Assembly (NCBI GenBank): GCA_029263455.1
Contig: JAJCXM010000008.1
Span: forward strand, 744,001 to 808,000
Reading direction: 5' to 3'
Source of the DNA: Holophagae bacterium
GTDB taxonomy: Bacteria; Acidobacteriota; Holophagae; Acanthopleuribacterales; Acanthopleuribacteraceae
Length of the DNA stretch: 64,000 nt
The notes under the pieces are model-generated. The model was not told the origin of the DNA and searched no databases. It was given only the letters and a program-made list of their open reading frames with translations. Shown here one piece after another: positions 1 through 64,000 of this stretch. Each line of letters starts with the position of its first letter. Positions within the stretch are counted from its first letter, which is position 1. The position numbers and the translations under genes were made by a program.

Positions 1-779
1 ACGGCGCCTTGCACCCTGGGTTTCATGGTCTCATCTTCGAACTTAATTGATTCGTCCCAAAGGTCAGTGGGCTTAATTTCCACTTCAGACTCATCCAGAT
101 CATCGCTTGTGAGGTCCATGCCTGAATGGGAAACGAAGGCTGGCTCATCATCGATGGATTCGATGGCGGCTGCTTGCGGCTCTGGATCGACGGCTTCAGG
201 TTCAACTTCAGCAACCTCTTCTTTGACCTCTGCGACCTCTTCAGCGGCCTCTTCAGGTAGCGGTGCGGCGGGGAACGGTAACGCCTCAGCTTCGGTGGGG
301 TCTGGGGCCATCAGGATCTCTTCCACCGATTCCAAAGCCTTGGCATCTAAAGTTAAATCTATGGCTTCGATTGCATCCGCTGGCGCATCACTACCATTCT
401 CGCTCTTTAGATTCCGAATTTGGGCTAATATTCGTTCGTCGATCATGTACTTCGGAACTTGATCGTTATACTCAGCAAGCTTGGTTAAGACCTCAACGCT
501 GTCTGGTGCGATGCTCAGCGCTTTCTTGAAAGCAGCGACCGATTTATTAAAGAAGCCACGCTCACCATAGTGCTCGCCCATTCTGACGTAGAACTCGAGC
601 GCCTGCGGGATTTTGTCTAGCCGTTTATATTGATCAGCAATATTATTCATTAAACGCGGGTCGTTAGGTTTCTTTTTGAATAGCTTAAGAAAACCGTCCA
701 ACGCCTGTTTATGATTCCCTGCTGTTAAATGTTCCTGAGGTGTCTTGTTCTTGCCACCAAAGAGATCCAAAAAGCCCAA
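1..779 (-). CDS. TPR-repeat protein with acidic tail (3' end outside window)
   Basis: I read this leftward gene from a TTG codon at 779-777; its end lies beyond the left edge. The first ~110 residues are helical and TPR-like: a tandem of segments such as QALDGFLKLFKKKPNDP and SVAAFKKALSIAPDS, with the A/F/P spacing of tetratricopeptide repeats. After about residue 130 it changes to a low-complexity, Glu/Ala/Pro-rich acidic stretch, probably a flexible linker. No signal peptide is seen, so it is probably cytoplasmic. The start is supported by GAGCGAGG about 6 bases upstream and by a TATAAT promoter ~45 bases upstream; no other start fits. TPR proteins are scaffolds for protein contacts; the partner is unknown. 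It lies just downstream of the ccm/hydrolase operon but has its own promoter. The frame is open to position 1. Confidence 0.75.
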   Translation of the reverse strand, partial: MGFLDLFGGKNKTPQEHLTAGNHKQALDGFLKLFKKKPNDPRLMNNIADQYKRLDKIPQALEFYVRMGEHYGERGFFNKSVAAFKKALSIAPDSVEVLTKLAEYNDQVPKYMIDERILAQIRNLKSENGSDAPADAIEAIDLTLDAKALESVEEILMAPDPTEAEALPFPAAPLPEEAAEEVAEVKEEVAEVEPEAVDPEPQAAAIESIDDEPAFVSHSGMDLTSDDLDESEVEIKPTDLWDESIKFEDETMKPRVQGA

Positions 780-824
780 ATTGTGCCTCGCTCGTTTCGT
801 TCGTATCTGGCGGAATCTAAGCGC

Positions 825-833
825 ATTATATCA
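825..833 (-). promoter_or_regulatory. Extended -10 promoter of the TPR gene
   Basis: On the minus strand the sequence reads TGATATAAT, a perfect TATAAT hexamer preceded by the TGn extension (TATAAT complements 825-830). The -35 region is poor, as is common for extended -10 promoters. Transcription would start near 818, giving a leader of about 40 bases before the TTG start at 779. Confidence 0.6.
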
Positions 834-871
834 AGTTCGCAATTTTAATGAGTGCTCTTGAGTTTGCCGCG

Positions 872-1645
872 TCAATGGGGCCCCACAAAATCCGTTATTT
901 CAGCCACGAATTGATCGGGTTCTTCAAGCGGTAACGTATGCCCACATTCAGCAAAAGTGCTGATACGACAGTCTTGAATCCAGTCTTCAAAATCATCACA
1001 ATCGGCTTCGCTGACCAAGGGATCCAAGGCTCCTCGAAAAATGAGCGTTGGACATTGCAGCTTTTTTGCGTCATCCACAATATCTGGGTAACCGGACATG
1101 CCTTCGAACATGGCCGTAAGGCCTTCTTTGCTATTGCGGGTCGCCATTCCTTTGACCAACATCCCGAGATCATCAAATTTGCGTAAAATGTTGACGCCGA
1201 TGATGGTTGGTAATGAAGCCCAGGCCAAGGCGTCCACGCCTCCCAGTTCAAGGCACTTCGCCCATGCAGTGACATGGGCTCGTCGCAGCGGTGTGGTTCT
1301 GGCGGCACAATTCACCAGGATCAGGCGACTAAAACGTTCTGGGAAACGAGACGCTGCACGAATGGCCACCCGACCGCCGTGTGAGAAGCCCACCAAGGTC
1401 GGCTTTTCATTGGCCAAATGCGTGTCCATAACAAACTTCAAGTCATCGACATGATCGTCAAGTTGATAAGGCCGAACGCCTAAATGGCTCTTGCCTTGTC
1501 CGCGTGGATCAAACAGAGTCCATTTCAAGTGGCTATTCTGGCGTGCAATGCCCCGCCAGTTGGCAGTCGTTTGCGTCAAGCCAGCACACAGTACGAGACT
1601 TGGACCCTGTCCGTAAGTCTCGACGTGGATGTTAGGTGAATACAT
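872..1645 (-). CDS. Alpha/beta-fold hydrolase
   Basis: About 257 residues with the canonical alpha/beta-hydrolase layout. The nucleophile elbow is VGFSHGGR (G-x-S-x-G), the acid is in GALDPLVS, and the catalytic His in ECGHTLPLEEP near the C terminus. The oxyanion region DPRGQGKS precedes the nucleophile. Length and motif order fit small esterase/lipase/lactonase-like enzymes; the substrate cannot be told. I chose the ATG at 1645, 13 bases after the ccmD-like stop. A GTG at 1708 would give 21 more residues but lies inside ccmD. The gene is the last of the ccm operon and may be transcribed with it. No signal peptide is visible, so it is likely cytoplasmic. There is no evidence that it takes part in cytochrome maturation. 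Confidence 0.8.
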   Translation of the reverse strand: MYSPNIHVETYGQGPSLVLCAGLTQTTANWRGIARQNSHLKWTLFDPRGQGKSHLGVRPYQLDDHVDDLKFVMDTHLANEKPTLVGFSHGGRVAIRAASRFPERFSRLILVNCAARTTPLRRAHVTAWAKCLELGGVDALAWASLPTIIGVNILRKFDDLGMLVKGMATRNSKEGLTAMFEGMSGYPDIVDDAKKLQCPTLIFRGALDPLVSEADCDDFEDWIQDCRISTFAECGHTLPLEEPDQFVAEITDFVGPH

Positions 1646-1658
1646 GACTGGCTTACGC

Positions 1659-1808
1659 CTAACGATTCTCCAGGGTTTTGACGCGCTGCTCGATTTGACT
1701 AAGTTCACGTAGCAATCGTCTGTTCTTTAAGAGCAGGCTGGTAATGAAATAGGCCAAGATCAACCAAACCGCTGAATAGGCCGCTGTCAAATATCCTAAA
1801 CCGTTCAT
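1659..1808 (-). CDS. ccmD: CcmD-like heme exporter subunit (49 residues)
   Basis: A 49-residue protein beginning MNGLGYLTAAYSAVW. One hydrophobic segment (about residues 7-27) is followed by a basic, coiled-coil-like cytoplasmic tail (KNRRLLRELSQIEQRVKTLE). This is the size, topology and place expected of CcmD, the small membrane protein that helps release holo-CcmE from the CcmABC transporter. Its ATG overlaps the ccmC stop as ATGA, so translation is probably coupled. CcmD is poorly conserved in sequence, so the call rests mainly on topology and on its position directly after ccmC. Confidence 0.8.
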   Translation of the reverse strand: MNGLGYLTAAYSAVWLILAYFITSLLLKNRRLLRELSQIEQRVKTLENR

Positions 1809-2512
1809 GCCTCATCCTCCAACGCGCTTAAGCGCAGTCTTAAATCTGATAGGTCCGCGTCCGCTTCGGCTAATTCAGTTCCACGTCGCCAAAGTACAAC
1901 ATAAAGAACCGTGAATGCCGCCAAGGCCAGCATCAATGCCCAAATCATATTCGGGTCTTTGATGCCGCTATCCGCGTCACCCATAACCACTGGTTTGGGG
2001 TGTTGAACTTCAAACCAACGGGTTGAGAAATAGACAAAGGGAACCATCGACGCGCCGATGATACCTAGCACGGCGCTGAGCCGTTCTCGTTTGGCTTGGT
2101 CATCGATGTAATCGCGCAGCATGATATAGCCCAAAAAGATCAGCCACATAAGTAACGTTGATGTGAGACGCGCATCCCACGCCCACCAAACGCCCCAGGT
2201 CGGCTTTGCCCAAATGGGTCCAGTTACCAAAACAATCGTGCAAAACGCCAATCCTACTTGGCCCGACGCATATGAACGCCGATCCCACTTGGCGTCGCGT
2301 GACATCAAATAACGAATCGATCCGTAGAGCACGTAAAAGAAGGCGACAAAACCGGGCCAAATACTGCCGAGATGAAAATAGAATATACGTTGAACGTCAC
2401 CTTGGGTGGCGTCCGCCGGCGCAACGACAAGCGCCCAAATTAGGGCAACCTGCATGAGCGCGATCAAAACGACCATTAAGAATCCGTCGAAACCTAACGA
2501 AGGTTGCTTCAT
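1805..2512 (-). CDS. ccmC: Heme exporter permease CcmC
   Basis: 235 residues with about six membrane segments. The tryptophan-rich heme-handling (WWD) motif appears as WGVWWAWDARLTS around residue 120. Histidines flanking the motif in the family bind heme: one is in YFHLGSIWP near residue 46, and one in WFEVQHPKP near residue 170. CcmC loads heme onto CcmE in the inner membrane with CcmA and CcmB. Length (235) is normal. It starts 3 bases after ccmB and overlaps ccmD by 4 bases. The conserved parts of the family are intact. Confidence 0.95.
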   Translation of the reverse strand: MKQPSLGFDGFLMVVLIALMQVALIWALVVAPADATQGDVQRIFYFHLGSIWPGFVAFFYVLYGSIRYLMSRDAKWDRRSYASGQVGLAFCTIVLVTGPIWAKPTWGVWWAWDARLTSTLLMWLIFLGYIMLRDYIDDQAKRERLSAVLGIIGASMVPFVYFSTRWFEVQHPKPVVMGDADSGIKDPNMIWALMLALAAFTVLYVVLWRRGTELAEADADLSDLRLRLSALEDEA

Positions 2513-2515
2513 GAA

Positions 2516-3181
2516 CTATTCCTCAAGTAAGAACTCATACAACAAATAACCTAACGACAAGAAAACCAGGTTCAAAATACATAAGATCTGGATCCCGGTC
2601 CAAGAGAACTTACCCTGAAAGGCTATCTGGGTGCAATTCACGGCCGCAATCAAGACGGGCACAACCAGGGGCAGGTGGATGACCGGAAAGAGAATATCAC
2701 TTATGCGCGTGTTGGCCGTGATCACGACCGTCAATGTGCCGATAGCAACAAATCCAGAAACACCCAACAACAGGCCCGGAACTGCCATCGCGATCTGAGT
2801 GTCGAATTTCAAATTAAAGAACAAACTAATCAAAGGTAATAGCAGTAAGGACATCAAACCCAGCAAACTGAAGTTAGCCACGTATTTCGCCAAATAAAGA
2901 TTACCAGCGGCGCGAGGTGCAAGCATGAGCGCTTTGTAACAACCGTTTACGAGCTCGGCTTGGTGCGTGCGATGCAATCCGATCGTGCCCGAAAAGGCGA
3001 TACATATCCATAATGCAGTATTGGGCAATTTGGCAAAATCAACGTTACTTGAGGTCGCAGCGAAATAGAAAATACACAGAATAATGAGCGAGAAAAGGAA
3101 CGAGGACAAGAAGATCTCTTTAGATCTCAATTCCCGTTTTAGGTCCTTGGCTAGTAGTAGGCTTATCAGATTGCTATTCAC
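2516..3181 (-). CDS. ccmB: Heme exporter permease CcmB
   Basis: 221 residues, six predicted membrane helices. The N terminus (LLAKDLKRELRSKEIF) has the charged amphipathic start typical of CcmB. The segment near residues 65-80 (IGLHRTHQAELVNGCYKALMLAP) matches the family's conserved region (ER..GCL.GLLLAP). CcmB forms the membrane part of the CcmABC transporter, which uses ATP to free heme-loaded CcmE from CcmC. Its ATG overlaps the ccmA stop by 4 bases, so translation is probably coupled. Length is as in other bacteria. Confidence 0.92.
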   Translation of the reverse strand: MNSNLISLLLAKDLKRELRSKEIFLSSFLFSLIILCIFYFAATSSNVDFAKLPNTALWICIAFSGTIGLHRTHQAELVNGCYKALMLAPRAAGNLYLAKYVANFSLLGLMSLLLLPLISLFFNLKFDTQIAMAVPGLLLGVSGFVAIGTLTVVITANTRISDILFPVIHLPLVVPVLIAAVNCTQIAFQGKFSWTGIQILCILNLVFLSLGYLLYEFLLEE

Positions 3182-3888
3182 AGCAGAACCTCGTCGGGAA
3201 GGTTCGTCTCACACAAGGACACGTATTGCTTAAAGCTGACATCACTCTTTTTGAGGTCCTGTGCAAGGCGTCCGCGCTTGAAGATCCAAAAGCGGTCTGC
3301 CAACTCATAACCTTGACTCATATCGTGCGTTACCAGTAACCAACCGCCTTCGTAATCGTCGATCAAGATGGATTTCAAGCGCTGAATACCTTTGTGGTCG
3401 AGTCCCGAGAAGGGCTCGTCTAATAACAAGAGCTGCGGCTTTGCTAATAGTGCTCGTACAAAACTGAGTCGCTGTTGCATGCCTCGTGAACAGGCCCTGA
3501 ATAGGATGTTCTCGGCATGCCGCATGCCTACTTTTTCCAACTGAGCCTGGTAGTCAACGCCTTTAACGTCATACAGACCGGCAAAAAACTGGAGGTTCTC
3601 CAGAGCAGTCAAGTCCGGATACATCATGGCGGCATGCGACAGAAAAGACATGCGACGACGAATCTCGATGCGATCGCTAACCACCCCTTCCTGATTAGAA
3701 AAGGAAACGGAGCCCCTTGTTGGGTTCATGATCGTTGCTACGATGCTGAGAATCGTGGATTTACCGGCACCATTATGGCCAACGATAGTTATGCGTTCCG
3801 ACATGTTAAATTGTGATGAGACTTGCTTGAGAGCCCAGGTCTCATCAAAAACTTTGTCGATGTGGTCTAGGCTGACCTGTAGCGGCAT
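3178..3888 (-). CDS. ccmA: Heme exporter ATPase CcmA
   Basis: 236 residues of a single ABC ATPase domain. Visible are Walker A (GHNGAGKST), the signature region (CSRGMQQRLSF in place of LSGGQ), Walker B (LLLLDEPFSGLD) and the H-loop (LLVTHDM). The degenerate signature is normal for CcmA. The ATPase drives release of holo-CcmE. I start at the ATG at 3888, which overlaps the stop of the upstream gene by one base (TAATG). A start 33 bases further upstream would run into that gene and adds no conserved sequence. Confidence 0.93.
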   Translation of the reverse strand: MPLQVSLDHIDKVFDETWALKQVSSQFNMSERITIVGHNGAGKSTILSIVATIMNPTRGSVSFSNQEGVVSDRIEIRRRMSFLSHAAMMYPDLTALENLQFFAGLYDVKGVDYQAQLEKVGMRHAENILFRACSRGMQQRLSFVRALLAKPQLLLLDEPFSGLDHKGIQRLKSILIDDYEGGWLLVTHDMSQGYELADRFWIFKRGRLAQDLKKSDVSFKQYVSLCETNLPDEVLL

Positions 3889-4355
3889 TAACCTTGAGCC
3901 TCTACCCCGCAGTGAGGACAAAACTTGAATTGCAGGTCAATCGGCTTGCCGCAGCCGCCACAGCCGTCAATAGGCGCTTCCACCGATGTGACAGCCTCAG
4001 GGTTGACAGCCGTTTTTCTGGGGCCACCCTTGTGTCCGCATTGGTCGCAGAATTCGTCGCTCGGCTCGAGACCATTCCCACAGATAAGACAGCTTTGCTC
4101 GACCGCATCAGGATCAATACCCTGGGCATGGTAGGTCTTGGCAATTTCCAAAATGAGCCGACGCTCGATATTTGAATAATCGTCTTCGGCCATTCTCTTT
4201 TTGCCGGAACCTAATTCACGTAATGAGCGATAGAGTGAATGCATACGCTCGGCATCCAGTCCTTGTCCCACCTGCACAGCACGACGTTGAACTAAAGGGT
4301 GTCCTACCCAGGCAATCGCTAAGCAGGTTATCAAGATCAATATGAACAGGGTCAT
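3888..4355 (-). CDS. CcmI-like membrane protein with double zinc ribbon
   Basis: 155 residues. Residues 1-20 form a membrane anchor. A charged helical part (residues ~25-75, with LYRSLRELGSGKKRMAEDDYSNIERRL) resembles the N-terminal domain of CcmI. Two zinc-ribbon knuckle pairs follow: CLICGNGLEPSDEFCDQCG and CGGCGKPIDLQFKFCPHCG. CcmI normally presents apocytochrome to CcmH/CcmF in the periplasm; zinc ribbons are not usual there. By the positive-inside rule the ribbons could be cytoplasmic. It sits between ccmF (4-base overlap) and ccmA (1-base overlap), so it belongs to the maturation operon. Zinc binding is inferred from the four CxxC pairs, and the function is unknown. Confidence 0.7.
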   Translation of the reverse strand: MTLFILILITCLAIAWVGHPLVQRRAVQVGQGLDAERMHSLYRSLRELGSGKKRMAEDDYSNIERRLILEIAKTYHAQGIDPDAVEQSCLICGNGLEPSDEFCDQCGHKGGPRKTAVNPEAVTSVEAPIDGCGGCGKPIDLQFKFCPHCGVEAQG

Positions 4356-6382
4356 GCAGATTCCAAACCTTCGTCATTTGCCAAGACCGGTGCTCTGACT
4401 TTAACCGCTAATGGCCGTGCGTACATGCATAAGAGTGTGCCGATCACCATCATCGCGGTGCCAACCCATAGCCATATGACGAGTGGATTGACATACACGT
4501 GGAAAACGCCCACTGGATGTTCGGCCGTGTGATTGTCACCCGTACCCGCTAACACGACATAATAATCACGTAACCAGGTGACGGCGATACTGACTTCTGA
4601 AGCATTCATTTCGGAAGCTCGATAGACGCGTTGTTCAGGGTTAAAACGTTGGGTGACGCGACCGTCCTTGATTAAGTTAACCCGTGCCGTCAGCGCGTAA
4701 TAGTTGTCTAAACTTTGTTGACCGATATCTTCGACCTGGAAAGAGAAACCGCCAACTTGCATGGTCTCTCCTACTCCCAATTCGCGTTTGTCTTCCGCCT
4801 TGAAGGCACTACCGGTCAATCCAATACCGATGATCAAGACACCTAAGTGAACCGTGTAGCCTCCATAACGACGACGGTTCATGCGGACGAGGGAAATCAA
4901 GGCTGCTAGCCAGCCTTCTTTGGCGCGTTCGTGACGCCGTTTCGTCGCCGAATAAAATTCCTGCACGATAGTGACGCCCAGGAAGGACAGAACGGCAAAC
5001 GAAATCGTGGCCATGTGACTGGTGTCATTAATGATGAAGCCTATAGTCGCCACGGTCACTAAGACGATGACTGGCCAAATAAAGCGTTTAATGAGCGATG
5101 AGCGGTTGGTCCTTTTCCACGTCAGAATGGGGCCAAAAGCCATCACAACCATGAGTCCGATGAATATCGGTAACTCGACGGTGTTATAAAAACCATGTCT
5201 GAGTTCGCGTTTGGTGCCGTAGATCCATTCGGTGAGCATCGGGTAAATGGTGGCTAACAGCATCGTAATGCAGATAGTCACGAACAAGACGTTATTGAAT
5301 ATGAGGCTGACTTCTCTCGAAGTTACCGAGACATACGTATTGTCGTCCTTCAATTCCGCCCGTCGATACCAGACAATGATCAAGGCCAAAATCAAATTAA
5401 CGAACAGGTAAACGATGAAATAGGTACCAATGTCGCTTTCAGCAAATGCGTGAACACTGGAAATGAGACCTGACCGTGTGATGAAGGTTCCAAAGATGCA
5501 CATCAAATAGGTGCCAATAATGAGCAGCATATTCCATAGCTTGAACATGCCTCGGGTTTCTTGCGCCATCACTGAATGCAAAAAGGCTGTGCCTAATAGC
5601 CAAGGCATAAACGATGCATTTTCGACGGGGTCCCATGCCCAATATCCGCCCCAACCGAGCTCCATATAGGCCCATGCTCCGCCTAAAACGATACCCACGG
5701 TGAGAATTAGCCATGCCCACAAGGTCCAACGTCTAATAATGCGAATCCACTCCCTGCCTTCCATTTTTGTAATGAGGGCACCCAACGCAATCGCGTATGG
5801 GAAAAGGAAGCCAATATAGCCTGTGTAGAGCAGGGGAGGATGGATGACCATCGCCCAATGCTGAAGTTGCGGATTTAGGCCTGTCCCGTCTTTTGGCGTA
5901 AAGGGAATCGGATCACCGTTGGGAACCACTTGTGCCCAAATATCAAATGGGTTGGCAACCACGTTGTTGATGATCAAAAAGAAAACCAGCGTTAAGCCCA
6001 CAAAAACGTAGGCCCAACTCATCATCCACTTGGAGACCTTTTTGGTGTGCCATATAACCAAGCAGGTATAAACGCACAGTATCAGCGTCCACCAAAGTAA
6101 TGAACCTTCGTGTCCGCCCCATACCGCCGTGAATTTGAAGATGTCAGGCAGGGTTCGATTTGAGAAGCGGTACACGTAGGCCAACGTGAATTCATCGGTA
6201 TGTAGCACGTAGGCCAAGCAGGCGACGGCCACGGCCACAAAGATGGAAGCGACCACAAATGATCTGACGGCGCTTAGCCGGTAACGCTCTTTGGCATAAA
6301 ACGCGGCTAGCACGGCTGAAAGCGTGCCCACCAATGCCATTGCAAGCGCTAACATAAGCGCGTAATTGCCTATAGTTGCCAT
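4352..6382 (-). CDS. ccmF: Cytochrome c heme lyase subunit CcmF
   Basis: 676 residues with about 15 membrane segments. The WWD heme-binding motif is WGWGGYWAWDPVENASFMPW around residue 240. Conserved flanking histidines are seen in WGGHEGSLLWW (near 90), in HWAMVIHPPLLY (near 175) and in the C-terminal half (YTVHLGVLIIGIGLTGSAF). CcmF takes heme from CcmE and attaches it to apocytochrome CXXCH sites. The large periplasmic loop (residues ~545-640) is present and the length is normal. It begins one base after the 66-codon gene upstream and has no visible ribosome site of its own, so translational coupling is likely. In systems lacking CcmH, CcmF may act with other partners. Confidence 0.95.
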   Translation of the reverse strand: MATIGNYALMLALAMALVGTLSAVLAAFYAKERYRLSAVRSFVVASIFVAVAVACLAYVLHTDEFTLAYVYRFSNRTLPDIFKFTAVWGGHEGSLLWWTLILCVYTCLVIWHTKKVSKWMMSWAYVFVGLTLVFFLIINNVVANPFDIWAQVVPNGDPIPFTPKDGTGLNPQLQHWAMVIHPPLLYTGYIGFLFPYAIALGALITKMEGREWIRIIRRWTLWAWLILTVGIVLGGAWAYMELGWGGYWAWDPVENASFMPWLLGTAFLHSVMAQETRGMFKLWNMLLIIGTYLMCIFGTFITRSGLISSVHAFAESDIGTYFIVYLFVNLILALIIVWYRRAELKDDNTYVSVTSREVSLIFNNVLFVTICITMLLATIYPMLTEWIYGTKRELRHGFYNTVELPIFIGLMVVMAFGPILTWKRTNRSSLIKRFIWPVIVLVTVATIGFIINDTSHMATISFAVLSFLGVTIVQEFYSATKRRHERAKEGWLAALISLVRMNRRRYGGYTVHLGVLIIGIGLTGSAFKAEDKRELGVGETMQVGGFSFQVEDIGQQSLDNYYALTARVNLIKDGRVTQRFNPEQRVYRASEMNASEVSIAVTWLRDYYVVLAGTGDNHTAEHPVGVFHVYVNPLVIWLWVGTAMMVIGTLLCMYARPLAVKVRAPVLANDEGLESA

Positions 6383-6383
6383 A

Positions 6384-6584
6384 TTAGTTTGAATCCGGTT
6401 CGAATCTTATCTGAAATTTGTGCAAGCCAGGATCGATGACACGCATCTGGAATCCCACCTGATTGGCTGGCATATTGGTGAAACGTGCTTCGCGATCATA
6501 GTGACGGCGAGCGCGTAAAGGCTTCACTTTTAATCGCGAAGGTGATTTTGTACTGAGAATGAAGGTGAAACTGTAGATAAACAT
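6384..6584 (-). CDS. Small unknown protein between ccmE and ccmF
   Basis: 66 residues starting MFIYSFTFILSTKSPSRLKV; basic in its first half, with a short beta-like second half (NQVGFQMRVIDPGLHKFQIRF). No clear membrane helix or cysteine pair. It is well supported as a gene. AAGGA lies 5 bases before the ATG, the start is 9 bases after the ccmE stop, and its stop is one base from the ccmF start. I do not recognise the family. Its place between the heme chaperone and the lyase suggests a role in, or translational coupling for, the ccm system. Confidence 0.65.
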   Translation of the reverse strand: MFIYSFTFILSTKSPSRLKVKPLRARRHYDREARFTNMPANQVGFQMRVIDPGLHKFQIRFEPDSN

Positions 6585-6593
6585 GATTTTCCT

Positions 6594-7025
6594 TCAGTTC
6601 ACAGGCACTGATTCGATAGCTATCGAGTCCGGGTGTTCTGCTTCCGGACCAGCCGCTTCGTATTTAGAGGCGCATTTGGCCTGCAAATGTGAGGCTTCAA
6701 ATTCACCATCGGCGCGCATGTTTCCTTCAACCACCGTTTCCGCATGGTCCTTGAACATATCGGGAAGAGGTTCATCGCTCACATAGTGGACGCGGAGATT
6801 CTTGCCCTTATCTTCGATGGTGAAACTTAAGGGAACGCTCGTTTTATCGATGCTGCCAGCAACGATGCGGCCTTTTACTTTGATGGCGTTATCAAAAACA
6901 GGATTACCAAGCGGCGGCAGCTCTTCGACAGTATAGAAATAATTAGCTTTGTCGAAATTGGTGGCTGCGAGCCATCCGATAGAACCGATAATAACCAACA
7001 AAGGAACCCATATTTTTACTTGCAT
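6594..7025 (-). CDS. ccmE: Heme chaperone CcmE, cysteine-type (CXXXY)
   Basis: 143 residues: an N-terminal membrane anchor (residues 4-21), then the OB-fold beta-barrel of CcmE (conserved KVKGRIVAGSI, residues 50-60, and VVEGNM, residues 98-103). The heme attachment site, normally HXXXY, reads C118-A-S-K-Y122 in LQAKCASKYE. This is the Cys variant known from Desulfovibrio and archaeal systems. CcmE carries heme covalently from CcmABC to CcmF in the periplasm. I start at the ATG at 7025, with AAGGAGC 9 bases upstream; an earlier start would add 12 residues with no conserved features. It is the first gene of the operon and has a promoter at 7060-7088. Confidence 0.92.
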   Translation of the reverse strand: MQVKIWVPLLVIIGSIGWLAATNFDKANYFYTVEELPPLGNPVFDNAIKVKGRIVAGSIDKTSVPLSFTIEDKGKNLRVHYVSDEPLPDMFKDHAETVVEGNMRADGEFEASHLQAKCASKYEAAGPEAEHPDSIAIESVPVN

Positions 7026-7059
7026 TGAGTTCGCGCTCCTTGATCTAGATTCCACCCCC

Positions 7060-7088
7060 AACTTACACTTTTCTCTGCCTCAGGTCAA
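7060..7088 (-). promoter_or_regulatory. Promoter of the ccm operon
   Basis: On the minus strand, -35 TTGACC (complement of 7083-7088), 17 bases, then -10 TAAGTT (complement of 7060-7065). Transcription would start near 7053, about 28 bases before the ccmE ATG. The -35 is strong, the -10 moderate. The direct repeat at 7076-7099 overlaps the -35. Confidence 0.5.
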
Positions 7089-7099
7089 TTGCCTCAGGT
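7076..7099. repeat. 10-bp direct repeat around the ccm -35 box
   Basis: TGCCTCAGGT occurs at 7076-7085 and again at 7090-7099, separated by CAAT, so the copies are spaced 14 bp apart. The core CCTCAGG is itself a near-palindrome. Its place over the -35 element suggests binding sites for a regulator; this is an inference from position only. Confidence 0.4.
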
Positions 7100-7144
7100 T
7101 GCAAAACCAGGACTGATTTCGTGGTTTGGCTCGATATACCAATC

Positions 7145-7174
7145 TTGGCGTTAAGGCAAAGGCTTTGCTATGAT
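7145..7174 (+). promoter_or_regulatory. Promoter of the surface-protein gene
   Basis: TTGGCG (7145-7150), 18 bases, then TATGAT (7169-7174) preceded by TGC, an extended -10. Transcription would start near 7181, about 30 bases before the GTG start at 7213. It is divergent from the ccm promoter. Confidence 0.55.
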
Positions 7175-7212
7175 GTGGCGCTTTGGTCCAGCTCGATTCG
7201 TTCGGGGGTAAT

Positions 7213-8214
7213 GTGTCTAAGAACATTGTATGTCTGTGTATTTTCGCGTTCACTTCATGGCTTTTTCCCGCTGAAGTCAATGGGCGCTTAATCAATGGTA
7301 CAACTGGCGAGCCTGGCTCAGCCGAACAAGTTATGCTTATCGATTTACAAGCGGGTTTTACGGTTGTCAGTGCGACTTCAGATGTCGTTGACACCTTTGC
7401 CTTAGAAATACCCACTGAGAACAAATCAAACTCGTTTCTCATTCAGGCAAGGAAAGGGAACACGCTTTACTCCGCTAAATGGGATGGCGCGAGTGACGAT
7501 GAAGTGGCACTAATCGTATTCGACGCAGCCGTTGACGTTCCTATCCAGGCTTCGCTGGGCAGTTTAGCTATTTTTGCCTATGAGAGCAGCGTGGATATTG
7601 GCTGTTTCTACAATTTAGACAACGCATCGGATCCGCCCCTAGTTTTGGATAATCCGCAAGGCAACTACGCATATCAAGTGATTCCTGGCTACAAGCAAGT
7701 GGATGTAAGTACCAGATTTGGCAACAATATGCCTTTACGACAAGCGGCTCCTGAAGGAAGTGGTGCGGCTGTTTTGAGCTATTCCTTGAAGCCCGGGCGT
7801 ACGCAATTGATTGTGACCACCACTCATGAGTACACCGAAGCAAGTGGGCTTGAGGTGGAGGTCCCAATTGCTGAGGGCCAAACGACTTTACGCATGCTAG
7901 TCCTGCCTTCGGACCTACACTTGCTGGGCGAAGGCGTTGAGTTCATCGATCGCGATAGCGACGAAGATGTGGCCCTCTACGAATGGACAGCCAGCCCTAC
8001 TTCATTGAAGCCGCGTATCAAAATTACCGGTAAACCTGCCCCTAGTCGCCAAATGCAGACTGGCAATGAACAAAAGACGGAGACCAAATCAGCGACGACC
8101 TTGAAGAATCCGGAACGCATCCCCGACCGATTGGGTCGCTATCGTTGGTGGATTATTGGCCTCGTCATCGGGATTTGTAGCCTTATGGCAATTGGTGGAA
8201 GTAGACGCCACTAA
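7213..8214 (+). CDS. Exported protein with C-terminal membrane anchor, function unknown
   Basis: About 333 residues. A hydrophobic signal-like N terminus (IVCLCIFAFTSWLFPA) is followed by a beta-rich region (GRLINGTTGEPGSAEQVMLI) resembling the start of carboxypeptidase-regulatory or Ig-like domains. Near the C terminus a Thr/Lys-rich linker (residues ~275-305) leads to a membrane helix (WWIIGLVIGICSLMAIGG) and a short basic tail, so the bulk is probably periplasmic and anchored at its end. I start at the GTG at 7213, behind GGGGG; a TTG at 7183 would place the promoter's start site inside the gene. It is followed by pepA after 40 bases. I do not recognise a family. Confidence 0.65.
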   Translation: MSKNIVCLCIFAFTSWLFPAEVNGRLINGTTGEPGSAEQVMLIDLQAGFTVVSATSDVVDTFALEIPTENKSNSFLIQARKGNTLYSAKWDGASDDEVALIVFDAAVDVPIQASLGSLAIFAYESSVDIGCFYNLDNASDPPLVLDNPQGNYAYQVIPGYKQVDVSTRFGNNMPLRQAAPEGSGAAVLSYSLKPGRTQLIVTTTHEYTEASGLEVEVPIAEGQTTLRMLVLPSDLHLLGEGVEFIDRDSDEDVALYEWTASPTSLKPRIKITGKPAPSRQMQTGNEQKTETKSATTLKNPERIPDRLGRYRWWIIGLVIGICSLMAIGGSRRH

Positions 8215-8254
8215 ATTAAACAGAATTTTTTTATTTTTGAAGGAGTGACACATT

Positions 8255-9709
8255 ATGGAGTTTCGTGTTTACGATGGTCCGTTTTCGGGTATCGACAGCT
8301 GGGCAGTCATTATTTTCTGCGATCAGTCAGGCAAACCTTTTGGCGATGCCTCAGGATTAGCATCTGAATTAGCAGCATTCGTTGAAAGCGGCGAATTTTC
8401 GAAAAAGGCTGGTGCCCTTCATTTCGCGGTGGCTCCAGACGGTATGTCCGCCAAACGCATCCTTTTTTATGGCATTGGCGAGAATGCGAAGCCTGAAACC
8501 TACCGCAAAGGTGCGGCAACCGCTTTGAAAGCACTTCGCGATCGAGGAATCACGCAGGTAGCGCTGTCACTTTCAGGCATCGAATCGGCATCTGATCAGC
8601 GTGCTGCTGTTGAAGGCATGGTACTCAGTAACTACCACTTCACTGTTTTGCGTAGTCAACGAGATGATCTGCCAAAACTACTGGACAAATTAACGATCTA
8701 TCGCGATGCCAACAATGAAGGCGCAGAGCAAATCCAACGTTGGCAGGCAATTGCGCAAGGGACACTAAAAGCGCGCGATCTATGCCAATATCCAGCCAAT
8801 ATTATGGACCCCACCAAAATGGCTGAGCAGTCGGTACAATGGGGTGAGAGTTGCGGCTACAGCACGCAGATCCTTGAGCAAACCGAATTGGAAAAGCTCA
8901 AAATGGGTTCGCTGCTTTCTGTTTCACAGGGCAGTGTCAAACCGCCAAAACTCATCGTTATGGACTATCAACCTGCCAAGCCTTCTGGAAAGACATTCGT
9001 GTTTGTGGGTAAAGCGGTGACGTTTGATTCCGGTGGATTGTCGCTCAAACCCGCCAACTCGATGGCAGAAATGAAAGGCGATATGGGCGGTGGTGCTGCC
9101 GTTATCGGAGTAATGACCGTGTTACGCGATGCGGGTTGTCCTCATCGTGTGGTGGGCCTGGTGCCAGCCGTTGAGAACATGCCTTCAGGCTCAGCCACAC
9201 GACCAAGCGATGTCGTGACCTCTATGTCTGGACTAACCATTGAGATCAATAATACCGACGCCGAAGGGCGCCTCATCCTCGCTGATGCGCTGACCTACGC
9301 AGCCCGCTACAAGCCCGATTACGTGGTGGATTTTGCCACCTTGACTGGCGCATGTTTGGTGGCGTTAGGGCCCAAAGTATTTGCGGTGATGGGCAACCAC
9401 CAACCGCTGGTTGATCACATTCTTGAAGCTGGCAAAGAAGTTGACGAAATATTCTGGCAACTGCCGTTGGTGGATGAGTACAACGAAATGCTTAAGAGTA
9501 ATGTCGCCGATTTTGCCAACGTGGCGGGTTCGCGATGGGGTGGTTCCATCACAGCCGGTCTCTTCCTACAAAAGTTCGCGGCTGAATATCAATGGGCGCA
9601 TTGCGATATTGCGGCAACCATATTTGATAAGCCTGACGCCTACCGTCCGGCCGGCGGCACCGGAGCCGGCGTTCGCATGGCGATGGCCATGTTAGATCGT
9701 TTTTCATGA
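8255..9709 (+). CDS. pepA: Leucyl aminopeptidase (M17)
   Basis: 484 residues, the usual length for family M17. The C-terminal catalytic half contains the metal and active-site motifs: VGKAVTFDSGGLSLKP (Lys and Asp ligands), MKGDMGGGA, and the signature NTDAEGRL (residues 333-340; Asp335 and Glu337 bind zinc, Arg339 is catalytic). It removes N-terminal residues, preferring Leu, in the cytoplasm; some relatives also bind DNA. AAGGAGTG lies about 9 bases before the ATG. The N-terminal macro-like domain is present but diverged. It shares a 4-base ATGA overlap with rlmB, so the two are an operon. Confidence 0.95.
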   Translation: MEFRVYDGPFSGIDSWAVIIFCDQSGKPFGDASGLASELAAFVESGEFSKKAGALHFAVAPDGMSAKRILFYGIGENAKPETYRKGAATALKALRDRGITQVALSLSGIESASDQRAAVEGMVLSNYHFTVLRSQRDDLPKLLDKLTIYRDANNEGAEQIQRWQAIAQGTLKARDLCQYPANIMDPTKMAEQSVQWGESCGYSTQILEQTELEKLKMGSLLSVSQGSVKPPKLIVMDYQPAKPSGKTFVFVGKAVTFDSGGLSLKPANSMAEMKGDMGGGAAVIGVMTVLRDAGCPHRVVGLVPAVENMPSGSATRPSDVVTSMSGLTIEINNTDAEGRLILADALTYAARYKPDYVVDFATLTGACLVALGPKVFAVMGNHQPLVDHILEAGKEVDEIFWQLPLVDEYNEMLKSNVADFANVAGSRWGGSITAGLFLQKFAAEYQWAHCDIAATIFDKPDAYRPAGGTGAGVRMAMAMLDRFS

Positions 9710-10485
9710 AGCCACGAGGTTCTCGCAGAGAACGTAAATGGCAAGGCCCGCAAGCAACACCTCAGTCAGGGTTCTACATTACGGGATTGAACGGCTTACG
9801 TGAATGCATCTTGTCAAAGTCAGTGTATGTGTCGAGAATCTGGATCGACGGAGAGCCCAAATCGTGGCTCTCCAGGAATCTCCCTGAAATTCCGAGCTGG
9901 CCGATTGAACCCGAGCAAGCACAAGAGGGTGCTTCGCCCTTTGGCCCGCTCTCGCAAGGTTGTGGCATTCTGGTGAAGCCTCCCATCTGGGGTGATTGGG
10001 ACGATTTAGCCCGTACACAACGCAGCAGTTTCGTGGTGGTTCTTGATCAGATTGAAGATCCCATGAACCTTGGTCAAATTATTCGCACCTGTGAAGGCGC
10101 TGGCGTCGATGCTTTGTTACTGCCAGACCGCCGATCTGTACAACTCAATCAAACAGCTGCCCAGGTGTCGCAGGGTGCCTTCGCCTGGTTACCCGTCTTA
10201 AATGTGGGCAACCTTCGGCGCGCTTTGGATTTAGCAAAGGATCAGGGGTTCTGGATCGTGGGGGCCGAATCGGTGGAAGAATCTGTCCCATGGAATAAAG
10301 TCGATTACCGCGAGCGAGTGTGCTTAGTGCTAGGTAGCGAGGGACGTGGATTACGTCGACTGACACGCGAAATCTGCGATCATCTGGTGAACTTACCCAT
10401 GAAAGGGCATGTCAATTCGTTAAACGTTAGTGCCGCCTCGGCTGCGCTCATTTATGAAGTGATGCGCCAAAGGTCTGGGGAATGA
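9706..10485 (+). CDS. rlmB: SpoU-type rRNA 2'-O-methyltransferase (RlmB-like)
   Basis: 259 residues. An N-terminal L30-like substrate domain (GFYITGLNGLRECI) is followed by the knotted SPOUT domain. The three SpoU motifs are present: DQIEDPMNLGQIIRTCEGAG (motif 1, near residue 110), LVLGSEGRGL (motif 2, near 206) and NLPMKGHVNSLNVSAASA (motif 3, near 228). The family transfers a methyl group from SAM to the ribose of G2251 in 23S rRNA; other SpoU targets cannot be excluded. A basic N-terminal extension (PRGSRRERKWQ) is consistent with RNA binding. It overlaps pepA by 4 bases. Confidence 0.88.
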   Translation: MKPRGSRRERKWQGPQATPQSGFYITGLNGLRECILSKSVYVSRIWIDGEPKSWLSRNLPEIPSWPIEPEQAQEGASPFGPLSQGCGILVKPPIWGDWDDLARTQRSSFVVVLDQIEDPMNLGQIIRTCEGAGVDALLLPDRRSVQLNQTAAQVSQGAFAWLPVLNVGNLRRALDLAKDQGFWIVGAESVEESVPWNKVDYRERVCLVLGSEGRGLRRLTREICDHLVNLPMKGHVNSLNVSAASAALIYEVMRQRSGE

Positions 10486-10525
10486 CTCGCCGCTGTTACA
10501 CGTTCCTGATACACGGAGGTGAAGC

Positions 10526-11251
10526 TTGTTGCTTCTGAGTATCATTCTATTAATTGAATCGCCCTTTGACGAAATGCCCTTGACCTTGGAACACCGAGCC
10601 CTGCAGCAGGTCTTTGATGCCGTGGTTCAGGAAGATGGCCAAGTCAACTATCGGTTCCTACATGAAAACGCCGAATTGCGGGCAAAATTGAACCAATACG
10701 TCATCGCCCTGGACCAAGTCAATCCGCTCGACCTAAAAGATCAGGCGACCAAAATTGCTTTCTTCTCCAATGTATATAACGCCTGCACGCTGCTAGGTGT
10801 TATCAATGCCTGGCCTGTTGATTCCGTTAGAGACATCAAACGCTTCTTTGGTTTCTTCACTCAGGATATTTGGAGAATTGGCGGTAGAACTTATTCGCTT
10901 AACGATATTGAAAAAGAGTGGTTGAGGCCATTGGATGTGCGCATCCATTTCACCATTAACTGCGCTTCAACGTCGTGCCCGAGACTCGACAAGACTTTGT
11001 TTACGGCCAGCAATGTTCAGGCGGCCATGGAAAACCTGGCCCGCTCTTTTGTACTCGATGAAAGTAAGAACAGCTTCAGGAAAGACGGTGTTTGGCAACT
11101 ATCCAAAATATTTGATTGGTACGAGGGTGATTTTGGGGGCAAGGACAAAGTGATTGCCTTCATACGCGAAATCAAACCGGATCTAGAACAACCTCGTCGT
11201 ATTCAATATCAAGAATACGACTGGTCTCTCAACGGACCTGTGTCTCTTTAG
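10526..11251 (+). CDS. DUF547 family protein
   Basis: 241 residues with the DUF547 core: KIAFFSNVYNACTLLGVI (residues ~75-92), RTYSLNDIEKEWLRP and RIHFTINCASTSCPRL. The pattern of conserved NxYNA, LNDIE and NCAS.SCP residues is that of the family, which looks like a papain-like fold; its activity is not established. A weak hydrophobic N terminus (LLLSIILLIE) could be a signal sequence. The TTG start at 10526 is chosen because a near-perfect GGAGGTG lies 5 bases upstream. It follows rlmB by 40 bases and probably shares its transcript. It converges with guaD. Confidence 0.85.
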   Translation: MLLLSIILLIESPFDEMPLTLEHRALQQVFDAVVQEDGQVNYRFLHENAELRAKLNQYVIALDQVNPLDLKDQATKIAFFSNVYNACTLLGVINAWPVDSVRDIKRFFGFFTQDIWRIGGRTYSLNDIEKEWLRPLDVRIHFTINCASTSCPRLDKTLFTASNVQAAMENLARSFVLDESKNSFRKDGVWQLSKIFDWYEGDFGGKDKVIAFIREIKPDLEQPRRIQYQEYDWSLNGPVSL

Positions 11252-11286
11252 AAGATTCCCTTTGGAATAGTTAGCCTGAAGGGTCG

Positions 11287-12600
11287 TTAGTGTTCGGCTC
11301 CAGCAAGGCGAGCTTCGCCTAGTGTCCAAACCTGTTGGATCAGTTCGGGTCCGCCCAGCATTAAGCTACAAAAAAGATCATCCTCGACGCGATCGGTGAT
11401 GGCTAGTTGGGTGGCTAACAGCGGATCCTGCGTCGGACACAAATGAATGAAGTCAGCGTCTTTTCCAACCTCAAAATTGCCCACTCGATTGGCTAGGCCC
11501 AACGCTTCCGCTCCAGCCAAGGTAGCCAAATAAAGTAAATGCGACGCGTCAAGGGTTTGGCCCGCCAGTTTTTGCAGCAAAAAGGCCGATTGCATTTCGC
11601 GCAGCATGGAAAAGTGGAGACCGGCACCAACATCGGTTCCCAAACATACATCGACACCATGACTTTGGTGGTTCGCTAAGGAATGGATACCGCTACCCAG
11701 ATAGGCATTGCTGGTGGGGCAGTGGACCACTTTCGCGCCCAAACTCGCCATGACCTCCAGCTCCTCCTCTGTGGAATGGATGGAATGAGCCAAAAGCGTT
11801 CGTTCGCTGACCAAACCCTGCTGAACATATACATCAAGATAGTTACGAGCGTCCGGGAACGTCTCAGCGACAGCGCTAATCTCGCCTCCGCTCTCGTTGA
11901 TGTGGGTTTGGATGATGGAGCTAGGGAAATGCTCAATAAGGGTTCTGCATGCCTTGATTAGGTCTGCGCTGCACGACAAGGCAAATCTTGGCGTGATCGC
12001 GAACCGGTGCCTGGAATCACCAAACGCCTCACGTAATTGATAAGCATCCTCAAGTACTTTCGCGGCAGGGGTCGTCAATATGTTCGGTGCGCCTTGGTCC
12101 ATCAGGCTTGGACCTAGACACATTTGCAAGCCACGTGACTTGGCGGCATCTGCCAGGGCCATATTTGCTTCGACAAATTGCGAACCATAAACGGCGGCAC
12201 TGGTTGTCCCAGATCTGATCAGTGCCTGACAGAAGAGTTCGGCAACCTTCTCGGCCCATGCGGTCTCGCTCAAAGCGGATTCGGCAGGGAAAATACTTTT
12301 TTCTAACCAATCCATGAGTTGATGGCCAGGCCTTGCGCGCGCAAATGTCTGCGGGAAATGGATGTGGTTGTCGATAAAGCCAGGTAAGAGCCAGCCTTGC
12401 TTGCAATGGACAATTTCCAGTTGCTGGTCTTGCAGTCTATCGTCAAATCGAGTGATCGCTTGGATCTTACCGTCGCAGACAGTCAATGCCCCATCATCAA
12501 TGATTTTTAGGCAATCTGAATTGCGGAACGGGTTACCGCTCAGCCAAGCCAATCTTCCGCGATAGATAATCGCTTTTTTTGAAATGGGTTTAGTGTTCAT
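11287..12600 (-). CDS. guaD: Guanine deaminase
   Basis: 437 residues, an amidohydrolase of the guanine deaminase/TRZ-ATZ type. Metal ligands are visible in PGFIDNHIHFPQ (HxH), in IQTHINESGGEI (His), in LLAHSIHSTEEE (His) and in CLGTDVGAG (Asp). HCPTSNAYLGSG is characteristic of guanine deaminases. It hydrolyses guanine to xanthine and ammonia in purine salvage, in the cytoplasm, with one zinc ion. The N-terminal small beta domain (RGRLAWLSGNPF) is present and the length matches bacterial GuaD. It stands alone, convergent with the DUF547 gene and divergent from the yfcG-like gene, 30 bases away. Confidence 0.93.
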   Translation of the reverse strand: MNTKPISKKAIIYRGRLAWLSGNPFRNSDCLKIIDDGALTVCDGKIQAITRFDDRLQDQQLEIVHCKQGWLLPGFIDNHIHFPQTFARARPGHQLMDWLEKSIFPAESALSETAWAEKVAELFCQALIRSGTTSAAVYGSQFVEANMALADAAKSRGLQMCLGPSLMDQGAPNILTTPAAKVLEDAYQLREAFGDSRHRFAITPRFALSCSADLIKACRTLIEHFPSSIIQTHINESGGEISAVAETFPDARNYLDVYVQQGLVSERTLLAHSIHSTEEELEVMASLGAKVVHCPTSNAYLGSGIHSLANHQSHGVDVCLGTDVGAGLHFSMLREMQSAFLLQKLAGQTLDASHLLYLATLAGAEALGLANRVGNFEVGKDADFIHLCPTQDPLLATQLAITDRVEDDLFCSLMLGGPELIQQVWTLGEARLAGAEH

Positions 12601-12630
12601 AACGAAAGCCTATGATAGCCTAACCACAGA

Positions 12631-13314
12631 ATGATTGATCTATATTACGCACCCACACCTAACGGTCAAAAGATCAGCATTATGCTTGAGGAAATCGGTT
12701 TTGACTATCGCATAATCGCGGTCAATTTACTGGAAGGCGAACAGCATGAGGCTGAATTTCTGAAGATAAGCCCTTACGGCAAGATCCCAGCCATTCGCGA
12801 CCACAACGGACCGGGCGCTGAACCGCTTTGCCTATTTGAGTCGGGTTGCATTCTCTGGTACCTGGCCGACAAGGCAAAAAAGTTTGCTGGGTCAGATGAA
12901 TGCAGTCGAGCGTTAGTCATGCAATGGCTGATGTTCCAGATGGGCAATTTTGGACCAATGCTTGGGCAAGCACATCACTTCTATAATTATGCGCCAGAAT
13001 CTATCGAGTACGCGCAGAAACGATATGCGCGAGAAACTGAGCGCTTGTACGGTATCCTCAACGATCGCTTAGCCTTGGTCCCCTACCTTGCGGAATCCTA
13101 TAGTATCGCCGACATGGCGGTGTACCCGTGGGTTGCTGCGCGACGCGCACATCGCATTGATCTCAGCGACTACGGCCACGTGCGAGCCTGGGTTGATCGC
13201 GTCAAACAACGACCCGCCGTTCAACGTGGATTTTCCATCCATCGAGACCAAATACCCGCTTCCATGAACGCGCAGCATAAGAAAAATTTGTTTGGTATTG
13301 AACATACGCCTTGA
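12631..13314 (+). CDS. yfcG: GST-family disulfide reductase (YfcG-like)
   Basis: 227 residues. The N-terminal thioredoxin-like domain starts IDLYYAPTPNGQKI, with the Thr-Pro-Asn segment that contacts glutathione in the Nu-class GST YfcG. EFLKISPYGKIPAI and CLFESGCILWYLA are the cis-Pro and glutathione-binding Glu-Ser segments. The all-helical C-terminal domain contains GPMLGQAHHF and YSIADMAVYPWV. E. coli YfcG reduces small disulfides using glutathione; the same is likely here. The similarity runs nearly full length. Confidence 0.9.
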   Translation: MIDLYYAPTPNGQKISIMLEEIGFDYRIIAVNLLEGEQHEAEFLKISPYGKIPAIRDHNGPGAEPLCLFESGCILWYLADKAKKFAGSDECSRALVMQWLMFQMGNFGPMLGQAHHFYNYAPESIEYAQKRYARETERLYGILNDRLALVPYLAESYSIADMAVYPWVAARRAHRIDLSDYGHVRAWVDRVKQRPAVQRGFSIHRDQIPASMNAQHKKNLFGIEHTP

Positions 13315-13370
13315 TATTTCGCGTTCCTGGAGTAAGATGATCGTTTGCTTTGCATCAAGAGGGGCGGAGT

Positions 13371-14246
13371 GTGTCCGTAAGGTCTGACAATCAACATAAC
13401 GGTAAAGTGGTTCTCACCATTGATTGGGAAGACTGGTTCCATATTTGTGACGTCGAACCCTTTGCGGATCCCGACAAGTGGGATCAGTTCGAGTCAAGAA
13501 TCGAACGCAACACCCAGCGCCTTTTGGAGCTTCTAAAACGCTACGATGCGCGAGCGACCTTTTTTGTCATTGGCGAGTTAGCCAGGCGGTTCCCTCACGT
13601 CGTAAAACAAGTGGCCGAAGCAGGTCACGAAATCGCTTGGCACGGTGAAACCCACCATACTTGGAAGACGCTCGACGAACCGAACATGCGCCGCGAATGG
13701 ATTGTAGGGCTGACGTCTTTTATGCAAGAAACGGGATACCGAGTACATGGATTCCGCGCGCCGATGTGGAGTCTGACCGCGGACCTATTGCGCAGCCATC
13801 ATGATGAATTAGTCGACTTAGGTCTGCGCTATGACTCGTCATTGGTGCCGTTGGCGGTGGTGGGAAATCCAGCCTATCCGCGAACGCCTACGCGTATTGG
13901 ATCGTTAATGGAATTGCCGCCAACCATCGTCAGCTTCTTTGGCATTGCGGCACCGATATCGATGAGTTGGGGCTTTCGCTGGCTGCCCGGCTGGTACGTG
14001 CGCTGGCAGCTGCAACGATTCGCGAGGCACAACAACTATTTGATGGTAGCCATTCACCCTTGGGAATTAGATCCAGATCACGGGAAACTGGATCTTTCGA
14101 GGGGAGTGCGATTCACCCACTATGCGGGATTGAAGAACACCTACGGCCGACTTGAATGGTTATTGCAAAAAAAGCAGGCGATATCATGTGTGGATTACGT
14201 AAATACCATGGAAAAGAGCCACGATTTGCTCGAATTTGGGCTATGA
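13371..14246 (+). CDS. Polysaccharide deacetylase, exosortase-locus type
   Basis: 291 residues of a NodB-type deacetylase. Visible motifs: catalytic/metal TIDWEDWFH near residue 20, metal-binding HGETHHTW, GFRAPMWSL and the closing AIHPWELD. The WEDWFH/ATFFVIGELARRFP pattern resembles deacetylases of EPS/PEP-CTERM (exosortase) loci. It would remove acetyl groups from surface polysaccharide or peptidoglycan. There is no clear signal peptide. I start at GTG 13371, behind GGGGCGGAG; a TTG at 13350 would give an atypical N terminus. It is followed after 26 bases by a cell-wall amidase, so an envelope role fits. Confidence 0.85.
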   Translation: MSVRSDNQHNGKVVLTIDWEDWFHICDVEPFADPDKWDQFESRIERNTQRLLELLKRYDARATFFVIGELARRFPHVVKQVAEAGHEIAWHGETHHTWKTLDEPNMRREWIVGLTSFMQETGYRVHGFRAPMWSLTADLLRSHHDELVDLGLRYDSSLVPLAVVGNPAYPRTPTRIGSLMELPPTIVSFFGIAAPISMSWGFRWLPGWYVRWQLQRFARHNNYLMVAIHPWELDPDHGKLDLSRGVRFTHYAGLKNTYGRLEWLLQKKQAISCVDYVNTMEKSHDLLEFGL

Positions 14247-14272
14247 TCGGGCGCATGTTGGGAGGTCTTCGC

Positions 14273-15784
14273 TTGTACAGGTTTGTTTTTTTAGCGATGT
14301 CCATCAGTGGGCTGTTTGCTGCTGAATTGGATCCGGTCGTCCTCTACAAAGGCACAGACCCCTTTCCGCTAAACACGTACGATCAGCCAGGCATCCCGTT
14401 TGTGAGCCTGTCCGATTTTTGCAGAGCAATGGAATACGAATTGACGGTAACCGAAGAATTACAACAGGTTGCGGTGTTCAATCGCTTAATTACTTTTGAA
14501 CCGCACCGCCAGATTGCTAATCTGGGTTGGAAGACGGTGCCCGTACAAATTCGCCTTGAAGCAGGAACAGCATTTATTCGGGTCGACTCCATGATCAACG
14601 CCTTTTCAGAGGTGATAGGCAAAGACCTGATTTACGAACCTACATCAAGAACCATCCACCTTCCAGACGATCGAGATTTGTTGGTCACCATTCGGAACCG
14701 CTGGAACGAAGGCCACCTCAGAGTGTCTGTTGCCTTTAATAAACGAGTTGAGAAACCAACTTTGCACCAATCTGGCCGGTTCCTAGTGCTTTCAGTTAAG
14801 TATCCGCATGTACAAATCGATTCGACTAGGTTTGCTACCAACGAGGCGGTTGAAGCCGTGTCGGTGTTTGGCAACTTGCCGGACAAAACAAGCGAGATCC
14901 ATTTCAAGTTGGGCGAGACAGTGACGTCTTTTGCGGCTGAACCTTTTGTGGCCACGAATTCAGAACTTGTGATTAAGGTTGCAGGTGACTTTCAGCAAAA
15001 CGAAGAGAAGTCGGCTGAGCTGTTTCCCGATCAGGTAGAGAGCGAACAAGCAGGCGTGAGACGAATCGTGATTGATCCAGGCCATGGCGGCAAGGATATC
15101 GGCGCTAAAGGACCGACGGGTCTGGAAGAGAAAATGACAACGCTGGATATCGCACGAAAACTGCAACGGTACCTGGAAACTAGTGGCGAATATGAGGTGT
15201 TACTCACGCGTAACGATGATTTCAATTTGCCACTGAAAGTACGTACCGGCGTTGCTAATAATTTCAAGGCCGATTTGTTCCTGTCGATCCATGTAAATGC
15301 GATAGTGAGACCTGATGCTTGGGGCAGTGAGACTTATTATTTGAGCTTAGATGAACAGGACGACTTTGTAGGAAACGGAACGGTAGAATTTGAGAATCGA
15401 GAGACCGAAGCCGACGAAACAGTGGAAGAGGACGAATTCGGATCGGACCTGGATTTACTGCTTTGGGATTTGGCTCAATCTGAACATGTAGATGACAGTT
15501 TCCGTGTCGCCCGCTACATACAAGAAGAACTCAACATCCTGGCTGGAATCCGTAATCGTGGTGTTAAGCAAGCACCTTTGAAGGTTTTAAAGGGCGCCGC
15601 CATGCCTGCGGTGCTTATTGAAGTTGCCTTTATTTCTAACCCCAGCGAAGAACGTAAACTTAAGAGTTATGAGTTCAAAACGAAAGTGGTGACCGCGTTG
15701 GGTCGTGCCATTAAGCGTTATGACCGAGACGTGAAACGTCGTTCGATGGCGCAGCAAGCAGTGATGAGCGAGGACAATCCTTGA
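14273..15784 (+). CDS. N-acetylmuramoyl-L-alanine amidase (amidase_3)
   Basis: 503 residues. A signal peptide (FVFLAMSISGLFAA) is followed by a copper-amine-oxidase-like/AMIN beta region (residues ~20-240) and the amidase_3 zinc domain. Zinc and catalytic residues are His271 (DPGHGGKD), Glu285 (LEEKMTT), His340 (LSIHVNA) and Glu450 (LIEVAFISN). An acidic insert (residues ~355-400, rich in Glu and Asp) interrupts the domain after the third ligand, the place of the autoinhibitory helix in AmiB/C. It cleaves the amide between MurNAc and the peptide stem in the periplasm, in cell separation. The TTG start at 14273 is behind GGGAGGT with 7-base spacing. Its stop overlaps the next start. Confidence 0.9.
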   Translation: MYRFVFLAMSISGLFAAELDPVVLYKGTDPFPLNTYDQPGIPFVSLSDFCRAMEYELTVTEELQQVAVFNRLITFEPHRQIANLGWKTVPVQIRLEAGTAFIRVDSMINAFSEVIGKDLIYEPTSRTIHLPDDRDLLVTIRNRWNEGHLRVSVAFNKRVEKPTLHQSGRFLVLSVKYPHVQIDSTRFATNEAVEAVSVFGNLPDKTSEIHFKLGETVTSFAAEPFVATNSELVIKVAGDFQQNEEKSAELFPDQVESEQAGVRRIVIDPGHGGKDIGAKGPTGLEEKMTTLDIARKLQRYLETSGEYEVLLTRNDDFNLPLKVRTGVANNFKADLFLSIHVNAIVRPDAWGSETYYLSLDEQDDFVGNGTVEFENRETEADETVEEDEFGSDLDLLLWDLAQSEHVDDSFRVARYIQEELNILAGIRNRGVKQAPLKVLKGAAMPAVLIEVAFISNPSEERKLKSYEFKTKVVTALGRAIKRYDRDVKRRSMAQQAVMSEDNP

Positions 15785-16368
15785 AAAGACCCTTTCCCAT
15801 ACTTTTGTTGTGGTTGATTGGGTGTGCAGGAAACGAAATTCAGCCTTCCGCAGCGGACACCGCGCCCAACGAAAATACGCCACCTGTGCAGGTGGATGCC
15901 GGGATTCGCGCTGAACTTGAAATTACAGCCTATTACCTGCACCCCGAGCTCGATTATTTGGTTCCCGTCAAGCGAACCATTTTCAGCACGGATAACCCCA
16001 TCGTCCGCATCAAACAGATCGTTGAGGTGCTATCCATTCCTCCCGATCCCGATGAGGGCTTGGTACTTTGGCCAAGCGCGATCTATTTACGCGAAGTCTA
16101 CATGGTTGAAGGCCATGTTTTGATTGATTTTGATAGCGCCACCTTTGAGCGTATGAGTTCAGGGACGTCGCGCGAGCTATTCATGGTTTATAGCCTTGTC
16201 GATACCCTGTATAAGAACATTGAAACCTGCACGGGCGTGCGAATCCTAGTAGACGGTAGACCCCGTGATACATTGCTCGGCCAGGTGGATATTGAAAACG
16301 TCTTGCACCAACGAGTAAGCATCATATTGCAAGACGAAGAGCCAGAAATAGATATACAAGACCTTTAA
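15781..16368 (+). CDS. GerMN-domain lipoprotein
   Basis: 195 residues. The N terminus KRPFPILLLWLIGCAG is a lipoprotein signal with a lipobox (LIGC, Cys15). After a short linker, the GerMN domain covers about residues 50-180 (YYLHPELDYLVPVKRTI ... VLIDFDSATFER ... LVDTLYKNIETCTGVRILVDG). GerMN domains occur in spore germination proteins and, in non-sporulating bacteria, in envelope lipoproteins next to amidases, as here. A role in peptidoglycan turnover is an inference from the context. The TTG start overlaps the amidase stop (TTGA), implying coupling. Confidence 0.85.
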   Translation: MKRPFPILLLWLIGCAGNEIQPSAADTAPNENTPPVQVDAGIRAELEITAYYLHPELDYLVPVKRTIFSTDNPIVRIKQIVEVLSIPPDPDEGLVLWPSAIYLREVYMVEGHVLIDFDSATFERMSSGTSRELFMVYSLVDTLYKNIETCTGVRILVDGRPRDTLLGQVDIENVLHQRVSIILQDEEPEIDIQDL

Positions 16369-16402
16369 TAGAAACAACGAATAGGTCTCAAAAGGAGTTT
16401 TT

Positions 16403-18226
16403 GTGAGCGGAAAAACCGTGAACAATGATATTAGAAATATTGCCATTATTGCCCACGTTGACCATGGGAAAACAACCTTGGTTGATCAAATGTTCCGACA
16501 GTGCGGCACTTTCCGTCCCGGTCAAGCGTTCGATGAACGGTTGATGGACAGCATGGACTTGGAAAAGGAACGCGGGATTACGATTGCGGCTAAGAACTGC
16601 TCGGTAACTTTCGAAGGAACGCGTATCAATATCCTGGACACACCGGGCCACGCTGATTTTGGCGGTGAAGTGGAACGTGCACTGAGCATGGTAGAAGGAG
16701 CGATTCTGCTGGTGGACGCGTCCGAAGGGCCGCTGCCGCAAACCCGATTCGTTCTAAGTAAAGCGATGGCTTCCGGATTAACGATTGTTGTCGTGATTAA
16801 CAAGGTAGACCGCGCCGATGCCCGCATCAGCGATGTCCTTAACGAAGTCTACGACCTCTTTATTGATTTGGATGCCACCGAAGAACAACTCGAGTTCCCC
16901 GTCTTTTATGCGATTGGCCGTGATGGCGTCGTATTTGAAGAAGTGGGTGGGGAACCGAAAAAACTGGACTTCTTGTTGCGCCAATTGATTGAACACATTC
17001 CGGCACCGTCTCATGATCCCGATGAACCCTTCCAGATGCTGGTTTCTGATATTGATTATTCCGACTATTTGGGTCGCTTAGCGGTTGGTAAGGTACGTCA
17101 TGGTGTCATCCGTCGTAACGAACAGATGGTGTGTATTGGCCTAGACAAGTCTATTCCGCTGAAGGTGACCAAGCTTCAGGTATACGAGGGGCCGACCCTT
17201 AAAGAAGTCGACCAAACAGTGGCAGGCGATATCGTTATTCTTGCCGGTGCCGACGGGTTCCGCATTGGCGATACCATTTGTACGGCTGCCAATCCAAAAG
17301 TTCTGCCTCGCATTACCGTGGATGAACCGACGGTTGCTATCGCCTTCACGGTGAACACCTCGCCATTGGCGGGACGTGACGGTTCCCATGTGCAATCGGC
17401 CCGTATTCGCGAACGATTGATCAAAGAGACATTGAAGAACGTGGCTATCCAAGTCGAAGAGACTGACGAAAAAGAGACGATGTTGGTCAAAGGACGTGGC
17501 GAGTTACAGATGGCGATCCTGATTGAGACCCTACGTCGGGAAGATTTCGAATTTGCCGTCGGCCGCCCTCAAGTGATTGAAAAATTGATTGATGGTGTGC
17601 GCCATGAACCGATCGAACATGTGTTTGTAGATGTGGATGAGGCCTTTGTTGGGGTGGTGACAGAAAAGTTATCACAACGAAAAGGGCGCATGGTCAATCT
17701 GGTCAATCACGGATCGGGACGCGTACGCATGGAGTTCTCGATCCCGTCTCGGGGATTGATTGGCTTCCGCAGTGAGTTCCTTACGGACACCAAAGGTACC
17801 GGCATTTTGAATGCCTATTTGGAGGGGTTTGAGCCCTATCGAGGTGATATTCCATCACGGCATACGGGTAGTTTGGTGGCTGACCGTACCGGTCAAGCGG
17901 TTGCTTACGCATTATTCAACCTCGACCCTCGCGGCACCCTATTCATTCGTCCTGGCGATGACGTTTACGAAGGTATGTTGATCGGTGAGCATAACCGTGA
18001 CAACGATCTGGACGTGAACGCCTGCAAGGAAAAGAAGCTGACCAATATGCGCGCATCAGGACGTGACGAAGGTGTGGTGTTAACGCCGGTCCTGCCAATC
18101 ACCTTGGAGCATGCTCTTGAGTTCATCCGTGAAGATGAACTGATTGAAGTGACGCCCACGAAACTGAGGTTACGCAAAAAGATATTGGCGGCCAATCAGC
18201 GCACGAAAAAAACCAAAACCAAATAG
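16403..18226 (+). CDS. typA: Ribosome-associated GTPase TypA/BipA
   Basis: 607 residues, the normal size. GTPase motifs: G1 AHVDHGKTT (near residue 18), G2 region ERGITI, G3 DTPGHADF, G4 NKVDR. Then follow an EF-Tu domain-2 beta barrel, an EF-G-like domain V and the BipA-specific C-terminal domain (SRHTGSLVADRTGQAVAYAL; NIRASGRDE-like NMRASGRDE). TypA is a translational GTPase acting in 50S assembly and stress adaptation. The GTG start at 16403 has AAAGGAG 6 bases upstream. A strong hairpin follows the stop. Confidence 0.97.
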   Translation: MSGKTVNNDIRNIAIIAHVDHGKTTLVDQMFRQCGTFRPGQAFDERLMDSMDLEKERGITIAAKNCSVTFEGTRINILDTPGHADFGGEVERALSMVEGAILLVDASEGPLPQTRFVLSKAMASGLTIVVVINKVDRADARISDVLNEVYDLFIDLDATEEQLEFPVFYAIGRDGVVFEEVGGEPKKLDFLLRQLIEHIPAPSHDPDEPFQMLVSDIDYSDYLGRLAVGKVRHGVIRRNEQMVCIGLDKSIPLKVTKLQVYEGPTLKEVDQTVAGDIVILAGADGFRIGDTICTAANPKVLPRITVDEPTVAIAFTVNTSPLAGRDGSHVQSARIRERLIKETLKNVAIQVEETDEKETMLVKGRGELQMAILIETLRREDFEFAVGRPQVIEKLIDGVRHEPIEHVFVDVDEAFVGVVTEKLSQRKGRMVNLVNHGSGRVRMEFSIPSRGLIGFRSEFLTDTKGTGILNAYLEGFEPYRGDIPSRHTGSLVADRTGQAVAYALFNLDPRGTLFIRPGDDVYEGMLIGEHNRDNDLDVNACKEKKLTNMRASGRDEGVVLTPVLPITLEHALEFIREDELIEVTPTKLRLRKKILAANQRTKKTKTK

Positions 18227-18241
18227 AGAGTGTTCACGCCA

Positions 18242-18265
18242 GTCTGGGTCCACCGGGACCCAGAC
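18242..18265 (+). terminator. Hairpin after typA
   Basis: A 10-bp perfect stem GTCTGGGTCC / GGACCCAGAC with a 4-base loop, 15 bases after the typA stop. There is no T-tract, so it is either a Rho-dependent terminator's 3' stabiliser or a weak intrinsic terminator. It marks the end of the core-gene block. Confidence 0.55.
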
Positions 18266-18300
18266 GAGGCTTAACTAATAACCTCAGACGCCTCAGACGG

Positions 18301-18409
18301 AGTGCTGTGCCGACATGAGCGCAGCGATTGAGGTACAGCTTTCGACGAAGTGTGGCTAATGTCGAAGAGACCCGGTCTGCGAATCAAGCGCAGCGAGGTT
18401 CGCTAGCAC
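18301..18409 (+). other. Unexplained structured segment, possible ncRNA
   Basis: Nested inverted repeats form a possible three-way fold. An outer stem GTGCT (18302-18306) pairs with AGCAC (18405-18409). Inside, CGACAT (18311-18316) pairs with ATGTCG (18359-18364), and GCGAA (18379-18383) with TTCGC (18399-18403). The first arm also contains TTCGACGAA. The motif GCGCAGCGA occurs twice (18319 and 18388), once in each arm. A 9-bp tandem repeat, CCTCAGACG, lies just upstream (18282-18299). I find no reading frame. RNA character is inferred from pairing only. Confidence 0.3.
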
Positions 18410-19026
18410 AAAGGGTGAGAGTCACAAGTTGCTTCAAGTAAACGTTGTCCAGACGTCTTCACGACTTCCAACTCTACGGCCTTGCTATATTCAGAAACTT
18501 GCCTGTTCCACACTAAGCATCGCCATAACGCGACAAAATATTGCGTTTGATGCAGCGCTGCCTTACCTGGGATCGCCGAGTTGCACTCGGCATGGACCTA
18601 TCTCCCTCAAAGCATGACATTTACCCTTGCCGGTCTCATGAAAAATTAGCCAGTTCCTCGTCCTATAGATCCAGGACGGGCTTGATCCGGCGCTATGTCA
18701 TATGGTGCCGCCACGCACGTCAAAACCAAACCCCAATTATTACCCAACCTTCAGCCGCCCGAAGGGGCTCAAGGCGAATTTTGGACTTACCCCGGCCTTA
18801 CGACCGGGGCTAAGGTCTGCCGCCTCCGTGAGGCTCAAAACGTCGGCACACGTTCATTCACGTTGGCCCATGCCTCAAGAGTGAAGTTCGAAAACCGTGG
18901 CTAGATTGTGCCTAGCTGATTCTCGTTATTTTTCCCACCTCGTCATATGTACATCACGTACAGCTTGTTGCTATCTTTCAGAGCGGTATCCGCCTTTGAT
19001 TGCTGGGATTCGATCGGAAAAGGAAC
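18410..19026. other. Gene-free stretch with several strong hairpins
   Basis: No credible gene. It holds the hairpin GCCGAGT/ACTCGGC (18575-18591), the palindrome GCAGCGCTGC (18552-18561), GTCCT/AGGAC (18669-18686 region), and a long bulged hairpin at 18784-18817 (GGACTTA-CCCCGG ... CCGGGG-C-TAAGGTC). GCCTC/GAGGC follows at 18822-18834. Reading frames of 60-90 codons here have no ribosome sites and look non-coding. Overall it could be a decayed element or a non-coding RNA. Confidence 0.4.
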
Positions 19027-20580
19027 ATGATTTTCATAATCGATCTGTTGCGCGAGCTTCGAAAAGGCAAACCGGAAGCGTCACGAGTTGCCAGTAACCT
19101 GCGTCGCTTCGGTGGCACCTACGTGGTTGTGATCGTCGCCTCGGTATCACTCAATCCGGATCAACTCTTCGCCGCCGACAGGGCTGTGATCTTTGCCATC
19201 ATCAGCGTGCTAGCCATCGGCGCGCTTGCCTGGCTGGTGGGAACCGGAATACGTCAGGGTCGTGGCTGGACGAAGCTGGCTGCTTGGGTCTGGGTCCTCA
19301 ACAGCTTCGGGTACATATGCTATTGCACGGTGCACAGCTTCATTGATTTTATACCTATGTGGCTCGTATCTCTTTCAACCGGAGCACCATTTTTCATAAT
19401 GATAGCGTCCTTGTTCGCCTTAACACCCGTCGCTGTTACCCTATTTGCGGGATGCATCGCCTTCTTAGCCATTAATTACCTGATGAGGATGGAAGTCTCG
19501 AGCCCCTGCAATGTTAACGAACTGCAATACATCGATGCGCCAATCCCAATTGGGCGCAGGGCTTTGGTTGTGTTGATCGTTGTGATCATCATGAGAGTGG
19601 GTGCCTTCGTCACCACTGCCATACCTCTAGGTTGGATTCTGATTCCTGTTTTGGTTGTTGGCTGCATTTGGGCGATGGTCCGTCATAACCACAAAGCGAC
19701 ACGTTTTGAGCGAGAGTATACGCTTCTGAAAGTTGTCCGCAACGAGTTACGGCTTTCACGAGTCTTAATTTATAAGGAAGGCTTGGAGGTCCGCTGGTGG
19801 TGGCACGCTACCTTCGTGCCCTATATCCATATGCGATGCCCATCTCAAAGGACGCTGGGTAAGCCCATCCTGCGTATCGAGGTTGACGCGCCAGGGCTGC
19901 CAAGGCACATAGATTTATCGCCCTCACCGTTTGAATCGAGCTGGGCAACAATCGGCAACACCTGGAGCCAAGCAACCGGTTTTAAGAACACCCCTAAAGA
20001 GCCTCAACCGTTTAAGGATAGATCTTGGCATTTTTTCAATGGCTTCATTGTGTTTGCACTCGCCTCGCTTTGGTCTGGTTACTTGGGTGACGCTGGCACA
20101 AGTATTCTTTGGACCTTGTTTGGATCATTGGCGGTATTGGTTTTGACCATCGTTTGTTCGAAGTCGGTGCCGATGCTGCGTCGAACGTCGATTCGCTATT
20201 TGGTGGTTTATGCGGCTACGATAATCATCCTGGTCTCTTATACATTGGCTCACACACACTACCTGTTGCATGGCGCCGTCTTCAACAACCATAAGTCTGT
20301 GGCGAAATTCGCCTTGTGGTTGGGTGCCGATCCAAACAGATCGGATCGATACGGAGCGAGGCCAATTCAGCTTGCTGTCATGTTGGGTGAACTCGCCATG
20401 GTAGATCTCTTGATCGACAACGGTGCCGATCCGTATCAGGTGAATAGAGAATGGGACGGCCACCCTTGGACATTAATGGACTATGCGTGTCGTTCCAAAA
20501 ACGAAGAGGTCATTGCCCGTGTTCAACACCTAGGCATCGAGCATGCAGACCCCGAAAACGAATGTAACCAACCACATTGA
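19027..20580 (+). CDS. Multi-pass membrane protein with C-terminal ankyrin repeats
   Basis: About 517 residues. Roughly five to six membrane helices fill residues 30-230. A soluble part follows (residues ~230-340), then two or three more helices, and finally ankyrin-like repeats from about residue 425 to the end (KFALWLGADPNRSDRYGARPI; LAMVDLLIDNGADPYQVN). Ankyrin repeats mediate protein contacts and would be at the C-terminal side of the membrane. I chose ATG 19027, next to AAAAGGA, over an upstream TTG at 19000. It is an orphan at the start of the accessory zone; I recognise no family for the membrane part. Confidence 0.7.
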   Translation: MIFIIDLLRELRKGKPEASRVASNLRRFGGTYVVVIVASVSLNPDQLFAADRAVIFAIISVLAIGALAWLVGTGIRQGRGWTKLAAWVWVLNSFGYICYCTVHSFIDFIPMWLVSLSTGAPFFIMIASLFALTPVAVTLFAGCIAFLAINYLMRMEVSSPCNVNELQYIDAPIPIGRRALVVLIVVIIMRVGAFVTTAIPLGWILIPVLVVGCIWAMVRHNHKATRFEREYTLLKVVRNELRLSRVLIYKEGLEVRWWWHATFVPYIHMRCPSQRTLGKPILRIEVDAPGLPRHIDLSPSPFESSWATIGNTWSQATGFKNTPKEPQPFKDRSWHFFNGFIVFALASLWSGYLGDAGTSILWTLFGSLAVLVLTIVCSKSVPMLRRTSIRYLVVYAATIIILVSYTLAHTHYLLHGAVFNNHKSVAKFALWLGADPNRSDRYGARPIQLAVMLGELAMVDLLIDNGADPYQVNREWDGHPWTLMDYACRSKNEEVIARVQHLGIEHADPENECNQPH

Positions 20581-20839
20581 GACAAAAAGTCTCATGTCAA
20601 AACGCTCCGTATGGCTTGCTTGTGAATATGGTGGCACCTCCGGACCTATGGCGCGAAAGAAACTAACACTTATATGCTTTCTCGGAGGGTAAAAGGACAC
20701 AGCCCAGGTTAACAAGCAAAGCGCGGTGCCGTCAGATATCTCGATTTTGGCGCCTTATCTATGGCAGGTTCCAAGTGAGAGTCGATAGATTGTGCTATGT
20801 CGTGCAGGGGCCGCCCTATCTGTATTTAACAACGAAAAG

Positions 20840-21868
20840 CTACTTTGGGATCGCTTTCCCATTTTCATGCCACCATATGATCCAAAGCTCTGAAATGCCA
20901 TGCTCATCGATAACATCGATCCTATAGTGATTTTCAATATTAATGCCTGTGATGGCTTCCATCGCACCGTTCAAGTCGATGTCATGTCTTTCAATCCTTT
21001 CTATGATGAAAGGCAGGAACGGCTTTCCTCCGGCAATGATCTCGTTAAAGGCGTGACAATCTGTAGCGGAAACGACTTTCTTTGACCTAAGATTTCTCAT
21101 TCCGCGAAAGTGCATAAATTCCGAGTAATGAATCAAAAATTGGGTCTTGGTATCGTCAGCGAAATCACTGTCGAGTTGGATTGATCTTTCATACCACCAT
21201 CTGATCCAAAGCTCAGAAACACTCTGCTCTCCTGATACATACATTTCATAATGTTCATGTAGGGCAATGCCTGTGATCGCCTTCATGGCACTATTCAAAA
21301 AGAAGTCACCCTCTTCAATCTTCCCCATAATAAAAGGTAAGAAGGGCTTGCCTCCTGCAACGATCGCTCGGAAGGCTCGACAATCATTGATGATGTCGGT
21401 GCTTGATGAAAAGTATATCTCTGGCTTTTCTCGATGCTGCAGATACGCCGCGTAATGAGTCAAGAACTGGGTCTTGGTATTATCGGCTGTGTCTTCTTGG
21501 ACTTGCTTAGGTCTTTCATGCCACCATCTGATCCATAACTTTGAAACGTTTCTCTCTTCGGCTGATTTGTCCACCTTATAGTGATCTCGAATGTTGATGC
21601 CTGTAATTGCCTCCATGGCACGATTCAAGTAGAAGTCGCCTTCTTTGATCATTTCCATGATGAAAGGCAAGAAGGATATACCGCCTGCAATGATTTCTTT
21701 GAAGGCATGACAATCAGTAATTGTATCCACGCTTGATAAGCTCATGATGCCTATATATCGATGTTGCAGAAATGCGACGTAGTGAGACAAGAACTGGGTT
21801 TTGGCATTGTCGGCCAAATCACCGTCGACTTGGGTTGGTATGAACACCAACAGAGTGATAAATAGCAT
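20840..21868 (-). CDS. Secreted protein of three tandem ~100-residue repeats
   Basis: 342 residues. A signal peptide (MLFITLLVFIPTQVDG) precedes three tandem copies of one unit. Each has KTQFLxHY, then DCxAFxxIxAGGxxFLPFIM, then LNxAMxAITGI, xxHY and LWIRWWxER. The middle of each unit resembles a HEAT-like helix pair, and the ITG...WxxWW ending is seen in some HEAT-repeat proteins of related phyla. One Cys per unit (DC) is conserved. I chose the ATG at 21868, which has GGAAGG 5 bases before it, rather than an upstream start that adds 80 residues without repeats. Exported, probably binding something through the Trp-rich ends; the function is unknown. Confidence 0.75.
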   Translation of the reverse strand: MLFITLLVFIPTQVDGDLADNAKTQFLSHYVAFLQHRYIGIMSLSSVDTITDCHAFKEIIAGGISFLPFIMEMIKEGDFYLNRAMEAITGINIRDHYKVDKSAEERNVSKLWIRWWHERPKQVQEDTADNTKTQFLTHYAAYLQHREKPEIYFSSSTDIINDCRAFRAIVAGGKPFLPFIMGKIEEGDFFLNSAMKAITGIALHEHYEMYVSGEQSVSELWIRWWYERSIQLDSDFADDTKTQFLIHYSEFMHFRGMRNLRSKKVVSATDCHAFNEIIAGGKPFLPFIIERIERHDIDLNGAMEAITGINIENHYRIDVIDEHGISELWIIWWHENGKAIPK

Positions 21869-22271
21869 CGTTGCCTTCCCGTATTTGCGGAGCGTAAGTA
21901 GTGTCGCAAAAATCGACACGTTTAGCGTAACGAATTCGTCATTGATGCGACAGCCTGTTCCTGATTTGCTGCCAAAAAGAAATCGACCGTATATCAAAGG
22001 ACAAATCTCATGAATTTTTCGGCTCAATCCCCATCCCGAATGCAAGTCTGAAGACGGCCTTGTCGAAAAGCGAGTCTGACACTCAGTAGTGATTGTTTCG
22101 AAATCCATTCGCGCGTTAAACGAGCTAGTTGATCAAATTGACCCCGTCGTGTATTTAAAATGTAATTGAGTCATCACGCCCGTTCTATTTGTCCGCCTAG
22201 TTGCGAATAGGCTCCGGTAAATATGAAATAATTGTGAGATTCGATCGTTGGGTCGAATTTCAGGGGGTGCG

Positions 22272-22769
22272 ATGGGTCATATCGAAACGTTTGTCGGCAC
22301 TTGCCGTGCATTCACAGATTGGTGCGTCCAGGTACCGGACACACCGGAACAAGACGCGCAAACGGTCCACCAGTTGCTTTTGCGTTTGTGTGAACAAGCC
22401 GGATGGCTCACCTATCCCTCGAATGTGGACTACGCCTTGAAAGGCAATCACGTCGACGATGAAACCTGGAGGCGTGTGTTTAAGCGCGCAGGTAATTTGC
22501 CCTTTAATTTTTACGGTATGTTGTTCAACCCCCATGTGATTCCCCCCGAAGAAGCGGGCATCGGGGACTTAGCCGGCGACATCGCTGACATTTTCCGAGA
22601 TATTTCCAAAGGAATTTCGCTGTTTGACCAAGGGCACAAGAATGAAGCGGAATACAATCTACTGTCGTCTTTTTGTACCCACTGGGGACACCACGCCGCA
22701 TCCGCCATTTACGCCTTAAACACCTGGCTGTGTGAGCACTCCCGCGCGCCCTGGAATTCGCACGATTGA
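22272..22769 (+). CDS. DUF5063-like protein
   Basis: 165 residues, soluble and helical. The start (IETFVGTCRAFTDWCVQV), the LLLRLCEQAGWLTYP segment and the acidic middle resemble DUF5063 proteins, which have no established role. GDLAGDIADIFRDISKGISLFDQG and the closing HWGHHAASAIYALNTWL form two further helices. ATG 22272 is chosen because GGGGGTG lies 4-5 bases upstream. It stands alone in the accessory zone. The family assignment is by pattern, not by a search. Confidence 0.65.
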   Translation: MGHIETFVGTCRAFTDWCVQVPDTPEQDAQTVHQLLLRLCEQAGWLTYPSNVDYALKGNHVDDETWRRVFKRAGNLPFNFYGMLFNPHVIPPEEAGIGDLAGDIADIFRDISKGISLFDQGHKNEAEYNLLSSFCTHWGHHAASAIYALNTWLCEHSRAPWNSHD

Positions 22770-23038
22770 CCGTTAATATGTGATGTCTGCGGAGAATCTA
22801 AGTAAATGCCTTTGAATGCTCAATTTGCGTGAAGTTACTCGAAAACAGCTAGGCCACATAGTCGGTTTCGCTCAACGGAGCCAAGGGTTCGTATGGTGTA
22901 AATATCTAGCTTACTTGCATAATTCACCTGCATGCCCCATTTTGAACATCATGGTCAATTTTTGTTGTCGTATTTTATCGCGAACTTTGCAATCGTTGTT
23001 GGCTTAATCCAGTGAGTATTACTTAATTCAATCCAGAT

Positions 23039-24652
23039 ATGCATCCGTTACATAAACAACTTCAAAATTCACTTACAGAAAGTCGTGATGCTCGTAATCG
23101 AGACCGCCTCATTGAGGCGTTTCCTGCACTTCAGTCATGTTCCGATCCACACTTTCTTGCTATTCGCCGTTATCTGAGCAGTCTACCTGAGCGGCTTTTT
23201 GACAAGTCCGCTTACGAAATTTACCTATGTTGGCTGCAAAATAGAAGTAAAACCGCAGGTGCGGAGTTGAAGGAATACTTAATTCAATATGAGAACGAGA
23301 TCAATCGTGCATTGTTATTCATCCGAGAGATAAATTCCGAGGATTGGCACGACTGGACGTTTGGCAATAGCGACGAGTACGACTTGGTCCGATTTATAGA
23401 CAAAAGAGTTCACCCGACCTATTTGCGTCTAATTGAAGCAGTACTTATACCCCTTTCGATGCCCATCGCTTATTTCTCTCGACTTGATCGGGGCAAGGGA
23501 ACAGATCGACTTGACGTTTGGTCAGTGGTTAAAGAACTGGAAATGGGATCAGCCAAATATTTCGTTCAGCCATACGAACACATCATCCGTAATGGGATCG
23601 CTCATGGCGGAATCATGTTTCTTGAGCGTGAAATCCGTTATCGAGATAAGAAGGGAAACGAGGATAAATTCGTCACCTCATCTGTAGTGCGCATTTTCGA
23701 TGACCTTTTGGACATTTGTAACGGATTGGCGGCGGCACTCAAAGTCTTCTTCCTAATTTCTCGCAATTGTGGGTACATACCACCACAAGAGTTGCTGGTC
23801 GAGGAACTACAAGAAGAGACACGCACGCCGTGGTGGAAAATCGAGGGTTGTGTGGAGTCAGATATTAAGGGCAGGTCGCAACTGACGGTGTATGCACGTC
23901 CGGAAACCCGGTTCTATTCAAAAGTGCACTGGTCGACTATTCAGTCTGGGATTTTGGCTGAGTATTTTGCGCCGGGCTACGATAGATATTTCTTTTCCCT
24001 TCACTCGCAGACATCGTTGCCTGGCTGGGCAGCTTTCGACGGACAAAAACTACGCAAGCTGCGTGATGCTGGAGTTAATCACATTTCGCAGTACAAAGGC
24101 ATAGTCGAAAACGATACTGTCTTCTATATCGCTCGACCGTCTATGCCTTCGTTGTTCGCTAAGCTCGACACTATTGCCATGAGCTTCCGAATAAACATGC
24201 CTATAGTCATTCAGAATCTGAAGGACGGGTTCGGGATTCCACGAATAGACTGCAGAAACGCGGCCGTCCACCGCAATGCTTGGCGCGCGGTGCTGAGAGC
24301 AGAGGTTGTAATACAAGGCCTTAACGACAAGTCAGCATTCAGTACCATTTGTAAATATCGGCGTCGAATTACGATGACGGCGATGAAGCATGCACGTAGG
24401 GTGAATGGGGTGTGCGGCGCCTCATATTTGCCTCTTGGCTATGCTTATATCGCTGTGTTTAGGCGAGACTATCGTCGTCGACGCCTTTTGAGGTATGGCT
24501 TGGATAGTGATTTAGTGTGTACCATCCGGCTTCAGCGAATACGTCGTATCAAATCTCCTGACATTCTTGGCTCGTCGGTTCAGACGATAGGCAACTGGCG
24601 AATAGCTTGGAACAAAGCGTGGCTGGATACGATCGGTGTTCAATTTGATTGA
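23039..24652 (+). CDS. HEPN-motif protein, possible RNase effector
   Basis: 537 residues, no signal peptide. A helical N-terminal half contains YEHIIRNGIAHGGIMF, in which R184-N-G-I-A-H189 matches the R-x4-6-H signature of HEPN domains, with Asn after the Arg as in active HEPN ribonucleases. The C-terminal half (residues ~280-400) looks beta-rich and is followed by a very basic region (RRRITMTAMKHARR; RRDYRRRRLLRYGLD) suggesting nucleic-acid binding. HEPN RNases act in toxin-antitoxin and anti-phage systems. There is no good ribosome site before the ATG, so the start is unsure. It converges, 49 bases apart, with a nuclease gene. RNase activity is an inference. Confidence 0.65.
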   Translation: MHPLHKQLQNSLTESRDARNRDRLIEAFPALQSCSDPHFLAIRRYLSSLPERLFDKSAYEIYLCWLQNRSKTAGAELKEYLIQYENEINRALLFIREINSEDWHDWTFGNSDEYDLVRFIDKRVHPTYLRLIEAVLIPLSMPIAYFSRLDRGKGTDRLDVWSVVKELEMGSAKYFVQPYEHIIRNGIAHGGIMFLEREIRYRDKKGNEDKFVTSSVVRIFDDLLDICNGLAAALKVFFLISRNCGYIPPQELLVEELQEETRTPWWKIEGCVESDIKGRSQLTVYARPETRFYSKVHWSTIQSGILAEYFAPGYDRYFFSLHSQTSLPGWAAFDGQKLRKLRDAGVNHISQYKGIVENDTVFYIARPSMPSLFAKLDTIAMSFRINMPIVIQNLKDGFGIPRIDCRNAAVHRNAWRAVLRAEVVIQGLNDKSAFSTICKYRRRITMTAMKHARRVNGVCGASYLPLGYAYIAVFRRDYRRRRLLRYGLDSDLVCTIRLQRIRRIKSPDILGSSVQTIGNWRIAWNKAWLDTIGVQFD

Positions 24653-24701
24653 TGTTATTTAATTGACACGAATGTCCAGGTTATCAAGAATGGCATTTCC
24701 G

Positions 24702-25916
24702 TCACTTATTCTGTCGCGGAAAGTGAAAACACATCACGGCGAACTGGACACCGCGCGATGAATCGTCTCTTAGGTGAAAATCAAAAATATACGACCCATC
24801 GCCCTGACTATTGCGAGTCTTCACAAAACAAGAATGTTGACTGGCGGCGGTTTCGATTTTCATTAATGCGGTATTTAATTCTTTGGTTCTGGCAAAAGAA
24901 AGGATTGCTGCTTTCGAGTCACGCCATGTAAGGTATCCCAAAATTTGATCAATCGTTTTGTGAAAACCCTTGGGACCATTCCAGAATTTACATTCTGCAA
25001 CAAATACGTTCGACATTTCATGCCTGATCAATATATCGGTTTTGCCAGATCTATTGAACGTCTCGCCAGGGACGCTGTCAAAATGTGGGGAAAGTACCAT
25101 GATGAAGTGGTCTCGCAACGTTTCTTCGTCTTTGCCCTGATAAATGCTGGGATGTTTTTCCATTTCGACGCCAGTGTGGTGGCATATTTTCATTATTTCT
25201 CTATAGATCACTACGTCAAGCGTTGGTTCTGGTTTGAAAGCCGAGCCCGGTGCAGACGGTTTAACAGCGATTGATTTGATTGCTGTAGGCACAGCAAAAG
25301 TCGAAGGAACGCATTTCGATCTTTTAAACGGGACACCCAGCTGTTCAAGGAGCCCTGTTTGCTTCATGAGTTCTTGTTTGCGGTCGCGCACGATTGATGT
25401 AATTTCTGCCTCAAATCGCGCTATGAATGCTTCAACTTCTTTGGCAAGGTATCCAAATTGTTGCCGTATTCTCGATACGTTAATATCCGCTTCGCGTTTT
25501 ATTTCGTCTACGTCGTTCCGCCGATTAACAACCTCGAAAGAGATGAAGTTGTGGGTAACGTCAACCTCCATCGACCAAAGTTGCTTAGTTGAAGGGGCGC
25601 ATTTAAGCAAATCCCGTTCACCTGTGAAAGGAATGTGGTAAGTGACGATCTGCTTAGGGTACCTTTTGCCGTGGATTACGTGATGGCTATGGGAAAATCT
25701 TTCGGCCGTAATCATTTCCTCGCGGTCGGAAACGGAAACATCATTCCAGTGGAATTCTAGTGGTTCCAAGCTGTGCCTTTGTTTGAGATATTCGATGTAC
25801 TCGGCCTCGTTTATGTTGAGGAGTTTATTCCTGCTTTCAGTTCGTACTTCTTTTCGAACAGTTTCGATTTGAGTCTCAAGTGTGCTTCTCAATTCAACTT
25901 CCGCAAAAAGTCTCAT
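24702..25916 (-). CDS. PD-(D/E)XK-type nuclease with coiled-coil N terminus
   Basis: 404 residues. Residues 1-50 and 135-190 are charged and helical, probably coiled coil. A linker rich in Pro/Ala/Lys (200-230) leads to a C-terminal domain with nuclease features. These are Glu264/265 (DEETLRDH), Asp294 (GKTDILI), E308-C-K310 (VAECKFW) and Q324-x3-Y328 (QILGY), the order of a PD-(D/E)XK fold with a RecB-like QxxxY. Proteins with this domain occur in restriction and defence islands. GGAGG lies 11 bases before the ATG. No cognate methyltransferase is nearby. Nuclease activity is inferred from the motifs. Confidence 0.75.
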   Translation of the reverse strand: MRLFAEVELRSTLETQIETVRKEVRTESRNKLLNINEAEYIEYLKQRHSLEPLEFHWNDVSVSDREEMITAERFSHSHHVIHGKRYPKQIVTYHIPFTGERDLLKCAPSTKQLWSMEVDVTHNFISFEVVNRRNDVDEIKREADINVSRIRQQFGYLAKEVEAFIARFEAEITSIVRDRKQELMKQTGLLEQLGVPFKRSKCVPSTFAVPTAIKSIAVKPSAPGSAFKPEPTLDVVIYREIMKICHHTGVEMEKHPSIYQGKDEETLRDHFIMVLSPHFDSVPGETFNRSGKTDILIRHEMSNVFVAECKFWNGPKGFHKTIDQILGYLTWRDSKAAILSFARTKELNTALMKIETAASQHSCFVKTRNSQGDGSYIFDFHLRDDSSRGVQFAVMCFHFPRQNK

Positions 25917-26192
25917 GTGTTTATGTGCCTCCGTGTCGTGGCCTGCGGCTGCGAATAATCGCTGTACCTAAGGGTTAACTGACATGCTGATTAAACATGA
26001 TTGCTGAAGTTGGCTAAGCTTGCTCTTTTTCTGTCAACGCGGATTTGACATTAGCACGAAAGAAAATGGTGATGACCATGCAATATCGAGATGAATCAAT
26101 AATTGAACTTTCGGGGCCAGGCTGCCTATGGGTGAGCGTCGCGCTCTTTTGGACTTCAATCTCTGGTGAAACTTGCTAGTATCTGATGAAGG

Positions 26193-27257
26193 ATGACCTA
26201 TCTTGTGGCATTTTTGGCTGGACCGTTCTTTGTTTGTGCGGGTTCCAACTTCGTGGACAGTTGGCCCTTGCCAGAAAGGACCAGCTTCTTTTCGCAGAAC
26301 AAACAATTTAGATTCGATGTCATCCCTACCGTCATTGAAGACCAACTCAGTTATTGGACTGACAAACGGGATGGCGCAGAGCGTCCGGGTGTCCGGGAGA
26401 TACGTGAATCGAATCGTGCGCGAGGTGTTCTATTGGCCCTTAAGGGCCGAAGCCGCTATCGAGTCATTGCGTCATTTGACCTTCTCAATGAGGTCGCTCC
26501 GGTAACGGTGCTCGTCACTAACGACGGCCAGCACGTTGTCACCTTTGATGACTGGCACCATGTCGGCTATGGCCCCAACGTCGTCGTAATCTATCGGTCA
26601 GACGGAACGGTCATCAGGAACTTCGCATTAACGGATCTTGCAACGCAGCAAGATATTGACCTGTATTCTCATTCGATTAGCTCCATCGTTTGGCGCTTGA
26701 ATCAATCACTAATGCGCGAACCCGGGTTCTTAATATTGAATTTGCCCCGTTGTCGCGTGCAGAGCCGAAACTCTAAGCAACCGTCCGCCAAACTCCAAAT
26801 TCGATTAAGCGACGGTCATCTGATAGAGGAGGTCGTCGACCGAATTGCCTTCGTCGGGGTTGTCCGCATTTCAGACGCTTCATACGATGAACACTACCCA
26901 TTTCGGAATAAACACGGTACCGAGTGTGTCGTCGACGGGGATCAAGATGATCCGTTGCAAATGGTCACTACCGATGAACTTGTTGCCCGCATACTCGATG
27001 CGCCTTTGCCCCCTTTTCCGATGAAATGGGCGCGAATCAGGTTACGAGGTGAGATGACATTAGACATTGGCGTATCCGCAACGGGCAACGTTATGTGCAT
27101 CGGCTGGGTTAGTCCCATTAACATTGCTGGAGCGATGCAAGAAATCGAAGCGTGTGTGAGGGCGTTGTGCTTCGAACCCAAGGTGATCGATGGTATTGCA
27201 GTGCCCTTTATGGGGAGATTGTCCATTGAATACCAACTTAAGGGTTGTGATTCCTAA
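26193..27257 (+). CDS. Exported protein with TonB-C-like C-terminal domain
   Basis: 354 residues. The N terminus (MTYLVAFLAGPFFVCAG) is a plausible signal peptide. Next comes a domain with VTVLVTNDGQHVVTFDDW and VVVIYRSDGTVIRNFAL, a pattern seen in exported proteins of planctomycetes and acidobacteria. The last ~90 residues (RLRGEMTLDIGVSATGNV ... VRALCFEPKVIDG) resemble the C-terminal domain of TonB-like proteins, though no membrane anchor or Pro-rich spacer precedes it. AAGG abuts the ATG at 26193, which is too close; a GTG at 26205 is possible. An orphan gene with no recognised role. Confidence 0.65.
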   Translation: MTYLVAFLAGPFFVCAGSNFVDSWPLPERTSFFSQNKQFRFDVIPTVIEDQLSYWTDKRDGAERPGVREIRESNRARGVLLALKGRSRYRVIASFDLLNEVAPVTVLVTNDGQHVVTFDDWHHVGYGPNVVVIYRSDGTVIRNFALTDLATQQDIDLYSHSISSIVWRLNQSLMREPGFLILNLPRCRVQSRNSKQPSAKLQIRLSDGHLIEEVVDRIAFVGVVRISDASYDEHYPFRNKHGTECVVDGDQDDPLQMVTTDELVARILDAPLPPFPMKWARIRLRGEMTLDIGVSATGNVMCIGWVSPINIAGAMQEIEACVRALCFEPKVIDGIAVPFMGRLSIEYQLKGCDS

Positions 27258-27344
27258 TTTCTTGCTAGACAAACCGAGCCAATTCATCGGTGGTACGCCT
27301 GGCATTTTTTCGGCCTGTGTTTTCCTGATTGACATGGAGCGATC

Positions 27345-27647
27345 ATGAGCGACAACTCTTTTGAGTTTGGATACACCCAGAAGTGGTTTGATTATGGAGT
27401 GTTGGATCGTGCGTTCTATGAACGTCAGGTGGAAGCTTTCAACATTGACAGCGAGATGACGTCGGAGCATTACCGATATGCGGCGTTCGTGCGTTGGATG
27501 AGGGGACGCACTTCAGCGACCGAACTCGAATTAGTTCAGTTTGTAAATCTCGCACTGGAAGATGAAGATTCGAGGATAGCTGGCAGTGTCATTGGATTAA
27601 GACCGATTAGCCACCTAATTAGAAATATGAGTCTAGCGACGAGATAG
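27345..27647 (+). CDS. Small soluble protein, function unknown
   Basis: 100 residues, acidic and mostly helical (YRYAAFVRWMRGRTSATELELVQFVNLALEDED). The ATG has GGAGC 4-5 bases upstream, and codon use looks coding. It lies 88 bases downstream of the TonB-C-like gene and could share its transcript. I recognise no family; the C-terminal half could be a helical hairpin. Confidence 0.55.
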   Translation: MSDNSFEFGYTQKWFDYGVLDRAFYERQVEAFNIDSEMTSEHYRYAAFVRWMRGRTSATELELVQFVNLALEDEDSRIAGSVIGLRPISHLIRNMSLATR

Positions 27648-27657
27648 ATGTCGAAAA

Positions 27658-27777
27658 TCAATCAGGTGTAGATCGTCTGTGAGGCTTAACGGGCACCGAC
27701 TTGCGTTCACCGCCCGGTTTTGTTCGTTTGTGCTGTTTCACGGGAACAATCTTTTTGTCACTTTTTGTTTTGGCCAT
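27658..27777 (-). CDS. Small basic protein with a duplicated VPVK-x-H motif
   Basis: 39 residues, strongly basic, starting MAKTKSDKKIVPVKQHKR. The motif VPVKxHxRxxP occurs twice (residues ~11-21 and 28-38), so it is an internal duplication. Similar short VKxHxRxxP proteins are common in bacterial and phage genomes and are uncharacterised. GGAGG lies 7 bases before the ATG (27777), an excellent ribosome site. A TTGACA box and a palindrome lie ~80 bases upstream. It may bind nucleic acid; this is inferred from its charge only. Confidence 0.7.
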   Translation of the reverse strand: MAKTKSDKKIVPVKQHKRTKPGGERKSVPVKPHRRSTPD

Positions 27778-27851
27778 GGAATGGCCTCCTTTGTGATTGT
27801 GCTGGGACAATCCCTTATTCCTACACAACATGTGGCGGCTAACCGCATTTT

Positions 27852-27877
27852 GTCAAGCTCATATAGGGTATATGAGA
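27852..27877 (-). promoter_or_regulatory. -35 box and adjacent 8-bp palindrome upstream of the small basic gene
   Basis: On the minus strand a consensus -35, TTGACA, complements 27852-27857; no clear -10 is seen 17 bases on. Next to it, CTCATATA-GGG-TATATGAG (27859-27877) is a perfect 8-bp inverted repeat with a 3-base spacer, as in operators bound by dimeric repressors. A GCGG/CCGC hairpin lies just downstream. Confidence 0.45.
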
Positions 27878-27882
27878 ATTGA

Positions 27883-28155
27883 AATGGTGTTTTCAAGACG
27901 TCCGTTCGTCAAAAATTGTTCTGACACGACGAGAGTCGATTAATTAGTAACCAATATTGGTCGCTCCATGCCTTCCATTGATTACAACCCTAAACCCTTT
28001 AATTTCCGGACTGTCTGCCGAAGACGCGATATATAACGCGGACCGACAATGAGGCGGGCCAAACAACTAAGATTTGTGTTTCACACGAGCGTCACGTGGA
28101 AAAAATATGGTTTAGGTAAATGTGTTAATATTAACAATGGCGACCAAGGAGTAAA
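27883..28155. other. Intergenic stretch, no gene seen
   Basis: No supported gene. A 22-codon frame at 27968-28036 starts MPSIDYNPKPFNFRTV and then stops. It has no ribosome site and may be the remnant of a truncated gene. An A/T-rich segment near 28100-28140 (GTTAATATTAAC is a palindrome at 28124-28135) may hold the promoter for the genes to the right. Confidence 0.35.
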
Positions 28156-28257
28156 ATGATTGCAATTAGGGCTGGTCTCCTTTTCATAAGAAAATCCGCC
28201 ACAATGATTGATTTGCCTGCGTCGGGAAATAGCCTAGCTACGATCAAGAAAGGATGA
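28156..28257 (+). CDS. Possible 33-residue leader peptide
   Basis: An open frame of 33 codons (MIAIRAGLLFIRKSATMIDL...) with AAGGAG 4 bases before its ATG. Its stop codon lies 4 bases before the start of the next gene, in the ribosome-site region, so it could couple translation to that gene. No family is recognised; the evidence is the ribosome site and the position only. Confidence 0.35.
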   Translation: MIAIRAGLLFIRKSATMIDLPASGNSLATIKKG

Positions 28258-28261
28258 TGAT

Positions 28262-28873
28262 ATGTACGAATACCCTTTTACTTTGAAGAACGATCGGACA
28301 GTTGACGCAGACAGGGTCACTGAAGATTATGCAAAACGTATGGGTAGAGGTGTGAAATTCACGGCGCAGATAATGGCGCCAGAAAACCTAAAAGACCCCA
28401 ACAAGATTCTGCTGATGAATTTACAAAACGTACGAAACGTTCATGGCATGGGATTTCGATGTAATGACCTAAGGAACGATTTGGACACACGTGACCTTGA
28501 GGCTTTATCCGAGATACCGCCAGACGCAGACATTCTCGAATCCATTGAGTGGGATGAACCAGCTACCCAATTAATTGATTCCATCTGTGCTGCAAAAGGG
28601 GTCCAACTTGCCAATGCTACAAAGATTTTATGTCAAAAACGTCCTCGTTTTTTTCCGATGATTGACAGCAGAATGCAAAAATACCTGGAAATATCTGGTC
28701 GGGCGTCCGCTTTTAAGATTGCTCTGAGTATGATACGCGAGGAATGTAACCGAGAGAGTAATTTCGAAACACTTAGTAGCCTTGAAAGCAAAACATACAG
28801 TAGAGAATTTATTGCCAACTCTAAGATTAGGTTGTTTGATGTGATTGTTTGGATGAGCGGTGGATTGACTTAA
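28262..28873 (+). CDS. DUF6308-like protein
   Basis: 203 residues, soluble and helical. The segment GVQLANATKILCQKRPRFFPMIDSRM (about residues 115-140) resembles the conserved part of DUF6308 proteins (A.K.L..KRPRL.P..D). That segment is reminiscent of the helix-hairpin-helix core of DNA glycosylases. The rest is weakly conserved. AAGGATG lies before the ATG. It is an orphan, perhaps coupled to the upstream small frame. The family assignment is by pattern and its role is unknown. Confidence 0.6.
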   Translation: MYEYPFTLKNDRTVDADRVTEDYAKRMGRGVKFTAQIMAPENLKDPNKILLMNLQNVRNVHGMGFRCNDLRNDLDTRDLEALSEIPPDADILESIEWDEPATQLIDSICAAKGVQLANATKILCQKRPRFFPMIDSRMQKYLEISGRASAFKIALSMIREECNRESNFETLSSLESKTYSREFIANSKIRLFDVIVWMSGGLT

Positions 28874-28900
28874 TAATTAACGTTTTGACACGACGCGTAC

Positions 28901-29056
28901 CTAATCTGCACGCAGTTGCTTGGTGAACCACTCGGTGGGAATGGTTATGTCGAAGTAAAACGTCACCTCTTCTCCACTCTCTGGGTCAGTTACGGTTAGG
29001 ATGCCGCATGGGCAGTCGGCGCAAGTGTCTAACCCCTGGAATTGGGGAAACAACAA
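28901..29056 (-). CDS. Possible small protein or gene fragment with a Cys pair
   Basis: A leftward frame of 51 codons from a TTG at 29056, ending TIPTEWFTKQLRAD. It contains TCADCPCGILTVTDPESGEEV, which reads like real protein, with three Cys (CxxCxC) and a beta hairpin. No good ribosome site is seen. It overlaps the ParE remnant by about 15 bases. It may be the end of a gene truncated when the two fragments were joined. Confidence 0.35.
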   Translation of the reverse strand: MLFPQFQGLDTCADCPCGILTVTDPESGEEVTFYFDITIPTEWFTKQLRAD

Positions 29057-29275
29057 AACGGGCTAGGCCTTCGCTTTCTGGATCAATTCCTGGCGTCGCT
29101 CGATCGGATCCGAGAGAGCGCCGCGAGCTATCCAATCGTATATCGTGACATTCGACGCGCCATGCTGCAGGTCTTTCCGTTTGGGGTGTTCTATATCATT
29201 CGCGATGATGTCATCTTGATCGTTGCCGTTATGCATGCGAGCCGTCACCCAATTCGATGGAGAGATAGGGATTGA
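29042..29275 (+). pseudogene. ParE/RelE toxin, N-terminally truncated
   Basis: 77 codons from a TTG. The sequence GLGLRFLDQFLASLDRIRESAASYP, then RRAMLQVFPFGVFYII and ILIVAVMHASRHPIRW, matches the middle and end of ParE/RelE-family toxins. The usual first ~25 residues (first beta strand and first helix) are missing, and a TAA stop lies just upstream in frame. No antitoxin gene is adjacent. It is most likely a non-functional remnant. Confidence 0.7.
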
Positions 29276-29556
29276 GCTCGTCGACTCGGGATAAGTTTAT
29301 CGGGGATCAATCCACGGACCGAATCCAAACAAATCGCGGCGGTTTAATATGAGCACGTTTAAGGCGTCCCCCAAGAATTCGTCGCTGCCGAATCTCAATG
29401 CACACGATCCGAGATCCGAATAACGACGTAAGGTTGGCCCACAAGGGTGAATCCTGTCTGATCGGTGGCAGGTGGAATTTGTCGTGGTTTAAAATGTCGC
29501 TAGACAGAGCTCACCTCACTAACGAATATCATCCTGAATTTGGAAAGGTTAAATCT

Positions 29557-30201
29557 ATGCGTGCACTACACGAGCTGGTTGATCAAAATGAACCTGGCAT
29601 TCGGTTGATGAGACAATGGGTCGAGGAGTCGGATCTATCCTGTACGATTCTGCAACCGTCAGAAGCGCGTGAACAAGTGCTGACGTCGCTACAGATAACG
29701 ACAAGGTCTCCCTTAGGCGCGATTGCATACGAAACAGGCGGTATTCTTGTCGATGGCGGCTGGCTTCGTTTCTTAGGGTCGGGACATCCTCAATTGAGGC
29801 GCACGTTGCCTGGCTGGAATGATCGCCGATCAAGCAAATTCATGCTCGTTGCTGACGATGTGGTCGGTGGTTTTTTCGCGATCAATGGTGGCTTCTTTGG
29901 CAGCAAATTAGGCAATGTACATTATTGGCCTCCAGATGACTTGGAGTGGGAGGATATGGGGCTTGGTTTCACTGATTTTCTCATCTGGTCGCTTTCCGCA
30001 CAGCTACATGAGTTTTATGCTTCATTGCGCTGGCCACTATGGGAAAGTGAAGTCGAGCGCATCCATGGTGACCAATGCTTGTCTTTCTATCCGTTCCTAT
30101 GGGCCGCCGAGGGGTCGCTCGCTGAGAGTTCGCGTAGAGCCGTTCCTGCCGAGGAAGCCTATGATTCCAAAGTCGAAATCGTTCGCCAATTGAATCGGTA
30201 A
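29557..30201 (+). CDS. DUF2625 family protein
   Basis: 214 residues. It matches DUF2625 almost end to end: MRALHELVDQNEPGIRLM, TTRSPLGAIAYETGGI, GWLRFLGSGHP, FMLVADDVVGGFFAINGG, YWPPDDLEWE and CLSFYPFLWAAEG. The function of the family is unknown; the proteins are soluble. The ATG at 29557 is the family's normal start and has GGAAAGG about 8 bases upstream. A longer frame from 29398 adds residues not found in relatives. An orphan in the accessory zone. Confidence 0.88.
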   Translation: MRALHELVDQNEPGIRLMRQWVEESDLSCTILQPSEAREQVLTSLQITTRSPLGAIAYETGGILVDGGWLRFLGSGHPQLRRTLPGWNDRRSSKFMLVADDVVGGFFAINGGFFGSKLGNVHYWPPDDLEWEDMGLGFTDFLIWSLSAQLHEFYASLRWPLWESEVERIHGDQCLSFYPFLWAAEGSLAESSRRAVPAEEAYDSKVEIVRQLNR

Positions 30202-30315
30202 ATCCGACGTTGACATTGTGCGACAACATGCGATCCATGCTCAATTCGGTTTAGCTGCCGTGTATTCGGGACTGTTACTCCCCTCGTTCCAGCTCCGATC
30301 CGTTTCATAAATTGA

Positions 30316-31239
30316 CTAGCCCAAGTAGATTCCGTTGCGGTGAAATTCAAGCTGCTGTGGATCGGGGTGGTTTGCGGTGTTGCGAGGAAGTACCAGCGAC
30401 TGTCCGTGATAGGGATAATAGGCTTTGCCATTTTGGAACTCGTCTCTGAGACGCTGGCTTACTTCAATGCGATGATCTTCTGCGATGGTCATATAGCCTT
30501 TATCGAACAAGCGATGTACGTCGCTGCGCAAGAGCAAACCGTTGCTTACCTCGTGAGCGCCGCCTTTCGCGTAGGGTCTGATGTGCGCCGCTTCCAAGAC
30601 CGGCAACGAATGCTCCGTGGTGATGGCACATGTGCGTTCATAAGCGTCAGTCACAAGAACCCGAAAAGATCCCTGGCCGAGTCTATGGCGCACGGTGGAT
30701 TCGTCTCCGTAGCGAGCGACCATTTCTCCAGCCCACTCGCTACGCAGACCCTTGCCTTGTGCCCGTTCCATACATTCGGTCCAAATGCGTTGTCCCTCAC
30801 CGGCCGTAAGATCGTAAGTCTTGCCCTGCACAATTGCACGTTTCCAGTCACGCGGTTGGTGTATCCACATGTCCTTCGAGAAGAAAACTGGATTTGCGAT
30901 CATGATGCAACCTACATTCAAACTTAGGCGATCATCAGCCCGCAATCCACGATACTTTCGCACGCGCATTTTCATGTGCTCAAATGTGGGCGTTCCATTG
31001 TGAATTCCAAACGATTCCCATGCGAGCCATTCAGGAAGAATACTGTGACGCACAAAGGTGCCGAACCCGCCAATGGCGTTGTAGGGGCTCTTGAGTTTGA
31101 AGAAAAATGGTTCATTTGGAGAAATGGCCCTAAAAGCATGGCGCCCCGAAGGCTGCCAAAAGTTCACCTCTTCCGGATGATCGATTTCAGCCAAAAATCG
31201 AAACCAGTCAATGTCAGTATTGGCAACATAACCCTTCAT
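30316..31239 (-). CDS. HNH endonuclease with N-terminal EVE-like domain
   Basis: 307 residues. The N-terminal ~150 residues (YVANTDIDWFRFL; EVNFWQPSG; FFFKLKSPYNAIGGFG) resemble the PUA/EVE-like module found with HNH nucleases, which may read modified bases. The C-terminal HNH domain contains LEAAHIRPYAKGGAHEVSNG and LLLRSDVHRLFDKGY; the His, Asn and His of the HNH motif are present, as is the zinc/metal-type Cys in TCAIT. Such enzymes are often orphan, modification-dependent restriction nucleases. AGGT lies 7 bases before the ATG. No methyltransferase is nearby. Confidence 0.85.
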   Translation of the reverse strand: MKGYVANTDIDWFRFLAEIDHPEEVNFWQPSGRHAFRAISPNEPFFFKLKSPYNAIGGFGTFVRHSILPEWLAWESFGIHNGTPTFEHMKMRVRKYRGLRADDRLSLNVGCIMIANPVFFSKDMWIHQPRDWKRAIVQGKTYDLTAGEGQRIWTECMERAQGKGLRSEWAGEMVARYGDESTVRHRLGQGSFRVLVTDAYERTCAITTEHSLPVLEAAHIRPYAKGGAHEVSNGLLLRSDVHRLFDKGYMTIAEDHRIEVSQRLRDEFQNGKAYYPYHGQSLVLPRNTANHPDPQQLEFHRNGIYLG

Positions 31240-31508
31240 TGAACTACCTAGGTCGAATCGATGTGTCCATCATAACGCCGTTGATCGAAGTTAACCTGTG
31301 CAATTGTATGCAGTAAAATAATTCTCAATAAGAATGGCACTGATGTTTTGGGCGCAAGATCCAGGTTAATACGCTGATGCCAGTGGGTCGCTACGGGAAA
31401 ACGGTTCGTCGAACGGATCTCTATTATCTTAGAGCAAACGTTATCGCTCCTCTTAGCGGGATTTGTAGACTCTCTTCAGATCGGCGTTCATAATGTTGAA
31501 TAGGAGTC
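31240..31508. other. Intergenic stretch, no gene seen
   Basis: No supported gene on either strand. It probably contains the promoters of the HNH gene (leftward) and of the antitoxin remnant (rightward), but no clear -35/-10 pair is convincing. Confidence 0.3.
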
Positions 31509-31692
31509 ATGATGAGTTCGGCTAAAATTAATGTCCCCGATCCGATGAAAGATGCGTTTGAGAATTGGGCTTCTCGATCAGAAAAGACCGTTGAAGAAGC
31601 AGTCTGAGGTCCGAACGGGAATAGCTGAGGCTCAGCGGGGCGAATTTGCGACCGACGAAGAGATGGCAGAAACATTTAGCGCCTGGGATTGA
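31509..31692 (+). pseudogene. Frameshifted antitoxin (ParD/RHH-like)
   Basis: With a TAGGAG ribosome site, the gene starts MMSSAKINVPDPMKDAF and stops at 31605-31607 after 32 codons. In the next frame, from about 31600, it continues QSEVRTGIAEAQRGEFATDEEMAETF to a TGA at 31690-31692. Together these make one ordinary antitoxin of the kind that ends GIAEAxxGEF. A single-base indel near 31600 explains it. The following bases (ELIYVAPLAGR in one frame) look like the start of a ParE toxin that is then lost. A perfect 7-bp hairpin (GAGCTCT/AGAGCTC, 31691-31710) follows the stop. Confidence 0.7.
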
Positions 31693-31894
31693 GCTCTCAA
31701 CCCAGAGCTCATCTATGTCGCGCCTTTGGCCGGGCGTGCTCCATTGCTGATCGGGTTGGATCCTTTTCCACTTACAGCTTGGGTGTTGTAGGATCTTGCT
31801 CTATAAGGCAAACCACGAGGGATAGGGCGACAAATTGGCCGTCTTTGCTACAATCAGCCATTCAACTTGTGCAACCAAGAAAGAGAAATGAGCT

Positions 31895-32290
31895 ATGTCT
31901 GACCAGCCGCAATTCAAGAAGGCGTTTCCGTATAAAAAAGACGTCTTGGCGCTACCTACTAAAGATCTTGAGACCAGCTGCCTCTGGTACTGCGAACATT
32001 TTGGCATGACCGAAGTGGAGCGATTCGACCAGCCCGTTGCCACTGTGATCCTAGAACGTGATGGCACGAAGTTGGGACTTGCAGTCAATGGCGGCGACCC
32101 GGAACAGGACGGAGCTGCCATTCTAGTGTCAAATATCCGTGCGCTCAAAGACGAATTCAATGGCAACGGACTAGACATCGGCGAGCTGCGTATCGACGAG
32201 CAAGATGGCCAAAAGTTCAAGGTCTTTTTTGTCGTGGCAGCGGACGGCTTATGCTTCTACTTTCACGAACCCATTAATAAGGAATCTTGA
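31895..32290 (+). CDS. VOC-family (glyoxalase-like) protein
   Basis: 131 residues with one vicinal-oxygen-chelate unit: LALPTKDLETSCLWYCEHFGM (beta-alpha opening), VILERDGTKLGLAVNGG and a closing FVVAADGLCFYFHEP with a Glu that could bind metal. The family includes glyoxalases, dioxygenases and resistance proteins, so the substrate cannot be named. It converges with the MddA-like gene. The start is the only good ATG. Confidence 0.8.
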   Translation: MSDQPQFKKAFPYKKDVLALPTKDLETSCLWYCEHFGMTEVERFDQPVATVILERDGTKLGLAVNGGDPEQDGAAILVSNIRALKDEFNGNGLDIGELRIDEQDGQKFKVFFVVAADGLCFYFHEPINKES

Positions 32291-32319
32291 GGGTCACACG
32301 TAGCCCTTTTCCTAACTCT

Positions 32320-33039
32320 TCAGAACAAGCGTGGAAAGAGCGCGGGTGTTGATTTGCGGTAATTGCGGTATGAGTCCCCAAAGGTGAGCACTAGTTCGCG
32401 TTCCTCGAAATACATGCCAGCCACCAAATAGCCACTGAATCCTGCTGCCAGTACTAGATGCGACCACGTCATGTTGGGTGTCGCCCAGAAGGCGATCAGA
32501 GTTCCGGTCATCATAGGGTGTCGAACCATGCGGTAAAGGAAGGGTACAAAAAAGGGTTTGCGCCAACGCGGCTTGTCAAATACGTATTCGCGCAACTGGC
32601 GTAGGCCAAATAGCTCGAAGTGATCTATCTGAAATGAAGATACCAACACAAGAACAAAGCCAAATGCGCTTAGCCCATAGAGAAACCAAACGCCCCACAT
32701 GGATTGCACGGTCCATAATGAGCCCGCAATGGGTTGCCAATAGAACATCATCAAGCCAAGGCAAATGCTGGCCAACCAAACAAAGGTACTGCGTTCTAGA
32801 CACTCAGGCAGACGCGAAAACAGCCGTTTCTTGAATGCTGGTCGCGCCATGATCGTATGCTGGACGGCAAAAAGAGCCACTAACGCAAGATCAATCCACC
32901 AGGCAGCATCGTGTGCATCGCCGTGATCAATGCCTTTGGGAACAAGGAAGTTATGCACAAAACCCATTAGGTAAACGAAGCTGGCCAAGAATACAAGATA
33001 CGCACCTAACCCATACAATCCAACAGCCAAACGCTTCAT
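32320..33039 (-). CDS. mddA: Methanethiol S-methyltransferase-like membrane enzyme (MddA)
   Basis: 239 residues with about six membrane segments. Conserved pieces of the MddA/isoprenylcysteine-methyltransferase family are visible: FLVPKGIDHG, FAVQHTIMARP, LERSTFVW, FQIDHFELFGL, the SAM-binding YRMVRHPMMTG and FEERELVLTFGDSYRNY. MddA methylates methanethiol with SAM to give dimethyl sulfide. Other NnrU-like methyltransferases share the fold, but the FQIDHFELFGL and QHTIMARP pieces favour MddA. I start at ATG 33039, which has GAGG 5 bases upstream; 8 further residues upstream look non-conserved. Confidence 0.8.
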   Translation of the reverse strand: MKRLAVGLYGLGAYLVFLASFVYLMGFVHNFLVPKGIDHGDAHDAAWWIDLALVALFAVQHTIMARPAFKKRLFSRLPECLERSTFVWLASICLGLMMFYWQPIAGSLWTVQSMWGVWFLYGLSAFGFVLVLVSSFQIDHFELFGLRQLREYVFDKPRWRKPFFVPFLYRMVRHPMMTGTLIAFWATPNMTWSHLVLAAGFSGYLVAGMYFEERELVLTFGDSYRNYRKSTPALFPRLF

Positions 33040-33135
33040 CGTCACCTCGGTTCTGGCTTTCATATTAGCGTTCTCAGCTTGAAAGCGTAACGGTCAATTG
33101 GGTACGCGTTGATTAGTTGACGATCCCTAATCAGC

Positions 33136-33891
33136 CTAGGGATTTAGGTAAGAGACCTCCACGACTCCTGACGGCACGTAACCGAGCCTTCGAGCCAGTC
33201 GTTTTGAGACAGGGTTCGATGCGTGCCAGTGCGGAGTGATGTTAGCTTCAAGGCAAGTCAAAACCCAGGTCGCAGCCACAAGGGTCGCTAGGCCCATGCC
33301 GCGGTAATTGGCGTGTGTGGCGATGGCAAGTTCAATGTCCTTGCTAGTGAAGGCATAGTTTGTGGCCGCACAAATAATGCCTTCGGAATCTAACGCGCAG
33401 ACACCGCCACTGCGTTGCGCGAAATCGACGGGATCAACCATGACCTGCATGCCATGAGGTTGTAGCTCGGAGCCTAATCGACTAGCGAGTTCGGCATCAA
33501 TACGACGTAATTCGAATTGTTTGGGACCTTGGGCGATGATCTCGCGAAGATCTTGGAGCTGTATTAGGTGGGGCGAAAATGATTCCATGGGACGATCGCA
33601 AAGGCGGTCTCCGTGGATGTTCTGCAGCAGCGTTCGCCACTCTTCGTTTTCAGGCACAATGATTTCGATGGGCGAGGGCAGGTCGCGAACCATGGATTCT
33701 GTCCATGAGGAGATTTGACCCGCAAATATGGCGTAACATCCCAGTTGTATTAGTGCCGCTTGGGGGAGATCCGCGTTGTCGGTGGTGATCTCGCCTAAGT
33801 TACCTTCAAGTACGCACTCAACGACGGCGCGAAGACGTCGCTCTGAGGCGAATAATTTTCTAACTGGGCTTGAGGCCCTTTCTGGTGGCAT
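33136..33891 (-). CDS. GNAT acetyltransferase
   Basis: 251 residues. The first 150 residues are a diverged N-terminal half. The C-terminal half is a GNAT fold: IELAIATHANYRGMGLATLV (beta4 and the acetyl-CoA pyrophosphate loop R-x-x-G-x-A/L) and NPVSKRLARRLGYVPSG (helix 4 and beta6). The architecture fits the GNAT_acetyltran group, whose substrates are mostly unknown. It stands between MddA and a large secreted protein on the same strand, with gaps of 96 and 42 bases. Confidence 0.78.
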   Translation of the reverse strand: MPPERASSPVRKLFASERRLRAVVECVLEGNLGEITTDNADLPQAALIQLGCYAIFAGQISSWTESMVRDLPSPIEIIVPENEEWRTLLQNIHGDRLCDRPMESFSPHLIQLQDLREIIAQGPKQFELRRIDAELASRLGSELQPHGMQVMVDPVDFAQRSGGVCALDSEGIICAATNYAFTSKDIELAIATHANYRGMGLATLVAATWVLTCLEANITPHWHASNPVSKRLARRLGYVPSGVVEVSYLNP

Positions 33892-33933
33892 AGAAATACG
33901 ATTATCTCCATTCGTGTGACCATTTAGGAATTC

Positions 33934-36435
33934 TTAGAGTGCGTTTAGGCAATCAACCACGGGGATCAGACCCGTTACCGAGCTGACCAGCGGCCAACCG
34001 GGGAGCCGTAACACCAGATCCGTTATGTCTAACCCATTACCGTTAAGGTCATAGACCGCACAGCCCAACTCACAGGTGATTTCGTAATCAGCCACCAAAT
34101 CTTGCAAGATCTGCCTCGCCGTGACGGGCTCATTCACAATCAACGTACTAAAACTAAATCCCGTGAAGAGCGTGTTCTGGAAGCGGATGGCGGCACCGCG
34201 TCCGTTCGTGCCTTGCAAGACCAGCTCAGCCGTCGGCGTGGGTGTTAGGTCATCGAAAAACTCATTGCCTAGACTTGGCTCCAAGGAGAGCGTGCCATAG
34301 CCAGAAAAGCTTCCAAGTCCCACCACTTGTTCGTAGTTACCTGTATCTGAACCTGCGGCTTGCAGGCCCAGTTGTTGCCCCATGAATGGGGTTATGCCGC
34401 GATCGTGTACGTAATCCTGTGAGCTGAGAAAAAGTGCGCCGCCACCAGCCAGGAAGTCGGTAAGACGCGCTTCATCAACTGCTGTGGGTCCGGCCTCTTC
34501 GGCTTCAACACCGTACTGGTCGCCACTGAACCAAATAATCCAGCTGTAATTCTCCATTTCGAGCAAGGGCGGACCGTCATCGCTGCCTCCGCCGATGTCC
34601 CAAGTCTTATGCGCGATGCCTAGATCATCTAGCGCATCGCGGTAGGTTTGGCCGACATCGGGATTATTGTCGTCATCGTCCACCAGCAGAACCGGAGTCA
34701 AGGTGGTGAAGAACGATCGGGACGGACTAAATGGGCTGGCACCGCATGGGTTGATGCTATTGACGCGCCAGTGATAGGCAGCATTTGCTGATAACTGTTG
34801 CGAGAGCATGAAAACAGCTTCTGTCACCACCTCATCCACCACAACCTGGGTGAAAGCGGCATCCGCGCTGATCTGAACACGATAGCTGCGATCGGGACCC
34901 GCAGCACCCCAACTGTACGAGATGCCGGACCGGCCCACACAGTCCGCATCCATTTCGGGCATGAGCGCTTGCGGCGCCTCGTCGGGCCCGTCGACCACCT
35001 CCAATAAGAGCTCTCTCTGTACGGTGTCAGCACCCGCAGCCGTGGCCTGAATGGTTAATAAATAGCTGCCTGGCCCAGCACCGGCCACTAAGTTCAAAGT
35101 GGTTGAGGTGCCTGGTGTCACGGGGTGCGGCGTAAACTGGGCTGTCATGCCGGCCGGTAAATCGAGAACCTGGAATTGGATTGGTTCACTAAAGCCCAGG
35201 ATCGAAGTGGTTTGAATGGTCAGATCGCCGTTGCCGCCCTCACAAAGTAGTTGCGTGGCGTCATTCATGATCACCCGAAAGCCAGGCGCAATATCGGGAA
35301 TCAACAGGAACAGTCCGCTGTCCTTATCGGTGACGGCCACGGTCCCGCTGTCGTAAAAAGGGTAGACGCCAAAGGCACCATCAAATGGAGAATCGTCGTC
35401 TGCTGGATAGGTATCATAATAACCGTGGTGAGTTACTGCGAGCGGGTTGGAAATATCAAGTAACGTGTATCCGCGACGATAATTCGACAGGTGCAGGAAG
35501 TTACCTTTCACAAAGCCGTTGTGGTCGACCGCCTGCGTGGGTCCAATCCATTCATGCACCACTACTGGATTATCCAGATCGATCAGATCAATGACACGCA
35601 CGGTGGTGTTGTTGCCTTGGTGTTCATCAAGTTCATCAAAAGCAAACAAGTAGCGGCCATCGTCAGACATCCAACCGGAATGAGTGACGAAGAGACCCGG
35701 ATAAGCGTAACTAGTTATGGTTTGGGGCGAGGTTTTGTCGCTGATGTTAATCAGGGTGATGTCCAAGAACGCGCAAAAGGCGATGGCAATGTCTGTGCCG
35801 TCATATTCGGGGTCCGCCCAATGGTTACTGACGAAAATGTCGTGCACGTACTTGTCTGTCCAGGCACCCACTTGGACGGGATTGGGCGGGTGAGCCAAAT
35901 CCAAAACCGTCACGCCACCGCCATCAATGTTAGCGCCCAGCACAAAGGCATAGGGATCATTGGTTAACGGTGAAATGAACACATTATGGGCGGTATCCAG
36001 CCCATTCCCTCGGTAGGTCTGCAACAGGGATACGCTTGTGGGCACATCAGAGAGATCCAAGACCTGCATGCCACCGGTATCGCCCTCGGTAACGACATAT
36101 GCGTAGGCTTCGAAATTTATCGCGCTGTCATCGACGATCAGGGTCTTGATGTCACGTAAGGTATCGCCGACGCCAGGAATGGTGGCGACCTCTTGGGGGT
36201 TCATGGGATCGCTGATCCAGAACACGGTGGTGCCGTTGTAGGTTCCAACGATGGCATATTCGTTTCCCAGTCCGTCGGAAAAGCCCCAAACATCGCTACA
36301 GGAGATGGGGTCTAAGCTAAAAGCATCGAGTGGAACCTGGGACAACAGATTAACGTTCTGTTGTTGTGCTAAGGCGCTAAACGCCACTAGCAGTGGCATC
36401 ACACCTCGAGTTCTCGAAAAAAGTAGACTAAACAT
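33934..36435 (-). CDS. Secreted choice-of-anchor B/LVIVD-repeat protein
   Basis: 833 residues. A signal peptide (VMPLLVAFSALAQ) is followed by an LVIVD-type beta-propeller (residues ~25-380; repeats such as VTVLDLAHPPNPVQVG and RVIDLIDLDNPVVVHEW). A Gly/Thr-rich Ig-like part (400-490), an FN3-like domain (near 510-590) and a domain with VLLVDDDDNNPDVG (near 600-780) follow. The end, YDLNGNGLDITDLVLRLPGW, resembles a dockerin-type EF-hand. Extracellular, Ca2+-binding likely. Two starts are possible, 36435 and 12 codons later (the latter has GAGG upstream). No catalytic motif is seen. Confidence 0.82.
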   Translation of the reverse strand: MFSLLFSRTRGVMPLLVAFSALAQQQNVNLLSQVPLDAFSLDPISCSDVWGFSDGLGNEYAIVGTYNGTTVFWISDPMNPQEVATIPGVGDTLRDIKTLIVDDSAINFEAYAYVVTEGDTGGMQVLDLSDVPTSVSLLQTYRGNGLDTAHNVFISPLTNDPYAFVLGANIDGGGVTVLDLAHPPNPVQVGAWTDKYVHDIFVSNHWADPEYDGTDIAIAFCAFLDITLINISDKTSPQTITSYAYPGLFVTHSGWMSDDGRYLFAFDELDEHQGNNTTVRVIDLIDLDNPVVVHEWIGPTQAVDHNGFVKGNFLHLSNYRRGYTLLDISNPLAVTHHGYYDTYPADDDSPFDGAFGVYPFYDSGTVAVTDKDSGLFLLIPDIAPGFRVIMNDATQLLCEGGNGDLTIQTTSILGFSEPIQFQVLDLPAGMTAQFTPHPVTPGTSTTLNLVAGAGPGSYLLTIQATAAGADTVQRELLLEVVDGPDEAPQALMPEMDADCVGRSGISYSWGAAGPDRSYRVQISADAAFTQVVVDEVVTEAVFMLSQQLSANAAYHWRVNSINPCGASPFSPSRSFFTTLTPVLLVDDDDNNPDVGQTYRDALDDLGIAHKTWDIGGGSDDGPPLLEMENYSWIIWFSGDQYGVEAEEAGPTAVDEARLTDFLAGGGALFLSSQDYVHDRGITPFMGQQLGLQAAGSDTGNYEQVVGLGSFSGYGTLSLEPSLGNEFFDDLTPTPTAELVLQGTNGRGAAIRFQNTLFTGFSFSTLIVNEPVTARQILQDLVADYEITCELGCAVYDLNGNGLDITDLVLRLPGWPLVSSVTGLIPVVDCLNAL

Positions 36436-36603
36436 CTATCCCGATTCTGAGCGATGCGTGCCACCACATCAAGTATTTCTCTGCGAATAGTTACGCTCAA
36501 TGTACTGGAATTGCTCATTAGAGCTCGTATTCAGTGGCGCCCGACGAGGACCGGTCGCATGGCTCTTTCGTTTTGATTCGACCGAACCAGGGTAGATCAG
36601 GTT

Positions 36604-38613
36604 TCAGTGACCGAGGTATTCGATAGCAGCCTCTAGCACCGAATCGCGACCGATTTGGCGTTCGTCATGGGACCAACATGGCAGGTTGATGTGGGGCGGT
36701 ACGCCGGTTAATTCGTGGTCTACGCCTGCAGCCGATATGAATAGTTCGTTGGGCATGCTGGCTTCCCAGCCATTGGGAAGGATCCTTCCCAAAACGTCTG
36801 AAAACACGCCAAAAGTCGGTTCACCCATGCGAATGAAATTGTCTAACGGCATGGTGTCCACGGCAAAGACTTCACCGGCGCTGATCGTTAACATACTGGT
36901 TAACAAGACCACCGGTCCCTGGAAGGTTGTGAGCCCTTCGGGTTCCAGAAAATGGGACTCATAGGCGGTGAATCCGTCCACTGTCTTCGCTTTCTTGCTG
37001 AATGCCAATCGTCGTTGATCGGCAAATCGGCTTGCCACCATGAGTCCCAGACCATCATCACCTCCTAGGTTCACGCGCACATCCACGATGACGGCATCTA
37101 CGTTTTGAAAAAGATCCATGGCGCGATCGAGCACGTCGGTCAGAATGGCTTGCTGAATAGCTGGGTCGCCGGAGTCGGAGGGATCGTAATCGTCGAACGC
37201 ATATAGGTTCAGGTAGCCGATGGAACCGTCAATAGTGCCCCAGAAAATCATGCCGTTAGCGCCCTGCTGGTAGTCGTCATCCAGGTAATTTTGTTTGACA
37301 TGGCGCTGCTGCAACTCAACTTGGCTGAAGGTGTAGTCCAGCATGTCTGTATATTCGGATTGGTGGTTGAATCCATCTTCGAAACGGCTGGTCACCCGTG
37401 CAATTCCGGGCGAATACTCTCTATCCACTGCTTCGATGCCCGTATGCAGGCACCTTAGCGGTGCCATCATGTGACTTAATGTGTCAAAGAGCTCCGCATC
37501 GCTAGTATTTGGACCGACTTGTGGGCGGTACAGGTCGTAGGCATCCGCCCAGTCCACTCCGCGAGCGGCTAAATACGGATGGTGTTCGTGGAGTGTGGCC
37601 CAAAAGAACTCAAAGTTAACTTCTGGGTCTCGGCCCGTTAATGGGGTCAGGCATGGACTCTCCAGTTCCTGAACGCGGTCGAAGTACATGGTGGTGATGC
37701 TGCCTTTGGTTTGGAAACCCAGCAGCTTCGACGAATCCGCCGGTTCCAGTATGCGCAGCTCAACATCGTTGGCAATGGCTTGGCGACTGATATTGGCGTG
37801 GGCCGCCACACAACCAAACTGATTATGTTGATAGAGTGTTAATACCTCTGCGGTGGCATCCAGGTAGAAGCCGTATCCCCTCGATTTCCACACCCCTTCG
37901 AGTTCGGAAAAGGTGATGTCCTGTTGTGGCTGATAGTGGAATGGGCGAGCTGGTACCGCGACTATCTGAGAAAGACCATCCTTAAACGATAAGGCAAAAC
38001 CTGCCAGGTCCTGGGTGCTCGTGGCTCGAACAATCGATTCGCCGGGGAGATCGCCACTAAATAGATCATCGGCCATAGTGACAAGTTTTGAGTAGGCGGA
38101 AAGGGTTAGCTGCTCGGTGGCCAAAACACGTCCGTCAGAATGCATCAACTCCAGTGTCAAAGTCGTTTCCTTATCGCTGGTATTAACCAACGCGAAACCA
38201 CTGCGCCATTGGCTATTGTTCTCGATGAGCGGAAAGAGCAGTCCGGTATCGCGTTCACTAGAAATCGGTAGGCTTGATGAACCTGAACCGTCAAAAGCGA
38301 ATTTGATGATGCCAGTCAGTTGATCGGTGTCGGCGTTGATGCGCAGCCAGCCAGCTTCAGTGTGACCGTCGCTCAGTAGCTGCTCAATGGCACCTACTAA
38401 TGTGGCGTTGGGGGCGAGTTCGTGATGCGTGGAGCCTGTGGCCTGGCCGTCGTTATCGTAGGCTGTCACTTGCAAATGCTGGGTTGTGGATGTGCCGTTG
38501 TGGAGGCTAATCGAGGTCGACCACAAACCGTCTTTCAGGGTGTAGTGAGGCAAGGTGTATTCATGGTTTTTACCCTGTGGGTTACTTAAGGCCAGGCAAA
38601 AGAGGATCAGCAT
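36604..38613 (-). CDS. Secreted S41 (C-terminal processing-type) peptidase
   Basis: 669 residues. A signal-like N terminus (MLILFCLALSNP) precedes two copies of a beta-sandwich-like domain (residues ~20-230), then a spacer, then an S41 domain. In the S41 part, GTIDGSIGYLNLYAFDDY, DAVIVDVRVNLGGDDGL and the nucleophile region LTSMLTISAGEVFAVD (Ser in SAGE) are visible, followed by the PTFGVFSDVLGR loop. S41 enzymes use a Ser-Lys dyad or a Ser-His-Ser-Glu tetrad; the other residues cannot be assigned safely here. GGGAG lies 8 bases before the ATG. Periplasmic or secreted; the substrate is unknown. Confidence 0.85.
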   Translation of the reverse strand: MLILFCLALSNPQGKNHEYTLPHYTLKDGLWSTSISLHNGTSTTQHLQVTAYDNDGQATGSTHHELAPNATLVGAIEQLLSDGHTEAGWLRINADTDQLTGIIKFAFDGSGSSSLPISSERDTGLLFPLIENNSQWRSGFALVNTSDKETTLTLELMHSDGRVLATEQLTLSAYSKLVTMADDLFSGDLPGESIVRATSTQDLAGFALSFKDGLSQIVAVPARPFHYQPQQDITFSELEGVWKSRGYGFYLDATAEVLTLYQHNQFGCVAAHANISRQAIANDVELRILEPADSSKLLGFQTKGSITTMYFDRVQELESPCLTPLTGRDPEVNFEFFWATLHEHHPYLAARGVDWADAYDLYRPQVGPNTSDAELFDTLSHMMAPLRCLHTGIEAVDREYSPGIARVTSRFEDGFNHQSEYTDMLDYTFSQVELQQRHVKQNYLDDDYQQGANGMIFWGTIDGSIGYLNLYAFDDYDPSDSGDPAIQQAILTDVLDRAMDLFQNVDAVIVDVRVNLGGDDGLGLMVASRFADQRRLAFSKKAKTVDGFTAYESHFLEPEGLTTFQGPVVLLTSMLTISAGEVFAVDTMPLDNFIRMGEPTFGVFSDVLGRILPNGWEASMPNELFISAAGVDHELTGVPPHINLPCWSHDERQIGRDSVLEAAIEYLGH

Positions 38614-38948
38614 CGTCGCGCTCCCAATCGAATGATTCGGTCGCTTATGGAAACGGGCGAAGCGTTTGTTATCCCTAATTCTTTTTTTGAGAGTTCAACA
38701 ATACCTAATATTGAATGGCTTTTAAGTAATCTTACAGAATGTTCCCGGCATGTTCTGACTGTTTCCCGGGCCTCCTATTGCAACAGACGCATGCCTGCCG
38801 CCGATTAGAGTACATAGCTTCAATTGGATTGCTAGGGCAAGAAGCCGTCCGTTCTTGGTGAGGCTAGGAGTTCGTACCGCCAATTCGGTGCGGTTATTCA
38901 CTTTGCCGATTCTAAGTGTTGGTGTGTCCCAAATCGTCCTGCTCTAGA
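38614..38948. other. 335-base intergenic stretch, no gene seen
   Basis: No reading frame is supported. It contains the hairpin ACCGC-CAATTCGGT-GCGGT (38876-38894) and, leftward, probably the promoter of the S41 gene. The hairpin is 50-70 bases downstream of the CSLREA gene's stop and could help end its transcript. Confidence 0.35.
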
Positions 38949-40661
38949 TCATTCCACCGAAAATTTCATTAGAGTAACCGGTACCTGATCGGCTTCGTAG
39001 GACCCACTATCGCAAGTCCCGCTGGTTTGTGGACGATCAATGCCACGGGCGTCCAGTGACAAGACTGGGCCTGCCAGGATGTCGCCGCACACGGTGTTAA
39101 CGCCCGCGCCAGCCGCCGCCGAGGGGTCCATTAATGGCATCACCCAGACGAGAGGATTAAGCGAGCCTAGATCCGGCGCGGCCGTATCCAAGTTTGGATC
39201 TCCGAGAGGGAACCCACATTGACTGCTAGGCCATTCCACGTTGAAGCCGCCATCCTGGATGGCAGCTCCTGCACAGTTCTCGGCCATGCCGTTAGCCAAA
39301 TTGTCCGAAATGATGGAGGTCGTCACGTTAAATTCGCTGGCAGTTCCGTTGTTGTTGAAAATACCACCACCGCCCAGTGTCCCTCCGGTTTCATCGGCCG
39401 TATTGTTGGCAATAGTGCTGTTGATGATATTGACTATCCCACTAGAGGCGTGGAGGTTAGCGATGGCGCCGCCATCCGTGTCGGCCGTATTCTGGGTCAT
39501 GGTTACATTCGCCAGGGTTAGCACGAGATCGGAGGTGCTTGGATTATGAGATATTGCGCCCCCAGAGCTGTTAGCAGAATCGTTTTGCACAAAGCTACTG
39601 GAAACCACTGACATGGTCCCGCGGTTATATATCGCGCCGCCAGAGCCATCCGCTGTGGCGGGACCCTCAGCGCTATTGAAATGGAAATGCGACCTGGAAA
39701 TACCGGAATTGAAAGGCAACAATGGATCAAGGTAAGCGATTCGGGAGTTGTTGGTGGCCAGAATGGCACCGCCTGAACCCGCGGTTGCTGAGTTGTTAAG
39801 GAACTGACCTTGAGTAATGAGAAAAACGAAGGTGGTGTCTTCCGGCGTATCTGCCCAAATCGCACCGCCCCCTTTTTCAGCCCCACTGCCGTCCGCGGAA
39901 TTATCAAAGAAAATCACGTTATTGAGTTGAATCACGTCTAACGCCGATGAGATGGATATGTTAATCGCGCCACCATCTTCGCCAGCCGAGTTGCCGGTCA
40001 TACTTAATAGGGGTGGGATACCGAAGAAGCTGTCGGTGATACTCAGGTTTGCTCCGGTCAAATTGATCGCTCCGCCATCTCCGCCAGCTGAATTGTTGGT
40101 GAAGTTTGCGTTGTTGATGATCAGATCGCCGGCGCTATTGATCGCGCCCCCACTTCCCGAGGCTGCGGAAGCTGAATTATTGTCAAATGTTGACAGGTTC
40201 ACAGCCAAAGTCCCGTCGCCTGAGACATTGACAGCGCCGCCAGAACCGCTGGTCAATGCAAAGTTCTGAACGGTCATATTATCGATGGATAAACGCGAAG
40301 TGGCGAGAGGCAACACAAAGGCTCTTTGATTTAGGTTGTTACCATCGAGTATCACGGTCATGGGCATAACGGCGTTGAGCGTGATGTCGGAATTCACGAA
40401 CATCTCGCCTGCGCTAATAACAATAGTGTAGTTGCCCATGAACTGAATCTGATCGGCGCCACCTGCGCCTGTACAACCATCCACTGTCATATCCGTATTG
40501 GCGGCTTGAATGGCTTCGCGGCAGGTGCAATTACCATTGTTCGTCATGGGTTCGTCCACGTCGGTGTCTACTTGAATGGTGCCGGCCGTAAGCATAGCTG
40601 GAAGACATAGCGCAAGAGTCATCAGAAATCGCACGGATTTTGATTTTCGATTTGTGTTCAT
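38949..40661 (-). CDS. Secreted CSLREA-domain parallel beta-helix protein
   Basis: 570 residues. Signal peptide (FLMTLALCLPAMLTAG), then the CSLREA domain variant CTCREAIQAANTD near residue 43, and a long right-handed beta-helix. The repeats contain GGAI or GSGGAI with an Asn-rich turn (NNSAGGDGGAIN; NNTADETGG), like polymorphic outer-membrane (Pmp-like) repeats. The last residues (QVPVTLMKFSVE) end without a sorting motif. Cell-surface or secreted; adhesion or polysaccharide binding is possible. The ATG lies 8 bases after AGGAG. This is the third large exported protein in a row on this strand. Confidence 0.88.
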   Translation of the reverse strand: MNTNRKSKSVRFLMTLALCLPAMLTAGTIQVDTDVDEPMTNNGNCTCREAIQAANTDMTVDGCTGAGGADQIQFMGNYTIVISAGEMFVNSDITLNAVMPMTVILDGNNLNQRAFVLPLATSRLSIDNMTVQNFALTSGSGGAVNVSGDGTLAVNLSTFDNNSASAASGSGGAINSAGDLIINNANFTNNSAGGDGGAINLTGANLSITDSFFGIPPLLSMTGNSAGEDGGAINISISSALDVIQLNNVIFFDNSADGSGAEKGGGAIWADTPEDTTFVFLITQGQFLNNSATAGSGGAILATNNSRIAYLDPLLPFNSGISRSHFHFNSAEGPATADGSGGAIYNRGTMSVVSSSFVQNDSANSSGGAISHNPSTSDLVLTLANVTMTQNTADTDGGAIANLHASSGIVNIINSTIANNTADETGGTLGGGGIFNNNGTASEFNVTTSIISDNLANGMAENCAGAAIQDGGFNVEWPSSQCGFPLGDPNLDTAAPDLGSLNPLVWVMPLMDPSAAAGAGVNTVCGDILAGPVLSLDARGIDRPQTSGTCDSGSYEADQVPVTLMKFSVE

Positions 40662-40812
40662 AGGAAATCTCCTGATTTGGATTGCCAGACGTGCGAGGGT
40701 GTGTGTCGCCTCGCGTCCAGATTCATCACGGCGGTTTTATTCGTCATGTAGTTCTGTATAGGTTGTAACGAACGAGTACACTAAATGCACACAAAAGTCC
40801 TAAAGTTGAAGT

Positions 40813-40848
40813 TTCACAGAATTGTGAATTGGCGTGTGATTGATTCAC
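40813..40848. promoter_or_regulatory. Inverted repeats between divergent genes
   Basis: TTCACA-GAAT-TGTGAA (40813-40828) is a perfect 6-bp inverted repeat, and GTGA-TTGAT-TCAC (40836-40848) lies just to its right, resembling a CRP-type half-site pair. They sit between the leftward CSLREA gene and the rightward YdeI-like gene, so either could be controlled. Confidence 0.4.
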
Positions 40849-40892
40849 GATTGGTATGATCAGTCTGTAGAATAGAATCAGGAATGGACACT

Positions 40893-41435
40893 ATGACGAC
40901 GATGCTATTCAGCGTGGAAATGACTCAGATCGGTTCATGGACGATTATCCATTTGCCGAAAGCTGCCAGCGCGAAGTTGCCGTCACGAGGGATGTGCATA
41001 GCTGAGGCGGTGCTGAATGGCGTTTCTTTCCAAGCCGCGCTCGAACCTGACGGCGAGCGTGGTCACTGGTTCAATGTCGATCAGACACTTCTCGAAGCCG
41101 CTGGCGCTGAGCCAGGCGCCACCGTTATGCTAACCCTGGAGCCGGCTCAAGAATGGCAGGAACCTCAGCTGCCAGAAGATATGAGACAAGCGCTTGCTGC
41201 CAATCCAGGTGCGAATGAGCCTTGGTTGGATATCACAACCAAAGCGCGTTGGGACTGGATCCGTTGGATGCGCGCAACCAAAAATCCAGTGACGCGAAAG
41301 ACCCGCATCGAGACGGCGTGCTCCATGCTCGGTTCGGATAAACGAAGACCTTGTTGTTTTAACCGCAGCCAATGTACGGAACCTTCGGTTTCGAAAAACG
41401 GGGTTCTGTTGCGACCGACCACCACGAAGGGGTAG
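40893..41435 (+). CDS. YdeI-type DUF1905 protein
   Basis: 180 residues. The N-terminal DUF1905-like beta barrel (SWTIIHLPKAAS; MCIAEAVLNGVSFQAAL; VMLTLEP) is joined to a C-terminal YdeI/OmpD-associated part (ALAANPGANEPWLDITTKARWDWIRWMRATKNPVTRKTRI), ending GSDKRRPCCFN. These proteins are called bacteriocin-protection or OmpD-associated; the molecular role is not known. I start at the second ATG (40893), nine bases after AGGA. It converges with a GNAT gene 32 bases away. Confidence 0.82.
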   Translation: MTTMLFSVEMTQIGSWTIIHLPKAASAKLPSRGMCIAEAVLNGVSFQAALEPDGERGHWFNVDQTLLEAAGAEPGATVMLTLEPAQEWQEPQLPEDMRQALAANPGANEPWLDITTKARWDWIRWMRATKNPVTRKTRIETACSMLGSDKRRPCCFNRSQCTEPSVSKNGVLLRPTTTKG

Positions 41436-41467
41436 AGGCGTGCGAAGAAGACTCATGATCAGCTAGG

Positions 41468-41971
41468 TCAGTTGGGCTCATGAGCTTGATGCAGACAGGC
41501 CACGTCCAAGCTAAAGCTGAGCTTTTCTATTCCTTGCGCTGTGTGCCATCGCTTTTCTTCACTAAATCCGTGTTTTTGGTACAAAGCGATGGCTGGACTG
41601 TTGGCCACCGCAGTTTCGACCATTATGCGGCCTTTTGTGATGGACCCCAGAACATGACGCAGTAGGCGACTGGCGACGCCCATTCTGAAGGATTTTGGAT
41701 CCACTACCAAGCTGCAGATCTCCACCTGTGTGTCGGTTGCGATGATTTCGACCACACCGGCAAGACGGTTTTCTTCAGACCAACCCCAGAACTCAGTCGT
41801 TGCGTTGTGTACGTTTGCGATGGTGCGTTTGAGTGGTGGGAAATCGGTCACGCCGATGAGGGTGGCTTCAACCCGGTACGACGATTGAAGCAGGGCATGG
41901 ATCTTGTCAGCGGTGCCCAGGTCTTGGTGATCCAGTTTAGTGATCTTTGGTTGTGTGTTTTGTGGCGCCAT
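41468..41971 (-). CDS. GNAT acetyltransferase
   Basis: 167 residues with a complete GNAT core: LAGVVEIIATDTQVEICSLVVDPKSFRMGVASRLLRHVL (beta3, beta4 and the acetyl-CoA loop R-x-G-x-A) and VETAVANSPAIALYQKHGFSEEKRW (beta5 to beta6). The substrate cannot be told. A GTG 30 bases upstream (42001) is an alternative start; neither start has a clear ribosome site. Stands alone. Confidence 0.8.
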   Translation of the reverse strand: MAPQNTQPKITKLDHQDLGTADKIHALLQSSYRVEATLIGVTDFPPLKRTIANVHNATTEFWGWSEENRLAGVVEIIATDTQVEICSLVVDPKSFRMGVASRLLRHVLGSITKGRIMVETAVANSPAIALYQKHGFSEEKRWHTAQGIEKLSFSLDVACLHQAHEPN

Positions 41972-42001
41972 AGCCCATTGTAAGCGATATGTGGAGCCCA
42001 C

Positions 42002-42313
42002 TCTCGATCATGGGCTCGTGCAATTCGTGCTATTCTTGAGGGAGTAATAGTCGCACCTTGCTCACGAACCGATCGATTGGCAAACCCATCCATCTCACCG
42101 GACACCTAGTGAGAAGTAGCCAGTGGAATACCTCGGTAGATTCGCGAATAAGCGATTTCGTTTTTAGCGGTCGTTAGGCATCCACAGCCCAACCCTGAAT
42201 CGAGGCAGAAAACTCGACCCGGGCTAGGCAGAAGAGGGCAACTTCCTGGCTGAATCGATTCGACTCAAAATCCGACTCGGAGCACAAGCCACTCCAGATT
42301 AAGGAGAAAAAAT
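42002..42313. other. 312-base intergenic stretch upstream of hflK
   Basis: No gene seen. It must hold the promoter of hflKC, but no hexamer pair stands out; TGCTATTCT near 42027-42035 has an extended -10 look. A small hairpin TCGAG/CTCGA lies at about 42201-42218. Confidence 0.35.
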
Positions 42314-43363
42314 ATGACCGCACCCAAGGGTGTACCCGGCAACGGAGCCGGCAAACCGCCTAATGCACAAGACCTAGAGGACATGATGCGACAGACCATG
42401 GACCGCCTGCGACACGGCGCCGAAGGTTCACGCAAGATGTTCGTTATACTAGCCATCGTCATAGCTGCGATGGGCATATGGTCCGCTTTCTACACAGTGC
42501 CCAGCGACTCTGTTGCCGTGATTCAACGCTTCGGCAAGTACCTTAAGGACGTTCCACCAGGTTTGCACCTAAAATTGCCGATGGGCATTGATGAAGCCAC
42601 CATCGTACCTGTCAAACGACAGCTCAAACAGGAATTCGGCTTCTCCACGCCAGGCGCCACAGACCCCTATCAAAGTCCCGAACATGGTGACCAGAAGATG
42701 GAAACCCAAATGGTGACCGGTGACCTAAACGCCGCCTTGGTGGAATGGGTGGTTCAGTATCGCATAGCCGACCCAGCCAAATTCCTATTCGAGGTACGTA
42801 TGCCGGCAGAAACGCTGCGTTACGTCTCTGAATCGGTGATGAGAGAGGTCGTTGGTGACCGCACAGTTGATGAAGTTATCACCATTGGTCGCCAAGAAAT
42901 CGAATCGGAAGCACTTGCCAAAATGCAGGAGCTATCCACGAAATACGAAATGGGCATCAGCATTGACCAAGTGCAGCTGAAGAACATTAATCCCCCGCAA
43001 CCGGTGCAGGAATCCTTTAACGAGGTTAACCAGGCGCAGCAGGAAAAAGAGAAACTCATTAATGAAGCGCGCCGAGAGTACAACAAAGTGGTTCCTTTGG
43101 CTGAAGGTGAAAAAGACCAACGTATTCGCGAGGCGGATGGATATCGACTCAAACGCATCAATGAAGCAGAAGGCGACGTAGCCCGCTTCAATGCACTATT
43201 CGAGGAGTACACTAAGGCTCCAGAAGTCACCAGGCGCCGTATTTACGTGGAAACATTGCAAGATGTCCTGCCGCGCGTCGGAGCTAAAGTCATCGTCGAT
43301 GGTGAAGCAAGTAACCTTCTGCCGTTATTGAATCTAGATGCCAAGAAAGGAAGCCAACCATGA
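42314..43363 (+). CDS. hflK: FtsH modulator HflK
   Basis: 349 residues. A Pro/Gly-rich N terminus with a short helix is followed by one membrane segment (MFVILAIVIAAMGIWSAFY, residues ~38-57) and an SPFH/band-7 domain (VPSDSVAVIQRFGKY ... GLHLKLPMGIDEA). A coiled-coil region (residues ~225-310, with QQEKEKLINEARREYNKVVPLAEGEKDQ) completes the usual HflK layout. With HflC it forms a periplasm-facing ring around FtsH and modulates membrane proteolysis. AAGGAG lies 8 bases before the ATG. It overlaps hflC as ATGA. Confidence 0.93.
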   Translation: MTAPKGVPGNGAGKPPNAQDLEDMMRQTMDRLRHGAEGSRKMFVILAIVIAAMGIWSAFYTVPSDSVAVIQRFGKYLKDVPPGLHLKLPMGIDEATIVPVKRQLKQEFGFSTPGATDPYQSPEHGDQKMETQMVTGDLNAALVEWVVQYRIADPAKFLFEVRMPAETLRYVSESVMREVVGDRTVDEVITIGRQEIESEALAKMQELSTKYEMGISIDQVQLKNINPPQPVQESFNEVNQAQQEKEKLINEARREYNKVVPLAEGEKDQRIREADGYRLKRINEAEGDVARFNALFEEYTKAPEVTRRRIYVETLQDVLPRVGAKVIVDGEASNLLPLLNLDAKKGSQP

Positions 43364-44322
43364 GCGTCAAAAACATCGCGTTAACTGTTGTGTTGGCGAT
43401 TGGTCTTTACGTTGCCTTCAGTTCCGTTTATGTAGTCAGCGAAGTGCAACAGATGATCATCACCCAATTTGGTAAACCCGTAGGAGAACCGATCACTAGC
43501 GCTGGCTTAAAAGTCAAAGTGCCCTTTATTCAAGAGGTTAACCCCATCGACAAACGTGTCTTGGAGTGGGACGGCAGTCCATCAGACATGCCGACCAAAG
43601 ACAAACTCTACATTTCAGTCGATATCTTTGCCCGCTGGCGAATTGTTGATCCTCTGCAGTACTTTCTGCGGCTCAGGGACGAACGCAGTGCCCAGTCGCG
43701 TTTGGACGATATCTTAGGCAGCGAGACCCGCAATGCGGTGGCTAAACACGAACTGATCGAGATCATTCGCACCACCAAAGATCGTGTGCCAATACGGGAA
43801 GGCGTCCTTCAAGAGGAAACGGCCAATAAAGAGTTCGGTTTCCTGGTGCCCATTCAAAAGGGGCGCAAATTAGTGGAACGCGAGATCTTCGAAGCCGCTG
43901 CTGAGAAAGTTGGCGTCTTTGGTATTGAGCTACTTGATATTCGCTTCAAGCGTATTAACTACAATGCATCCGTCCGGCCCAAAATCTACGATCGCATGAT
44001 CAGTGAGCGACGCCAAATTGCTGAGCGGTTCCTCTCGGAAGGACACGGCGAAGCCGCCCGTATTCGCGGTAACCGCGTTCGCGAACTCAACAAAATCCAA
44101 TCCGAGGCATATCGGGAAGTGGAAGAAATCCGTGGCTTGGCTGATGCTAAGGCCACCGAGGTCTATGCCAGTGCCTATAATCAAAGTCGAGAATCAGTGG
44201 AATTCTATGAGTTCACTCGCACCATGCAGGCGTACAAGGTGATGATTGACGGTCAAACCACACTGGTCCTCTCTACTGAAAGCGACCTTTTCAAGTTCTT
44301 GAAGGGCATGGGTCCCAACTAA
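43360..44322 (+). CDS. hflC: FtsH modulator HflC
   Basis: 320 residues. An N-terminal membrane helix (IALTVVLAIGLYVAFSSVYVV) is followed by the SPFH domain (EVQQMIITQFGKPVGEPITSAG; FARWRIVDPLQYFLRL) and a C-terminal coiled coil with SERRQIAERFLSEGHGEAARI, a characteristic HflC signature. The tail YEFTRTMQAYK is also typical. It shares a 4-base overlap with hflK, so the two subunits are made in similar amounts. Confidence 0.93.
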   Translation: MSVKNIALTVVLAIGLYVAFSSVYVVSEVQQMIITQFGKPVGEPITSAGLKVKVPFIQEVNPIDKRVLEWDGSPSDMPTKDKLYISVDIFARWRIVDPLQYFLRLRDERSAQSRLDDILGSETRNAVAKHELIEIIRTTKDRVPIREGVLQEETANKEFGFLVPIQKGRKLVEREIFEAAAEKVGVFGIELLDIRFKRINYNASVRPKIYDRMISERRQIAERFLSEGHGEAARIRGNRVRELNKIQSEAYREVEEIRGLADAKATEVYASAYNQSRESVEFYEFTRTMQAYKVMIDGQTTLVLSTESDLFKFLKGMGPN

Positions 44323-44782
44323 ATTCAGGGAATAAAGCCAATTCTTGAAGGGCGTTGGCCCTTGATTAATCGGCGGACTCAAGACCTTTAATGGTCAATT
44401 GAAATTGGGTACCTGAGCAAATATTTCTGAATCCCAAGTGATGCCACGCGGTGCTTTGCGCCGCGTGGCAGCGCTCCGTGTTAATTGTTTCGTCAGTGAT
44501 TTTTGTGTTTGAAATAAGGGCCTCTAAGACAAGTTCTATCAGCGGTTTGACAATAGAGACGAGGTCAGCAGAGAACTTAGGTAAACGTTTTCGATCTCAG
44601 ATTCGTCGTCGCAAACCGAGTCTGTGATCAAGGGTTCAACCGCTTTTTGCACGCGTTATCGAAACCTTAGAAGCCTATTACTCATAATCTGGACTAAATA
44701 ACCACTTATTGTGTTGCGCATTGATGGGTTGAAGATTTATCTTATAGGTAAGACGGAATAGAGAGTCAGGTAATCGGCTATT
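44323..44782. other. 460-base intergenic stretch with two hairpins
   Basis: No gene seen. AAGGGC-GTTG-GCCCTT (44348-44363), 25 bases after the hflC stop, is a likely end-of-operon hairpin without a T-tract. GCCACGCGG-N9-CCGCGTGGC (44443-44469) is a perfect 9-bp stem. The rnf promoter must lie in the right half; no good -35/-10 pair was found, though TTATCTTATAG near 44738-44748 is A/T-rich. The rnfB ATG lacks a strong ribosome site. Confidence 0.4.
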
Positions 44783-45643
44783 ATGTCTCAGTTGCTCGCC
44801 GCCATGCTCGTACTTGGGGGGATCACCCTGATCCTAGGGGTACTGCTCGCCTGGGCTAGTCGCGCATTTTATGTCTACGAAGATCCCAGACTCGATGTGA
44901 TTGACGGCATGTTGCCGCAAGCAAATTGCGGTGCATGCGGTCAGCCCGGATGCCGGGCGTTTGCCGAAGCTTTGTTAGCCCATACAACGGTTCCAGCTAA
45001 ATGTACGGTGAGTGATGAAGCAGGTCATCTCAGGATCGCGTCGTTTCTCAATATTGACGCTGGTCAGGCAGATCGCCATGTGGCCCGTCTCGCTTGTGCT
45101 GGCGGACTGAACGCCGCCTTTCAACATGCGGTTTACAAGGGATTGTCGACTTGCCGGGCGGCTGCAGCGGTTGGAGCCGGAGGAAAATCTTGTGCATGGG
45201 GCTGCCTGGGCGTCGGTGACTGCCAAGTCGCTTGCGATTTTGATGCGATTAAACTGAGTCAGTTCCGATTACCGATTGTTGATGAAAGTACTTGTACCGC
45301 GTGTGGGGATTGCGTCGAGATCTGCCCCAAAGATCTGTTTTCTTTGCAGCCTGTGGATGACAAGTTGTGGGTGGCCTGCAAGAGCCAAGAATCGGGTGAC
45401 GCAGTATTGGCGGTCTGTGAGGTCGGCTGCACGGCCTGCGGACGTTGCGCCATGGACGCACCACACGGACTCATCCGCATGGAGCAAGAACTGCCCGTTG
45501 TTCAAAGTCGGAACCATGTGCGCCAACCCATTGAACGTTGCCCTACGGGGTCAATCGTCTGGATTGGACGCAATGGTCCCGAAACAGGACTTGATGCACC
45601 GAAACATAGCCGGAAGGAAGCCCTTCCGTTGGCACCTCTTTAG
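44783..45643 (+). CDS. rnfB: Ion-translocating Rnf complex subunit RnfB
   Basis: 286 residues. The N-terminal membrane helix (AAMLVLGGITLILGVLLAWAS) is followed by the 4Fe-4S entry domain with ANCGACGQPGCRAFAEAL (residues ~50-67), Cys in CAWGCLGVGDCQVAC, and ferredoxin clusters in STCTACGDCVEICPKDLF and GCTACGRCAMDAPHG. RnfB is the port by which ferredoxin delivers electrons to the membrane complex. The last ~45 residues are a family-typical C-terminal extension. It is followed 19 bases later by the giant oxidoreductase. Confidence 0.93.
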   Translation: MSQLLAAMLVLGGITLILGVLLAWASRAFYVYEDPRLDVIDGMLPQANCGACGQPGCRAFAEALLAHTTVPAKCTVSDEAGHLRIASFLNIDAGQADRHVARLACAGGLNAAFQHAVYKGLSTCRAAAAVGAGGKSCAWGCLGVGDCQVACDFDAIKLSQFRLPIVDESTCTACGDCVEICPKDLFSLQPVDDKLWVACKSQESGDAVLAVCEVGCTACGRCAMDAPHGLIRMEQELPVVQSRNHVRQPIERCPTGSIVWIGRNGPETGLDAPKHSRKEALPLAPL

Positions 45644-45662
45644 ATCGAAAGGAACCAGCACC

Positions 45663-48600
45663 ATGAAGTCGAAACATGACGCGAAATATCCGGGGACCCG
45701 AGCTGCCGTTGATGGCAACACCGCGGTCATAATGTGTGAGCGTGAGTCTACCGATGCCGCCGGCGCATATCCGATTACGCCATCGACTCAGATGGGTGAG
45801 TACTTCGCCGAGGCAGCGGCCCAGGGCCACTTGAACATTTCGCAGCGACCCTTGATCTTCATCGAACCAGAAGGCGAACACGCCGCAGCCGCTGTCACTG
45901 CAGGCTTGTCAATGACGGGACTGCGCGCTTCCAACTTCTCGTCAGGCCAGGGCATCGCCTATATGCATGAGTCGCTTTATGCAGCGGTGGGGAAACGCTT
46001 AACCTATGTGCTCAACATCGGCGCTCGCGCAATGACGAAATCCACCCTAAACGTTCATGCCGGACACGACGATTACCATTGTGTGGACGACACAGGTTTC
46101 TTTCAGCTGTTTGCCAAGAATGCGCAACACGCTTGTGATTTGAACATCATTGCCCATCGCATTGCTGAATTGTCATTGACGCCGGGTATCGTGGCTCAGG
46201 ACGGTTTTTTGACAACTCACTTGATCGAATCAGTCATGTTACCTGAGCGCGACATGATTTTAGAGTACTTAGGTAAGCCCGATGACCTGATCGACTGCCC
46301 AACACCCGCACAACGAATCATATACGGTGCAAAGCGTCGTCGTATTCCTGAGCTTTGGAGTGTGGATAACCCAGTAATGGCGGGTGTCGTTCAAAACCAA
46401 GATGCCTATATGCAAAGTGTGGCGTCGCAGCGTCCCTTCTTTTTTGATCATATTCGTGAGTTAACCGAATCCAGTTTTGCTGAATTCTCGCGCTTGACGG
46501 GACGCCAATACGAACGCGTTGAGACCTATCGCTGTGACGACGCCGATTATTTGATTCTCGGTCAAGGAAGTCTGATTCCGTCGGCCGAAGAGGTTGCCGA
46601 TTACTTGCGTGCAACACGCAAGATCAAGGTGGGTGTGGTCAATATGGTGATGTTCCGCCCATTCCCAGGCGACTTAATCACTCACTTCCTCAAAGGTCGC
46701 AAAGGTGTGGCGGTATTGGAACGTCTCGACCAGCCACTGGCCGAAGATCTGCCCCTCATTCGCGAAATTCGCGCAGCCATATCTAAGTCATTGGAAAACG
46801 GGCGCGCGGAAAAGGCACAGTTGCCTTACCCAAATTATGAAAGCTACAAGAAGATGACGGACATGCCCGCCCTTTACTCCGGTTCGTTTGGACTAGGCAG
46901 TCGTGACTTGCAGCCTGAAGGCATCATTGCTGCTATCGAGAACATGTTGCCCGATGGCGCACATCGTAAGCATTTTTATCTTTCCATTGATTTCATCCGC
47001 CCCAAGTCGTTTACGCCGAAACAAGAAATACATCAGCAGTCCATTATTGATGCCTACCCGAAGATAAGTGAACTCGCCATTCGTGGCAGTGAAAATCCGA
47101 ATCTTATGCCCAATGGCAGCATCACCGTTCGCTTCCATTCCATTGGAGGTTGGGGCGCCATTACGACTGGTAAGAACCTCGCGATGACACTCTTTGAATT
47201 ATTGGGTTACCACGTCAAAGCTAATCCGAAATATGGTTCCGAAAAGAAGGGCCAACCCACCACCTACTATCTATCCGCGTCACCGCAACCCATCAAAATA
47301 AACTGCGAATACTTTTTCGTGGATGCGGTCTTGTCGCCAGACCCCAATGTCTTCAAACACACCAATGCGGTGGCTGGCCTCAAGAAGGGTGGCGTCTTCA
47401 TCATTCAAAGTGATTTGGGATCACCCGAAGCGGTTTGGCGATCGATTCCTAGCCACTATCAAAAATTGATCAAAGACCAGCAAATCAAACTCCATTACAT
47501 CGACGCCTTTAAAGTAGCCCGTGAAGAGGCCACCGACTCCGATTTGCAATTACGTATGCAAGGCAATGTCTTCCAAGGTGCGTTTTTTGCGGTAAGTGAT
47601 GTCTGCGAGCGAGCAGGCCTCAATGAATCCAGTCTATTCCAAGCGATCCGCCAACAGCTCGATCATAAATTCGGGTCTAAAGGTGCTCGCGTGGTTGAGG
47701 ACAACATGAGAGTGGTACGCAGAGGATTCGATGAGGTTCGCGCCATTGGCGAATTAGATGTGTCAGCTGTGACAGAAATCTCACACCCTCCATTACCTGA
47801 GATGGTAAGGCTATTGCCAGCCAGCGCTGATGCCTCCACCGACGTCCACCGCTTTTGGGAGCAAACCGGCTCTTTCTACATTTCAGGCAAGGGCTCAGAC
47901 AATCTGGCAGATCCGTTCATCAGCATGAGTTTGATACCAGCCTCCACCGGCCTGTTCCGCGACATGACTGGCATTCGCTTTCAACATCCGGAATGGATAC
48001 CCGAGAATTGTACGGCTTGCGGCAAGTGTTACACCGTATGCCCCGACACCGCTATTCCAGGTCTGGTCAGTGAGGTCAGTGGCATCATGGATACCGTTTT
48101 GAAACGCACAAAGAAACGGGGTGTTGCGCTTCCAGAACTGCAGAAAACAGCGCGCTCCGTCGAGCGACGAATACGAATTCTGACTGCGGAAGCGGGCAAT
48201 GGAGTCGACGCCCGGTCGCTCATCCTTGAAGCGGTCGATGTTGAGGGCAGGGAAGGTGGATGCAAACAATCGCTTCAAGAAATTAAAAGCGAGTTAGCCC
48301 ATTTCAAATTTGCCTTGACGCGCCCCTACTTCAGTATCCCTGAAAAGCGGGAGCCTGGCTCTGGCGGACTATTGAGCATCACCGTCAATCCCTATACATG
48401 CAAGGGCTGTATGGAATGCGTTCAGGTTTGTGACGATGACGCCCTGCGTCCGATGCCACAGACCGAGGCTTCGGTCGCGCGGTTACGGGAAGACTGGTCG
48501 TTCTGGTTAGATTTGCCGACCACGCCGAAACACCTCATCCGAGTGGATGACTTGGAGAAGGGCATTGGCGCTTTGGAAACCATCTTGTTGGACAAGAAAA

Positions 48601-50531
48601 ACTACTTAGCGCTGAGTAGTGGAGACGGGGCCTGTCTTGGATGTTCAGAAAAGACGGCCGTCCACCTATTCGTGGCTACGGTTGAGGCGCTCATGCAACC
48701 CCGTGTGGCCAAGCATGTTAGCTATCTGAACGATCTCATCGAGAGACTGGAACGGCATGTCCAACTCAAGCTCACTAGTACTTTGGATCTCTCTGATCCA
48801 GATGCTATTGCCAGAGTCGCCGATGGAGCTAGCGACCACGACCTGACACTCGCCGAAATTGCGGCATCCACGCAACAAACTGCCAAAACACCGCCAGTCG
48901 ATCCGCAATGGTTAAAACGCTGCAGTCGTTGGATCGCTGATCTCAAAGCATTGCGAACAAAGTACACCCAAGGCACTACCGGTCAAGGCCGAAGTTCCAT
49001 GGGTATTATCAATGCCACCGGGTGTAGTTCGGTGTGGGGTAGTACCTATCCCTTCAATCCATACCCTTTCCCTTGGGCCAACCACCTGTTTCAAGACAGC
49101 GCCTCCATGGCCATGGGTGTGTTCGAGGGTCATATGGCAAAAATGGCCGGCGGCTTTACGCTGATCCGCAAGGTGGAGCTCGAACTCAAAGAAGGTTTCC
49201 GGCCAGAACGTCACCAGGACGCGTTGACCTATTTCACATGGCGTGACTTCAGCGACGATGAATTCTCGCTTTGTCCGCCAGTGGTAGCGATTGGAGGCGA
49301 CGGTGCCATGTACGATATCGGTTTCCAAAACCTCAGTCGGGCACTCATGTCCGGTAAACCCATCAAAATTTTGGTGCTGGATACGCAGGTCTACTCCAAT
49401 ACGGGCGGTCAAGCCTGTACCTCCGGATTCCATGGTCAGGTCTCTGATATGGCCCAATTCGGGAAGGCCATTAAAGGCAAGCAGGAGATACGTAAGGAGA
49501 TTGGTTTGATTGCCATGGCCCATCGCACAGCGTACGTGCTGCAGAGCACCATCGCTCATTCCAACCACATGATTGAGGGCTTCATCCACGGGTTGAACAC
49601 CAAACGACCGGCACTATTCAATATCTACACATCCTGCCAGCCGGAACACGGGATTGGTGACGATGTAGGGGCGCTCCAAGCAAAGCTTGCTGTGCAGTCT
49701 AGAGCTTACCCATTGTTCAGTTATGACCCGGACAAGGGGCCTCGACCCGAAGAAGGACTCGATCTAGAAGGAAACCCTGAGATGGGCGAAGACTGGCCGC
49801 AATTCGAGTTGAGCTTTCGTGAACACGGACGAGAGAAGAAGATGTCGATTGCCATGACATTCGCCGATTTCGCCGTCACCGAGGGTCGGTTCCGCAAGCA
49901 TTTCAGATTTGCGCCACGGGACACATGGACTGAAGCAATGGTTCCGCTGCACGTGTTTCTTGTCGACGATGATCGAACCGGAAAGTTCCCGTTCATCTGG
50001 GCGGTCGACCCCAACGGCAATCTGCAACGAGTGTTGGTGTCGCTGGTGATGGTCACGGCCTGCGAAGAGCGCCGAGATTTCTGGACCATGCTGCGAGCGA
50101 TTGCTAAGGAAGGGGAACCCGAAGATTCGACTGAAAACGTGGTTGATCGCGTGCGGCGAGACACGTTCAAACAGCTCACTGACGGGCTTTGGCGCTTACT
50201 AGACGGCGACAACCCTGCGCCGGCTGCGAGCCCGTCGGAACAATCGGCCAATAGCGCGGAGCCTGCTGATTCAAGTGAGGACTACCTCGCACCCTGGTTA
50301 GAAACGGCGGAGTGCACGTCGTGCGATGAATGCATCAATATCAATCCCCAGATCTTCGCGTACAACGAGGCCGGCAAGGCCTACATCATCAATCCGAAAG
50401 GCGGTCCTTACAAGGATATAGTCAAGGCCGCTGAGAAGTGTACCGCGCAGGTGATCCATCCCGGACTACCCGTCGATGGTCATAAGCCTGAGATCAAGGC
50501 ACTGATCGCCCGTGCCAGTAAATACAACTGA
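45663..50531 (+). CDS. nifJ: Pyruvate:ferredoxin oxidoreductase, oversized, with C-terminal ferredoxin domain
   Basis: 1622 residues, against about 1170-1200 for normal NifJ. Domains in order: N-terminal pyrimidine-binding domain (AGAYPITPSTQMGEYF), domain II, gamma domain (GGWGAITTGKNLAM; NPKYGSEKKGQPTTYYLSAS), ferredoxin domain with CTACGKCYTVCPDTAIP and, about 110 residues later, CKGCMECVQVCDDDAL. Next come the proximal-cluster segment (ACLGCSEKTA; NATGCSSVWGS), the TPP domain (GGDGAMYDIGFQN; QVYSNTGGQ) and a C-terminal [4Fe-4S] module (ECTSCDECI ... KCTAQV). The second ferredoxin motif lacks the usual Pro. It oxidises a 2-oxoacid with CoA, reducing ferredoxin; pyruvate is inferred. AAGGAAC precedes the ATG at 45663. 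Confidence 0.9.
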   Translation: MKSKHDAKYPGTRAAVDGNTAVIMCERESTDAAGAYPITPSTQMGEYFAEAAAQGHLNISQRPLIFIEPEGEHAAAAVTAGLSMTGLRASNFSSGQGIAYMHESLYAAVGKRLTYVLNIGARAMTKSTLNVHAGHDDYHCVDDTGFFQLFAKNAQHACDLNIIAHRIAELSLTPGIVAQDGFLTTHLIESVMLPERDMILEYLGKPDDLIDCPTPAQRIIYGAKRRRIPELWSVDNPVMAGVVQNQDAYMQSVASQRPFFFDHIRELTESSFAEFSRLTGRQYERVETYRCDDADYLILGQGSLIPSAEEVADYLRATRKIKVGVVNMVMFRPFPGDLITHFLKGRKGVAVLERLDQPLAEDLPLIREIRAAISKSLENGRAEKAQLPYPNYESYKKMTDMPALYSGSFGLGSRDLQPEGIIAAIENMLPDGAHRKHFYLSIDFIRPKSFTPKQEIHQQSIIDAYPKISELAIRGSENPNLMPNGSITVRFHSIGGWGAITTGKNLAMTLFELLGYHVKANPKYGSEKKGQPTTYYLSASPQPIKINCEYFFVDAVLSPDPNVFKHTNAVAGLKKGGVFIIQSDLGSPEAVWRSIPSHYQKLIKDQQIKLHYIDAFKVAREEATDSDLQLRMQGNVFQGAFFAVSDVCERAGLNESSLFQAIRQQLDHKFGSKGARVVEDNMRVVRRGFDEVRAIGELDVSAVTEISHPPLPEMVRLLPASADASTDVHRFWEQTGSFYISGKGSDNLADPFISMSLIPASTGLFRDMTGIRFQHPEWIPENCTACGKCYTVCPDTAIPGLVSEVSGIMDTVLKRTKKRGVALPELQKTARSVERRIRILTAEAGNGVDARSLILEAVDVEGREGGCKQSLQEIKSELAHFKFALTRPYFSIPEKREPGSGGLLSITVNPYTCKGCMECVQVCDDDALRPMPQTEASVARLREDWSFWLDLPTTPKHLIRVDDLEKGIGALETILLDKKNYLALSSGDGACLGCSEKTAVHLFVATVEALMQPRVAKHVSYLNDLIERLERHVQLKLTSTLDLSDPDAIARVADGASDHDLTLAEIAASTQQTAKTPPVDPQWLKRCSRWIADLKALRTKYTQGTTGQGRSSMGIINATGCSSVWGSTYPFNPYPFPWANHLFQDSASMAMGVFEGHMAKMAGGFTLIRKVELELKEGFRPERHQDALTYFTWRDFSDDEFSLCPPVVAIGGDGAMYDIGFQNLSRALMSGKPIKILVLDTQVYSNTGGQACTSGFHGQVSDMAQFGKAIKGKQEIRKEIGLIAMAHRTAYVLQSTIAHSNHMIEGFIHGLNTKRPALFNIYTSCQPEHGIGDDVGALQAKLAVQSRAYPLFSYDPDKGPRPEEGLDLEGNPEMGEDWPQFELSFREHGREKKMSIAMTFADFAVTEGRFRKHFRFAPRDTWTEAMVPLHVFLVDDDRTGKFPFIWAVDPNGNLQRVLVSLVMVTACEERRDFWTMLRAIAKEGEPEDSTENVVDRVRRDTFKQLTDGLWRLLDGDNPAPAASPSEQSANSAEPADSSEDYLAPWLETAECTSCDECININPQIFAYNEAGKAYIINPKGGPYKDIVKAAEKCTAQVIHPGLPVDGHKPEIKALIARASKYN

Positions 50532-50537
50532 GGCGTT

Positions 50538-51836
50538 ATGCTTGCTACTTTTCGTCACGGAATCCATCCTCCAAGCCATAAGACCGCAGCGGGCTCTGCC
50601 ATCAAACGCATGGCTTTTGCGGAAGAATTATCGGTACCCTTGGGACAGCATATTGGGTCGCCGGCTCGTCCACTGGTCCGTGAAGGAGAGCAGGTGGTAC
50701 GCGGGCAAATGATCGCAGAGGCCGATTCATTTGTATCGGCCTGCATTCATGCACCCGTCACCGGAACCGTGTCCAGCATTGGTTGGCTGCCCACGCCACA
50801 AGGAAACCGGGTCCGCGGAATTCGAATCAAATCAGAGCGCGGGGCAAGCCAGGATCAAATGGCTTTTGAACCGCATCCAATTTTGGATTCCGGCGAAGAT
50901 TGGATGCGTGCGGTATCTCGTAGCGGAATTGTCGGGCTCGGCGGAGCCGCATTCCCCACCCACGTCAAATTGAAGGTGCCAAAAGGCCGCCAAATCGACA
51001 CGCTCGTGGTGAACGGAGCAGAATGCGAACCCTATCTCACCGCCGATCACCGCGTCATGTTGGAATGGACCCAAGATATATTGAACGGTGCCAAGCGGAT
51101 TGCGACTGTAATAGGAGCCAAAAAGATCTTGGTTGGGATCGAGGCCAATAAATTCGACGCATTTCAGCACCTGAAAGAATCGGCTGATGGTGATGTTGCG
51201 ATTGAGTTGGTGAAAGTGAAATACCCGCAGGGTGCGGAGAAGATGCTGATCCACGCACTTTTAGATCGAAAAGTACCGGCAGGTGGTTTACCGATGGATG
51301 TGGGTGTGGTGGTATCCAATGTTCAGACCGCAGCCATGATTGAACGTCTGGTAGTCAAGGGACTGGGACTTGTAGAACGGGTGCTTACCATCGCCGGTGA
51401 TGCGGTTGAACGGCCCGGAAACTATTTGGTTCCAATTGGTACCACCATCCGCGACGCACTCGACTTTGTGGGGCTCAAATCAACCTGTGATCGAGTGGTA
51501 CTCGGTGGCCCAATGATGGGTCAGGCGATTGCCGACCTTTCGCTTCCTGTCACTAAAGGAACGGGCGGAATACTTGCCCTGAGTCAGAGCCATCACCGCT
51601 CTGTGCAAGCGTGTATACGTTGTGGCCATTGCATAGAGGTCTGCCCCATGTCACTCAACCCGGCCTTGCTGGGTCGGTTAGCTAGGGTAGGAGCTCACAA
51701 AGAGTTAGCCCAGAACAACCTCAAAGATTGCTTTGAATGCGGATGCTGCGCCTTCGTCTGCCCGTCCCATATCCCGCTCGTTCAACTCTATCGTCAAGCC
51801 AAACTGAATGCGCGAAAAAGGGCAGTTGTAGGATGA
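50538..51836 (+). CDS. rnfC: Rnf complex subunit RnfC
   Basis: 432 residues. The N-terminal barrel (PLGQHIGSPARPLVREGEQVVRGQMIAEAD) leads to an NADH-binding part (GLGGAAFPTHVKLKVP; NGAECEPYLTADHRVM) and two ferredoxin clusters (CIRCGHCIEVCPMSLNP and CFECGCCAFVCPSHIP). RnfC binds NAD+/NADH and carries FMN and 4Fe-4S clusters on the cytoplasmic side. It begins 6 bases after the oxidoreductase stop, with GAGG before the ATG, and overlaps rnfD. The C-terminal extension of enterobacterial RnfC is absent. Confidence 0.93.
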   Translation: MLATFRHGIHPPSHKTAAGSAIKRMAFAEELSVPLGQHIGSPARPLVREGEQVVRGQMIAEADSFVSACIHAPVTGTVSSIGWLPTPQGNRVRGIRIKSERGASQDQMAFEPHPILDSGEDWMRAVSRSGIVGLGGAAFPTHVKLKVPKGRQIDTLVVNGAECEPYLTADHRVMLEWTQDILNGAKRIATVIGAKKILVGIEANKFDAFQHLKESADGDVAIELVKVKYPQGAEKMLIHALLDRKVPAGGLPMDVGVVVSNVQTAAMIERLVVKGLGLVERVLTIAGDAVERPGNYLVPIGTTIRDALDFVGLKSTCDRVVLGGPMMGQAIADLSLPVTKGTGGILALSQSHHRSVQACIRCGHCIEVCPMSLNPALLGRLARVGAHKELAQNNLKDCFECGCCAFVCPSHIPLVQLYRQAKLNARKRAVVG

Positions 51837-52840
51837 AGTTCACTGCCGCACTCACACTGGAAGGGTCGCCTCACATGCGATCGGGCGCAACGGCGTCCGC
51901 AATCATGTGGCAAGTAAATCTCGCGCTGGTTCCGGCCTTGGGTTGGGGGATCTGGAGTTTTGGTATTTCGGCGCTGGGTTTGGTGCTGGTCACGGTAACT
52001 GCATCGGTTGCAACTGAATGGCTGATTACCAAGTGGCAGGGTAAGAGCCCCTGCATCAGCGACGGTTCGGTCGTCCTGACCGGACTCTTATTGGCGATGT
52101 GCTTGCCGCCCGCCTTACCTTATTGGATGGCAGTATGCGGTGCGGTATTCGCGGTAGGCATTGGCAAGCACGCTTTTGGTGGGCTGGGTCAAAACGTGTT
52201 CAACCCTGCGTTGGTGGGTCGAGCGATGTTGCAAGCGGCATTTCCATCCGCATTAACCACATGGACGATGCCCTTTCAGTTGGATCGCTTCACGCAATTC
52301 CACCAAGCTTCCATGACTCGGCCGCTGGCCTCCGCCATAGTCGACGGCGTTTCTAGTGCGACACCTCTGGGCGCAATGAAATTCGACGGTGTAACTACCG
52401 ACGCTATGCAGCTACTAGTGGGATCGGTCTCCGGCAGTCTCGGCGAAACCTCGAGTTGGTTGATTGTGGTGGGAGGTATCTATCTCGCGTTGCGCCATAT
52501 GCTCAATTGGAGAATTCCTGTCTCGATCCTGCTTGTGGTCGCTCTCTTAACCACTGTCTTTCACATCTGGCAGCCCGATTCGTACCCCACGGCTGGTTTT
52601 ATGGTCGGGTCGGGTGGGTTGATGTTGGGCGCCTGGTTCATGGCGACCGACATGGTGACATCACCGGTAACAGCCAACGGTGTGTGGTTATTCGGCGCAA
52701 TCATCGCGTGTCTGGTGGTTGCCATTCGTTTTTGGGGCGGTCTACCCGAGGGTGTCATGTATGCCATCCTGCTGGCCAACGCCATGGTTCCACTGATCGA
52801 TCGCTTTACCCAACCACGTGTGTTTGGGAGGCGTTCATGA
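51833..52840 (+). CDS. rnfD: Rnf complex subunit RnfD
   Basis: 335 residues with about nine membrane segments. The covalent-FMN site is seen in DGVSSATPLGAMKF, equivalent to the S(G/S)ATPL motif with the Thr flavinylated in relatives. SPHMRSGATASAIMW is the conserved N-terminal region. RnfD binds FMN and forms part of the ion path. The ATG at 51833 overlaps the rnfC stop (ATGA), and the gene overlaps rnfG by 4 bases. RnfD is flavinylated by an ApbE enzyme, which is not in this window. Confidence 0.93.
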   Translation: MKFTAALTLEGSPHMRSGATASAIMWQVNLALVPALGWGIWSFGISALGLVLVTVTASVATEWLITKWQGKSPCISDGSVVLTGLLLAMCLPPALPYWMAVCGAVFAVGIGKHAFGGLGQNVFNPALVGRAMLQAAFPSALTTWTMPFQLDRFTQFHQASMTRPLASAIVDGVSSATPLGAMKFDGVTTDAMQLLVGSVSGSLGETSSWLIVVGGIYLALRHMLNWRIPVSILLVVALLTTVFHIWQPDSYPTAGFMVGSGGLMLGAWFMATDMVTSPVTANGVWLFGAIIACLVVAIRFWGGLPEGVMYAILLANAMVPLIDRFTQPRVFGRRS

Positions 52841-53439
52841 AAACGGCAAGCGGCGTTCGGCTAGTAACCACGCTGGCAACACTAGGCGCTGCATGCGCCC
52901 TCATCCTGTCGTCGGTGTCTTGGGCGACCTCATCACGCATCGAAGAAAACCAAGCCGCTTACCTAAGGAAATCCGTACTCAGAGTAATTCCCGGCGCGGT
53001 CAGCGAAACGCCTCTTAAATTGGCAGATACATCCATCTTCGCCACGTACAATGATCGCGGTGATTTCGTGGCATACGCGATTGTGGCTGTGGGGCAAGGC
53101 TTCCAGGACACGATCACGCTTGTTTATGGATACAACCCCAACACCCAGAAGTTAACCGGTTTCCGGGTGTTGGCGAGCCGCGAAACGCCCGGACTTGGTG
53201 ACAAAATTGAGAAGGACGACCATTTTCAGCAGGCCTTTGCCGGGCAGCCAGTGAATGTAGCCGATGGTGCGCTCGAACACCCATTAGTGCTGGTTAAGCC
53301 AGGTAGCGGCTCAAGTAATTGGGAAGTCGACGCGATTTCTGGCGCAACCATTAGTTCACGAGCGGTGACTGCGGCCATTAGTGATAGTGCACAACTATGG
53401 ATACCCCTTTTGCATCGGAGGTACCTTGATGAGCGTTGA
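52837..53439 (+). CDS. rnfG: Rnf complex subunit RnfG
   Basis: 200 residues, one N-terminal membrane segment (VTTLATLGAACALILSSVSWA) and a periplasmic FMN-binding domain. The flavinylation motif is SGATISSRAV, with Thr171 as the expected covalent site. TLVYGYNPNTQKLTGF and RETPGLGDKI are conserved. It passes electrons between RnfD and the A/E subunits. Its 3' end overlaps rnfE by 11 bases. Length is as usual. Confidence 0.92.
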   Translation: MKTASGVRLVTTLATLGAACALILSSVSWATSSRIEENQAAYLRKSVLRVIPGAVSETPLKLADTSIFATYNDRGDFVAYAIVAVGQGFQDTITLVYGYNPNTQKLTGFRVLASRETPGLGDKIEKDDHFQQAFAGQPVNVADGALEHPLVLVKPGSGSSNWEVDAISGATISSRAVTAAISDSAQLWIPLLHRRYLDER

Positions 53440-54076
53440 CTCCGGCCAAGTGTTTACGAAAGGGATTTGGCAGGAAAACCCTGTGTTCGTGCAGGTTTTG
53501 GGTATGTGTCCTGTATTGGCGGTCTCCAATACCGCGACCAATAGTTTGGCCATGGGATTAGCAACTGCATTTGTCTTGGTGATGTCGTCCACGTTGGTGT
53601 CATGGCTTCGCCCGGTCATCCCTCGCCAGATTCGCATTGCGAGTTACATCTTGATTATTGCCACTTTTGTGACAGCGGTGGACTATGGGATACAGGCCGT
53701 AAGCGTCGAACTTCACAAGGCTCTAGGTGCCTTCATCTCATTGATCGTGGTGAATTGCATCATTCTCGGACGGGCTGAGGCGTTTGCCTCCAAGCACGGT
53801 GTTTGGGATGCCATCAAGGACGCGGCCGGCATGGGTCTCGGGTTTACGATTGGCCTCTTCTGTCTTGGTGGCGTAAGGGAATTGTTAGGGGCAGGCTCCT
53901 TGTTTGGCTACGCGGTTTTCGGCGATCGCTTCGAGCCGTGGATCTTAATGATCCTTCCTCCAGGTGGCTTCTTCACTATGGCCGCATGGCTTTTTGTGAT
54001 CAACCTCAGGAAGGAAGCTCGAATCGCGTCCCTGAAGGCTCGCAAGACTTTGGAGGAGACTCGCCATGCCACATGA
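53429..54076 (+). CDS. rnfE: Rnf complex subunit RnfE
   Basis: 215 residues with six membrane segments; homologous to NqrD. FTKGIWQENPVFVQVLGMCPVLAVSN carries the conserved Cys that helps bind the intramembrane iron centre, and VVNCIILGRAEAFA is also conserved, with a second Cys. GGAGGTACC precedes the ATG at 53429. It overlaps rnfA by 11 bases. Confidence 0.92.
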   Translation: MSVDSGQVFTKGIWQENPVFVQVLGMCPVLAVSNTATNSLAMGLATAFVLVMSSTLVSWLRPVIPRQIRIASYILIIATFVTAVDYGIQAVSVELHKALGAFISLIVVNCIILGRAEAFASKHGVWDAIKDAAGMGLGFTIGLFCLGGVRELLGAGSLFGYAVFGDRFEPWILMILPPGGFFTMAAWLFVINLRKEARIASLKARKTLEETRHAT

Positions 54077-54653
54077 TTCATTAAGCGGCGTCTTCATCGA
54101 CGCCTGTCTTATCAACAATTTCATCCTGGCCTACTTCCTGGGGATCTGCCCCTTTATCGGCGTAACCAAAGAAGTTAAGACCAGTGCTCGCATGGGCTTG
54201 GCTGTCATGTTCGTCATGTTGGTCAGTTCTATGTGTGCGTATGGCGTCAATGGCCTTTTGCTATGGCTTGGCGTTCCCTTCCTGCAACTGATCTCGTTCA
54301 TTGTTGTAATTGCCTCGTCAGTCCAATTGGTTGAGATGGTGATAAAAAGATACAGTCCGGCTTTGTTTCGAAGTCTTGGCATCTTTCTTCCTCTGATCAC
54401 CACCAACTGCGCGATCTTGGCCGTGGCTCTGTTTCAGACACAACGTGGCTACGGTTTTTTGCAATGTCTGGCTTACGCGTTGGGCGCGGGAACTGGGTTC
54501 CTCTTAGTGCTTGTACTGATGGCCAGTGTCCGCCAGAACCTCGACTACGCCGATGTCCCATCATCGATCAAAGGAACCGTGATGGCGTTCATTGTGGCAG
54601 GAATCTTGTCGGTTGCCTTCATGGGTTTCGCCGGCATGGGAGGTGCCCGGTGA
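54066..54653 (+). CDS. rnfA: Rnf complex subunit RnfA
   Basis: 195 residues, six membrane segments; homologous to NqrE. FIDACLINNFILAYFLGICPFIGV carries the conserved Cys (GICPF), and LITTNCAILAVAL the second Cys. RnfA and RnfE together hold an iron-sulfur centre in the membrane. Its stop overlaps the GTG of the next gene (GTGA). It completes the full set of six Rnf subunits B, C, D, G, E, A, all in one run. Confidence 0.93.
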   Translation: MPHDSLSGVFIDACLINNFILAYFLGICPFIGVTKEVKTSARMGLAVMFVMLVSSMCAYGVNGLLLWLGVPFLQLISFIVVIASSVQLVEMVIKRYSPALFRSLGIFLPLITTNCAILAVALFQTQRGYGFLQCLAYALGAGTGFLLVLVLMASVRQNLDYADVPSSIKGTVMAFIVAGILSVAFMGFAGMGGAR

Positions 54654-54805
54654 CCACCGTGATTGGGGTCTTTGCAACCGCTCTGTTGGCGGTGATATAT
54701 GGTCTTTTGCTTTGCGAATCAGGATTTGAGTCTAAAGGGGGCGGGTGCGGCGCATGCGCGCCAACGTGCGATCGAAAGGATGTGTGTTATGAATCTGAAG
54801 GCTGA
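54650..54805 (+). CDS. 51-residue Cys-rich single-pass membrane protein in the rnf operon
   Basis: 51 residues: a membrane helix (residues ~4-21, VIGVFATALLAVIYGLLL) followed by a Gly/Cys tail with cysteines at 22, 33, 36, 40 and 46 (CGAC-x3-C-x5-C). Size and topology recall NqrM, the small protein that delivers iron for the NqrD/E centre of Na+-NQR; RnfA/E are homologous to NqrD/E. No sequence identity is claimed. The GTG overlaps the rnfA stop (GTGA), with GGGAGG upstream, and the gene overlaps the next by 17 bases, so it is firmly in the operon. Confidence 0.7.
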   Translation: MTTVIGVFATALLAVIYGLLLCESGFESKGGGCGACAPTCDRKDVCYESEG

Positions 54806-55274
54806 AGAGTTCTATCAGTTCGCCATCAAGATCGAGACCGAAGGTCGCGAGTTCTACGAACGCTTGGCCGACCGTTTTCCTGGCGAAATGGCAACTCTTT
54901 TTCGAGATTTAGCCGCCCAGGAAGGTGAACACCAACACCTTTTTGAGAAAATGGCTAAGAGTATCAATCGCTATACACCCAGTGAATTTTTTTCGGACGA
55001 ATATTTCTCTTACCTTCATGCGCTTACCGAATCAGATATCTTCCATAAAGACAGAGTTAAAGAAGAAATTACGGAACTGCACGACGCCTTGGGTGCCGTG
55101 GACTTTGCGATACGGCGCGAATGTGAATCCATCTTTTACTACGATGCGTTGGCAATATTGGTTAATCCGACCGACATGCATCTATTGGAATCCGTCATTG
55201 ACGAGGAGCGAGGGCACGTGGCGCAGCTAGAAGCCATCAAAAATAACATCGAATCTAAAAGGAGGGAGCCATGA
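54789..55274 (+). CDS. Rubrerythrin-like diiron protein
   Basis: 161 residues, four-helix ferritin-like. Iron ligands are suggested by EGREFYERLA (Glu), the ExxH in QEGEHQHLF, RRECESIFYYD (Glu) and the ExxH in DEERGHVAQLE. The C-terminal rubredoxin domain of classical rubrerythrin is absent. These proteins reduce peroxide or act as electron acceptors and iron buffers. AAAGGA precedes the ATG at 54789. It shares a 4-base overlap with the flavoprotein, so it is translated with it. Confidence 0.82.
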   Translation: MNLKAEEFYQFAIKIETEGREFYERLADRFPGEMATLFRDLAAQEGEHQHLFEKMAKSINRYTPSEFFSDEYFSYLHALTESDIFHKDRVKEEITELHDALGAVDFAIRRECESIFYYDALAILVNPTDMHLLESVIDEERGHVAQLEAIKNNIESKRREP

Positions 55275-56128
55275 AGTTACAGCGGGACTACGATACACAA
55301 AATCCGACTCCAGCAATCGTAACTATGAACGTGCGACTGACACCTGCTGAATCAGTTGAGGACGTGAGGGAATTGACACTCAGAATCGACCGGTTGCCAT
55401 ACCCTTGCGCCGCTGGGCAGTCCATTGGGGTTTTAGTTAGTGGACCCCACGATTTTGGCAATGAGCACCATATGCGGCTTTACACGATTGCTGAATGTCG
55501 GATTGCTGGCGGACGCAGCTTTATCGATATTTGCGTACGTCGTTGTGACTATTTGGATCCAATCAACGGGGAACGTTATCCAGGTATCGCGTCTCACTAT
55601 CTCTGTGACCAAACGGTCGGTGGAACAGTGACACTGGTTGGTCCCTACCCCATGCCATTTGATGTTCCCGACGATGTTACGTCAAACATAATTATGATTG
55701 GGGTGGGTACAGGGATTGCGCCTTTTCGTGCCTTCATCAAACGCATCTACGACGAAATAGGTGGCTGGAAAGGCCAGGTGCGGCTGTTTTACGGGGCCCA
55801 GACTGGGCTTGAAATGCTGTATATGAATGACAAGAAATGCGACCTTACTAACTACTTTGACCAGGACACTTTTCGCGCGTTTGAGGCAGTTAGTCCGAGG
55901 CCCCACATGGGCGACGAAATATCACTGGATAAAAGCATCGAAGAACGAGGTGAGGAAGTGTGGTCGTTGCTCAATCAGCCGAATACTTATGTCTACGTTG
56001 CGGGTCTGAGTCGTATCAAGGAAGTGTTGGAGCGCGCTATGACAAAAATCGCAGGTGGTGAAAAGAAATGGCGACTCAAGAAACGAGAGTTAATTGCCGG
56101 GGAACGATGGTCAGAGCTCCTTTACTGA
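55271..56128 (+). CDS. Ferredoxin-NAD(P) reductase-like flavoprotein
   Basis: 285 residues. FAD domain with RLYTIAE (the RxYS/T FAD motif), a central Gly-Cys region and FAD phosphate contacts. NAD(P) domain with GVGTGIAPFRAFI, FYGAQTGLEML and YVAGLSRIKEVLE; the C-terminal Tyr of GERWSELLY is like that of plant-type FNR. It would move electrons between ferredoxin and NAD(P)H in the cytoplasm; the direction and nucleotide preference cannot be told. It is the last gene of the rnf operon, 4 bases overlapping the diiron protein. Confidence 0.85.
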   Translation: MKLQRDYDTQNPTPAIVTMNVRLTPAESVEDVRELTLRIDRLPYPCAAGQSIGVLVSGPHDFGNEHHMRLYTIAECRIAGGRSFIDICVRRCDYLDPINGERYPGIASHYLCDQTVGGTVTLVGPYPMPFDVPDDVTSNIIMIGVGTGIAPFRAFIKRIYDEIGGWKGQVRLFYGAQTGLEMLYMNDKKCDLTNYFDQDTFRAFEAVSPRPHMGDEISLDKSIEERGEEVWSLLNQPNTYVYVAGLSRIKEVLERAMTKIAGGEKKWRLKKRELIAGERWSELLY

Positions 56129-56236
56129 CGGCATTGATGAAGTTGGTAAATTATCCCCATTCAGTTTGATCATTCATCGCTTTGCATAAGGTTGAGAGCC
56201 TGGCGCGTTAAAAAGAAATAAGGCTTTTGTTGTCGT

Positions 56237-56779
56237 CTATGTGCCAAACGCTTTGGTCTGCTGTACCTCATAGGCAGCTTTTGTGAGCTGATAAACTAGA
56301 CTTTCTCGGCCGCTGGCATCGGCTCTGGTGCCAATGCGAATGCCGCCGATCTTTTCGACAGCACGCTGAGAGCGAACGTTCTGTGGCCCAACTAGAAAGA
56401 CCACACGATCTACGAATTTAAAGGCGTGGGTTAGCATGAGCCGCTTCATCTCGGCGTTATAGACACCGCCCCAATAGGATCGCGCCAAGAAGGTCCAGCC
56501 AATCTCAACTTCGCTCTTTGCTTCCGAGTAGCCGTGATATCGCGATGAGCCGATGATGCGTTGGCTCGTTATGTCGATGGCAATCAGCGCGCCCCCAGAT
56601 TCAAGCGACTCTTTGAAGAGCGATTGAAAAACGGCCTCTTCATGGCGGTCTGTATTGGGGTGTTGCTGCCAGATAAGCGGATCGGCAGCTACCGCGTAAA
56701 GTCCATCATTGTCTTGCGCGCAAATGGGCCTGAGTTCTATGAGCTGACCCTTCAGGATTGGTTGATAATCGAACGGCAT
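56237..56779 (-). CDS. RimJ/RimL-type GNAT acetyltransferase
   Basis: 180 residues. IELRPICAQDNDGLYAVAADPLIW is the typical N-terminal opening, SEVEIGWTFLARSYWGGVYNAEMKRLML the beta4-helix3 acetyl-CoA segment, and NVRSQRAVEKIGGIRIG the beta6 end. It resembles RimJ/RimL enzymes that acetylate ribosomal protein N termini or small amines; the substrate is unknown. AAAGGA lies 7 bases before the ATG. It converges with the rnf operon. Confidence 0.85.
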   Translation of the reverse strand: MPFDYQPILKGQLIELRPICAQDNDGLYAVAADPLIWQQHPNTDRHEEAVFQSLFKESLESGGALIAIDITSQRIIGSSRYHGYSEAKSEVEIGWTFLARSYWGGVYNAEMKRLMLTHAFKFVDRVVFLVGPQNVRSQRAVEKIGGIRIGTRADASGRESLVYQLTKAAYEVQQTKAFGT

Positions 56780-56821
56780 GTTTGATCCTTTGAATATGTT
56801 GATACCAGATCTGACTATAGC

Positions 56822-57043
56822 GTGTGGTCAGTTGATCGAGTACCGGTTAGTGTCGAATGCGCGATTAGTCTAGTCATCCACGTGCAAGACAATGGTGTGG
56901 GCATGACGCAGGAACATTTGGATCAACTTTTCCATGTGGACTTCTACGATGATGAAGGTCGTTATGGCCTACATTATGTAGCCAACTCTGCCGTTGCACT
57001 AGAAGGTGTCGTCCTCGCTGAAAGTGACGGGCCTGGCCAGTGA
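56822..57043 (+). pseudogene. Histidine kinase ATPase-domain remnant
   Basis: A 73-codon frame containing VIHVQDNGVGMTQEHLDQLF (the G1 box DNGVGM) and RYGLHYVANSAVALEGVVLAESDGPGQ (the G2-like region). These match the end of sensor-kinase HATPase domains, which normally continue with GATF and a final beta strand, lost here. The N box, dimerisation helices and sensory part are also missing. There is no ribosome site, so this is a decayed fragment. Confidence 0.75.
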
Positions 57044-57162
57044 AGTCGAGTGACACTCAAACTGCCTTTAGACGAGACCAACTGAAAATGGGTTGGCGGA
57101 TAGCGGAATAACCAGCCAGCTTAGATGGTTCATATGACAATGCACTTTTTGTGGAGGAACCC

Positions 57163-57534
57163 TTGAAATATACCGTCATTGCAGCCCGAGTCCTGATGGG
57201 ATTGATCTTTTTTGTCTTTGGATTGAACGGCTTCTTCAATTTCATCGAAGCGCCGCCCATGGAAGGCGATGCCGGCGTGTTTATTAATTTGCTGGTCAGT
57301 TCGGGTTTCTTATATGTGGTGAAGGTCCTTGAAGTAACGGGCGGTTTGTTGCTGCTCATTGGTAAGAAGATTCCGGTTGCCTTATCCCTCCTGGGGCCCG
57401 TGGTGGTTAATATTTTCCTGTTCCATTCGTTCTTTGCACCAAGTGGCTTGCCTATGGCGGTCGTGGTTCTGGTACTGGAAGTCTTCTTGATTTGGAGTCA
57501 TCGATCAAGTTTCTCAGCTATTTTTGCCGATTAG
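57163..57534 (+). CDS. DoxX-like membrane protein
   Basis: 123 residues with four membrane helices, MGLIFFVFGLNGFFNFI, LVSSGFLYVVKVLEVTGGLLLLIG, PVALSLLGPVVVNIFLFH and MAVVVLVLEVFLIW, in the DoxX-like layout. DoxX proteins are linked to quinone redox or thiosulfate chemistry in some species; a function here cannot be assigned. The TTG at 57163 is chosen because GGAGGAA lies 5 bases upstream; an in-frame GTG 12 bases upstream would be part of that ribosome site. Confidence 0.8.
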   Translation: MKYTVIAARVLMGLIFFVFGLNGFFNFIEAPPMEGDAGVFINLLVSSGFLYVVKVLEVTGGLLLLIGKKIPVALSLLGPVVVNIFLFHSFFAPSGLPMAVVVLVLEVFLIWSHRSSFSAIFAD

Positions 57535-57633
57535 CCTTGGACATGACCAAAATACGCGGAGTTAGTTCGCCGTGGTCGGACTGATGGCGACGAAGCTCTG
57601 AGACCTTATCGGCTGCGCTGAGATTCGTCCAAG

Positions 57634-57771
57634 TTATTTCGCGACAGGAATGACATAGCCGATACGTACTGCATTGTGCGGCAGAAATAATTCGTGACCT
57701 GGTGTAGGAAGTTGATCTCCCAAAACGATACCTAGATCCGAGTCTGCATTGGTAACGCCGATCGGATTCAT
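57634..57771 (-). CDS. Possible C-terminal fragment (45 codons)
   Basis: A leftward frame from ATG 57771: NADSDLGIVLGDQLPTPGHE and ending AVRIGYVIPVAK. It reads like genuine protein, but the start has no ribosome site. The frame continues upstream (PDPFMNPIGV) in a frame shifted by one from the VWA gene's C-terminal end. It may be the end of a gene lost by deletion, or the out-of-frame tail of the VWA gene. Confidence 0.3.
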   Translation of the reverse strand: MNPIGVTNADSDLGIVLGDQLPTPGHELFLPHNAVRIGYVIPVAK

Positions 57772-57778
57772 AAACGGA

Positions 57779-59944
57779 TCAGGGTGACTGGGTCAGCAGT
57801 TCATGATGGTTGGGCGTATCCTCGTCAACCAAGCTAAAGAAAGGTTTGAAATGGGCGACTGACCCGATTCTAGTCACTTTTAGACGCACGGATGTCGGAT
57901 CAAATTTAACTTGATTGGTATAAAAATCAAGCAGATAAAATGACTTTAATGCCTTATAGATCAAGGTGAAGGTTTCATCCAAACGCTCGATGTCTTCAAC
58001 GGCCATAAAAACCGAACCCGTTGCCGTTGACATGTTTTCCATGAACTGTTTGCCAGCGTTCCCGCTGCCAGAATAATACTCACCAGAAGGCAAATAGACG
58101 CTATACACCTGCACAGGCGAAGCGTCTAACAGGCTCATGATGTCCTTAGACTGCACGTTTGAGCCGTTATCTTCACCGTCGGAAATGACAATCATGACCT
58201 TAGTGCCGCGTTGCTTCATGAGTTCATGATGCGCTACATAGATGGCGTCGGTTAGCGAAGTCCGTGAGCGAGGCATGATTGTCTGTATGGTGGGGATGAG
58301 GTGTTTTGTGTCTTGGGAAAACGGAGCTAAGCGGGTGACTTGATTGTCTACGGTATAAAGGCTGACTCGATCTTCAGCTTCGAGCTTATTGAGGAAGTGG
58401 CGTAGTGCATATTGGGCATGGTGAATCTTTTGACCCAACATCGACGAAGACGTATCTAGGAGGATGGCGATACGCAAGGGTGCTTTGCTTTGCTCAAACG
58501 AACGGATAGGCCGTTTTTCGTCGTGCTCAAAAATACGAAAGTCGTCGAGGTCAAGGTTCGTCATGATTTGACTTGAGTTGCGGGTAACAACAGCCCGTAC
58601 TTTGGCTAAATGGACTAGGTTCTGATCGGCATGTCTCAACTGTTTAACCCAAATACGTTGTTTATCCATGCTTCGGTCTTCGAAATAAGCGATGAGTTCG
58701 ATATCCAAGCGGTGGCGCTTGGAGTCTGGTCGGAACGGAATTCGGTATGGCTCTTGCGAACAGTGGCCAACCAGTTGGCCGTTTAGGAGTAGATCTACTT
58801 GCAACAGATTTGGCGCATCATCCGCGAGCGCAAATGCCACCTCCGAGCGACCTGCCACCAGATCGCCCTGCGCGGGTGTCAGGATTCGAATGCTTCCTTT
58901 GGGCGCTTTATCTTCAAAAGTAAATCTTTCATCCAAACGTTTCTTGTGTTGCAGGTCCATTTTCGCCTGAAGTCGATTGTGTAATTTTACAAACTGAGGA
59001 TAGTGATGAAGAATCAATTCGTACTGATCCATAATCTGTAGTGCATTTTGAAATTGACCTTGATAGATCATGGACTCAACCAGCAAGATCACTGCGAAGT
59101 CGTGGGTCGGAGATTGTTCAAGGTACGCTGTTGTTTTGTCAATCAGTGCCTGATCTCGGTTGTCTTGTTGTTCGATTAGCTCTTTGGCTGCTTCAAATCG
59201 CTCGGTAGCGGACTGAATCTGCTGTGATGGATGCTGCCTTAAAGTGGAGAATAGCTGCGAGCAGAAAGTGATCCCTAATTGGGTTGGCGTGTGTTTCCGG
59301 TCTTGTGTTTCCAGTCGCAAGCTGGGCATCAATCGCATGACCCATTCTCGGACAGAGTTCGATTTTGGGATGGGTCGCTCGTAGCTTAACTCCAGCGTGA
59401 ATTCGTCTTCGCGTAGCGCTTTGATGGGCTCTTCAGTTGCTGATAGAGCCAGCAAAGAGAGAACCTTTTGATACTGGTTTTCTTCAAACACACGCTCCAG
59501 GTCAAATACGTGGTGCGCGTCCTTATGATCGACAAAAAACTTGCCCACTGTTTTTGAAAGGCCGATGGTCACCCGTGCCTGGTTGCGGTCGAGTTCCTCG
59601 CCTTTCATATTGCGTACAACCAAATCTGAGCGAATGACGATTAGGGGTAAATCCTTATCGATCGGCTCTTCAAAAAATACTTTGCGGCGGCGATCCAATG
59701 CGTGGGTAAATGCTAGGCAGAGCTGTAAGGGACCATCAAAAGAAATAATGGCTGAGCCAAGGTCCATAGGGAAACGTGCATCACCCAATGATCGCACATC
59801 TACCAGCGGCTGGATGCTGGCCTTAATTGGCCATTTTTTTGCCCCCGAATCATCAACAAGTAAATTGACGAAGTGAAGTTGGCGCCTTGCTGCATGGTTT
59901 TCTGGCGACTGGCAAAGAGTTGAGAGCAATAAGAATGTAATCAC
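57779..59944 (-). CDS. Exported VWFA-related protein (acidobacterial type)
   Basis: About 721 residues. A signal-like start (VITFLLLSTLCQ) is followed by a beta-rich N-terminal half (residues ~20-240), helical repeats (near 260-345), an Ig-like domain (near 355-440) and a C-terminal VWA domain. The MIDAS motif is IAILLDTSSSML (DxSxS), with the acidic VISDGEDN later on. The run VRAVVTRNSSQIMTNLDLDDFRIFEHDE is the typical lead-in to VWFA-related domains of acidobacteria. Extracytoplasmic, metal-binding adhesion or assembly protein. The start is uncertain: a TTG at 59998 would add 18 residues. An 18-base zone upstream holds the palindrome TACTCGCGAGTA (59948-59959). Confidence 0.82.
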   Translation of the reverse strand: MITFLLLSTLCQSPENHAARRQLHFVNLLVDDSGAKKWPIKASIQPLVDVRSLGDARFPMDLGSAIISFDGPLQLCLAFTHALDRRRKVFFEEPIDKDLPLIVIRSDLVVRNMKGEELDRNQARVTIGLSKTVGKFFVDHKDAHHVFDLERVFEENQYQKVLSLLALSATEEPIKALREDEFTLELSYERPIPKSNSVREWVMRLMPSLRLETQDRKHTPTQLGITFCSQLFSTLRQHPSQQIQSATERFEAAKELIEQQDNRDQALIDKTTAYLEQSPTHDFAVILLVESMIYQGQFQNALQIMDQYELILHHYPQFVKLHNRLQAKMDLQHKKRLDERFTFEDKAPKGSIRILTPAQGDLVAGRSEVAFALADDAPNLLQVDLLLNGQLVGHCSQEPYRIPFRPDSKRHRLDIELIAYFEDRSMDKQRIWVKQLRHADQNLVHLAKVRAVVTRNSSQIMTNLDLDDFRIFEHDEKRPIRSFEQSKAPLRIAILLDTSSSMLGQKIHHAQYALRHFLNKLEAEDRVSLYTVDNQVTRLAPFSQDTKHLIPTIQTIMPRSRTSLTDAIYVAHHELMKQRGTKVMIVISDGEDNGSNVQSKDIMSLLDASPVQVYSVYLPSGEYYSGSGNAGKQFMENMSTATGSVFMAVEDIERLDETFTLIYKALKSFYLLDFYTNQVKFDPTSVRLKVTRIGSVAHFKPFFSLVDEDTPNHHELLTQSP

Positions 59945-60192
59945 GCTGTACTCGCGAGTAGATGATGGACGGATTCTATTCCAACCATCAAAACACAAAA
60001 GACTGGTTAATTCAGAAGTGGTTCATCACTTTTTACGTCTGTAACACGATGAAGTATGACATTCAATGGGGTGTTTGCTATCGATTTATTATGCATTCAC
60101 AGCCGAATTATTAATTTTACATCGAATTGAAAAACCAATCTCAGTCGATCGTCGTATGGTTTCAAATACGACACTATTATGAAGAGGTCCAC

Positions 60193-61434
60193 ATGCAGGC
60201 TGTTCGTCTAATTGCCATCGTCATTTCATTGATTACTCCTGGCCTTTTATTCGGTCAGGCATTGGATGATGAGAGTAAACAGAAAACTGTTACGGAGCTT
60301 GGACAATTATTGGAAGCTCAATATGTGTTCCCTGACATGGGTCTCGCATTGAAAAACCATTTGAGTAAGCAATTAGAATCGGGCGTCTACGCCGATATCG
60401 TCCATCCGACCGAGTTTGCAAAGGCACTAACTGACGACTTACAAAGCGTATGCAACGATTTGCACTTGCGCGTTCGATTCCAACAGGGCCCGCAAGCACA
60501 AAGACCGCAACCCACTGATGCCGAAATCAAGCAGAGATTATCCAATCACAATTTTGGCTTTAACCAAGTGAAGCGTCTGCCAGGAAATGTAGGTTACCTA
60601 GACTTAAGGGGTTTTGTGGATGCGGAATTTGCCGCGGATACGGCGGTCGCTGCCATGAATTTTCTTGCCTACAGCGACGCTTTGATCATTGATTTGCGCA
60701 AAAATGGTGGTGGCTCTCCCTCCATGATTCAACTTATTTGTAGTTACTTCTTTGACGAAAAAGTGCATCTGAATAATTTCTATATTCGAGAAGGTGATCG
60801 GACGCAGGAGTTTTGGACACATGAAACGGTGTCAGGACCGCGCATGAGCGACACCGAAATTTTCGTATTGACTAGTTCAAGAACCTTTTCTGCAGCTGAA
60901 GAGTTTAGTTATGACCTGAAACATCTAAAACGAGCGAGACTGGTTGGTGAAACCACGGGTGGTGGCGCACATCCGGTCAATGGCCATCAGCTTGAGGGCT
61001 CACCTTTTATGGTGACGATTCCATTTGGACGAGCTATCAATCCCATCACAGGAACGAATTGGGAAGGGACAGGTGTAACGCCTCACGTTGCCTGTCAGGC
61101 GTCGGAGGCTTTTGACAAGGCGTACGATTTGGCTATCAAACGATTATTGGCCAAGGGTGATGAGCGTCTCGCTCGTGTCATTGAGACGGACTTTAATCGT
61201 CAGGGTTATGAATACCTGGCCGAAGGACACTTGCTACAGGCAATCGATGTCTTTAAGAAGAACGTCGTCTTTTTTCCAGCGTCGGCTAACGTTTATGACA
61301 GTCTCGGCGAGGCCTATATGAAACATGATCAAATCGATTTGGCCATTCTCAACTACAAGAAGTCGCTCGAACTAGACCCTGCAAACAACAATGCAGAAAT
61401 GATGCTTGATCAAATTAAGCAGCGAGAAAACTAG
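60193..61434 (+). CDS. Secreted S41 peptidase with C-terminal TPRs
   Basis: 413 residues. Signal peptide (VRLIAIVISLITPGLLFGQA). Then a helical N-terminal domain and an S41 core of the interphotoreceptor-retinoid-binding type. Its parts are LPGNVGYLDLRGFVD, LIIDLRKNGGGSPSMIQ, the nucleophile region TSSRTFSAAEEF (Ser in SAAE) and GETTGGGAHPVNGHQ. From about residue 330, TPR-like repeats follow (YLAEGHLLQAIDVFKKNVVFFPAS; YDSLGEAYMKHDQIDLAILNYKKSLELDP). Periplasmic peptidase whose TPRs could recruit a partner. GAGGTCCAC precedes the ATG at 60193. Confidence 0.88.
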   Translation: MQAVRLIAIVISLITPGLLFGQALDDESKQKTVTELGQLLEAQYVFPDMGLALKNHLSKQLESGVYADIVHPTEFAKALTDDLQSVCNDLHLRVRFQQGPQAQRPQPTDAEIKQRLSNHNFGFNQVKRLPGNVGYLDLRGFVDAEFAADTAVAAMNFLAYSDALIIDLRKNGGGSPSMIQLICSYFFDEKVHLNNFYIREGDRTQEFWTHETVSGPRMSDTEIFVLTSSRTFSAAEEFSYDLKHLKRARLVGETTGGGAHPVNGHQLEGSPFMVTIPFGRAINPITGTNWEGTGVTPHVACQASEAFDKAYDLAIKRLLAKGDERLARVIETDFNRQGYEYLAEGHLLQAIDVFKKNVVFFPASANVYDSLGEAYMKHDQIDLAILNYKKSLELDPANNNAEMMLDQIKQREN

Positions 61435-61443
61435 GCGACAGCT

Positions 61444-62493
61444 TTAGTACTTACTGTTAACCGCTGCCTCATATTCCTGGATGGATGGAAAAACTGGCAG
61501 TGTTTGTGGGGTTAATTCACCGATTGGGATCATGACAGCCCGTGGTGCGTTCTTCTGAATGTCCATGGCGATGGCGAAGAAGCCATCTAATTGGTTTTTG
61601 GCCGACGGAATAATGTGAAGCGGATTGAGTTTGGTACTGTCCACGCGAAATACACGCCGTTCCGTGTTCATAACATTCTCGTCGTCCAGAAAGAGATCCA
61701 ATACCAAATAGGGCTTTTCCTTTTCAGGTCGAATCCCGGCGACCACGATGAGCCGAATCTCGTCATATGAGATGAGTCGCCTTTCGCCGATTCCGGTAGA
61801 TGTGTTTAGTCCCCAAGCTACCACCGATTCGAGCCGTACGTTTGAGGTGTCAAAGAGCGATTCCGATTCTTCGTCAAGTTCTTCTTCGTCATATTCGCTG
61901 GCTTCGATCTGAGTGCCATGTTGGTTACGCATGGCGCGTGCGGCATAGGATTGAATAGCCTCCCGCTCGACGGGTGACAGTTGCGGTAGAGACAACAGGT
62001 GTGGAACCGACTCAAGCAATAAGTTTGGTGCACTCTTTGCCGCCAGTTGGGCTAATTTTTGAAGATGTAAAGGCACGTCACTGGCATTGACGTGTTTAAG
62101 GGCTAACCCGACCACGTGGCCGGCTTCGTCTAGCATGTTCGCTTTGATTAATATTTCGGTGATTTTGAGCTCTGCCATCAATGGAAATCGTTTTCGAAGT
62201 TTTTCGACACAGTCATGCCAGCAGAGGAACGCACGGCGCGCGTCTTGTTTTGATATGTACCTGCGCAACAGTCTGCTGGCCGTTTGGAATCCCAGCTCAA
62301 CGTCTTTTTGTTTTTTTGCCAAATTCCAATGTGCTTCGAGGATATCGAATTCGCAATCTGCTTTGGCAACTGCTTTACACAGCAGTTCATAGGCTTGTGC
62401 GTCTCGACCCGTGCGTGTCAATTCTTCTATCTGTTCAAGGAACTCCTGTGTAGTTTGAGGAGTACTCTGCGTAAGGCGTGAAAAAAGATTCAT
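61444..62493 (-). CDS. Helical-repeat protein, function unknown
   Basis: 349 residues, cytoplasmic-looking. Residues 1-190 are helical with TPR-like hydrophobic spacing (LEQIEELTRTGRDAQAYELLCKA; AHWNLAKKQKDVELGFQTASRLL). An acidic linker (YDEEELDEESESLFD, near residue 205) separates a beta-rich C-terminal half (ERRLISYDEIRLIVVAGI; KPYLVLDLFLDDEN). I recognise no family. The ATG at 62493 has GGGGGGA 5 bases upstream. It is convergent with the S41-TPR gene and divergent from the FG-GAP gene. Confidence 0.65.
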   Translation of the reverse strand: MNLFSRLTQSTPQTTQEFLEQIEELTRTGRDAQAYELLCKAVAKADCEFDILEAHWNLAKKQKDVELGFQTASRLLRRYISKQDARRAFLCWHDCVEKLRKRFPLMAELKITEILIKANMLDEAGHVVGLALKHVNASDVPLHLQKLAQLAAKSAPNLLLESVPHLLSLPQLSPVEREAIQSYAARAMRNQHGTQIEASEYDEEELDEESESLFDTSNVRLESVVAWGLNTSTGIGERRLISYDEIRLIVVAGIRPEKEKPYLVLDLFLDDENVMNTERRVFRVDSTKLNPLHIIPSAKNQLDGFFAIAMDIQKNAPRAVMIPIGELTPQTLPVFPSIQEYEAAVNSKY

Positions 62494-62560
62494 CAAATCC
62501 CCCCGGACTTGGTTATTTATTAACTAATAACGATTTGTAGCGAAAAAAGCGAACATTCCG

Positions 62561-62621
62561 TGACCTGGCTCATGTCAAAGGCATTTTGACCAATAGAGAT
62601 TGCTCTACGTGATCTAGGTCA
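62561..62621. promoter_or_regulatory. Two FNR/CRP-like boxes in a divergent intergenic region
   Basis: TGACCTGGCTCA (62561-62572) and TGATCTAGGTCA (62610-62621) both have the TGA-N6-TCA form, spaced 49 bp apart, and both are followed by TGT. The second, TGATCTAGGTCA, is close to the FNR consensus core. They lie between the leftward helical-repeat gene and the rightward FG-GAP gene. Regulator identity is an inference. Confidence 0.45.
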
Positions 62622-62775
62622 TGTAATCGGGCTTTAGGCATCTCAATCGACGACAGTCTTTGAGTAGATGTTCTCAGTTGGTTACTTGATATTAAGCACC
62701 ACTCACTATGGTGCTGCAAGGAATGAATGGATACCGTTAATCATAAATACAAATGATCAGCATAGGAGCCTATTC

Positions 62776-64000
62776 ATGTCGAGCATTAGATTCCATTATC
62801 TATTGGTACTTATTACGGTAACAGTCCAATGCAAAGCTCAATCATTCACAAGAGTTACGGATGCGGGTCCATTGGTGAATCGCAATCGTGTCTCGATCGG
62901 TTGCAGTTGGGGTGACGTCAATAACGACGGTTGGATGGACTTGTTTTCTGTCGATCGACCAACCTCGTCGTTGTACATCAATCGTGGAGACGGTACCTTT
63001 GAAGAGGTGACGGATGGTCATTTGGTAACTTTTGCAGGCTTTCAAAATAGCGCCATCTGGGGTGACTACAACAACGACGGTTACAACGATCTCTACGTGA
63101 ATCAACTGGGACCCGGCACGCCCATCCCTGCAGGGCAACCACTCAATCCACGTGTCAATTTCTTGTACCGCAATATTGGGCCGCCCACCTACGAGCTTGT
63201 CAGAGACAGTGCAGGTGTGCTCGAGGACTCACTCAATATGACTTGGACCAGTGAATGGGCGGACTTAGACAATGACGGTGATATCGATCTATTGGTTCCT
63301 GGCGATCAACGAGACTTGGACTTTTACTTTGAGAATTTGGGTGACGGCACTTTCAGTAGGAACGAGAGTCTGCCTTTCCTAATTGCAGGCTCGTTTAGCG
63401 CCGCCGCCAATATGATCGATATGGATACCGACGGTGATTTGGATGTCCTGGTCGTCAATTTTCAAAGAGTCAATAATGAACTGTACCGAAATCTACTTTC
63501 CGAATCCGGAGAGTTGGCTTTTGAGTCCGTTAACGCTAACGCAAGCGATATTGTTGCCGACCGCGACGAGGACCTATCGCCCAGCTGGGGCGATTATGAC
63601 AATGACGGCGATCTTGATGCCTTCCTATGTGTTTGGAGCAACAGAGACAATGAGCTGTATCGCAATGATGGCGACCTAGTTTTCACAGATGTCGTCGACG
63701 ATGTGGTTGTTAATGACGCGGGTTGGTCATTGGGCAATGCATGGCTTGACTACGATAATGATGGCGACCTTGACCTATTCGTTCCCGACACGCAAGGTGC
63801 AGATCGTATGTACAGAAATGACGGTCAAGGTCACTTTGAACGAGTGCCTGCCTCCGAATTAGGCGACCTAGCCATATCGCCCGGCTTTGCAGGTGGTTGC
63901 GCCGTTGCCGACTACGACAATGACGGTGATTTAGATATTTATGTGCCTACCTCTGATGTGGCTAATTCACTCTTTCGCAATGAGAACGACAACCAAAACC
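62776..64000 (+). CDS. Secreted FG-GAP/VCBS-repeat protein (3' end outside window)
   Basis: Open from ATG 62776 to the right edge (408 codons). A signal-like N terminus (FHYLLVLITVTVQCKAQ) precedes repeated calcium-binding units: WGDVNNDGWMDLF, WGDYNNDGYNDLY, WADLDNDGDIDLL, DMDTDGDLDVLV, WGDYDNDGDLDAF and LDYDNDGDLDLF, each with a DxDxDGxxD loop. Such FG-GAP/VCBS beta-propeller repeats are common in surface and secreted proteins of acidobacteria and planctomycetes. AGGAG lies 7 bases before the ATG. Confidence 0.88.
   Translation, partial: MSSIRFHYLLVLITVTVQCKAQSFTRVTDAGPLVNRNRVSIGCSWGDVNNDGWMDLFSVDRPTSSLYINRGDGTFEEVTDGHLVTFAGFQNSAIWGDYNNDGYNDLYVNQLGPGTPIPAGQPLNPRVNFLYRNIGPPTYELVRDSAGVLEDSLNMTWTSEWADLDNDGDIDLLVPGDQRDLDFYFENLGDGTFSRNESLPFLIAGSFSAAANMIDMDTDGDLDVLVVNFQRVNNELYRNLLSESGELAFESVNANASDIVADRDEDLSPSWGDYDNDGDLDAFLCVWSNRDNELYRNDGDLVFTDVVDDVVVNDAGWSLGNAWLDYDNDGDLDLFVPDTQGADRMYRNDGQGHFERVPASELGDLAISPGFAGGCAVADYDNDGDLDIYVPTSDVANSLFRNENDNQN

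Follow-up and report, generated by a model that had tools for sequence, protein, structure and literature searches.

A gene cluster in a Holophagae bacterium encodes a complete Rnf complex together with a 2-oxoacid:ferredoxin oxidoreductase (PFOR) and a ferredoxin-NADP reductase (FNR). We consider it probable that the PFOR is the dedicated electron donor of this Rnf, the whole forming a 2-oxoacid-driven ion pump in one transcription unit. The cluster lies in a stretch of 64,000 nucleotides, here called the window (positions 744001 to 808000 of contig C8; assembly of 6.2 Mb in 40 contigs). Its gene order is not a product of chance; it recurs in many other genomes, and the locus belongs to a known, little-studied arrangement. 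Added here are the breadth of this arrangement, its one-clade history, the ferredoxin domain fused to the PFOR, a small gene that had been missed, and a sister operon with thiamine-dead PFOR remnants.

Gene content and junctions of the window locus

Gene calls and profile searches gave the order rnfB-PFOR-rnfC-rnfD-rnfG-rnfE-rnfA-small Cys-rich gene-rubrerythrin-like gene-FNR, all on the plus strand between positions 44783 and 56128 (Table 1). A preliminary description of this DNA had reported a complete rnf operon with a 2-oxoacid:ferredoxin oxidoreductase gene between rnfB and rnfC. Both observations hold: RnfB, RnfC, RnfD, RnfG, RnfE, and RnfA are encoded together and each matches its own family, which identifies the set as Rnf, and the domains of the PFOR agree with its assignment. 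The short junctions noted earlier were also recovered, with neighbors overlapping or standing no more than 19 bases apart (in order from rnfB to FNR, +19, +6, −4, −4, −11, −11, −4, −17, and −4 bases, where plus denotes a gap and minus an overlap). At the distal end, the diiron protein was correctly recognized, the "reductase-like flavoprotein" is more precisely a plant/cyanobacterial-type FNR, and the small gene behind rnfA had been overlooked. The likely start of the rubrerythrin-like gene is 54789, rather than the first ATG at 54699.

Table 1. Genes of the PFOR-Rnf-FNR cluster, in window coordinates
Feature	Position	Strand	Basis
rnfB, Fe-S electron-input subunit, 286 aa	44783-45643	+	phmmer vs C. 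tetanomorphum RnfB 7zc6_B, E 1.2e-48; PF04060 FeS + 4Fe-4S domains
PFOR (2-oxoacid:ferredoxin oxidoreductase), 1622 aa	45663-50531	+	Pfam domains; PDB matches 6cin, 1b0p
rnfC, NADH/FMN + Fe-S subunit, 432 aa	50538-51836	+	TIGR01945, 498 bits
rnfD, membrane flavoprotein, 335 aa	51833-52840	+	TIGR01946, 318 bits; PF03116, E 1.3e-109; SSATPL flavinylation-type motif
rnfG, FMN-binding subunit, 200 aa	52837-53439	+	PF04205; TIGR01947, 95 bits, slightly below cut-off of 102; SGATIS motif
rnfE, membrane subunit, 215 aa	53429-54076	+	TIGR01948, 236 bits
rnfA, membrane subunit, 195 aa	54066-54653	+	TIGR01943, 229 bits
Small single-helix membrane protein, Cys-rich tail, 51 aa, GTG start	54650-54805	+	Unnamed family; no Pfam or NCBIfam match
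Rubrerythrin/ferritin-like diiron protein, 161 aa	54789-55274	+	PF02915, E 4e-12; 1vjx, E 2.5e-11
Plant/cyanobacterial-type ferredoxin-NADP reductase (FNR), 285 aa	55271-56128	+	8hfq PetH, E 4.2e-36; NCBIfam PetH models

A 460-base intergenic stretch lies 5' of rnfB, the preceding gene stopping at position 44322. A consensus scan of positions 44300 to 56400 returned no excess of promoters (3 versus 9.5 expected) or terminators (11 versus 12.8 expected) and thus gave no pointer to a split among rnfB, PFOR, and rnfC, although this argues only weakly. The whole PFOR-Rnf-FNR cluster is probably carried on one transcript.

Identity of the Rnf complex

Profile matches of RnfB and RnfG were weaker than those of RnfC, RnfD, RnfE, and RnfA, yet specific. 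Reading the sequences by eye, we located SSATPL in RnfD and SGATIS in RnfG, which we take to be threonine flavinylation motifs, as well as the cysteines of what is presumably the membrane [2Fe-2S] site (GICP/TNCA in RnfA and GMCP/VNCI in RnfE). ApbE flavin transferases are encoded in the same genome. The complex is predicted to be a ferredoxin:NAD+ oxidoreductase with ion transport. The closest solved relatives of the window RnfB belong to the Rnf of Clostridium tetanomorphum (PDB entry 7zc6) and to a second solved Rnf (9eri), which have the same six subunits; unlike these, the window operon also encodes PFOR and FNR.

The membrane core is homologous to that of Na+-NQR (nqrABCDEF), and in both systems the final membrane-subunit gene (rnfA or nqrE) is followed by one of the FNR family. 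However, the window locus retains rnfB and an Fe-S RnfC, and its FNR is PetH-like rather than NqrF. Of the marks of Na+-NQR that we looked for, the window set shows none: rnfB has not been lost, NqrF is absent, and its proteins do not group with those of NQR. The FNR gene behind rnfA was also considered as a sign of an RNF-NQR intermediate by descent. This was rejected because the subunit tree described below places these sets with RNF and the FNR is PetH-like; the likeness is kept as a parallel.

The PFOR and its fused ferredoxin domain

The PFOR combines POR_N, PFOR_II, POR, two Fer4 motifs, and TPP_C in one chain (Pfam). Domain order, catalytic residues, and three [4Fe-4S] clusters are shared with canonical PFOR (6cin and 1b0p); the window protein differs in being about 400 residues longer, through inserts and a single-cluster ferredoxin domain fused to its C terminus (roughly residues 1548 to 1602). 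We aligned it with 72 rnfC-linked homologues, among which a few may be one locus counted twice, and with stand-alone PFORs (eight rows, one being a cut copy of the window protein). Thr39, Glu72, Arg122, Asp1213, and Asn1246, whose catalytic roles are taken over from the D. africanus enzyme, were conserved in linked and stand-alone PFORs, as were four cysteines of the proximal cluster and eight of domain V; only one or two rows depart from this, by a gap or an unread letter. Since these residues and cysteines are intact, the PFOR should be catalytically active.

Among the rnfC-linked homologues, 16 cluster cysteines were conserved. The four extra cysteines of the C-terminal ferredoxin domain occurred in all linked proteins (72/72) and in none of the canonical PFORs compared. 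An exclusive association of this tail with Rnf-linked PFORs was nevertheless rejected, as PFORs of about 55% identity with no rnf nearby carry the same tail. Against the NCBI equivalog TIGR02176, the window PFOR scored 412 bits (cut-off, 911), the mark of a divergent subfamily; pyruvate is therefore not assured as the substrate, which is most likely a 2-oxoacid and, among these, pyruvate.

Genes between rnfA and the end of the cluster

The GTG start of the small gene overlaps the rnfA stop, and its product combines a single membrane helix with a Cys-rich tail. Most related clusters encode a single-helix protein of 50 to 75 residues between rnfA and FNR, in which VQxxW and a CxxCxC...C tail often come after the helix. 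Searches of Pfam and NCBIfam (including NqrM, the DUF539 family) gave no family match for it. Its identification as NqrM, which NQR needs for its membrane [2Fe-2S] site, was rejected on this ground and retained as a functional analogy only. A maturation or anchoring factor is the likely identity of the protein; by that analogy, the maturation role is a fair guess and no more.

The FNR has the FAD and NADP domains of PetH-like, plant-type reductases, though its scores fall below the NCBI equivalog cut-offs, and it is predicted to tie the module to NADP(H). An FNR gene followed rnfA in 48 of the 50 loci with enough room (among the best 80 of at least 562 relatives). By contrast, tblastn recovered the rubrerythrin-like gene in the genus-mate (L033) only, and it was absent elsewhere among the compared loci; the gene thus lies outside the conserved core. 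This bears on a reading in which the rubrerythrin-like protein and FNR would spend ferredoxin electrons on peroxide removal or on keeping regulators reduced, much as Rsx of E. coli reduces SoxR. The diiron protein encoded in the cluster would suit such an oxygen- or redox-stress module, but with its gene confined to the genus and the core set conserved without it, we regard this reading as very improbable.

Distribution and prior description of the arrangement

A scan of GTDB genomes yielded at least 562 confirmed PFOR relatives, of which the best 80 loci were read; the counts in this paragraph refer to these 80. Ten loci ended before rnfC could be seen. In 69 of the 70 with enough contig, rnfC stood directly behind PFOR (within 1.5 kb), and the carriers span Bacteroidota, Pseudomonadota, Planctomycetota, Myxococcota, Acidobacteriota, and others. 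The gene rnfB lay directly upstream of PFOR in 40 loci and behind FNR in 23, the latter in Bacteroidota and some others, such as Methylotuvimicrobium. Among 199 sampled genomes of the window's phylum, only 3 (the window genome, its genus-mate, and G236) had a close PFOR, each with rnf adjoining; more distant large PFORs had no rnf in the fetched stretches. The single locus without rnfC (L048:10001-14902) is gammaproteobacterial and encodes a PFOR 66% identical to that of the window, with no rnf in the 10 kb upstream or the 4.9 kb fetched downstream. Loss or transfer of PFOR alone is possible in this case.

These positions also bear on whether PFOR, Rnf, and FNR are simply co-regulated neighbors that draw on a common pool of soluble ferredoxin and stay clustered for the sake of expression, with no physical complex. 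In fermenters, PFOR and Rnf are related through just such a pool, and the many clusters (mostly of Bacteroidota) with rnfB behind FNR indicate that PFOR need not lie between rnfB and rnfC. On the other hand, the near-invariant adjacency of PFOR and rnfC, the PFOR's own ferredoxin domain, and the retention of thiamine-dead PFOR derivatives around rnfB in the sister operon lead us to consider co-regulation alone rather unlikely.

The preliminary description took rnf clusters usually to lack nifJ. This is fair for rnf in general, since eight rnfABCDGE-type sets, E. coli included, had no PFOR in the fetched stretch. The implied novelty of the rnfB-nifJ-rnfC order was not borne out: the order is widespread, as the adjacency counts above show, and it is published. 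A 2014 paper places PFOR between rnfB2 and rnfC2 in the rnf2 operon of the Solemya velum gill symbiont, and its authors already propose pyruvate as the electron donor of that Rnf (PMC4287430). Likened by that description, the two operons share the rnfBCDGEA order with PFOR after rnfB; in the window, PFOR likewise stands between rnfB and rnfC, followed by rnfD, rnfG, rnfE, and rnfA. The FNR, the fused ferredoxin domain, and the small Cys-rich gene are window features that the accessible text does not mention for rnf2 (PMC4287430). A literature search for further descriptions of PFOR within an rnf order returned this 2014 paper only; earlier or other descriptions may exist.

Joint history of PFOR, Rnf, and FNR

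In a tree of RnfD, RnfE, and RnfA, with SH-aLRT support (a quick method), 26 PFOR-linked Rnf sets from many phyla fell on one side of a branch (support, 89). NQR formed a separate branch (support, 100), and rnfABCDGE-type sets fell elsewhere. Within the PFOR-linked clade, Gammaproteobacteria were intermixed with Bacteroidota and others, which indicates that the module has moved horizontally. PFOR distances tracked those of RnfB, RnfC, RnfD, RnfE, RnfA, and FNR (Mantel r, 0.82 to 0.92; 0 of 999 permutations as high). Such joint divergence is as expected for a set inherited together. One Calditrichales locus (L042:406-20234) holds two adjacent rnf sets, one with and one without PFOR, that lie on different branches of the tree.

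Proposed function and physiological setting

In the proposed scheme, the PFOR would oxidize a 2-oxoacid (most likely pyruvate) with CoA, and its three [4Fe-4S] clusters would relay the electrons to the ferredoxin domain fused to it. From there, or by way of free ferredoxin, they would reach RnfB; RnfC would reduce NAD+ while RnfD, RnfE, and RnfA export Na+ or H+. The FNR could direct the same low-potential electrons to NADPH, or NADPH could feed the system. Run in reverse, the ion gradient would yield reduced ferredoxin. Directly established are the genes present, the intactness of catalytic and cluster residues, the conserved linkage, and the joint divergence; from these we infer the single transcript, any direct docking of PFOR on Rnf, and the direction, substrate, and ion. 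The preliminary description had proposed a single unit joining the oxidation of 2-oxoacids to ferredoxin, Rnf, and NAD(P), in keeping with the genes present, their junctions, and the conservation of the set as a whole.

A dedicated PFOR-Rnf module is favored by the intact residues, the extra C-terminal cysteines, the rnfC adjacency, the single clade, the joint divergence, the remnants in the sister operon, and the presence of ApbE. Counting against it, PFOR normally works with soluble ferredoxin, the linkage could be co-regulation only, the same ferredoxin tail occurs in PFORs without rnf nearby, L048 lacks rnf, and the PFOR falls below its equivalog cut-off. So do the host's heme-copper oxidases and other oxoacid dehydrogenases, which bear on when the module would be used. 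The genome also encodes NQR. As a prediction from gene content, the functional link between PFOR and Rnf is well supported.

The host is likely facultative or aerobic, and the module thus probably serves energy conservation at low oxygen or redox balance rather than nitrogen fixation. A role in nitrogen fixation was rejected, as family matches in a NifH search of the genome covered at most about 70 of 271 positions and no full NifH was present. In a respiring cell, the gradient might instead drive NADH electrons through Rnf to ferredoxin, with the PFOR acting as a pyruvate synthase or the ferredoxin feeding biosynthesis, and the FNR balancing NADPH. The NQR and heme-copper oxidases could supply the gradient, several carriers (Algoriphagus, Flagellimonas, and Methylotuvimicrobium) are presumably aerobic, and Azotobacter Rnf1 runs in reverse. 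Set against this, the genome has no nitrogenase, no other ferredoxin-consuming pathway was identified in it, and direction cannot be read from sequence; we consider reverse operation unlikely, though well short of implausible.

Rnf is usually assumed to use ferredoxin from a common pool. A PFOR-Rnf-FNR set that is widespread and inherited jointly, often in genomes with NQR as well, would mean that many bacteria dedicate an oxoacid-oxidizing enzyme to one Rnf. If PFOR and Rnf dock, a 2-oxoacid could power the ion pump without free ferredoxin, limiting the leak of low-potential electrons to oxygen. In genome-based prediction of metabolism, PFOR, Rnf, and FNR genes should be read together.

A sister operon with thiamine-dead PFOR remnants

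More surprising than the window locus itself is a sister operon, korA-korB-X-rnfB-Y-rnfC-D-G-E-A, found at L037, L038, L039, L236, L237, L238, L239, and L241 (L238 and L239 being cut by contig ends). Its carriers are relatives of the window genome, other families of the same phylum, and one Phycisphaerae genome; the window genome has no such operon, and the one further POR-family enzyme it encodes is a stand-alone korAB (contig 5). X and Y, about 740 to 1500 aa long, derive from PFOR, whose profile matches X over its C-terminal part and Y over most of its length. Neither retains the thiamine motif (GDG...NTGG) or the cysteines of the proximal cluster. The ferredoxin cysteines are kept in all X proteins (9/9), and both Fe-S motifs are kept in 5/7 Y proteins. 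In the RnfD, RnfE, and RnfA tree, the Rnf of this type falls outside the PFOR-linked clade.

Because the thiamine-dead X and Y retain Fe-S motifs beside Rnf, with KorAB adjacent, an electron wire appears to be the part that evolution keeps. On the simplest reading, the Fe-S parts of PFOR would constitute a wire into Rnf. A stronger version, which we advance tentatively and hold less probable than a dedicated donor, makes the PFOR a built-on electron-input arm of Rnf, with the pump driven directly by the 2-oxoacid; in the sister operon, this arm would be split into two thiamine-dead remnants serving only to pass electrons from KorAB to Rnf. Among the nine X proteins, that of G177 is encoded with korAB and with rnf absent nearby. 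The locus L240:9054-14067 reads korA-korB-X with no rnf in the fetched 20 kb; X may thus work apart from Rnf.
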